This document shows, one piece after another, positions 1 to 31,093 of a stretch of DNA of 31,093 bases. The position numbers were made by a program, and so were the translations under genes. Positions within the stretch are counted from its first letter, which is position 1; each line of letters opens with the position of its first letter. This stretch comes from a virus: the IMG/VR virus record IMGVR_UViG_3300027782_000248, positions 1 to 31,093 of that record, one strand, 5' to 3'. The notes beneath the pieces were generated by a model that searched no databases, was not told the origin of the DNA, and saw nothing but the letters and a program-made list of their open reading frames with translations.

Positions 1-692
1 AGGCGGTTCCAAGATATATTATTACAGTAAAAGGAGCAAAGCTTTCTACAGAGTCAGAGCGTAAATTGCTTGAGTTTTTCCAAGTTGGACTAAGAGGCAA
101 GAATCACAGATCTTTGTATATTCCCCTTCCTCCAGATTCTCCAGACTCTAAGACTGAATTTAAGATGGAGCCAATTGAGGCAGGTACTCAGGAATCTTCA
201 TTTAACGTATATCGCAAATCTAATAGAGATGAAATTCTATTATCTCACCGTGTCCCAATTAATAAAATTGGAACTCCAGAAGGAGTAAATTTAGCGGTAG
301 CCAGAGATGCCGATAAAACATTTAGAGAGCAAGTATGTCGTCCAGCCCAAATGAATTTAGAAAAGAAATTAAATAAAATTATTGAAGAAATGACAGATGC
401 TTTAATTCTTAAATTTAATGAGTTAACCTTGACCGATGAAGATACTCAATCTAAAATTGATGAGCGATATTTAAGGATGCAGGTAGTGACCCCTAATGAA
501 ATTAGAATTAGAATGGGCATGGTCCCAATTGATGGTGGGGATAAAGTTGTAGAATTAAAACCACAGGCACAGGCAGAAGTAAGAGCACAGGCAGGCAAGA
601 CCAGAACTAGAGATTCTGAAAGGTCTGCAAATTCCCCCGATATTTCTGGAGAGGGAAGAAATGCTCAAGGAGACGGAAGACAAGTCGACTGA
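1..692 (+). CDS. Phage portal protein, C-terminal part (5' end outside window)
   Basis: The frame is open from the first bases (codons begin at base 3) and ends at TGA 690-692, so the N-terminus lies upstream. The visible start includes RYIITVKGAKLS, followed by a segment with SFNVYRKSNRDEILLSHRVP and then IGTPEG. This order (a query-like strand, then 'R.eIl.aHrVP...ig') is the C-terminal half of HK97/PBSX-type portal proteins. In the family the portal forms the dodecameric ring at the capsid vertex through which DNA is packaged and ejected. The last 45 residues are polar and charged (rich in Q, A, R, S, D), a typical disordered portal tail. It lies directly upstream of the protease, the usual head-gene order. 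A TTG at 66 could open the frame, but homology-like sequence continues upstream of it, so I treat the gene as truncated by the window edge. Confidence 0.88.
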   Translation, partial: AVPRYIITVKGAKLSTESERKLLEFFQVGLRGKNHRSLYIPLPPDSPDSKTEFKMEPIEAGTQESSFNVYRKSNRDEILLSHRVPINKIGTPEGVNLAVARDADKTFREQVCRPAQMNLEKKLNKIIEEMTDALILKFNELTLTDEDTQSKIDERYLRMQVVTPNEIRIRMGMVPIDGGDKVVELKPQAQAEVRAQAGKTRTRDSERSANSPDISGEGRNAQGDGRQVD

Positions 693-707
693 CCCTGCTC
701 AACCATT

Positions 708-745
708 ATTTGCGTTATAGTCAATAACGCTATAAAATTAAGCAT
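708..745 (+). promoter_or_regulatory. Possible promoter and inverted repeat before the protease gene
   Basis: The 53-base gap holds TATAAA (731-736) only nine bases before the ATG, with a weak TTGCGT-like -35 at 710-715. Two mutually exclusive 6-bp stems are present: GCGTTA 712-717 with TAACGC 725-730, and TTATAG 715-720 with CTATAA 730-735. No Shine-Dalgarno sequence precedes the ATG at 746. A start near 743 would give an almost leaderless message. The -35 is poor, so this is tentative. Confidence 0.3.
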
Positions 746-2044
746 ATGAACATTGAAAAATCACTATGGTCTTCAACTGGCGATCAGATAGTTTTATCGG
801 TCCCCTTTACAAAAGTCAACCGTGAAAAGCGTACTGTCTCAGGTTTTGCAACACTAGACAACGTTGATCAAACTGGTGACGTCGTTACTATGGAAGCAAG
901 CGTAAAAGCTTTTGAAAATTTCCGTGGAAACATCCGTGAGATGCATGGATCAAATGCAGTAGGCAAAATGATTTCTTTTAAGCCAGAAACATACTACGAT
1001 GCAAAAGCACAAGAATTTTATAACGGAGTATATGTTGACGCATATGTTTCTAAAGGCGCTCAGGACACTTGGGAAAAAGTTCTAGACGGAACTCTAACAG
1101 GATTTTCAATCGGCGGAAAGATTATTGAATCAGACAACGAAGTTAATAAAGCAACTGGTAAGACTACAAGATTCATCAAAGATTATTCATTGATGGAACT
1201 TTCAATTGTCGACTCTCCAGCAAACGAGCTATGCAACATTCTTTCTATCTCTAAGATGAACGGCGAACTAATATTTAAAGGAATAGCAACTGAAGTAAAA
1301 GCAGAAAACATTTTTTATTGTGCAGACTCAGACTCAGTATTTATTTCAACAGAATCATCATATGATTCCCCAGTTACAGGAAAGCCTGCAACACTAATTG
1401 GATGGGTAGAGTCAAACGATGTTAACAAAGCAAAAGAAATAAACAAGATTCTTGATTTACATAAAAAATCAAGATTGTCCACGCCTGAAACACAAATTGC
1501 AAAACAGGCAGACATAGAAGGAGGTAATGAAGTGTCAGAAAACACAGAAAACACAGCAGTCGAAGAGACTGTAGTAGCAGACGCACCAGTTGTTGCTGAA
1601 GAAGCACCAGCAGTTGTAGAAGCACCAGTAGAAGACGCTCCTGCCGAAACTCTAGAAAAAGCAGCCGATGTATCAGAAGTTATGGTTGATGAACCTGATT
1701 TTGCTAAAATGCTTGGCGACCTTAAGGGATTTTTCTCAGAGACATTGAATAAGGCTTCAGAAGCAAATGCAGTACAGGTTTCAACAATTAAAGATACAGT
1801 TGAAACGTTCAGCAAGAGCGTAGATAGCCGAATTTCAGAGTTGGCAGAACAACACACAGCACTTTCAACAGCAGTTGAAAGCATCAAGAACACAATTGAT
1901 GGTGTACAAAAGCGTGTCGATGCAGTAGAATCAGAGACTGCAATTAAGAAGTCCTCGGACCTTGGCGGGTCTCAGGAAGTAATGATCAAAAAATCAAAGT
2001 GGAACGGTTCTTTCCTTGGTTCCGTGAACGAAATTTTTAACTAA
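746..2044 (+). CDS. Prohead maturation protease fused to scaffold domain
   Basis: A 432-residue protein. Residues 1-175 look like the phage prohead serine protease of the XkdF/HK97 kind: the histidine lies in EMHGSNAVGK (His67), and the candidate nucleophile region is ELSIVDSPAN (Ser153, followed by the conserved P-A-N). Residues about 265-310 are low-complexity and acidic (A, V, E, P). Residues about 315-400 are strongly helical with heptad-like spacing, as in delta/scaffold domains. In the family, scaffold directs capsid assembly and is then degraded by the protease. The ATG at 746 has no Shine-Dalgarno sequence; the adjacent TATAAA suggests a near-leaderless start. The position between portal and major capsid protein fits. 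The fusion is inferred from one unbroken frame, and the scaffold can probably also be made separately (see 1532). Confidence 0.85.
   Translation: MNIEKSLWSSTGDQIVLSVPFTKVNREKRTVSGFATLDNVDQTGDVVTMEASVKAFENFRGNIREMHGSNAVGKMISFKPETYYDAKAQEFYNGVYVDAYVSKGAQDTWEKVLDGTLTGFSIGGKIIESDNEVNKATGKTTRFIKDYSLMELSIVDSPANELCNILSISKMNGELIFKGIATEVKAENIFYCADSDSVFISTESSYDSPVTGKPATLIGWVESNDVNKAKEINKILDLHKKSRLSTPETQIAKQADIEGGNEVSENTENTAVEETVVADAPVVAEEAPAVVEAPVEDAPAETLEKAADVSEVMVDEPDFAKMLGDLKGFFSETLNKASEANAVQVSTIKDTVETFSKSVDSRISELAEQHTALSTAVESIKNTIDGVQKRVDAVESETAIKKSSDLGGSQEVMIKKSKWNGSFLGSVNEIFN
1518..1534 (+). promoter_or_regulatory. Internal ribosome binding site for free scaffold
   Basis: AAGGAGGT at 1518-1525 matches the full anti-Shine-Dalgarno complement and sits six bases before an in-frame GTG at 1532, inside the protease-scaffold gene. 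It is the best Shine-Dalgarno match noticed in the window and lies exactly at the boundary between protease and scaffold regions. Confidence 0.7.
1532..2044 (+). CDS. Scaffold protein from internal start (nested in protease gene)
   Basis: Translation from GTG 1532, in frame with the protease gene, would give a 170-residue protein identical to its C-terminus. It begins just after the protease domain, covers the acidic linker and the helical scaffold region, and ends with a basic and aromatic tail (KKSKWNGSF). Lambda uses the same logic: protease C and scaffold Nu3 share a frame and C-terminus, and the internal start supplies excess scaffold. The evidence seen is the perfect AAGGAGGT at six-base spacing and the domain boundary. 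Actual use of this start is inferred. Confidence 0.6.
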   Translation: MSENTENTAVEETVVADAPVVAEEAPAVVEAPVEDAPAETLEKAADVSEVMVDEPDFAKMLGDLKGFFSETLNKASEANAVQVSTIKDTVETFSKSVDSRISELAEQHTALSTAVESIKNTIDGVQKRVDAVESETAIKKSSDLGGSQEVMIKKSKWNGSFLGSVNEIFN

Positions 2045-2067
2045 AAAAAGGTAGGTGAAAATATAAA

Positions 2068-3123
2068 ATGAGTAATGAAAACTTAGAAAAGGCTATCGCT
2101 GCAGGTACAACTGCAACAGGTACCTTTGCAGGAGTTACAGGCGCAGCTAACACAAGTATCCACACAGGTGGTGCTTCTGGCAACGCAGGTCTCCTAAACG
2201 CAGAACAATCAGCTCGCTTCCTGGACTACATGTTCGACGCTACCGTAATCGGTAAGGTCGCCCGTACAGTTCGTATGAAGTCAGACACATCTGAGATTGA
2301 TCGTATGGCCGTTGGTGAGAAGCTTATGAAGCTTGCAACCGAAGGTGATAACGACGCTTCAAACAGCGCAGTAACTTTCTCAAAAATCTCTTTGACAACA
2401 AAGAAACTCCGCATGGACTGGGAGCTTTCAACAGAGTCTCTAGAAGATAATATCGAAGGTGCAGATCTTGAAGATCATATTGCACGTTTGATGGCAACAC
2501 AGGCAGGTAACGACATTGAAGACGTAATTCTAAATGGCGATACAACCCTAACAGGCGATGCCCTATACAAGTCATTTGATGGCGTTGTAAAGAAGGCAAA
2601 GGCTTCAGCACACGTAGTAGAAGCTGGTGGCTCAGGCGTAAGCCGTGAGTTGTTTAACAAAGCACTCAAAGCAATGCCACGTAAGTACAAGCAACGTCGT
2701 GCAGATCTTCGCTTCCTAGCAGGATCAAACCTGATTCAAGATTTCCTATATGCTAACAGCATTGGAACAAATCAGACAATTCCACAGGATATCGCATCAA
2801 GCTTAATCCGTGGAGCAACACCAGCTCTAGGTGGACCAGCAGGATATGTGGCACCATTCGCATTCGGTATTCCGATTGTTGAAGTACCACTTCTTAATGA
2901 GACACAGACTGGAACATATTCAGCTCCATCAGGATCACACGGTGACGTCCACTTGACATTCCCAAATAACGTAGTTATTGGTATCAAGCGTGATGTAACT
3001 GTTTACCGCTTCTTCGAGCCACGTAAGGACTCAATCGAGTACACAATGTATACTCGTGTTGGCGTTCAAATCGAGCAGGCAAACGCCTGGGTAGTAGTGA
3101 AAAACGTTAAGGTTGCTTCCTAA
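2068..3123 (+). CDS. Major capsid protein (HK97 fold)
   Basis: A 351-residue protein immediately downstream of the protease/scaffold gene, with a Gly/Ala/Thr-rich N-terminus. Features of HK97-type capsid proteins include the segment with DWELSTESLED (about residues 113-125), an 'IEDVILNGD' stretch at the end of the spine-helix region, and a C-terminal strand region with AFGIPIVEVP and YRFFEPRKD. It forms the icosahedral shell. All 16 arginine codons are CGT or CGC, unlike most neighbours, as expected for the most highly translated phage gene. A purine-rich GGTAGGTG lies about ten bases before the ATG. A terminator follows the stop codon. No separate decoration protein was identified. Confidence 0.9.
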   Translation: MSNENLEKAIAAGTTATGTFAGVTGAANTSIHTGGASGNAGLLNAEQSARFLDYMFDATVIGKVARTVRMKSDTSEIDRMAVGEKLMKLATEGDNDASNSAVTFSKISLTTKKLRMDWELSTESLEDNIEGADLEDHIARLMATQAGNDIEDVILNGDTTLTGDALYKSFDGVVKKAKASAHVVEAGGSGVSRELFNKALKAMPRKYKQRRADLRFLAGSNLIQDFLYANSIGTNQTIPQDIASSLIRGATPALGGPAGYVAPFAFGIPIVEVPLLNETQTGTYSAPSGSHGDVHLTFPNNVVIGIKRDVTVYRFFEPRKDSIEYTMYTRVGVQIEQANAWVVVKNVKVAS

Positions 3124-3144
3124 TTATAGGATTTAACTAGCTGG

Positions 3145-3174
3145 AAAGGCCCCTAATTAATTTTAGGGGCTTTT
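3145..3174 (+). terminator. Rho-independent terminator after the major capsid gene
   Basis: GCCCCTAA (3149-3156) pairs with TTAGGGGC (3163-3170). The stem is extended by AAAG 3145-3148 against TTTT 3171-3174 with one G-U pair, giving about 12 bp around a 6-base loop. A T-rich stretch (TTTTCATTTT) follows. It lies 21 bases past the capsid stop codon. Confidence 0.82.
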
Positions 3175-3190
3175 CATTTTAATTTAGTAA

Positions 3191-3199
3191 TGCTATAAT
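3191..3199 (+). promoter_or_regulatory. Promoter with extended -10 (TGCTATAAT)
   Basis: TGCTATAAT at 3191-3199 is a perfect extended -10 box. The -35 region (TTTCAT at 3172-3177, 16-base spacing) is weak, as is usual for extended -10 promoters. The predicted start near 3206 leaves a short leader containing AGGAG before the ATG at 3227. It lies directly after the capsid terminator, restarting transcription of the connector genes. Confidence 0.65.
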
Positions 3200-3226
3200 T
3201 GTTTTAAGTAGAAATAGGAGATTTGC

Positions 3227-3628
3227 ATGTCATTTGAGACATTGAAAGTAGCAGAGTTGAAAAAGATTGCAGAAGATTTTGCAGTCGATGCCGACGGTCT
3301 AAAAAACAAAGCCGACATCATTGCCGCCCTTGCAGAAGAGGGAGTAACTTGGTCTGTATATAACAGCACTATTAAAAAGATTGAAGAAGAGACGGAAGAA
3401 ATGTCAATCGAAGTATTGCCAAAGTTTGATCCAAAAGCAGCACAGCCAGAGGACACAGTATTAGTAAGAATGACCAGAGAGAACTTTAGATATGATATTA
3501 TGGGAATTACGTTCACAAAAGAACACCCATTTGTAGCAGTATCTGAAGATGTAGCACAAGAAATTTTTGATAAGGAGGAGGGCTTTAGATTAGCGTCTCC
3601 TAGAGAAGTACAGGAGTACTACAGTTAA
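3227..3628 (+). CDS. Small head protein with N-terminal SAP/HeH-like domain
   Basis: A 133-residue protein between the capsid and connector genes. Residues 4-40 (TLKVAELKKIAEDF..., a helix-extended loop-helix rhythm, ...KADIIAALAEEG) match the pattern of SAP/HeH/LEM-like DNA- or protein-binding motifs often found at the ends of phage head proteins. An acidic linker (EEETEE) follows, then a compact domain with RYDIMGITFTKEHPF and a terminal YY. An AGGAG sits about six bases upstream of the ATG. The role is unproven: possibilities are a capsid-associated or minor head protein, or a connector accessory. The family assignment is by pattern only. Confidence 0.6.
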   Translation: MSFETLKVAELKKIAEDFAVDADGLKNKADIIAALAEEGVTWSVYNSTIKKIEEETEEMSIEVLPKFDPKAAQPEDTVLVRMTRENFRYDIMGITFTKEHPFVAVSEDVAQEIFDKEEGFRLASPREVQEYYS

Positions 3629-3642
3629 TCTAAGCCTATAAA

Positions 3643-4623
3643 ATGGCAGAGATATTAATTAATTCACAATCACCGATTGTCCATCAGATTTTTTGGAACG
3701 GTGACATCGCAGTTGCCGACGCCTTACCTATTGTAAAAATATATGACGTAACGCTAGATGCAAGAGTTAGTCCTGCGGTACTTGCAACAACCGTGCTTGC
3801 CACAATAACCTCTACCCTAGACGAAAATAATCCTGGAACGTATTCTGTTAACGTGCCTTATGCCCTTACGAATAGAAATAAGACATTAAAGGTAAATTGG
3901 GAATACTCAGTGGGCGGAGTGGCGGTAGTAAGATCAGATGAGGTACAGGTAGTAACCCCATACATAGATTTTAACTACATTCAAGACTTAGGCTACAGTA
4001 CAGATTCTTCAGACCCATCATACAAGTCTTACAAAGAATTAATTAGAGCAGAAAAGTATGCTCGTAAGCAAATAGAAGAATACACAGGACAAAAGTTTTA
4101 TCTTTATGATGAAACCGTAATGGTATATGGTTATGAGTACGATACTCTTCCTTTACCAGCTAAAATAAATCAACTACATACGTTGTCTGTAAACGATATA
4201 CTTCTTAGAGACAATATTAATAATATTGACAACTGGAACTTTCCAGTTCAGATTTCTGAGAGCGGATATTCAATTAGAATTAATAGAGCAGGAATGGTAG
4301 ATAATACAGTATATACCGCTAATGGAATGGTTCCTCCAAGTATTCATGACTATTCAGGAGTGTTTCACTCTGGAGTTCCTTACAAGGTATTTGCAAGATT
4401 TGGATGGGACAAAGTTCCTGAAAATGTAGAGCTAGCAACAGCTGAATTAATGAAAGATTATTTTTCTAAAGATACCGTATGGCGCAACAAGTATGTAAAG
4501 TCTATATCAACATTTGACTGGGATTTTGAGTACAGGGGAGATGCCTATACTGGCACAGGTAACGCCCTAGCAGATAATCTTCTAGCAGACTATGTCTTAA
4601 CAATTAAAGCAGAGATTATATAA
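3643..4623 (+). CDS. Head-tail connector (adaptor, gp6/gp15-like) with N-terminal beta domain
   Basis: A 326-residue protein. From about residue 125 it reads KSYKELIRAEKYARKQIEEY, then TGQKFYLY, followed by a beta region and a closing helix with ATAELMKDYFSKD. This is the pattern of the adaptor that docks under the portal ring (HK97 gp6 / SPP1 gp15 type). The first 110 residues look like an extra beta-sandwich (alternating hydrophobic strands, 'NPGTYSVNVPY'), longer than the minimal adaptor. The ATG has no Shine-Dalgarno sequence and directly follows TATAAA (3637-3642). The gene ends in a TAATG overlap with the head-closure gene. Confidence 0.68.
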   Translation: MAEILINSQSPIVHQIFWNGDIAVADALPIVKIYDVTLDARVSPAVLATTVLATITSTLDENNPGTYSVNVPYALTNRNKTLKVNWEYSVGGVAVVRSDEVQVVTPYIDFNYIQDLGYSTDSSDPSYKSYKELIRAEKYARKQIEEYTGQKFYLYDETVMVYGYEYDTLPLPAKINQLHTLSVNDILLRDNINNIDNWNFPVQISESGYSIRINRAGMVDNTVYTANGMVPPSIHDYSGVFHSGVPYKVFARFGWDKVPENVELATAELMKDYFSKDTVWRNKYVKSISTFDWDFEYRGDAYTGTGNALADNLLADYVLTIKAEII

Positions 4624-5051
4624 TGACTAGCATCGTAGACTCTGTCTTGTCTATGAATTTAGATGTTTATAGACAGTCTGAAATTCAAGATACCGAAACT
4701 GGGGCAATCATAAAAGAATGGAATTACTACAAAACCCTATCTTGCCATGCTAAAGGAATAATTAGCAATACAGCTACATCTGGCTCTGGAAACAAACAAG
4801 TTTTTTCAAACAAATATATGGATGAGCAAGTAATTCAGATAAGAACATCAGAAAAATTAACAGCCAGAGAAAAGATTACAAACATAAGGGATTCCGACAA
4901 TAATGTAATCTGGCAAGAAATTAATTATCCAAACGATACACCTACAGTATTTGAAGTAATGGGAACAACGCCAATGACAGATCCATTTGGAAGAGTCATT
5001 GCTTATAGCTCATCCCTAAAGAGATCGGAGAATCAGCAAATTGGACAATAG
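4623..5051 (+). CDS. Head-tail adaptor / head-closure protein (SPP1 gp16-like)
   Basis: A 142-residue all-beta protein with the layout of phage head-closure proteins: an N-terminal strand (LDVYRQSEIQDTETG), a central loop with glycine/serine content, a strand with EQVIQIRTSEKL, and a C-terminal 'VFEVMGTTPMTDPFGRV' strand resembling the family's closing strand. In the family it forms the ring between adaptor and tail and plugs the channel until ejection. The start codon overlaps the upstream stop (TAATG), implying coupled translation. The call rests on size, order and pattern. Confidence 0.62.
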   Translation: MTSIVDSVLSMNLDVYRQSEIQDTETGAIIKEWNYYKTLSCHAKGIISNTATSGSGNKQVFSNKYMDEQVIQIRTSEKLTAREKITNIRDSDNNVIWQEINYPNDTPTVFEVMGTTPMTDPFGRVIAYSSSLKRSENQQIGQ

Positions 5052-5823
5052 CGGAATGCTGATTCAAGCAGCAAGCGGACTTGAAAGAATGATGTATGCA
5101 AATCAAAAAGGCGTGTTAAAAGATAGCACGGTAGCTCAAATATCAGCATATGTATACTATGAAGCAGCAGTAATATCTAAGCTAACAACAAACAAGCCAT
5201 TTCAAAATGCATTTGGAAAAATGATGTTTGATCAAATAAACTTAGATTTTGGAAACTACATAGACTCACTTGCTAGAAGCAAGCCTAAATCTTTACACCA
5301 TGTTTACGAATGGAAAAAATCAGGTAACAAAACTGCAAGACTATTTAAATTAAATAAGACTGCCCAACTAGGGCTATCATTTGGAATTAACTACGAGTTC
5401 CTCCCATCAAAATCAATGGTTCCCGCATCAAGCGGCAGACGCAGACATGTATTTGCAAACAAGGCTTCAATAGTGGAGCAAGGCAAGCCTTTAGTAATTA
5501 GACCAAAGAATGCCGAAAGACTTGTATTTCAAATTGATGATGAGACAATATTTATGCCAAAGGGGGCATCTGTTACGGTAAAGCGTCCTGGTGGAACTGG
5601 GGCAACTAATCAATTTACATTAGCTCACTCAAGATTTTTTAGCGGTAATTTAGTAAACGATTCAATCAAAAGATCTGGATTCCAAAAACTATTTAATTCA
5701 AGCATTACGAAAGCATTAAGAGTTCCCTCTAATATTAAAAAAGTTCAATACTCATTTTCAGCAAACACAATAAGGTCTCAGGCTGACTCAGCACTGACCC
5801 TATCATTTGGAGGTGCAATGTGA
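5041..5823 (+). CDS. Neck / head-tail joining protein
   Basis: A 260-residue protein of unclear family, placed where siphoviruses encode the neck protein that bridges head closure and tail terminator (HK97 gp10 position). It has an N-terminal helical region (LIQAASGLERMMYANQKG), a middle with many basic residues (KSLHHVYEWKKSGNKTARL), a block SSGRRRHVFANKAS, and a beta-rich end. I chose TTG 5041 because CGGAG lies ten bases upstream; ATG 5056 has no Shine-Dalgarno sequence. The TTG start overlaps the previous gene by 11 bases. Function is inferred from position. Confidence 0.5.
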   Translation: MDNSGMLIQAASGLERMMYANQKGVLKDSTVAQISAYVYYEAAVISKLTTNKPFQNAFGKMMFDQINLDFGNYIDSLARSKPKSLHHVYEWKKSGNKTARLFKLNKTAQLGLSFGINYEFLPSKSMVPASSGRRRHVFANKASIVEQGKPLVIRPKNAERLVFQIDDETIFMPKGASVTVKRPGGTGATNQFTLAHSRFFSGNLVNDSIKRSGFQKLFNSSITKALRVPSNIKKVQYSFSANTIRSQADSALTLSFGGAM

Positions 5824-6350
5824 CGGCCAACTATAAATTAGACGCAATGCTAGAGCTAAGAAAGTATTTATGGGAAGAGCTTTATACAAGAGGAATCTTT
5901 GACGAAGACGACTACTGGAGCGATAACTTAAATGAGAACATCATCCCAATTATCCCAGTTCAGCAGTCACCAGAACTAAATCAATTTTTAAGCGGCAAGA
6001 AGCATATAGTTTATGACAAGATAGGGATGTCCTATGAGGACAACTGGCTAATATGTTGCGAACAAATCCTATTTACCGTATATTCAACATCAGTGGCAGA
6101 TATCAATGAGATCAGAAACTACATGACAGATGAGTTTAGAAGAATGGACGAGTCTGCCAGAGACATAAATAAATGGAAAGATCTTTCAAATAAGTTTAAA
6201 TTTTATAGCATATATATAGCAGACATATCTCCAACAGCCCCTTCAGAGGAGCTTCAGGGATTCTTCTCCTCAGAAATAATACTAGAGATTAAGTATTCTA
6301 GGATAACAGACAGTGATGGGTCTTCAAGCACACTAGGCAGATTCCTCTAG
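5820..6350 (+). CDS. Probable tail terminator protein
   Basis: A 176-residue protein starting at GTG 5820, which overlaps the upstream stop (GTGA). GGAGGT at 5809-5814 is well spaced, so the start is secure. It has an N-terminal helix (LDAMLELRKYLWEELY), then alternating strands and helices including CCEQILFTVYST and a C-terminal beta hairpin. This size, layout and position just before the tail tube gene fit the tail terminator that caps the tube (lambda gpU / SPP1 gp17 type). All eight arginine codons are AGA or AGG, in sharp contrast to the flanking capsid and tube genes. Confidence 0.55.
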   Translation: MTANYKLDAMLELRKYLWEELYTRGIFDEDDYWSDNLNENIIPIIPVQQSPELNQFLSGKKHIVYDKIGMSYEDNWLICCEQILFTVYSTSVADINEIRNYMTDEFRRMDESARDINKWKDLSNKFKFYSIYIADISPTAPSEELQGFFSSEIILEIKYSRITDSDGSSSTLGRFL

Positions 6351-6470
6351 GGTTTGCCTTTTTACCTATAATATTATAAACTTGTCTTAAGAGGAAAGAA
6401 GCCTAGCCAGCTTGAATTTAAGATTTGAACAAAAATATATATATATTGAAATATAGGAGGAAACAAAACT
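6351..6470 (+). promoter_or_regulatory. Promoter and long AT-rich leader of the tail tube gene
   Basis: The largest gap in the window (120 bases). TATAAT at 6367-6372 is a likely -10 box; no good -35 is seen. A start near 6379 would give a leader of about 90 bases, much longer than the roughly 20-base leaders elsewhere. The leader has a weak 6-bp stem (TCTTAA 6385-6390 with TTAAGA 6418-6423), an alternating AT run, and ends in AGGAGG before the ATG. Confidence 0.5.
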
Positions 6471-7178
6471 ATGGCACAATCCGTAGGTAATGCTAGAAAT
6501 ATTCTAGTCGGTGCATCTCCGCTGTTCTTGTCAAATACTGACATCAACGACGCAGATTACATCGCAAACGCAGAAGCAGGCGTAGCAGTTACAGCAGCAG
6601 CTAATACAGTTGGAGTACCAGCATTTGCATCAGGTGTATCTTATACAACTTCGCTTAACGCTGTTAATCAAACTGCAGGACTATTTGGATACCGTAACGT
6701 TGGTTTTACTAACAACGGTCTTCAAATCACATACAACCCAACATATGACTCAGTAACTGTAGATCAGTTGCTTGATACAGCTAAGCTGTTCAAGTCAGCA
6801 ATGGAAGTTATGATTGCAACAGAAATGTCAGAAGGTACTCTTGAGAACATTGCAACAGTATTTGGACAACCATCATCAACTCTATCAACTTCAGGAACTG
6901 GAGTTACAAAGAAAGATGTTCTAGGTCTTGAGGCAGGTGCACTTGGTGCAGCCCCAACAGAGCGTCAGCTAATTGCAGTTGGACTAGCTCCAACAGCAGG
7001 TTCAACATCATCAGAGCGTGTATATTATGCTCGTCGAGTATTGTCTGTACAACAGTCACAATTCTCACTTGCACGTACAACTCCAACAACATTCCCAGTA
7101 ACCTTCCGTTTACTACCAGATGCTGGCTATGCTGGCTCTGAGTACGGCAAGATTATTGACCGTGTTCTAGTAGCATAA
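6471..7178 (+). CDS. Major tail (tube) protein
   Basis: A 235-residue protein with a strong AGGAGG upstream, Gly/Ala/Thr/Ser-rich and without cysteine. Its composition and layout (an Ala-rich N-terminus, alternating strands, segment DSVTVDQLLDTAKLFKSAME with a helix between strands, and a C-terminal strand FPVTFRLLPDAG) fit siphovirus tail tube subunits, which stack as hexamer rings. It lies immediately upstream of the frameshifted chaperones and tape measure, the conserved order. Eight of its nine arginine codons are CGN, matching the capsid gene and indicating high expression. A strong hairpin and a new promoter follow. Confidence 0.82.
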   Translation: MAQSVGNARNILVGASPLFLSNTDINDADYIANAEAGVAVTAAANTVGVPAFASGVSYTTSLNAVNQTAGLFGYRNVGFTNNGLQITYNPTYDSVTVDQLLDTAKLFKSAMEVMIATEMSEGTLENIATVFGQPSSTLSTSGTGVTKKDVLGLEAGALGAAPTERQLIAVGLAPTAGSTSSERVYYARRVLSVQQSQFSLARTTPTTFPVTFRLLPDAGYAGSEYGKIIDRVLVA

Positions 7179-7202
7179 TAATTTAGTTTATTAGCTATAC
7201 AT

Positions 7203-7230
7203 CAAAGCCCCCAAGAAATTGGGGGCTTTG
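7203..7230 (+). terminator. Strong hairpin (terminator) after the tail tube gene
   Basis: A 12-bp perfect stem (7203-7214 with 7219-7230, core AGCCCCC/GGGGGCT) closed by a GAAA tetraloop of the GNRA type. The T-tract is short (TTT inside the stem end, then TGGTTGTATT), so termination may be partial; the hairpin could also protect the 3' end of the abundant tail tube message. Confidence 0.75.
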
Positions 7231-7233
7231 TGG

Positions 7234-7262
7234 TTGTATTAGTATATTTCTTTTAGTATAAT
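7234..7262 (+). promoter_or_regulatory. Promoter TTGTAT-N17-TATAAT
   Basis: TTGTAT 7234-7239 and TATAAT 7257-7262 are separated by the optimal 17 bases. The predicted start near 7269 leaves a 24-base leader with GGAGGA at 7281-7286 ahead of the TTG at 7293. It lies immediately after the tail tube hairpin and would drive chaperones, tape measure and the distal tail genes. Confidence 0.75.
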
Positions 7263-7292
7263 GTTTATGAGTAGATCCTAGGAGGACCTAAA

Positions 7293-7625
7293 TTGGCAAC
7301 AACAGTATATGATGTAGAAGAGGTACAGCTTCAAAACGGGCAGACCGTAAAGCTAAAGCCACTATCAATCAAAGAACTTCGTAAGTTCATGATAGCAATC
7401 AAGAAAACAGGAGAGTCACAAACAGAAGATGAGACTCTAAATATCCTAATTGATGCATGTGCAATTGCACTAGAAAAGCAGCTACCAGAATTAGTAGCAG
7501 ATAGAGAAGCATTTGAAGATGCTATCGATGTACCAACAATGAATCGCATACTTGAAGTTTGCGGAGGGATTAAACTTGACGACCCAAACCTACTAGCGGC
7601 AGCGGTTCTGGCTGGTCAGAACTAG
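7293..7625 (+). CDS. Tail assembly chaperone G (short product)
   Basis: A 110-residue protein made when no frameshift occurs. It starts at TTG 7293, six bases after GGAGGA. It is acidic and helical, with the segment VKLKPLSIKELRKFMIAIKK typical of tail chaperones of the lambda gpG type, and ends ...LLAAAVLAGQN. In the family, gpG binds the tape measure during tail assembly and is absent from the virion. It overlaps the downstream frame by about 45 bases, within which lies a complete slippery heptamer. Confidence 0.8.
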   Translation: MATTVYDVEEVQLQNGQTVKLKPLSIKELRKFMIAIKKTGESQTEDETLNILIDACAIALEKQLPELVADREAFEDAIDVPTMNRILEVCGGIKLDDPNLLAAAVLAGQN

Positions 7626-7957
7626 ATTTAGCCGCTTTAGAAGGAGAACTTTTTTTACTAGGACATTGGAAGAACTACGATGAACTAGAAGAAAATTTAT
7701 CAATGCCAGAACTAATAGCTACTTTTCAAGCTTTAAAGAAAAAGGAACACGATGTAAAAAAGTTTCAAGCATCTTTAAAGGGAGTAGATTTAGGTGAGTA
7801 TAACGATGAAGGAAAGAAAGGTTCTAGTTTTGAAGAAATAGAGTTGAGGGCAGCAGGAATCACGACAAGCCCAGACGATGTTGTTTCACTTCAAGGAAGA
7901 TTCGCAGCACAAGCTGGTTTCGGAATTGGAGAAGGACTAGGATACGCTAAGGAGTAA
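7293..7957 (+). CDS. Tail assembly chaperone G-T fusion by -1 frameshift
   Basis: Joining 7293-7589 to 7589-7957 through a -1 slip gives a 221-residue protein: 99 residues of G, then 122 residues of T. Across the junction ...KLDDP becomes PKPTSGSGSGW, a flexible Gly/Ser link, followed by SELDLAALEGELFLLGHWKN. The T frame is open from 7580 but has no credible start codon until ATG 7703, which lacks a Shine-Dalgarno sequence and would discard the conserved-looking ELDLAALE...LGHW segment. This supports production by frameshifting. In lambda, the minor G-T product bridges tape measure and tube subunits. The position between tube and tape measure genes is the standard one. Confidence 0.8.
7583..7636 (+). 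promoter_or_regulatory. Programmed -1 ribosomal frameshift signal
   Basis: C CCA AAC at 7583-7589 is in the correct phase for X XXY YYZ slippage (zero-frame codons CCA and AAC re-pair as CCC and AAA). After a 5-base spacer, AGCGGC 7595-7600 can pair with GCCGCT 7631-7636, enclosing a second stem GTTCTG 7605-7610 with CAGAAC 7617-7622. The zero-frame stop TAG is at 7623-7625, inside the structure. Confidence 0.8.
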
Positions 7958-7968
7958 TTTGAATACAA

Positions 7969-10900
7969 ATGGCTGACGAAACAATCAGTACCCGCATAGT
8001 CGCTAATGCCGACTTCTCAGCCCTTATTGCAGATGTGCATAAGGTTACGGCCAGCCTATCTCGATTACAGGAAAAGTTAGCAAGCTCTAACAAGATGATG
8101 GCAAATCAAATTGCCGTTATGAATAGATCTTTTTCAGATACTCTCAGAAGCACAGGACAATTTTCCACACACTTTGTAAGCTTAACCTCAGATGTAGAAA
8201 AGTTTGGTAGAAATCTAGATGGCGGAAAGTTAAAGTTAAATCAATACTTTAACGCCTTTAGAGATCAAACTAAAACATCTGGCGGGCTTATAAGAGATTT
8301 AGCAAAACAGCAAGTAGCCCTACAAAACGCAGTACTTCAACCACTAGGAAGAAACGCACAAGGACTTATGCAGTTCAATGTGCATGTTCCAAGAGGCCTA
8401 GACACAGTAAAGAACAAAACAGCGCTGGCAAGAACAGAGCTTCAAATCATGAACAAAGTTGTTCAAGACGGTGCTGCACAAGTAATTAATTTTGGTAAGA
8501 ACACACAGTGGACGGGACGTCAGCTAACCGTAGGTCTAACTGTGCCTTTAGTGGCTTTTGGTAATGCAGCATCAAAAGCATTTAGAGAAGCAGATCAAGA
8601 ATTAGTTCGTTTAATGAAGGTTTATGGCGGAGTTGCAGGAACATCAGCAGTAGAATTAGGTAAAGTAAGAGAAGATGTTGTTAAGACTTCAAGAGAAATA
8701 TCTGCCGCAATGGGTGTATCTTTTAAAGAAACAATTGGCCTTGCCGCTGATATTGCAGCAACTGGAAAAACTGGTGATGAATTACTAGGATCAATTAAAG
8801 AAACCACAAGGCTTTCAGTACTTGGTGAAGTAGACCGTCAAGAAGCCATGAAGGCTACCCTCGCAATTCAATCGGCATTTAAACAAAATACAGATGAGCT
8901 TTCAAAATCAATTAACTTTCTTAACGCAGTTGAAAACCAAACTTCAACAACCCTAAATGACCTTGTAGAAGCAATTCCAAAAGCTGGTCCTATTATTCAA
9001 GGACTCGGCGGAAGCGTACAAGACTTAGCTCTTTATTTAACTGCAATGCGTGAAGGTGGTATTAATGCATCAGAAGGTGCAAACGCTTTAAAGTCTGCAC
9101 TAGCATCATTAATTAACCCAACAGATGTAGCAGTAGGAAAGTTTAAAACTCTTGGTATTGATTTGCTTGGAATAGTAAACAATAATGCTGGAGACCTTAC
9201 TGGAACACTTATGGCTCTTCAAGGAGCATTAGATACTTTAGATCCACTTAAGAAACAACAGGCCATTGAACAATTATTTGGCAAGTTTCAGTTTTCAAGA
9301 CTAAACGCCCTGTTTGAAAATTTAGGTCGTCAGGGAAGCCAGACTTTACAGGTTTTAGATTTAATGAAAGCTTCTTCGGAAGAATTAGCAAATGTAGCTG
9401 GTCGAGAATTAACAGCAGTAACTGAGTCGGCATCTGGTAAATATCGAAGAGCATTAGAAGGACTTAAGGCATCTCTAGCTGAAGTTGGAGAGCAGTTCTT
9501 AACAATTAATACCGTTTTAATTACAGTAATAGATAAGATAGTTCAGTTTGCTATGAATTTGCCTGGCCCAGTTAAGCAGGTACTAGCACTTCTTGGTGGG
9601 GTTACAGCAATTGCTGGCCCTCTAATTATGTTAACTGGTTTGCTTGCAAACTTCTTTGGTAACATGGCAAAGGGAGTATTCCACTTAAAAGCATTTTTTA
9701 AAGGCGGAGAGGGATTTAAATATTTAACTCCAGAAATGTTGGCGGCACAAAAGGCTGGAAAGTTAGTAGAAGAAACATTTTATAGCGATGCTAAGGCAGC
9801 GTCAGTATTACAGCAAGCACTTAGAAATTTACTTGACGAATTTTCTTTATTAGAAACAAAAGCCAAAGCTGGAGCAATGTCGGTAAATCCAGCAGTATCA
9901 ACAATGGCTGGAAATCTTGTTATGGGAGCTGGAAGAGTAGTAGATCCTTCACATCCATTAGCTGGACCAATGGGAACAAGGTCAAGCTCTCATATGGTTC
10001 CACGTTCTGGAATGACCGAAGCACAAAGACTTCAGCAAACAATGTTTGGTATGGTTCCAGGATCAGGTCCAGTAAATCAAAAGATTGGTCAGAATCCACA
10101 GATATATATGGAGCAAGACCTTCCAAATGTTCCTGGATTAACTAGAATAAACGGAACATCAACAGGAATCGTTGCTGGAGAAGCCGCAAGGCACCACGCA
10201 ATGATGGCAACATTAGCAATGCAATCTAAGGAAGAAATTGTTGCTCTTAAGAAACAAATAGTTGCTACTGGAACGGTAAGCAAAGACCTAATGGTTCAGT
10301 TCGACGGAATGTTACCAGTTGTATCTCAACTTACCACTAGTGCAGCACAGCAGTCTGCAGCGATTGTTTCACAGTTACGAGCAGGAACAATTAATATAGA
10401 GCAGGCAAAAGCCAAAATTATACAATTAAACTTAGATATAGAAAGAATGATGGTCCAAGCAACACAAGCTCAGGCAGCTTCAATGGGAAGAACAATAAAC
10501 CCAACAATGATTCCTACATTAAACCAGCCAGTAGTTGACCCTACTGGGAAGTCTAATATGAGAGAGTTATTTAAAAAAGGAAGTACAAGAGACTTTATTA
10601 ATAAGGTGGCAGGTGCACTTGGAGTAAGAACTTCAGGAGCAGGATATAACATTGAAACAACAAAGCCTAGAAGAATGGCTACTGGCGGAATGGTTTATAG
10701 GAAAAAGGGTAGCGAAGGACCAGAGTTTGCTCCAATGGGAACAGATACTGTTCCAGCAATGCTTACTCCTGGAGAGTTTGTTGTTAAAGCCAGTTCTGTA
10801 ACTCCAGAGACCCTACCAATTTTGAAACAAATGAATGAGGGTTATATCCGTGGGCCAGAAATAGAAACAGTTCAAGAACCACGTACAACAATGAGTCCTT

Positions 10901-13900
10901 CAGAATTAAAAACATTAGATCCATCATTTAGAGGATCAAAGCCTTCTTATGAGGTTAAAGGAACATCTGGTCTTTATGTTGGAAACATAACAGATCCAGC
11001 AATTGTTTCAAAGTACCCTAAGCTTGCTAAAAATGGAATGATTACAAGAGAGATGATTAATAAGGCTTTAGAGGCAGATGTTCCTGGAAAACAGTTACCA
11101 GCAGAAGTAATGATAGCTGGAATTGCTGCCAGATCAACTCCTTACAGAAGCACCACAGAACAATTTCTTTATGAGCTTGCAGAGCAAGGACAAATAACTA
11201 AAGCTGATGCAAGAATGGCCTCCAATGATATTCATAACCTTTATGAAAAAGCTATAAAAAATAGATTTATTATAAATGATAAGTCTAACCCTCTTTACGC
11301 AGTTTCTAACGGCGTACTCCAAGCAAAATTTGGACACAATGCAAACTTAATGAATTTATGGGGACAGTTCTCTTCTTCTATTGGTGCTCATACCCCTAAA
11401 GGTGCTCCAGGATCTAGAAGAAGCACAACCGCAAGAACACTGGGCTTAACAGCATTAGATGGATCTAAGGTTAAAATTTCTAAACTTCAAGGTAATAAAT
11501 CAACAACAATGGTTCACGCATCAACACCAAGCCCTCTTCTTAAAAGAATATCTGGGGCAGGTATAACTAGATCTGTTGCACGTGCCTTGCCGTTTATGTT
11601 CTCTAGAGGCAGAATAAGAATGGCTAGCGGTGGAATGGTTCCAAATGTTCAATATATGGAAGAGGGTTCTGACGGACCAGTAAGGTCTTCATTCTCTTCA
11701 GGATTCCAATCTGCTAGAAACAAGCCATCAGGCGGTGGCGGCATGAGTGCTATGGGACAAACAGGAATGTTTATGGGCGGTATGGGATTAAGCATGGCTG
11801 GAAATTCTGTTGGCGGAACTGCAGGAACTATAATGAGTTCTGCTGGTATGGCTATGCAATTTTTACCAATGCTAAGTGGACTTAAGGGTGTTATGGGAGG
11901 CCTTACAAAGGTAAGTGCTTTGACAAAAACATTTGGTTCAATTGCAGGAACAGTATTTAGAATTGCTGGAACAGCTGTTAAATTCTTTACTGGTCCAGTA
12001 GGACTAGCAGTAATAGGAATAACCGCATTAGTTGCAATATTTAAAATGTGGAGAAAAAATGTTGAAGACAATAGGCGTGAGCAAACTAGCATGTTTGGAG
12101 TCACAGAAAAAAGTGCTAAAGAACTAGGTATAACTTATGTTTCATTAACAGATAAATTAAAAGATTTACGTGAAGAACAAAAGTTAGCGGCAGACAAAGC
12201 AAAAGCATATTTTGAATCCTATACAGCATCTGGAGTAAGAGGACTTACTTTAACAATTCAGCAACTTAAGGAACTTAAAGAACGTGTAAAGTCAGACATG
12301 CCTGAAACATTAGGAATATTAAATAATATAGATTCGACTAAAATTAATGACTGGGCTGCAAACTTAAAAGCTCAAATGATATCTAGCGGCAAAAGCGTAG
12401 AGGATGCAACTAATCTAATATATGCTTTAATCGAATCTTCTAATAAAGCTGGTCAAGGCGTTGGAGCAATATCTTCTAAAATGTTTAGCGGAATATCTGA
12501 TCAAGGATCTTCCGCTGCATTCATATTAAAAAATCTAGCTCAGAACATAAAAGACGTTGCTAACATAGATGCATCAGCTTTTGCTTCAAATGTAGACACA
12601 GCAATATCTTCTCTAGACTCAGCGGTAAAGTCTTTAGTTGGAACAAAAGACGCTTCTGGTAATGTTCTAGATGAACAAGAAGCAATTGCTATTCAATTTG
12701 AAAGAATGACTGAAGCAGGAATTAAGAATAATGAAATCGGCAAAGATGCGCTTAAGACAATAAAATCCCAACGACCAGAGCTTGCAGGAATTTTAAATCA
12801 ATCAGATACCATTGGTGGCATGTATGCAAAGTGGAGACTGTATCTACAGGGAGTATCTACAGATTTATCTCAAATAAGTTCTGCTCAAGCAGAGGCTTTG
12901 GCAACATTTAGCGCCGCCTTAGATTCTGCAGGGACATCAGCTTTAGTAGTTGGCGGAGGAGTTACTGGTTTAGAAAAGGCTGCTGGGCTATTAAAAACTC
13001 TCAAAGAACAATATGATACTGCATCCAAGAAATCTAATACAGATAAAATAGATTCAGCTGGACTATCTAAGAAACAAATTAAAGCAATTCAAGATGAAAT
13101 TAAGGCTATTAAAGAACGTGCCGATGCTAAAAAACGTGCATTAAGAGAGACCTTCGATAAAGAGAATGCTGAGCTAGAATTACAACAGGCTAAACTAGAT
13201 TTGCAGTCAGCAGTTGCTCGTGGAGATAATGAAGCAGCGGCAGCAGCACAAATTAGAATTCAACAAATTCAAAAAGAGTCTAGCTTAAAAGCAGCAGAAG
13301 CAAGAATCGATGAAAGTGCTAGAAAAGCAGAAGCAAAACAACAGGCATTGCTAGACAAAGACCAAGAATACAAGAGTGCTTTACAAGAAGGCGCAGCATC
13401 TCAAGGTAGGAAAGCAGATAACTTAGGAGCTACAATTAAAACCGTCACCAATCTCGGAAATGAGTTGGCAAGAGTAGCAAAAATGAGAGCTTTTACAGAT
13501 CCAGCAACAGCTACTCAAAAACAAAAAGATGATTTTAATATTAATTTTTCAAATGTGCTAAAGGATATTGCAACTGCCGCTAAGTCTGATCCAAAGGTTC
13601 TTGAAGCATATGGTCAGTACCTAACTAAAGATGTAAAACAAAAAGATGGATTTGCAAGAGACGCTAAAGGTAATTTTGTTCCTCTTCCAATTAATGAAAG
13701 TTCTGGGGCTAGAATACCATTAAAAACTGGTATAGGTATCTTGCCACAAGGGGCAGCTTTGGCTGAGTTAGATAAACTCTCTGGAAGTATGAAGGGATTT
13801 GCAGAAGCAATTGTTGGTAAGCAAGGATACACTCTTTCTGATATTTATAATATTCTGGCTAAGGGATCTCCTGGTGGAAAAGAAATAACTATTGAAGATT

Positions 13901-14481
13901 TAACAAAGGCTTTAAATAGCGGAAAATACAATAAATATTTAGATACTGGATCTGCTGCAGAAATGAAATCCAAGGGATTCTTTAATACAGACGGAAGTCT
14001 TAAAGATAATGCTCGTGAGCTAGCAATAAGATCTCAAGAGTTGCAAGCTGGAGAACAGTTTAATACAGGCGGCATGACCTATAATGTAAAAACAGGATTT
14101 GATTCTAAATTAAATAATCCAAGAGCTGTTAGGAGGGCAATGGGTGGATACATAACTCGTGCAGTAAATGGAATATCTGGAATGACTCCTTCCCAGCCGT
14201 ACCTTGTTGGAGAGCGTGGACCAGAGCTATTTGTGCCTTCTTCTGGAGGACAAATTATTCCAAATAGTATCTTGGGCCCAAGTTATAATATTGCTCGTGG
14301 AAGTTCTAATTCAGTTCAAGGCGGAATGAATAGTTCATCTAGTAATGTTGTTTATAATATTGATATAGATCTAAACGGGACAAACGTCACAGCAGATGAT
14401 ATAATGAGAAAGTTCAAGTCTGAACTAGCGCTAATTGGTGCCAAAGAAGGAAGAGTTAGAACTTTAGGAGGTAACTACTAA
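7969..14481 (+). CDS. Tail tape measure protein
   Basis: A 2170-residue protein, the longest in the window, directly after the chaperones. The N-terminal 120 residues are helical; about 200-500 is a TP901-type core (TAVESASGKYRRALEGLK...). Hydrophobic segments lie at about 538-565 (LLGGVTAIAGPLIMLTGLL) and 1338-1360. A long coiled coil with many A, E, K, Q spans about 1700-1807. Three glycine-rich blocks of the kind common in actinophage tape measures occur: TGGMVYRKKGSEGPE near 905, ASGGMVPNVQYMEEGSDGP near 1218 and GERGPELFVP near 2080. A distinct globular-looking insert occupies about 1000-1150. In the family it sets tail length and is ejected ahead of DNA; by the usual 1.5 angstrom per residue this would allow a tail up to about 320 nm. 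No peptidase or lysozyme motif is obvious. Confidence 0.9.
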   Translation: MADETISTRIVANADFSALIADVHKVTASLSRLQEKLASSNKMMANQIAVMNRSFSDTLRSTGQFSTHFVSLTSDVEKFGRNLDGGKLKLNQYFNAFRDQTKTSGGLIRDLAKQQVALQNAVLQPLGRNAQGLMQFNVHVPRGLDTVKNKTALARTELQIMNKVVQDGAAQVINFGKNTQWTGRQLTVGLTVPLVAFGNAASKAFREADQELVRLMKVYGGVAGTSAVELGKVREDVVKTSREISAAMGVSFKETIGLAADIAATGKTGDELLGSIKETTRLSVLGEVDRQEAMKATLAIQSAFKQNTDELSKSINFLNAVENQTSTTLNDLVEAIPKAGPIIQGLGGSVQDLALYLTAMREGGINASEGANALKSALASLINPTDVAVGKFKTLGIDLLGIVNNNAGDLTGTLMALQGALDTLDPLKKQQAIEQLFGKFQFSRLNALFENLGRQGSQTLQVLDLMKASSEELANVAGRELTAVTESASGKYRRALEGLKASLAEVGEQFLTINTVLITVIDKIVQFAMNLPGPVKQVLALLGGVTAIAGPLIMLTGLLANFFGNMAKGVFHLKAFFKGGEGFKYLTPEMLAAQKAGKLVEETFYSDAKAASVLQQALRNLLDEFSLLETKAKAGAMSVNPAVSTMAGNLVMGAGRVVDPSHPLAGPMGTRSSSHMVPRSGMTEAQRLQQTMFGMVPGSGPVNQKIGQNPQIYMEQDLPNVPGLTRINGTSTGIVAGEAARHHAMMATLAMQSKEEIVALKKQIVATGTVSKDLMVQFDGMLPVVSQLTTSAAQQSAAIVSQLRAGTINIEQAKAKIIQLNLDIERMMVQATQAQAASMGRTINPTMIPTLNQPVVDPTGKSNMRELFKKGSTRDFINKVAGALGVRTSGAGYNIETTKPRRMATGGMVYRKKGSEGPEFAPMGTDTVPAMLTPGEFVVKASSVTPETLPILKQMNEGYIRGPEIETVQEPRTTMSPSELKTLDPSFRGSKPSYEVKGTSGLYVGNITDPAIVSKYPKLAKNGMITREMINKALEADVPGKQLPAEVMIAGIAARSTPYRSTTEQFLYELAEQGQITKADARMASNDIHNLYEKAIKNRFIINDKSNPLYAVSNGVLQAKFGHNANLMNLWGQFSSSIGAHTPKGAPGSRRSTTARTLGLTALDGSKVKISKLQGNKSTTMVHASTPSPLLKRISGAGITRSVARALPFMFSRGRIRMASGGMVPNVQYMEEGSDGPVRSSFSSGFQSARNKPSGGGGMSAMGQTGMFMGGMGLSMAGNSVGGTAGTIMSSAGMAMQFLPMLSGLKGVMGGLTKVSALTKTFGSIAGTVFRIAGTAVKFFTGPVGLAVIGITALVAIFKMWRKNVEDNRREQTSMFGVTEKSAKELGITYVSLTDKLKDLREEQKLAADKAKAYFESYTASGVRGLTLTIQQLKELKERVKSDMPETLGILNNIDSTKINDWAANLKAQMISSGKSVEDATNLIYALIESSNKAGQGVGAISSKMFSGISDQGSSAAFILKNLAQNIKDVANIDASAFASNVDTAISSLDSAVKSLVGTKDASGNVLDEQEAIAIQFERMTEAGIKNNEIGKDALKTIKSQRPELAGILNQSDTIGGMYAKWRLYLQGVSTDLSQISSAQAEALATFSAALDSAGTSALVVGGGVTGLEKAAGLLKTLKEQYDTASKKSNTDKIDSAGLSKKQIKAIQDEIKAIKERADAKKRALRETFDKENAELELQQAKLDLQSAVARGDNEAAAAAQIRIQQIQKESSLKAAEARIDESARKAEAKQQALLDKDQEYKSALQEGAASQGRKADNLGATIKTVTNLGNELARVAKMRAFTDPATATQKQKDDFNINFSNVLKDIATAAKSDPKVLEAYGQYLTKDVKQKDGFARDAKGNFVPLPINESSGARIPLKTGIGILPQGAALAELDKLSGSMKGFAEAIVGKQGYTLSDIYNILAKGSPGGKEITIEDLTKALNSGKYNKYLDTGSAAEMKSKGFFNTDGSLKDNARELAIRSQELQAGEQFNTGGMTYNVKTGFDSKLNNPRAVRRAMGGYITRAVNGISGMTPSQPYLVGERGPELFVPSSGGQIIPNSILGPSYNIARGSSNSVQGGMNSSSSNVVYNIDIDLNGTNVTADDIMRKFKSELALIGAKEGRVRTLGGNY

Positions 14482-14954
14482 TGGGAATTGGAATTTTACC
14501 TAGAGGCTCTATTCTTTATATTGAGGCTAAGGACTTATTGGCTAGCCCCGCTGGAACCGTCAAGACTTGGAATAAGGTTACAGAGCACAACAGAAGTGCC
14601 CTAGAACTAAGTACAGAAAGAATTGAAAAGATAGTCAGAACCTCAAATGGAACACTACGCAAAAACCATATTGCAGATAAAAGACAATTTCAGCTATCTT
14701 GGGAAATGCTTCCTGCATATCGAACCCTTACGGTAGACGGTGGCTGGGGAGCGGAAGACCTAAGATCATTCTACTTTGGAGACGAAGGCAAACAAAGCTT
14801 TAATATAAGAATCAACCTAGCTAAAACTGGTTTAAATCAATCCTCAGCAGGGTATGAGTCATACACAGTAATTATCTCATCCTGCAATTTTGCAGTCGTT
14901 AAGAGAGGCTTACAGCCCCATTTTAACGTATCCCTGACCTTAGATGAGGTCTAA
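14481..14954 (+). CDS. Minor tail protein (distal tail-like)
   Basis: A 157-residue protein starting in a TAATG overlap with the tape measure stop. It is beta-rich, beginning GIGILPRGSILYIEA, with a region KNHIADKRQFQLSWEMLP and an ending FNVSLTLDEV. Its place immediately after the tape measure is that of the distal tail protein that forms the ring linking tube to hub. It is shorter than a full Dit protein, so it may correspond only to the ring-forming belt domain or be another short minor tail protein. I recognise the type from actinophage tail clusters but no catalytic motif. Confidence 0.55.
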   Translation: MGIGILPRGSILYIEAKDLLASPAGTVKTWNKVTEHNRSALELSTERIEKIVRTSNGTLRKNHIADKRQFQLSWEMLPAYRTLTVDGGWGAEDLRSFYFGDEGKQSFNIRINLAKTGLNQSSAGYESYTVIISSCNFAVVKRGLQPHFNVSLTLDEV

Positions 14955-16855
14955 TGATTCCCTTAACTACTACCGCTAAAAATACTTTAGAACAAAATAC
15001 TTCCGTTACATACGGGTCCTCACTTGTATTTGAATATAATATGAATTCAATGGTTGATAATATTACTGTATCTGGCGCTACAATAACAAAGACAGATTCA
15101 TCTGGAGCTACGTATACTCCATTTAAAAAGCTATTTCCAGTAGATTCAGTCATTAAGCCTTTTAGGCCTAGAGGGGCTGGATTAAAGCATGCAATATCTG
15201 GCGACGTAGATAGTGGCTGGAAAAATCCAAAATCATTAAGCAATACAAATAACTTTAGAGTATATTATCCAGGGGTAGACTCAGCATATAAATACTATGT
15301 GTCTCCAATAAGCACTGGATTAGATGTAACAATTTCTTATCCTAAAACTATTTTAACAAATAAAATAGTAGCAAGATTTGAGCTATCCCACTCTACTCCA
15401 GGAACATGGTCAATATATGGAAATGGATCACTGCTTTCTTCAGGAACAAGCACTGATATTATTCCTTTCACAACTAGCGGACAAAAGAATTATGATGCTG
15501 GAACCGTCACTATATACTATAATGGTTCGTCTTGGGTAAAGACAGAGCCTTCTACAATTTCAGCTCCAATAAATTTAACTAGTACAAGAATAACAACTGG
15601 ATCAGTATCTGGCAAGTATATTGGTCTTATTGAATTGTCTCCAAAATGGGTAGTTGATTCAACAGATCACCTAGTCTCATTAAATATTACAAAAGAGTCT
15701 TCTACTAGTTCTGATGACTTAATACCAGTGGGTAAAATATCTGCCAACTCCGTTTCATTATCTATGGTGTCTTATGAAGATACTAGAAAGATGATGTCTT
15801 ATGAAAAGACAGTGGCGTTTGACTCCAGCAAGATTTATTTATATAAGCAGATGGAAGTAAAACCTTATATTAAGCTATATAACTCTGGAGGATCTTTATC
15901 AGATTCAACAGGAGCCTATGACAAAATTATTCAGGGAACATTCTATGCGGACACCTGGTCTTTTTCAGAATATGGAGATGTATCTTTAAATGCTTTAGAT
16001 GGGGCAAAGTTCCTTCAGGAAACAATTGCACCACCAATTCTATGTGAAAACTTTTCAGCGACTGCTATTATCAGAAGACTATTAGATTCAATTGGATTTA
16101 CTAATTATAATATTAATATAAAGTCTACAGACTCTTCAATCATAACTCCAACATATTGGTGGACCGAAAATAATAAAACAGTATGGGATTGCTTGCAAGA
16201 GCTATGCAGAGATACTCAAATGACTGCAGTATTTTCTTATAACAATGTACTCCAGTTCTATAGTAGAGAGTGGATATTTGATGCTACAAGATCTTCTAAC
16301 TGGGATTTTAGAAGCGAAACATCTGGAGTAAATTTATCCAACATACTTTCGTTTAGTAAAAATGATTTAGCTTCAGCAAACCAAATAAAAGTATTTTGGA
16401 ATAGCGTACTAACATCTAACTATATTCAAAGTGCCCAGGCTCCCTGGGAATCAGAAACTTATTTTCTTGGGGCATTTGCACTAAGTCAAAATATTACATC
16501 TTCACAAGGTGCTGGTACATATATGTATCTGGCCCCATCTGTTGTAAATGAAGAAGAATTAGGAACAACAGCATATAGCTATCAGGGATTTTTAGTTATT
16601 GATTCAGAGATTATAGAATATGATGCTGTTCAGTTTCAGTATGTGGATTTAAATGGAGCGACACAGTTTGTTGATTTACAAAATAAAACAGATAATAATA
16701 AGTATTTAGGATCAAGCCAACAAGGAACTTTAAAGCCAAGCGGAAAATATAGAATAAAAACTAGGGGAGCATTTAACACAAAAGCGGAGAATCATTATGC
16801 TGCAGCTCAAGACATAATTAATTCTTGGATAGGGTATGTGGTGACCTGGTCATGA
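14954..16855 (+). CDS. Minor tail protein, N-terminal part of tail hub with jelly-roll insert
   Basis: A 633-residue protein starting in a TAATG overlap. Residues about 75-245 look like a discoidin/jelly-roll insert (strands around LTNKIVARFELSHSTPGTWS). About 255-480 resembles a siphovirus hub/tail-associated protein: SANSVSLSMVSYEDTRK, then ENFSATAIIRRLLDSIGFTN, then TVWDCLQELCRDTQM and a strand with FYSREW. The hub forms the distal closure of the tube. The hub-like C-terminal segment expected after this (a helix with a W plus 'NPvievGD') is missing here but appears at the end of the next gene, suggesting a split hub. It overlaps the next gene by ATGA. Confidence 0.62.
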   Translation: MIPLTTTAKNTLEQNTSVTYGSSLVFEYNMNSMVDNITVSGATITKTDSSGATYTPFKKLFPVDSVIKPFRPRGAGLKHAISGDVDSGWKNPKSLSNTNNFRVYYPGVDSAYKYYVSPISTGLDVTISYPKTILTNKIVARFELSHSTPGTWSIYGNGSLLSSGTSTDIIPFTTSGQKNYDAGTVTIYYNGSSWVKTEPSTISAPINLTSTRITTGSVSGKYIGLIELSPKWVVDSTDHLVSLNITKESSTSSDDLIPVGKISANSVSLSMVSYEDTRKMMSYEKTVAFDSSKIYLYKQMEVKPYIKLYNSGGSLSDSTGAYDKIIQGTFYADTWSFSEYGDVSLNALDGAKFLQETIAPPILCENFSATAIIRRLLDSIGFTNYNINIKSTDSSIITPTYWWTENNKTVWDCLQELCRDTQMTAVFSYNNVLQFYSREWIFDATRSSNWDFRSETSGVNLSNILSFSKNDLASANQIKVFWNSVLTSNYIQSAQAPWESETYFLGAFALSQNITSSQGAGTYMYLAPSVVNEEELGTTAYSYQGFLVIDSEIIEYDAVQFQYVDLNGATQFVDLQNKTDNNKYLGSSQQGTLKPSGKYRIKTRGAFNTKAENHYAAAQDIINSWIGYVVTWS

Positions 16856-18534
16856 GTCCAATAATGCCTGAATGGTACATGGTAGATGGTACTGGATATA
16901 CTACGCCCACTGGCTCTTTATTAGCAATATCATGGGTAAATGCAGTTCCAATTTCATCAACATCAGCAGTAATAAGTTTTAACACAACTTCAGGCACTCC
17001 AGGAAGTTATGGCGGATCAGCAGCAGGAACTAGTTCCTTTAATGATCCAGATTTTGTTATAAATACAAATACTGGTTCTTATACTGCAACTAATCTTACT
17101 CCAGGAGTAACTTATACAATAAGACTTAGAGCATATTCTGGAGCTAATCAAACTGGCACATACGGAGAATACAAGTATGCGTATTTGTCTATGCCAAAAG
17201 TTGCAAATGTTGGAACTATGACTTCTACGACAAGTGCCACAACAACTCCGTCAGCTGGATCATCGTACGCTAATTCTGGGAATAGGTCAGTTCAAAGATC
17301 ATTATTTAGAATTTCAACGGACAAGGATGCCAATAAGTATTATATCTCTGTAAAAGATACTAATATTTCTACGGGATATAAGAGATATATATTTGGTTCA
17401 GGCATAATTTTTGGAAGCACCTTAACAAAGCCAGAATCTAGGGGCGGCATAGGATTTTTTGTAAGTAATAGCGGTATGAGTGGGTATTTTGTAGAAATAC
17501 AAACAGATGCAAGCAATAAAGACTTAAAAGATAAAACTCTTAAGATATACAAAGTTGTAGGGGGTCAAAGAGTTTATCTTCCAGATTCACAAGATACTAA
17601 TTCTGGAAAGTTATACGGCGGAGTTATTGCAGCTACACAGTATAAACTAGACGTAGACGTTGTGGTAGATACAGAAAAAACAACAATAAATGTTTATGTT
17701 AATAGTTTTAAGGTAACAGCAATTGATAAAAAGGTGACTGGCTCAACAGACCCCTTGTCTAATCCAATATCTCCAACTTCGCAGATAGGTATTTTTGCAA
17801 GCATCGGGGAAGTAAACTTTGACTATGTATATGCAAGTCCAATAAATAATAATCAAGATGGAATTGCCGAAGTAAAGGGTTTATATCAAGGACAGTATTC
17901 TGGCTCGACATTAAACTTTTTGTACGGAGAAAAGATTGCTCAAAACTTTAATAGTCCAGAAACTAAGGTCGGATTCTTAGAAGAGTTTGGAACGGTTGCA
18001 AGAGAACTAAGATACGTTAAGGCTAATTTTGCACAATCAGCAGCATTCCCTTTATATGCAACAACAGGAGTAAATAAATTTGCAACAGTCCTAGGCTCAA
18101 AATTTTCGAATCACGGGGCAGAGATATTTGTATTAAATAATGCAGGCACATTTATTCCTTTATCTTACGGAACAGAACAAAAGTTCTGGGTTGTTGGAAA
18201 TTATGTTGACAATGGCTCTCAACATGAGTATACTGAAACAACTACAAATGAATATACAATGGTTGAGCCAGCAACATTCCAGTCCAATTGGATACAGTCA
18301 GAATCGGATGCTAAAGCTCTGTTTACTTGGATAAAAAATCAGTGGTCAAGGCAACAGCAATCTATTGAGATGGAAGTATTTGGAAATCCAGTAATTGAGG
18401 TAGGGGACATAATTACAGTTAATTATCCTGAAAACAATTTGAACGGAACTCAGAAATTTTTAGTAACAAATGTAGGCGTATCGTTTGAAGAAGGGGTGAG
18501 TACTACTATTACAGCTAGATCTATTTATAGTTGA
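16852..18534 (+). CDS. Minor tail protein with FnIII and LamG-like modules and a hub C-terminus
   Basis: A 560-residue protein. I chose ATG 16852, which overlaps the upstream stop as ATGA; an upstream TTG at 16825 is possible but would add residues inside the previous gene. Residues about 15-110 are a fibronectin type III-like module (ending TNLTPGVTYTIRLRAYSG). About 145-335 is a concanavalin/laminin-G-like sandwich (GGIGFFVSNSGMSGYFVEI, ending VNFDYVYASP). The last 85 residues (DAKALFTWIKNQWSRQQQ, then NPVIEVGDIITVNYP) are the typical closing domain of siphovirus hub proteins. Surface-binding modules thus appear inserted between hub pieces spread over two genes. Confidence 0.6.
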   Translation: MSPIMPEWYMVDGTGYTTPTGSLLAISWVNAVPISSTSAVISFNTTSGTPGSYGGSAAGTSSFNDPDFVINTNTGSYTATNLTPGVTYTIRLRAYSGANQTGTYGEYKYAYLSMPKVANVGTMTSTTSATTTPSAGSSYANSGNRSVQRSLFRISTDKDANKYYISVKDTNISTGYKRYIFGSGIIFGSTLTKPESRGGIGFFVSNSGMSGYFVEIQTDASNKDLKDKTLKIYKVVGGQRVYLPDSQDTNSGKLYGGVIAATQYKLDVDVVVDTEKTTINVYVNSFKVTAIDKKVTGSTDPLSNPISPTSQIGIFASIGEVNFDYVYASPINNNQDGIAEVKGLYQGQYSGSTLNFLYGEKIAQNFNSPETKVGFLEEFGTVARELRYVKANFAQSAAFPLYATTGVNKFATVLGSKFSNHGAEIFVLNNAGTFIPLSYGTEQKFWVVGNYVDNGSQHEYTETTTNEYTMVEPATFQSNWIQSESDAKALFTWIKNQWSRQQQSIEMEVFGNPVIEVGDIITVNYPENNLNGTQKFLVTNVGVSFEEGVSTTITARSIYS

Positions 18535-18539
18535 CCAAA

Positions 18540-18548
18540 TGGTATAAT
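18540..18548 (+). promoter_or_regulatory. Promoter with extended -10 (TGGTATAAT), probably leaderless
   Basis: TGGTATAAT at 18540-18548 lies in the 20-base gap after the stop at 18534. No -35 is seen. With the usual 6-7 base distance, transcription would begin at or beside the A of the ATG at 18555, giving a leaderless message; no Shine-Dalgarno sequence is available for that ATG. Confidence 0.55.
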
Positions 18549-18554
18549 AAAAAT

Positions 18555-18944
18555 ATGGCTAAAAAGAACCCAAGAATTTCAAGATCTGGTGTTACTACTA
18601 CTGGAAGATTCCCTCTTTATTCAAACTCCCCAGAAGTAACAGACATGGATCCCGCCCTCATATATTTGAGAAGGGGAAATTCTTTATCTAGTCTTTATCT
18701 TACTGGAAGCGATTTTTCCGAAGATGATATCGGAGACGATTCTGGAGGAGAAATTGGTGATGAAGATGGCAATGGCGAAGAAGATACTAGAAAAGGTATT
18801 CCTTCTAAGTCAGATATATCCATTGTTTCTCAAACAATTGAAGTAGACATATTAGGGCAACCTACAGTAACTGTTGTTTTTAAAATTAAAAACTCTAGCG
18901 GAGAAACTTTAAAGGGAATGAATGCGAGGATTGAAGTACTATGA
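18555..18944 (+). CDS. Unknown tail-module protein with acidic linker
   Basis: A 129-residue protein of no recognised family, between the hub and minor tail genes. The N-terminus is basic (AKKNPRISRSG), the middle is a strongly acidic, Gly-rich stretch (SEDDIGDDSGGE then more D/E), and the last 50 residues look like beta strands (TVTVVFKIKNSSGETL), possibly a small Ig-like fold. I chose ATG 18555 over TTG 18531 because neither has a Shine-Dalgarno sequence but the ATG is placed for a leaderless start. It overlaps the next gene by ATGA. It may connect hub to fibres. Confidence 0.55.
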   Translation: MAKKNPRISRSGVTTTGRFPLYSNSPEVTDMDPALIYLRRGNSLSSLYLTGSDFSEDDIGDDSGGEIGDEDGNGEEDTRKGIPSKSDISIVSQTIEVDILGQPTVTVVFKIKNSSGETLKGMNARIEVL

Positions 18945-19855
18945 TAACTAGATTTGGTAAAAGATTCTTGGCTGGTTACCTGGCTAACACAACAGATTTT
19001 AGCAATAAAGAACTAGCATTTGGTATTGGATCAACCACTCCAAACACAAAGGGTAACGACACAAAACTTGAATTTGAGTTTTATAGAATTCCAGTTTTAT
19101 ATGGAAGCGTTGATATTGCTCAAACTGGAGTAGACGGAGACGGAGATCCAGTATTTTCATATACTGCTATTTTCCTAGGAACCATTCCACAGGATGTTGC
19201 TGGAGTTATATCAGAAGTAGCACTATATCCTGGATCAAGAACTTCAAAGAATAGTTTTGATAGCAAATTTATTACATCGTTTGAGAACAATCTTTTATGG
19301 AAAGACTCATCTGGAAATAATCCACAACTTCAATTAAATACTACATCGCTAGTTTCTAAAATTGGAGAAAATATGGTTTATATTCAGTCTCCAGCCTCTA
19401 CTGCAAAAGAATATAAAACAACACTTACAACTTTAGATCTTTCTGGATATAGCGTAAATGATAGTTTAGCAATTGCTTATAAAAAAGCAGACAACAATGT
19501 TTCAAAAATAAGAGTTAAGTTTTATAGCTCTTCAACTCAATATTGTTATGCAGACTTTACTCCAGCTTCTGGTACTGGAGATAGAATACAGTCTATATTA
19601 TTAAATGATTTATTCTCTAATACATCAACAACTCCACCAGACTTTACTAATATAACAAATTTAGGAGTTGAGGTAACTGCAAATTCAAGCGGAACTACAA
19701 CGGTGTACTTTGACGGTATTAGAATAAACGATGAAGATACCTTTGACCCAACTTATGGAATGATTAGTAGATCTGTTTTAACTGGAGGAAATATAATTAC
19801 TAAAACTTCTGGTAGACAGGTAGATATTGAATATAAGTTACAGTTAGGATTCTAA
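18941..19855 (+). CDS. Minor tail protein (beta-rich, with carbohydrate-binding-like middle)
   Basis: A 304-residue protein beginning in an ATGA overlap. The first 100 residues (RFGKRFLAGYLANTTDFSN, then LAFGIGSTTP, later GVISEVALYP) match a minor tail protein type I associate with actinophage tail operons. Residues about 140-250 form a jelly-roll-like segment (LDLSGYSVNDSLAIAYKK, then VTANSSGTTTVYFDGIRI), the pattern of a galactose-binding/CBM-like domain. The role is probably structural or receptor-binding at the tail tip. No enzyme motif is seen. It ends in TAATG with the large fibre gene. Confidence 0.6.
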   Translation: MITRFGKRFLAGYLANTTDFSNKELAFGIGSTTPNTKGNDTKLEFEFYRIPVLYGSVDIAQTGVDGDGDPVFSYTAIFLGTIPQDVAGVISEVALYPGSRTSKNSFDSKFITSFENNLLWKDSSGNNPQLQLNTTSLVSKIGENMVYIQSPASTAKEYKTTLTTLDLSGYSVNDSLAIAYKKADNNVSKIRVKFYSSSTQYCYADFTPASGTGDRIQSILLNDLFSNTSTTPPDFTNITNLGVEVTANSSGTTTVYFDGIRINDEDTFDPTYGMISRSVLTGGNIITKTSGRQVDIEYKLQLGF

Positions 19856-22800
19856 TGGCAGAGAACTATAGCTTACCTGGCGATTTACAGATAACCCCTC
19901 AGCCCAATACCGATAAAGATTTTTTTAACTTCAAAGCCACAGGGCTAAAGATTAAAAAGAAATATCAAATTAAATTTCAATGGGTATTTGATGATGGTAA
20001 AGTCAGCCCTTGGTCTCCAGGCTATGAGTTCACAACAATAGATTATCAAAGCAAGCTTCTCCCACCAACAATTACTGTTGTACCAGCAGCTCTTGGGTAC
20101 ATTGTTTCCTACACAAAACAAACAGATCCAAATTTTGGATACGCATCAATTGAAGAAGTGGTATCAAGTGCAACAACTGCGCCAACTACAGGATGGTCGG
20201 AAAGAGATGTATCTTCGTCTAATCCAATTCAAGTTACTACTGGTATTGCTGATATTGCTAATAGGTGGGTAAGAGTAAGGCTATACGATAAAGTTGCTGG
20301 ATATACTGCATACTCAAATGCCGTATCCGTCAAACCATTTAACCCAATTGATGATTCAATAGACATAACTCCGCCAAATGAAGTTACAATTACATCTGCT
20401 GCATGGGTTAGCGGAGAAATTCAAATTGCATATATCATTCCTACAGATGGCGGAAAAGACTTTCAAATATTTTTAACAAACGGTGCAAAAACAAGATCTG
20501 TATCAGAATTTCCAGTCGGCTCTGGAACTAATCAAACAGCCAGAATATCAAAGGTAACGCTGGAAGGACTATTTGGAACAGAGTATCCAACGTCGTTTAC
20601 TGGTTTATTTAAAAGTATTGATAAGGCTAAAAATGTCAGCGCTGGAACAGCATTTTCAATAGGAGCAAAGGGTAATGATCTAGTCGGAGTAACTCCAGTT
20701 GTAACTGGAACACCAATGATTAATGGATTCAGCTTGACATGGTCACTTGGATCCGCAAAAATTGCAAAAGTTTATACTAGCACAACAAATGGATTTACCC
20801 CAGATGAAGGTCAGCCTCCAGCATATTATGGTGCGGGACCTTACATTGCAAATACAACATTTACAAGCGGATTTGCCCCAGTATACTATAGGGTAAAATT
20901 CTTTGGAGATACAGAATCAGATTTTTCTGGATTTTCAGCTCAGGGTTCAGTTACACCAATTAACCCAGACACAACAGATGTAAATCCTCCTCCAGCAATA
21001 ACATCAGCAACTGGAGTAGGTGCAAGTAATCTGGAAGATCCTTCTGGTATATCTGGACAAATAACATTGTCTATAGTTCAACCAACAATGCCAGTTGATT
21101 TTGCTGGATATAGTATTAAAATTGTAAATGGTTCACAGACCTGGTATCAAGAATTCCCATCAGAATCAGCGCTATCAACAATTGTTGTAAGAAATGGAAT
21201 TTATGTTAGACAGTCATATAGTCTTTCTGTAGCAACTAGAGATAAAACAAATATTCAGTCTTATGTAGCTGCTTCAAGCAATCCGATATTGGTAAGCGAC
21301 ACAAGAACAAATACAACAGTTGTAACTGGCTTGTCTGTATCTGCAACTGATTCTATAGCTACTGCATCATGGACGGCACCAGTAGATAATAAGGTTGGCT
21401 CATATCGTGTAATGATAACATCTAATGCAGACACAACCTTTGCATCTCCAATACAGACAATTTTTACAGACTCTACTCAAACATCATTTGGTGGACTAAC
21501 AGCAGCAACTGCATATAGAATACGAGTCACAACAAAGTATTCAAACAATGGAGCTCTTTCTTCACAAAATACAGATGTTACATTTACACTAGATTCTTCT
21601 GGGGCAATTAGCGACGGCGCAGCTCCAACCACAAATCCAGCACTTACTTCTAACATGGTTAAATCCTTATTCGGAGCATTTGCAATTACATTTCCTTCTG
21701 TATCAAATTCAGATGCAGTTACCTATGAAGTATTTATAAAACCATCAAACTCCACAGGAATTATTGATTCCCCGTTAACTTATAAAGTTTTGGAGGTCGG
21801 TGGGACATTTGCCGTAATTAAAACTTTAGCTGACAAAACTACATTACTTTCTTACGGAACAGACTATTATATTGCAATTCGTGCAAAAGATAATGATGGA
21901 GTTTCTACGGGTACAGTTACAGCAGTTGGCCCAGTTCAAACTTTACAAGTTTCAAATGCTGACCTAGCTGCAGATTCCGTGTACGCCAATAATATTAAAG
22001 CAGGCGAAATTAATGCAAGCAAAATGACAACAGACCTGATGTTTGTTGATAAAACAATAAATGTTGGTGAATCTACTTCATTAAATAGAATTAGACTAGA
22101 ATCAAGTATTACTACACCAGTTACAATAACTGGTCAAGCTGTAAAATCAAGAATATTTATTGGTGCTGGAAACTACGACGATGCTGGAACATCATTTTAT
22201 GCAGACAATATTGGTAGACTAAGTATTAAAGATAAGTTAAAGTTTGATGGAACCAATTTAACAATTGATGCAAATGGAAGTTTTGGCGGATTACTTACAG
22301 CTGGACCAACAGGTCAAGAAGTAAAAATTGGTTTAGCAGCAGGCGGCGGAACCAATCACGGTATATATTTAGCTTCTACAGGAGATTATCTATACAACTC
22401 TGGAAACTTTAGATTAGGTGCTGGAAAGATAACCTATAATGGAACTCTTTTAGATATAACTTCTCAAGTAAGCATTACTGGAAACAGTACTGTTACTGGA
22501 GACCTAGGAGTTACTGGAGCATCATCAACAATTTATGCTGGAACAGCAAAAACTGGAGTAAACAGAGTTATCATGAATCAAGGCGGTTTATTTGGTTACA
22601 AAAATGTTGGTGGAGTAGATACAATAAACTTTTCTTTCCCAAACAGCACAGGTCAATTTGCGCTTGGAACTGGAGAAATATCTGGATGGTCAGTAAGTTC
22701 TGGTAATATAGAAAAACAAACTAGCACAACGTATGCTGGTATAAGCACTGGAACATATGCATTTTATGCAGGTGGCGGAAGTGCAGGTTCTGGTTCTCCT

Positions 22801-23742
22801 AAGTTTAAAGTAACTCAGGCTGGAGTTATGACTGCAGAAGGTGTTAAAATAAATGGTGGAAGTTTAGACGTAGGACCAGCATGGCCTACTGGAGGATTCC
22901 ACGTAGACACAAGTGGTGTATTACAAGCAAAGGGTGCAACTATTGCTGGAGCATTAGCAATTCAAGGCGGATCCACATTTGAAGGAAACATTCAGGTTGC
23001 TACTGGAAGCACAATATTTATGGGCTCTTCAGATGTTAATACTAGTAGAGTTGTTTTAACTCCAGCTGGAATTCAAGGATATAGTGGGGCAAATGCTATC
23101 TTCTCATTGAATACAGCTGGCACTGGACAAATTGGCGGATGGACCTTTGACTCTCAAAAATTATCATCTGGGACAATGACATTAAATGCCGCCGATCAAA
23201 CAATTAGCTTTAAAAATGGTTTCATTATGGATAACGATGTTATTAGTGTTCCAGATATTTCAGTTACAAACTCTTCTGGGTCAAGCAGTACCGAACTTGA
23301 TACGCCAGAATCAGAATATTCCTCATTTGGATCAACCGCTTCTTCCGTAGCATCCAGCACCTTTGCTATAAAGCCACCTACTGCAAACTCAACAAACTAT
23401 CCTAAATTTGCTATGACAAATAGCTCAACATATGGCTCATCTATTCTTTTAAGCAATGTTGGAAATAGCTTAACATCTTCAATACAACTAGTAAATGGTT
23501 CAGTAGATATTAGTCTTGGAAGAACTGGTGGAATTACGCTTAGAGGTTTTACAAATAAATACCACATGGCCTACAACGGCACTACGGTTGTAGGAGCAGC
23601 TCTTTTGATTAAACCAGATGGCACAGTATCCAGCGGTAGATCTATTTTTAAATCTGGTGCAAGCGAGAACAGCATTGTTACAACTGGCACACACAACGCC
23701 GTAGGCCTGATCGGCGATTTAATATTTAGTACGGCGGATTAA
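19855..23742 (+). CDS. Large tail fibre/tip protein with tandem FnIII-like modules
   Basis: A 1295-residue protein. From residue 1 to about 700 it consists of roughly seven FnIII-like modules of about 90-110 residues, joined by proline-rich borders (PPTITVVP, DITPPNEVTIT, DVNPPPAIT, and others). From about 700 it changes to a fibre domain: NADLAADSVYANNIKAGEIN, then repeated beta segments with pattern 'F.v...G.l.a.ga.i.g' (for example FKVTQAGVMTAEGVKING and FHVDTSGVLQAKGATIAG). The end, ...NAVGLIGDLIFSTAD, resembles a fibre tip. It is low in cysteine and rich in S, T, G, A and N. It probably forms a trimeric fibre or central tip contacting the host. It begins in a TAATG overlap and ends two bases before the next gene. 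Confidence 0.75.
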   Translation: MAENYSLPGDLQITPQPNTDKDFFNFKATGLKIKKKYQIKFQWVFDDGKVSPWSPGYEFTTIDYQSKLLPPTITVVPAALGYIVSYTKQTDPNFGYASIEEVVSSATTAPTTGWSERDVSSSNPIQVTTGIADIANRWVRVRLYDKVAGYTAYSNAVSVKPFNPIDDSIDITPPNEVTITSAAWVSGEIQIAYIIPTDGGKDFQIFLTNGAKTRSVSEFPVGSGTNQTARISKVTLEGLFGTEYPTSFTGLFKSIDKAKNVSAGTAFSIGAKGNDLVGVTPVVTGTPMINGFSLTWSLGSAKIAKVYTSTTNGFTPDEGQPPAYYGAGPYIANTTFTSGFAPVYYRVKFFGDTESDFSGFSAQGSVTPINPDTTDVNPPPAITSATGVGASNLEDPSGISGQITLSIVQPTMPVDFAGYSIKIVNGSQTWYQEFPSESALSTIVVRNGIYVRQSYSLSVATRDKTNIQSYVAASSNPILVSDTRTNTTVVTGLSVSATDSIATASWTAPVDNKVGSYRVMITSNADTTFASPIQTIFTDSTQTSFGGLTAATAYRIRVTTKYSNNGALSSQNTDVTFTLDSSGAISDGAAPTTNPALTSNMVKSLFGAFAITFPSVSNSDAVTYEVFIKPSNSTGIIDSPLTYKVLEVGGTFAVIKTLADKTTLLSYGTDYYIAIRAKDNDGVSTGTVTAVGPVQTLQVSNADLAADSVYANNIKAGEINASKMTTDLMFVDKTINVGESTSLNRIRLESSITTPVTITGQAVKSRIFIGAGNYDDAGTSFYADNIGRLSIKDKLKFDGTNLTIDANGSFGGLLTAGPTGQEVKIGLAAGGGTNHGIYLASTGDYLYNSGNFRLGAGKITYNGTLLDITSQVSITGNSTVTGDLGVTGASSTIYAGTAKTGVNRVIMNQGGLFGYKNVGGVDTINFSFPNSTGQFALGTGEISGWSVSSGNIEKQTSTTYAGISTGTYAFYAGGGSAGSGSPKFKVTQAGVMTAEGVKINGGSLDVGPAWPTGGFHVDTSGVLQAKGATIAGALAIQGGSTFEGNIQVATGSTIFMGSSDVNTSRVVLTPAGIQGYSGANAIFSLNTAGTGQIGGWTFDSQKLSSGTMTLNAADQTISFKNGFIMDNDVISVPDISVTNSSGSSSTELDTPESEYSSFGSTASSVASSTFAIKPPTANSTNYPKFAMTNSSTYGSSILLSNVGNSLTSSIQLVNGSVDISLGRTGGITLRGFTNKYHMAYNGTTVVGAALLIKPDGTVSSGRSIFKSGASENSIVTTGTHNAVGLIGDLIFSTAD

Positions 23743-23744
23743 TT

Positions 23745-26700
23745 ATGGCTGGTAAAACATATATAAAAACTGGTACAAACTCCTGGGCTAGAATAAAAAA
23801 AGTATATTTAAAAACTGGTGGTATAACATGGTCACCAGTAAGAAAAGTTTATATAAAAACTGGTGCATCTACATGGAGAAAAGTATACGACACTGCAAGC
23901 AATAGACCGTTCATTGCTGGTAACGATATTCCAAAAATTCGACTTAATACTTTTAGACCAAACAGCACAACTGATTTTACAGGAACAGCAAATGATCCAG
24001 TAAATCCAGTTGTAGAGGCTCCACCAGTTCAACAAATGGGTCCCCCAATAACTACTCCAACAGTTGGTTGGCCAAGTGGAACTGTTGGTAACCACCTTTG
24101 GGGATATGATGGAACATGGACTTCAGGAAATGGAAGCGCTATAACATTTATTTATCAATGGCTATATAATCTTACTGGTGATTCAAATGATAATAGATTT
24201 GATCCACAATTTTGGATTTCAGACACATCAAGTTCAAGAAATACCTCTTCAACTGGAAGAGCAGACATGTTAACAAACGGTACAGCTTATTTAGGATATA
24301 GTGACGGAGACTACTTTGATAAAAACTTTCTTACATTTAGAGTTGGAGCAACAAATTCGGCAGGAGGACCTGTTTATTCAGAAAGTAACCCTGTATACAT
24401 AGTAAGGCAGCGTCCAACTGGGTCCATAAATCTAATAAATACTACTGTAGATGTTCCAGAAACATTGTCTGCAACCATTACTTATCAAGACGAGTGGTAC
24501 AGAAAACCAGATTTATATGACTCTTACGTAGAGTGGTTTGCTGTAGATTCTGCCTCTGATGCATTAACACCAAGCAACAGAGTTGCTATTCAAGATTTAT
24601 ATACTGTATCTGTAACTGGCACAACAACAAAAACTGGAACAGTTACTCATAATGCCACTTTGCCAAATAAATTCTATTCAGTAAGAATTACTTTAAATAA
24701 TTCAAATACTCAAGCAGCAGTAAAAGTTATACCTGGTTTTACGCCAAATACTCCATTTACTCAAGAAGACTCTACAGCACCAGGATCAGCGCTTTCAGTT
24801 ACAACATTAAATATTTTAGACTATAACAATAATCAGGGTACAGATAACAGATTGTATATTCCAGTTGGAGGACTTTTTAAAATTCAATCTAACGTTACAG
24901 GGGTTGATGGAAGTACAACATATAGAATTAGATATAGAATGTATAATTGGCAAAACTCTAGCTATTACGGTATGGATGGAACAAATTATGGAACCGCCGC
25001 TTCTAGTGCATGGACTACAAGAACTGGTTCCAATACTAGTTTTGGTTTTGGCGGAACATTAATTAATCAAATTTCAGTTTCTGGAACAACCGCTACCCTA
25101 CTTCATAATGAAGTAATAAGTTCATCTTTGTTTGGATCAACTACATTCACTGGCGGGCAAGATAGATGGCAAATTGAAATAGAGGTTAGTGCTTTAAAGA
25201 ATTCAGTAAGAAAATATTATGCAGATGTTGTTGGCGGAATTCCATATTATGTTTCTAGACCAGCTACCTTATTACTTACCGCATCTCCTGCTGCTGCTCA
25301 GGTAAATGAAGTTGTTACTCTTTCTGGAACAATTACCGCTTTAGGAGGAGGCCTTTCATATCCAAGACAGTATAAGGTTAATTTTGGAGATGGAACAGAT
25401 AGTGGATGGTTACCTTCAGGAGGATATTCTTTTGGAACATCTAATCCAACTTTTCAAATTACAAAACAATATTCTGCAACTGGAAATTACTCTCCTATAC
25501 TTACAACAATACCAGACTATTCGACCACTAGTACATCTGTTACGGTTTCCCCAGCATTAACCGCACCAACAAGCACATCTATTGTTTCTATGGCCAGACT
25601 TAATGACACAACAGTTAGAGCAGTTATTGGCTCATCTGGTGGAGGTGGACCGTATTATCAGTTATATTGGCAATCTGGAGCTACTGCTCCTACAACCACT
25701 AACTACGATGCCGCTTCTTTAACAAGCTCAGTAACAGAAGATTTTAGCTTTTCCTCTGGTATAACTTATTATTTTTATATTAGATCATCTAGTCAAAATT
25801 TAGGAAATACAATTGTTGGTGGCACAGCAACAGCTGGAACATACAGTGCATATGGACCAACAACTGGTGCGGCTTCATATACGTTTGCTCAGCCAACTGG
25901 AAGCGTAAGCGTTTCGCCTACATCTGGAACTGCTGGAACAACAACATTTACTGCTACCCCTTCAGTTGCCGCTGCTCCATCTGCCAACATATCATATCAG
26001 TGGAAATATAATGACGGAAGTGTGTTATGGCTTGCGGCACCTAATAGTATTACTTCTCCATTTAACAGCACTAGTTCAACATATACACCTCCAGCAAATT
26101 TTGTTTCTTTGTATGGCAGTAGCTTAAGATGTGATATTGTTGCAAACAATGGCGTTGGAACACAACTGGTAACAAACTCTGTTGCTAGAACGGTTAGTGC
26201 CCCAGTATTAATTAAAACAACAGGGAGCAAAAAAATAATACCACTGGGAATTACAGTTACAAGTGGAGCTACTTTTGTCTATGTATCAACAAATGGTTTT
26301 ATAGGATTAAATGCTGATCCAGGATCAGCGATATCTATTCCTTCAGCTGGTACATACCTTAATCTATTTCCAACAGATTTAAGGCAAACTGCCTTGTTTA
26401 CTAAAGCTACAGGAAGCACATATGCAATTAGATACCAAGGCCACCTTCTTGGCGATACAACAAAAACAGTCGATTATGAAATATTATTTACTTTTGGACT
26501 CGCAACCGCTCAAATTTTTGTTATAACAAATAATTTAGGATTAATAGCTTTATCAGATACTGTTTTAACAATTAATGGCGTTGCCCAAAACACTTGGAGT
26601 GGAGCATCTGCTAGCACAATGACTGCAACTGCAGACACAGCTCTTACTACAAATAACGGTGTTGATGATAATAGAACAGCAATTTTATTATCAGCTGCAG

Positions 26701-27365
26701 CAGCTCCAGCAAATACATCACAGCCTACCCTTAGCTCATCAAACGCAACACTTGCAGTCGGAAGCACATTTACATTTGGCGTTGGTAGTTGGAGCGGATC
26801 TCCAACAAGTTACGATCTTAGATTATATAGAGGAACCGCTGGGGTTATAACAAGCGAGACTCTTGTAAAGGCTGCAGGAAATGTGACAAGTAGCACTTAT
26901 GTAATACCGCAATCTGATTTTGATGATACGAATAATAGAAAGTACTACAGGGCTTTTGCTTCGGCAACAAATTCTACTGGAACATCTGGCTCTCCTGCTG
27001 GTACATTAACCCCAGGTCAAGAAATTGGACCGATAACCTCATCGGTTGCAGCAACAGCTCCAGGAACTCCAACAACTCCAACAAATGGCTGGACTGGTGG
27101 TCTTTCCTATCCATTTAGCTGGACAGCACCTTCTGCTGGAACTGTGAGTGGTGGAGGAGCTGCAACAATTACTGGATACTCTATAAGAATATATAGGGCT
27201 ACATCTAGTACTGGAACAGGATCAACTTTATGGGAAACAATATTTTCTACAGGAACAAGCAAGACATATAATGCACCAGATACTCAGTATTATGCATGTT
27301 CCGTTGCGGCAACAAATAGTGCTTCATTAACTGGAAACTACTCAACGATAAGTGCATACAAATGA
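23745..27365 (+). CDS. Large tail adhesin with N-terminal 15-residue repeats, Ig/PKD and FnIII modules
   Basis: A 1206-residue protein preceded by a CGGCGGA ribosome-binding-like sequence. Residues 6-48 hold three 15-residue repeats (Y-I/L-K-T-G...W...K) probably forming a small beta attachment domain. Ig-like sandwiches follow. Around residues 505-605 a PKD-like module is seen (YKVNFGDGTDSGW, then QYSATGNYSP). More Ig/FnIII-like modules continue to the end, where APGTPTTPTNGW opens a last FnIII-like module. Composition is Ser/Thr/Gly/Ala-rich with few charged residues, typical of exposed adhesins. It most likely binds the host surface or decorates the tail. It overlaps the small gene at 27362. 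Confidence 0.72.
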   Translation: MAGKTYIKTGTNSWARIKKVYLKTGGITWSPVRKVYIKTGASTWRKVYDTASNRPFIAGNDIPKIRLNTFRPNSTTDFTGTANDPVNPVVEAPPVQQMGPPITTPTVGWPSGTVGNHLWGYDGTWTSGNGSAITFIYQWLYNLTGDSNDNRFDPQFWISDTSSSRNTSSTGRADMLTNGTAYLGYSDGDYFDKNFLTFRVGATNSAGGPVYSESNPVYIVRQRPTGSINLINTTVDVPETLSATITYQDEWYRKPDLYDSYVEWFAVDSASDALTPSNRVAIQDLYTVSVTGTTTKTGTVTHNATLPNKFYSVRITLNNSNTQAAVKVIPGFTPNTPFTQEDSTAPGSALSVTTLNILDYNNNQGTDNRLYIPVGGLFKIQSNVTGVDGSTTYRIRYRMYNWQNSSYYGMDGTNYGTAASSAWTTRTGSNTSFGFGGTLINQISVSGTTATLLHNEVISSSLFGSTTFTGGQDRWQIEIEVSALKNSVRKYYADVVGGIPYYVSRPATLLLTASPAAAQVNEVVTLSGTITALGGGLSYPRQYKVNFGDGTDSGWLPSGGYSFGTSNPTFQITKQYSATGNYSPILTTIPDYSTTSTSVTVSPALTAPTSTSIVSMARLNDTTVRAVIGSSGGGGPYYQLYWQSGATAPTTTNYDAASLTSSVTEDFSFSSGITYYFYIRSSSQNLGNTIVGGTATAGTYSAYGPTTGAASYTFAQPTGSVSVSPTSGTAGTTTFTATPSVAAAPSANISYQWKYNDGSVLWLAAPNSITSPFNSTSSTYTPPANFVSLYGSSLRCDIVANNGVGTQLVTNSVARTVSAPVLIKTTGSKKIIPLGITVTSGATFVYVSTNGFIGLNADPGSAISIPSAGTYLNLFPTDLRQTALFTKATGSTYAIRYQGHLLGDTTKTVDYEILFTFGLATAQIFVITNNLGLIALSDTVLTINGVAQNTWSGASASTMTATADTALTTNNGVDDNRTAILLSAAAAPANTSQPTLSSSNATLAVGSTFTFGVGSWSGSPTSYDLRLYRGTAGVITSETLVKAAGNVTSSTYVIPQSDFDDTNNRKYYRAFASATNSTGTSGSPAGTLTPGQEIGPITSSVAATAPGTPTTPTNGWTGGLSYPFSWTAPSAGTVSGGGAATITGYSIRIYRATSSTGTGSTLWETIFSTGTSKTYNAPDTQYYACSVAATNSASLTGNYSTISAYK
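23760..23888 (+). repeat. Three tandem 45-base coding repeats
   Basis: Units begin at 23760, 23805 and 23850; the string ATaTAAAAACTGGT recurs at 23761, 23806 (one change) and 23851. Each encodes a 15-residue unit Y-(I/L)-K-T-G-x3-W-x2-(V/I)-(K/R). Tyr6/21/36 and Trp14/29/44 are exactly 15 apart. Confidence 0.85.
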
Positions 27366-27568
27366 TAGATAAATTAAATATAATAGAGGAAAGAATATCA
27401 AATATACAATTTCATATAGATCATGCCAACCATGCTATTTCTAATCCAGAGCTTTATAAAATACCAGAAGGTAAAGATGAAGTTAATTTAATTCAGTACC
27501 TACAAGATTTAATGTCTAAAAAAGAGGCATTAGAGGCAGAAAAAGAGACCTTGACTAATCAGGGTTAA
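27362..27568 (+). CDS. Small coiled-coil protein, paralogue of the next gene
   Basis: A 68-residue protein beginning in an ATGA overlap with the fibre gene, with no Shine-Dalgarno sequence, so probably coupled. It opens DKLNIIEERISNIQFHI and ends in a charged helix (SKKEALEAEKETL). It shares the pattern D-K-L-N-I-(I/V)...I...F-x-I and the closing K-x-x-A-L-x-A-E with the protein at 27596. Function is unknown; its place after the fibre genes suggests a tail fibre accessory or assembly factor. A promoter for the following genes lies across its 3' end. Confidence 0.7.
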   Translation: MIDKLNIIEERISNIQFHIDHANHAISNPELYKIPEGKDEVNLIQYLQDLMSKKEALEAEKETLTNQG

Positions 27569-27578
27569 ATGATATAAT
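27551..27578 (+). promoter_or_regulatory. Promoter TTGACT-N16-TGATATAAT
   Basis: TTGACT 27551-27556 and TATAAT 27573-27578 with 16-base spacing and an extended TG at 27570. The -35 lies inside the end of the upstream gene. The predicted start near 27585 falls on the GGAGGA ribosome binding site, giving a leader of only about 11 bases before the ATG at 27596. Confidence 0.75.
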
Positions 27579-27595
27579 ATGAAAGGAGGAACAAA

Positions 27596-27832
27596 ATGAC
27601 AACATTATTGACAAACGCAGATAAGCTAAATATTGTAAATCAGCATATCAAGAGTCTTGATTTTCAGATTTATAACTCTCAAATAGATCTAATTGAAGCA
27701 AATGCTGAGTCTCCTGTAAATTCTGAAACTGTTTCAACAATTAATTCAAAAATCAGTATTATGAATACAAAGAGAGCAGCACTTGCAGCAGAAGCTGCAC
27801 CACTTGCAGAATCAGCAGAAGTAGTAGAATAG
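27596..27832 (+). CDS. Small coiled-coil protein with its own promoter
   Basis: A 78-residue protein with a strong AAAGGAGGA ribosome binding site. It begins DKLNIVNQHIKSLDFQI after a short N-terminal extension, and its closing helix (NTKRAALAAEAAPLAE) mirrors that of the upstream paralogue at 27362. It is acidic, helical, without cysteine or signal peptide. The dedicated promoter suggests it is made in larger amounts than its paralogue. I recognise the type as a short protein common after phage tail fibre genes, but no function is established to my knowledge. Confidence 0.72.
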   Translation: MTTLLTNADKLNIVNQHIKSLDFQIYNSQIDLIEANAESPVNSETVSTINSKISIMNTKRAALAAEAAPLAESAEVVE

Positions 27833-27839
27833 GAATAAA

Positions 27840-28025
27840 ATGGCAGAAAAAGCGGAACTAGTTATTGCCGCCCTACAACAGCGTATTGGAGAAATCGTAT
27901 CTAATTATGAAACTCAAATTGCATTCTTGCGGGCAGAAATTACTAAACTTATTGAAGAAAAGGAAGCTAAGGTTGAGGCTATTAAAGAGTACGAAAGCCA
28001 CCTTGACGATATCACAACCGACTAA
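27840..28025 (+). CDS. Short coiled-coil protein
   Basis: A 61-residue protein, almost entirely one predicted amphipathic helix (IAALQQRIGEIVSNYETQIA, then LIEEKEAKVEAIKEYE). AGGA lies five bases upstream of the ATG. No signal peptide or membrane segment is visible, so it is not an obvious holin or spanin. The length suits an oligomerisation or trimer-forming helix for the adjacent tail-decorating proteins. It overlaps the next gene by 23 bases in another frame. Confidence 0.65.
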   Translation: MAEKAELVIAALQQRIGEIVSNYETQIAFLRAEITKLIEEKEAKVEAIKEYESHLDDITTD

Positions 28026-28371
28026 TTTTCCTTCAGGTATTGCTGTTAAAACAGATAAAGATACCTATTGGATTAAAGACGGAAAGAGATATAGGTTGAT
28101 TTCTGATAGGGCCGCCAAGTCTTGGTCATTTACAACTGTAAATGCAACTGAAGCGGCTTTAACAGGACTTAAGATGGCAGGTAAACTAGGGTTTAGAGAC
28201 GGCACATTGATCAAGAATGTGGCTGATGGTAAAATGTATCTAGTATCACAAAATAAACTAAGACACATTGTTGACCCAGATTGTTTCCAAAGATACGGAC
28301 TAGATAGATCAAAAATGATTGAGGTTTCTGAAAAAGAAATTTCAGCACACGATTTAGGAGAATTTTTATAA
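28003..28371 (+). CDS. Protein with two actinobacterial surface-type 'YLV-GKxR' repeats
   Basis: From TTG 28003 the product has 122 residues. It contains two related units: TYWIKDGKRYRLISD... ending FRDGTLIKN, then KMYLVSQNKLRHIVDPDCF... ending EISAHDLGEF. The pattern 'dGtLI+...vYlv..gK.R.I.....f...G....+...vs..ei' recurs in secreted cell-wall-associated proteins of Actinobacteria, where it appears as tandem repeats. That suggests a wall-binding or virion-decorating role here. The frame is open further upstream, but residues there are basic and unlike the rest, being the antiphase of the previous gene. TTG 28003 is the only credible start near the domain edge and has no clear Shine-Dalgarno sequence. 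It overlaps the next gene as TAATG. Confidence 0.6.
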   Translation: MTISQPTNFPSGIAVKTDKDTYWIKDGKRYRLISDRAAKSWSFTTVNATEAALTGLKMAGKLGFRDGTLIKNVADGKMYLVSQNKLRHIVDPDCFQRYGLDRSKMIEVSEKEISAHDLGEFL

Positions 28372-28775
28372 TGGCATTTGTTGACGGAGAACCAATTGAC
28401 GCAGCTAAATTAACTGCGTTAGAAACTAAATTAAATCAGTTGGCTGCAAAGATACCTTCATTTGGAGGAGACAACGGCAATAATACAGGTGAATTGCCAA
28501 CTCTTCCTACAATAAAGGCTGATAATGCTGGAGAGTTTCCCTTAGAGCCTGGAAAAATAAATACAAAATCTATAACTTTCCCTGGACAACCATTCCCTAA
28601 AAATCCAACCGTTATTATTACTGTAAGAAAAGGTTCTGGAGTTAATGCTTGGACACCGCAGGTAAGTGTATCTACTGGTTCACAATCTCCTACTGGATTT
28701 TCAATTAACTGCTCTATGCCAAAGACCGCTGTAGCACATAAAGTTTATATTAATTATATAGCAATAACCTATTGA
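28371..28775 (+). CDS. H-type-lectin-like tail/receptor-binding protein
   Basis: A 134-residue protein starting in a TAATG overlap, with TAGGAGA about nine bases upstream. The N-terminal 30 residues (EPIDAAKLTALETKLNQLAA) form a short helix of the kind that anchors or trimerises tail proteins, followed by a Gly/Asn linker. Residues about 66-134 read SITFPGQPFPKNPTVIITV, then SPTGFSINCSMP and a last strand VYINYIAITY. This matches the H-type lectin beta-sandwich pattern (F...F...P.V...; tGF.v; closing aromatic strand), a family of trimeric sugar-binding domains. It probably binds host surface glycans. Last gene of the late module: its stop overlaps the next promoter. Confidence 0.6.
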   Translation: MAFVDGEPIDAAKLTALETKLNQLAAKIPSFGGDNGNNTGELPTLPTIKADNAGEFPLEPGKINTKSITFPGQPFPKNPTVIITVRKGSGVNAWTPQVSVSTGSQSPTGFSINCSMPKTAVAHKVYINYIAITY

Positions 28776-28799
28776 CACCGTAGCTCAATATGCTACAAT
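28772..28799 (+). promoter_or_regulatory. Strong promoter TTGACA-N16-TGCTACAAT
   Basis: TTGACA 28772-28777 (perfect) and TACAAT 28794-28799 with 16-base spacing and an extended TGC. It begins over the stop codon of the lectin-like gene. The predicted start, near 28806, lies only about eight bases before a terminator-like hairpin. Confidence 0.82.
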
Positions 28800-28813
28800 T
28801 TAGATAATATTAA

Positions 28814-28838
28814 AGCCACAATTCTGTGGCTCTTTTTT
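28814..28838 (+). terminator. Terminator or attenuator hairpin between late and replication modules
   Basis: AGCCACA 28814-28820 pairs with TGTGGCT 28825-28831 (7 bp, ATTC loop), followed by C and six T (28833-28838). It would end late transcription after the lectin-like gene, but it also lies in the first 35 bases of the transcript from the promoter at 28772. Confidence 0.75.
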
Positions 28839-28853
28839 CACGCAGGGACATTA

Positions 28854-29654
28854 ATGACAAACGATTTAAAATGGATGCTATCATCAGATCAGCAATTCCC
28901 ATATCAAGATGACAAGATGATTGCCTTGTGGTTTAAAGTTATGAAATGGTTTAAGCCAGACGTAGTTGATTACCTTGGCGATACAGACGATCAAGCATGT
29001 TACAGCAAATATACTGAGGGACGATCAGCTGAGTTTTTAAATTATCATAAAAATGATAGCAAAGATCTAATTGTTCCGATGATGCGCCACGAGGCAAAGG
29101 GTGCAAGAGATTTTTATGCTAAAACAAGAGAGATGTTGCCAGATGCACAGCTGTTCTCAGCACTAGGAAACCACGACATTAGAGTATTTAATTACGTTGA
29201 TGCAAAGCTTCCAGATTACATTTCTGAGGTAACACCAGAGGCACTATGGAGTTTAGATTCTTTAGGTTATGATTATATCTATTATGACTCTTTACCAAAA
29301 CGTCGCTTTGGCGATGTGCACGTACACCACGGAATTTCGATATCGGCAACTGGGTCAGTCAGAAAAGATATGGAAGACCTACAAGTATCTTTAATCAGAG
29401 GACACTCACATAGAATTGCTTCACATATGGTAACATATGAATTAAGAAACGATGGCGAAGGAGAAACCCTTCGTGGATATGAGATTGGTCACATGTGTGA
29501 CGAAAAGGGGCCAGGTATGAAATATACTCAGCACCACGACTGGCAAAAAGGTTTTGCTGTGGCTCACATCGTAAATGATTATCCACACATTCAAATGATC
29601 CACATTGCTCCAGACTACTCATGCGTTGTAGATGGAAAAACATTCTCGCTATGA
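28854..29654 (+). CDS. Calcineurin-like metallophosphoesterase
   Basis: A 266-residue protein with the ordered metal-binding motifs of the family: SSDQQFP (Asp12), YLGDTDD (Gly42-Asp43), GNHD (105-108), VHHG (157-160) and GHSH (183-186). The usual first motif D-x-H is D-x-Q here. These enzymes bind two metal ions and cleave phosphomono- or diesters. In phages the substrate is usually unknown; nucleic acid or nucleotide processing is likely from its position at the head of the replication module. The start is ATG 28854 with AGGGAC upstream. It sits downstream of the promoter-hairpin unit and overlaps the next gene by ATGA. Confidence 0.85.
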   Translation: MTNDLKWMLSSDQQFPYQDDKMIALWFKVMKWFKPDVVDYLGDTDDQACYSKYTEGRSAEFLNYHKNDSKDLIVPMMRHEAKGARDFYAKTREMLPDAQLFSALGNHDIRVFNYVDAKLPDYISEVTPEALWSLDSLGYDYIYYDSLPKRRFGDVHVHHGISISATGSVRKDMEDLQVSLIRGHSHRIASHMVTYELRNDGEGETLRGYEIGHMCDEKGPGMKYTQHHDWQKGFAVAHIVNDYPHIQMIHIAPDYSCVVDGKTFSL

Positions 29655-29839
29655 TGAAATGCCAAAAATGTTCAGGTAGAGTTTTTGTAGATAGAGTATT
29701 TTCTCAAAAACTACATACGGAGTTGTTTTGCATCCTTTGCGGAAAGCGCTGGATGATCAATAAAGAAACGAATGCATTCGCTAAATGGCTAGAGAAAACA
29801 GACAGAGACTACGCAAAAAATTCGTCTATTTCTTCTTAA
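29651..29839 (+). CDS. Small zinc-ribbon protein
   Basis: A 62-residue protein starting at ATG 29651 in an ATGA overlap with the phosphoesterase stop. Cys4-x2-Cys7 and Cys27-x2-Cys30 (MKCQKCSGRVFVD ... ELFCILCGKRW) form a treble-clef/zinc-ribbon pair. I recognise closely similar small proteins in actinophage replication regions. They are presumably nucleic-acid or protein binding; the target is unknown. An alternative upstream ATG at 29621 would add ten residues inside the previous gene and is less likely. The last 55 bases overlap the HTH gene in another frame. Confidence 0.72.
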   Translation: MMKCQKCSGRVFVDRVFSQKLHTELFCILCGKRWMINKETNAFAKWLEKTDRDYAKNSSISS

Positions 29840-30267
29840 ATGGTAAAGTACATAAAGTACTTAGACTATCAAGAGCTAGAGACGAAGTAATAGCGTGGTC
29901 CTATTTAGATAAAAAAAGAATGATGTATTCTTATTCTCAAGTAGATAAGAATATGGAAAAAGCTTATACTATAACAGAAGTTAGTAAAATTTTAGGCAGG
30001 CACAGAGTAACGATAGAAGAATATATTTTGCAGGGCAAGATCAAGCAGCCTCAAAAGGTATATCCAATTAGTAATCCAGATAGTACTTGGTCTAAGTATA
30101 TGCTTAGCGAATCGGACATTCTGGACATTCACCAGTTTATTATTGATGCAGGTCATATTAGGGACCTGCCTTCAAGGTTAGAGTTGCAGGCCCTTCTCAA
30201 ACACAATTTAATAATGTATACTAAGACAGAAGACGGAAAATTTGTACCTGTATGGAAGGCGGAGTAA
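29785..30267 (+). CDS. HTH (MerR-like) DNA-binding protein
   Basis: A 160-residue protein. Residues 10-50 are a basic beta-rich region (KKFVYFFLNGKVHKVLRLSR). Residues 60-87 are a helix-turn-helix of MerR/excisionase type (AYTITEVSKILGRHRVTIEE followed by a Lys/Gln-rich wing region). Residues 104-119 (KYMLSESDILDIHQFI) give the usual closing helix. It probably regulates transcription or recruits replication proteins. The start is taken as ATG 29785 because the conserved-looking YFFLNGK segment has no later start codon; this makes a 55-base overlap with the zinc-ribbon gene. It ends KFVPVWKAE, with a TAATG overlap to the next small gene. Confidence 0.72.
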   Translation: MARENRQRLRKKFVYFFLNGKVHKVLRLSRARDEVIAWSYLDKKRMMYSYSQVDKNMEKAYTITEVSKILGRHRVTIEEYILQGKIKQPQKVYPISNPDSTWSKYMLSESDILDIHQFIIDAGHIRDLPSRLELQALLKHNLIMYTKTEDGKFVPVWKAE

Positions 30268-30409
30268 TGAATTCTTGTGAGGAATGCGGTAGGGATTTAG
30301 GTAAAAAGGCTAAGGTGTATCCAGTTATTATGGAGCCAGATGTTTTTGCTATTTGTGTTAAGTGTATTAATAAGTTTGAGTTTACTCCAATATGGAAGGC
30401 GGAATAATG
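30251..30409 (+). repeat. Direct repeat flanking the 46-residue gene
   Basis: TATGGAAGGCGGAgTAATG at 30251-30269 recurs as TATGGAAGGCGGAaTAATG at 30391-30409, 140 bases apart with one difference. Each copy encodes the end of a gene (WKAE, stop), contains its ribosome binding site and gives the next start codon. Confidence 0.85.
30267..30407 (+). CDS. 46-residue second zinc-ribbon protein
   Basis: A short gene with both ends in TAATG overlaps (30265-30269 and 30405-30409). Cys4-x2-Cys7 and Cys30-x2-Cys33 (NSCEECGRDLGK ... FAICVKCINKF) form a four-cysteine zinc site. Its last residues, FTPIWKAE, nearly repeat the end of the upstream HTH protein (FVPVWKAE). AAGGCGGA lies just upstream of the ATG and again before the next gene. 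Function is unknown; a nucleic-acid-binding or host-takeover role is a guess. The paired cysteines, perfect coupling and ribosome binding site make it a convincing real gene despite its size. Confidence 0.72.
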   Translation: MNSCEECGRDLGKKAKVYPVIMEPDVFAICVKCINKFEFTPIWKAE

Positions 30410-30613
30410 TCAGAGACAAGAGTCAAGGTAGACTTGTCATTCACACGCAATCTAGGAAACTACGAAAGCATTAGAATAAACATAGGTGTAGAAGATGATG
30501 TCCGTAGCGGAGAGAATGTAGACTCTGCTACAGAGAGAGTCTATGCATTTGTAGAGAATAAGCTAATAGAGAAGACTCGTGAAGTAGAGAAAGAGCTAAA
30601 AAGTGGCAAATGA
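30407..30613 (+). CDS. Unknown small protein of the replication module
   Basis: A 68-residue protein from ATG 30407 (TAATG overlap, GGCGGA upstream); an ATG at 30392 would lie inside the previous gene. The first half is beta-like (SETRVKVDLSFTRNLGNYES, then INIGVEDD); the second is a long charged helix (SATERVYAFVENKLIEKTRE). The layout, two or three strands then a helix, is a compact alpha/beta fold. I associate similar proteins with actinophage replication regions but know no function. Its 3' end overlaps the next gene by 11 bases. Confidence 0.65.
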   Translation: MSETRVKVDLSFTRNLGNYESIRINIGVEDDVRSGENVDSATERVYAFVENKLIEKTREVEKELKSGK

Positions 30614-30923
30614 GAAATTGCCATATGTTTTAATTGGGCTATACGAAAACCTCTATTTTGAGAAATATAATAAAAAGCCTAGGATAAATAAGTTTCGTGA
30701 AAAGTGGGCAATGCAGGATGTTATAGATAGCGTTGGTATGGACAAAGCTAAGGAACTTTTGGTATACTACTTTAAGACAGCCAAGTCTGGTCACCCTCTT
30801 AGTTTCTTTTTCTATAACTTTGACAAGATAGACTATTTAAAAACAGAACGTGAAAAAGATGCTAAGCATCGTAAGTTGCTACTACAGGCAACAAAAGAAC
30901 TAGTTGAAGGCGGGAATGAATGA
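30603..30923 (+). CDS. Unknown protein preceding the helicase (possible helicase loader/accessory)
   Basis: A 106-residue protein from GTG 30603, overlapping the upstream gene. It is helical: YVLIGLYENLYFEKYNKKP at the start, a middle WAMQDVIDSVGMDKAKELLV, an aromatic-rich stretch SFFFYNFDKIDYL, and a charged C-terminal helix. Its place just before the DnaB-like gene, with an ATGA overlap, is where some phages encode a helicase loader or primosome accessory. That role is inferred from position only. The end, VEGGNE, again encodes a GAAGGCGGG ribosome binding site for the next gene. Confidence 0.6.
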   Translation: MANEKLPYVLIGLYENLYFEKYNKKPRINKFREKWAMQDVIDSVGMDKAKELLVYYFKTAKSGHPLSFFFYNFDKIDYLKTEREKDAKHRKLLLQATKELVEGGNE

Positions 30924-31093
30924 ATACAGAAGCCGAGTTAATCTCAGCAGTATGTAAAAACAAAGACATTAGCACCCTGCTTGCAGATAATGTAGATGAA
31001 ATATTTACATCACATAAAGACATTTGGGATTCATTAAAGTCTTATTATTATAAGTTTAAGGCAGTACCAGAAGCTGGAATTCTTATGGAAAGA
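30920..31093 (+). CDS. DnaB-like replicative helicase, N-terminal part (runs off window)
   Basis: The 58 visible residues begin NTEAELISAVCKNKDISTLL, continue with DEIFTSHKDIWDSLKSYY and reach AVPEAGILMER at the window edge. This is the helical N-terminal domain layout of DnaB-type helicases ('E..ll.a....d...l.....d.F....h..i+..i...y.......p'). The ATP-binding domain would lie beyond the window. In phages this hexameric 5'-3' helicase unwinds the replication fork. It starts in an ATGA overlap with the upstream gene, preceded by GGCGGG. Confidence 0.72.
   Translation, partial: MNTEAELISAVCKNKDISTLLADNVDEIFTSHKDIWDSLKSYYYKFKAVPEAGILMER

Follow-up and report, generated by a model that had tools for sequence, protein, structure and literature searches.

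The window analysed here, i.e., the whole stretch of 31,093 nucleotides from a viral record (IMGVR_UViG_3300027782_000248) of a freshwater phage, begins with the end of a portal gene, which is followed by a protease gene (746-2044), a capsid gene (2068-3123) and further genes (Table 1). The product of the protease gene gives an above-cutoff match to Pfam Peptidase_S78 (2.2e-5) and matches the head maturation protease family PHROG 9427 (1.6e-125); an S49/ClpP-like domain is absent from it, the Pfam search giving S78 and the XkdF-type S78_2 only. In the AlphaFold2 (AF2) model (mean pLDDT 67) residues 23-243 adopt a mostly confident fold, residues 246-318 are essentially disordered and residues 319-401 form coiled-coil helices. 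The S78 protease domain occupies approximately residues 23-166, and the last folded N-terminal element ends at residue 243. Two positions of this domain, H67 and S121, do not vary among 65 sequences and, by comparison with the family, presumably constitute the catalytic pair. Structure matches in BFVD include many prohead proteases; a PDB fold search with the protein returned nothing significant, and a sequence search of solved structures returned generic coiled coils only.

Table 1. Features of the protease, scaffold and capsid region of the window.
Feature	Position	Strand	Details
Promoter-like element of the protease unit	709-738	+	-35-like TTGCGT 710-715, 17-bp spacer, -10 TAAAAT 733-738
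Prohead (capsid maturation) protease-scaffold fusion, 432 aa	746-2044	+	Pfam Peptidase_S78 2.2e-5, PHROG 9427
N-terminal fold made up of the S78 protease domain, a small second domain and a helix	812-1474	+	AF2 model, invariant columns, BFVD
Tract without synonymous change, codons 252-264	1499-1537	+	64 distinct close relatives, parsimony on tree and codon alignment; holds SD and internal start
Shine-Dalgarno (SD) sequence AAGGAGGT of the putative nested gene	1518-1525	+	within codons GAA-GGA-GGT (EGG); conserved, in other frames in distant relatives
Putative nested scaffold gene, GTG start (codon 263)	1532-2044	+	170 aa, 18.1 kDa, pI 4.3, net charge -18
Predicted coiled-coil helices of the scaffold part, residues 319-338 and 342-401	1700-1948	+	AF2/DSSP; PDB profile matches are generic coiled coils
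SD sequence AGGTAGGTGA of the capsid gene	2049-2058	+	-8.2 kcal/mol
Major capsid protein, 351 aa	2068-3123	+	Pfam Phage_capsid residues 42-210, PHROG 1623
Intrinsic terminator closing the protease/scaffold/capsid unit (predicted)	3144-3175	+	13-pair stem (6 GC), T-rich tail

Bases 1516-1534 of the window read AG AAGGAGGT AATGAA GTG. The first-pass annotation of this DNA had claimed that a perfect SD sequence lies six bases ahead of an in-frame GTG, and this was confirmed, since a 6-nt spacer separates AAGGAGGT from the GTG at 1532, which is codon 263 of the 432-aa ORF. It had also placed this start exactly at the boundary between the protease and the scaffold, which holds in part: in the AF2 model codon 263 falls in the disordered linker between the protease and the coiled coil, but not at the onset of the coil itself. 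The octamer AAGGAGGT occurs once in the window, where 1.04 copies are expected by chance on both strands, so by itself it proves nothing and has to be judged by its place and conservation; what is above chance is its position. When SD strength was expressed as the predicted pairing energy with the 3' end of 16S rRNA, the internal SD (-13.5 kcal/mol) was the strongest of 28 scored gene starts of the window, the next one reaching -11.9. Masking of the internal SD by RNA structure was considered and rejected, because the predicted fold leaves most of the SD unpaired (z -1.9). An out-of-frame ATG at 1527 was likewise rejected as the true start, since it opens a 15-codon ORF and is lost in relatives, which carry GGTAAA or GGTAGT variants.

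The protease gene has many close relatives among viral metagenome contigs, and the close-relative set comprised 64 distinct coding sequences with 78-100% protein identity. In the codon alignment GAA GGA GGT is unchanged in all 64 of them, with zero synonymous changes, and parsimony places the lowest synonymous-change count of the gene in codons 252-264. Well-conserved glycine codons of the gene underwent on average 6.3 synonymous changes, compared with none for both SD glycines; two further glycine codons near the 3' end of the gene likewise show none. Synonymous loss of the motif in close relatives, which had been named beforehand as the observation that would speak against a nested start, was looked for and the opposite was found, and the same counts are in line with the proposal that the glycine codons GGA GGT double as a ribosome binding site. 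The GTG at codon 263 is replaced by ATG in L056, L073, L076 and L080 and is otherwise kept, except in L003, the sole indel-bearing copy, in which a small indel shifts it one codon downstream. The junction of L003 carries a one-base insertion, compensated a few bases on, that alters the distance between SD and start and could be a sequencing error. A GCCTG...CAGGC hairpin (1480-1510) lies just 5' of the internal SD and is predicted in many close relatives, though not consistently; it may account for part of the synonymous constraint at codons 247-255. One may ask if the codons for Glu-Gly-Gly simply resemble an SD by chance and are conserved for the peptide alone, given that EGG is encoded in many relatives and that about one octamer per window is to be expected. 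This explanation is hardly credible and was rejected, both on the synonymous counts and because other lineages read these nucleotides as KEE, KEV, KEA or KED.

The wider comparison comprised 72 dereplicated genes of freshwater, Streptomyces and Rhodococcus phages, drawn from 269 sequences carrying the protease gene. A site was counted when an SD of at least 6 matching bases and an in-frame start lay inside the junction interval, and 200 synonymous-codon shuffles served as the null. Such a site is present in 70 of the 72 genes, while the shuffled sets average 14.2 and never exceed 24; without dereplication it was found in 222 of 225 unique genes. Outside the junction the same genes hold 3 sites versus 10.5 expected from the shuffles, i.e., SD and start combinations are rarer there. 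Imperfect versions, missed by the first scan, occur in L130 as the G-rich variant AAGGGGGTG and in Rhodococcus phages Francesca and NiceHouse as AGGAG with N11 spacing. The SD encodes E/K-G-G in some lineages and K-E-[E/V/A/D] in others; two main reading frames are involved and the tree shows 3 frame changes, and this re-encoding argues that selection acts on the nucleotide signal and its spacing, not on amino acids. Conservation of the SD and start beyond amino-acid need, which the first-pass annotation had suggested looking for, is found in distant homologues too. The internal start codon has itself switched among ATG, GTG and TTG, with about 11 parsimony changes on the tree, and the start codon 3-12 nt past the SD, mostly 7 or 8 nt after GGAGG, is in the frame of the gene in 69 of 71 genes. 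A purine-rich motif located at the domain boundary in every homologue might also serve as an SD-like pause that aids co-translational folding, with no second protein produced. However, a pause needs no start codon, whereas in-frame ATG, GTG or TTG codons, whose background frequency is 3%, stand at initiation spacing in nearly every gene and replace one another across the tree, which makes a mere pause very unlikely.

The predicted product of the internal start has no C, W or Y until its last 15 residues, and the acidic tail is present in every member, with a net charge from -18 to -42 across 72 members. The C-terminal part is acidic, helical or coiled and separate from the capsid protein, which points to a scaffold function. 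At the very C-terminus (residues 400-424) an invariant K-S pair and a W-x-G-x-F motif were found in 65 sequences, and this region is a candidate for both a protease cleavage site and a capsid-binding tail. The HK97-type delta domain, i.e., the N-terminal extension of ~100 residues, is absent from the capsid protein, in which the Phage_capsid match begins at residue 42 of 351; therefore, a separate scaffold is to be expected. In the annotated relatives examined, the neighbourhood of the head genes contains no gene annotated as a separate scaffold, nor does the 42-kb stretch of Coruscant that covers its head and tail genes, and for the matching phages with an examined head region the nested gene points to one. 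The scaffold might instead be freed from the full-length protein by self-cleavage of the protease, so that the internal start would add little. The P2-type protease-scaffold is encoded by one gene and its scaffold may be released from one chain (PMC8508860, PMC10219371), and in the present AF2 model the linker (residues 244-318) is disordered and could be cleaved. Yet self-cleavage leaves unexplained the conservation of a near-perfect SD and of a start, as well as the re-encoding in different frames, and as a replacement for internal initiation it is improbable; self-cleavage and internal initiation could both operate.

The protease's own ATG is not preceded by an SD (dG +0.8 in the window); over 70 genes its pairing energy averages -1.8 kcal/mol versus -12.4 kcal/mol for the internal start, which is the stronger one in 70 of 70 genes, and the mean at the downstream capsid gene start is -9.2 kcal/mol in the relatives. 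In the promoter-like element TATAAA (731-736) overlaps the -10 TAAAAT, and seven bases separate the -10 from the ATG at 746. A generic sigma-70 scan of the window did not flag this element, since its -35 deviates from TTGACA, and the case for a putative promoter is one of conservation. All 17 distinct upstream sequences from close relatives share the -35 core TTTGC together with the -10/discriminator. A -10 box (at least 5/6 match) ending 6-10 nt before the protease ATG was found in 59 of 68 dereplicated genes, compared with 8.0 in shuffled sequences, and the exact TATAAT precedes the ATG in 31 of these 68 genes versus 0.8 in the shuffles. From this, transcription is predicted to begin on the ATG at 746 or no more than one or two bases away, giving a leaderless protease mRNA; the protease start displays the arrangement of leaderless mRNAs, as it lacks an SD and its -10 box lies about 6-10 nt ahead. 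The TATAAT boxes at 3227, 7293 and 27596, also close to gene starts of the window, are followed by leaders with an SD.

An internal promoter could, in principle, provide the scaffold with its own transcript. In the herpesvirus UL26/UL26.5 pair the two products share the C-terminus and the scaffold is made from its own transcript, so that the same protein logic is achieved. However, over 71 genes no distance upstream of the internal start shows an enrichment of TATAAT-like hexamers, whereas the gene's own start does, and a separate scaffold transcript is highly improbable. At the other end of the unit, a terminator-like hairpin is found at the same place after the capsid gene in 45 of 59 relatives. 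In the window (3144-3199) the strong terminator is followed directly by a TATAAT promoter for the next gene, and a TATAAT about 60-80 nt past the capsid stop recurs in most relatives; since both elements recur after the capsid gene, the late genes seem to be split into short transcription units.

The gene at 746-2044 thus very probably makes both the protease and an SD-led nested scaffold, from one mRNA. Initiation at the ATG at 746 would yield the 432-aa protease with a C-terminal scaffold tail, and separate SD-led initiation at the GTG at 1532 would yield the 170-aa acidic coiled-coil scaffold ending at the same C-terminus. Two products of this kind, postulated in the first-pass annotation after the example of lambda C/Nu3, are supported by the conserved internal SD and start (70/72) and by their linker position. 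The scaffold chains would co-assemble with the capsid protein via the common C-terminal tail, and the full-length chains, being fewer, would carry the protease into the procapsid, where it would remove the scaffold. The full-length start, with no SD and a -10 box 6-10 nt before the ATG, would be leaderless, while strong SDs on this transcript would serve the scaffold and the capsid protein, and the transcript would end at the terminator past the capsid gene. Sequence and comparative evidence support the conserved site of internal initiation, the arrangement of domains, the promoter-like element before the gene and the terminator, and we infer that the internal site is used, that its product is the scaffold, that there is more scaffold than protease and that the protease is translated from a leaderless mRNA.

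The predicted leaderless/SD layout is conserved across freshwater phages and phages of Streptomyces and Rhodococcus, and we lean towards the idea that one capsid transcript with two initiation modes, leaderless for the protease and SD-led for the scaffold, sets the dosage of both proteins. A leaderless upstream start bears on how the protease/scaffold ratio would be set. Leaderless translation in mycobacteria was found comparably robust to leadered translation (PMC4633059), so a start lacking an SD need not in itself mean less protease, and a later paper left both readings on the output of leaderless initiation possible (PMC7148126). If the protease start is leaderless, it would offer a natural test case in Actinobacteria for comparing leaderless with SD-led initiation on a single mRNA.

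The principle of a scaffold nested in a protease gene is already known from lambda C/Nu3 and Mu I/Z, and what is more novel here is the possible split between leaderless and SD-led initiation; literature searches revealed no report of a nested scaffold for this protease family of actinophages and freshwater phages. The features of such nested pairs, an N-terminal capsid protease and a conserved internal SD and start, are found here, and the S49 family of lambda C and scaffolding by an HK97-type delta domain are not. As in the present gene, the scaffold of lambda overlaps the protease in frame, with a common C-terminus and directly upstream of the capsid genes (Shaw and Murialdo, 1980, as cited in PMC8508860). 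However, PMC10695390 lists lambda C among the S49-family proteases, whereas the present protein matches S78, and finding the nested layout in an S78-type protease suggests that it may have evolved on more than one occasion. In Mu and Mu-like phages (PaMx73, KS10, BcepMu) the scaffold is translated from an SD and start lying in frame within the protease gene, just as proposed here. The scaffold of PaMx73 is described as starting with a Val codon whose relative position matches that in Mu (PMC4378225), and the KS10 annotation lists the gp28 protease at 18120-19322 and the gp29 scaffold at 18876-19322, in frame (PMC2628397). These phages differ in lineage and hosts, and the relevant parts of the reports on them describe no dedicated promoter abutting the protease start. 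The HK97 gp4/gp5 locus also has a protease gene directly before an HK97-fold capsid gene, but according to PMC8508860 HK97 uses the first ~102 residues of its capsid protein as the scaffold, whereas here the scaffold would reside on the protease and the capsid protein is without such an extension.

Named relatives are found among actinophages, and 136 sequenced Streptomyces and Rhodococcus phage records match the protease gene. The capsid maturation proteases of Coruscant, Mildred21, Wakanda and Trina (Stanwilliamsviridae/Trinavirus) are true homologues of the present protein: the Streptomyces phage (Stanwilliamsviridae) homologues show about 41-46% identity over most of the protein, and in Trina and other Rhodococcus phages the match is largely limited to the protease part. 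These phages have the same portal-protease-capsid order and the same internal SD and start, and in the records compared the gene is annotated as protease only, with the nested gene unannotated. At residues about 186-222 the Streptomyces relatives (L082-L092) carry zinc-ribbon-like C..C pairs (ENVFWC...CxxC), of which one cysteine is left in the window protein, and Rhodococcus phage NiceHouse is without the whole zinc-ribbon-like insert, yet has the internal SD and an ATG.
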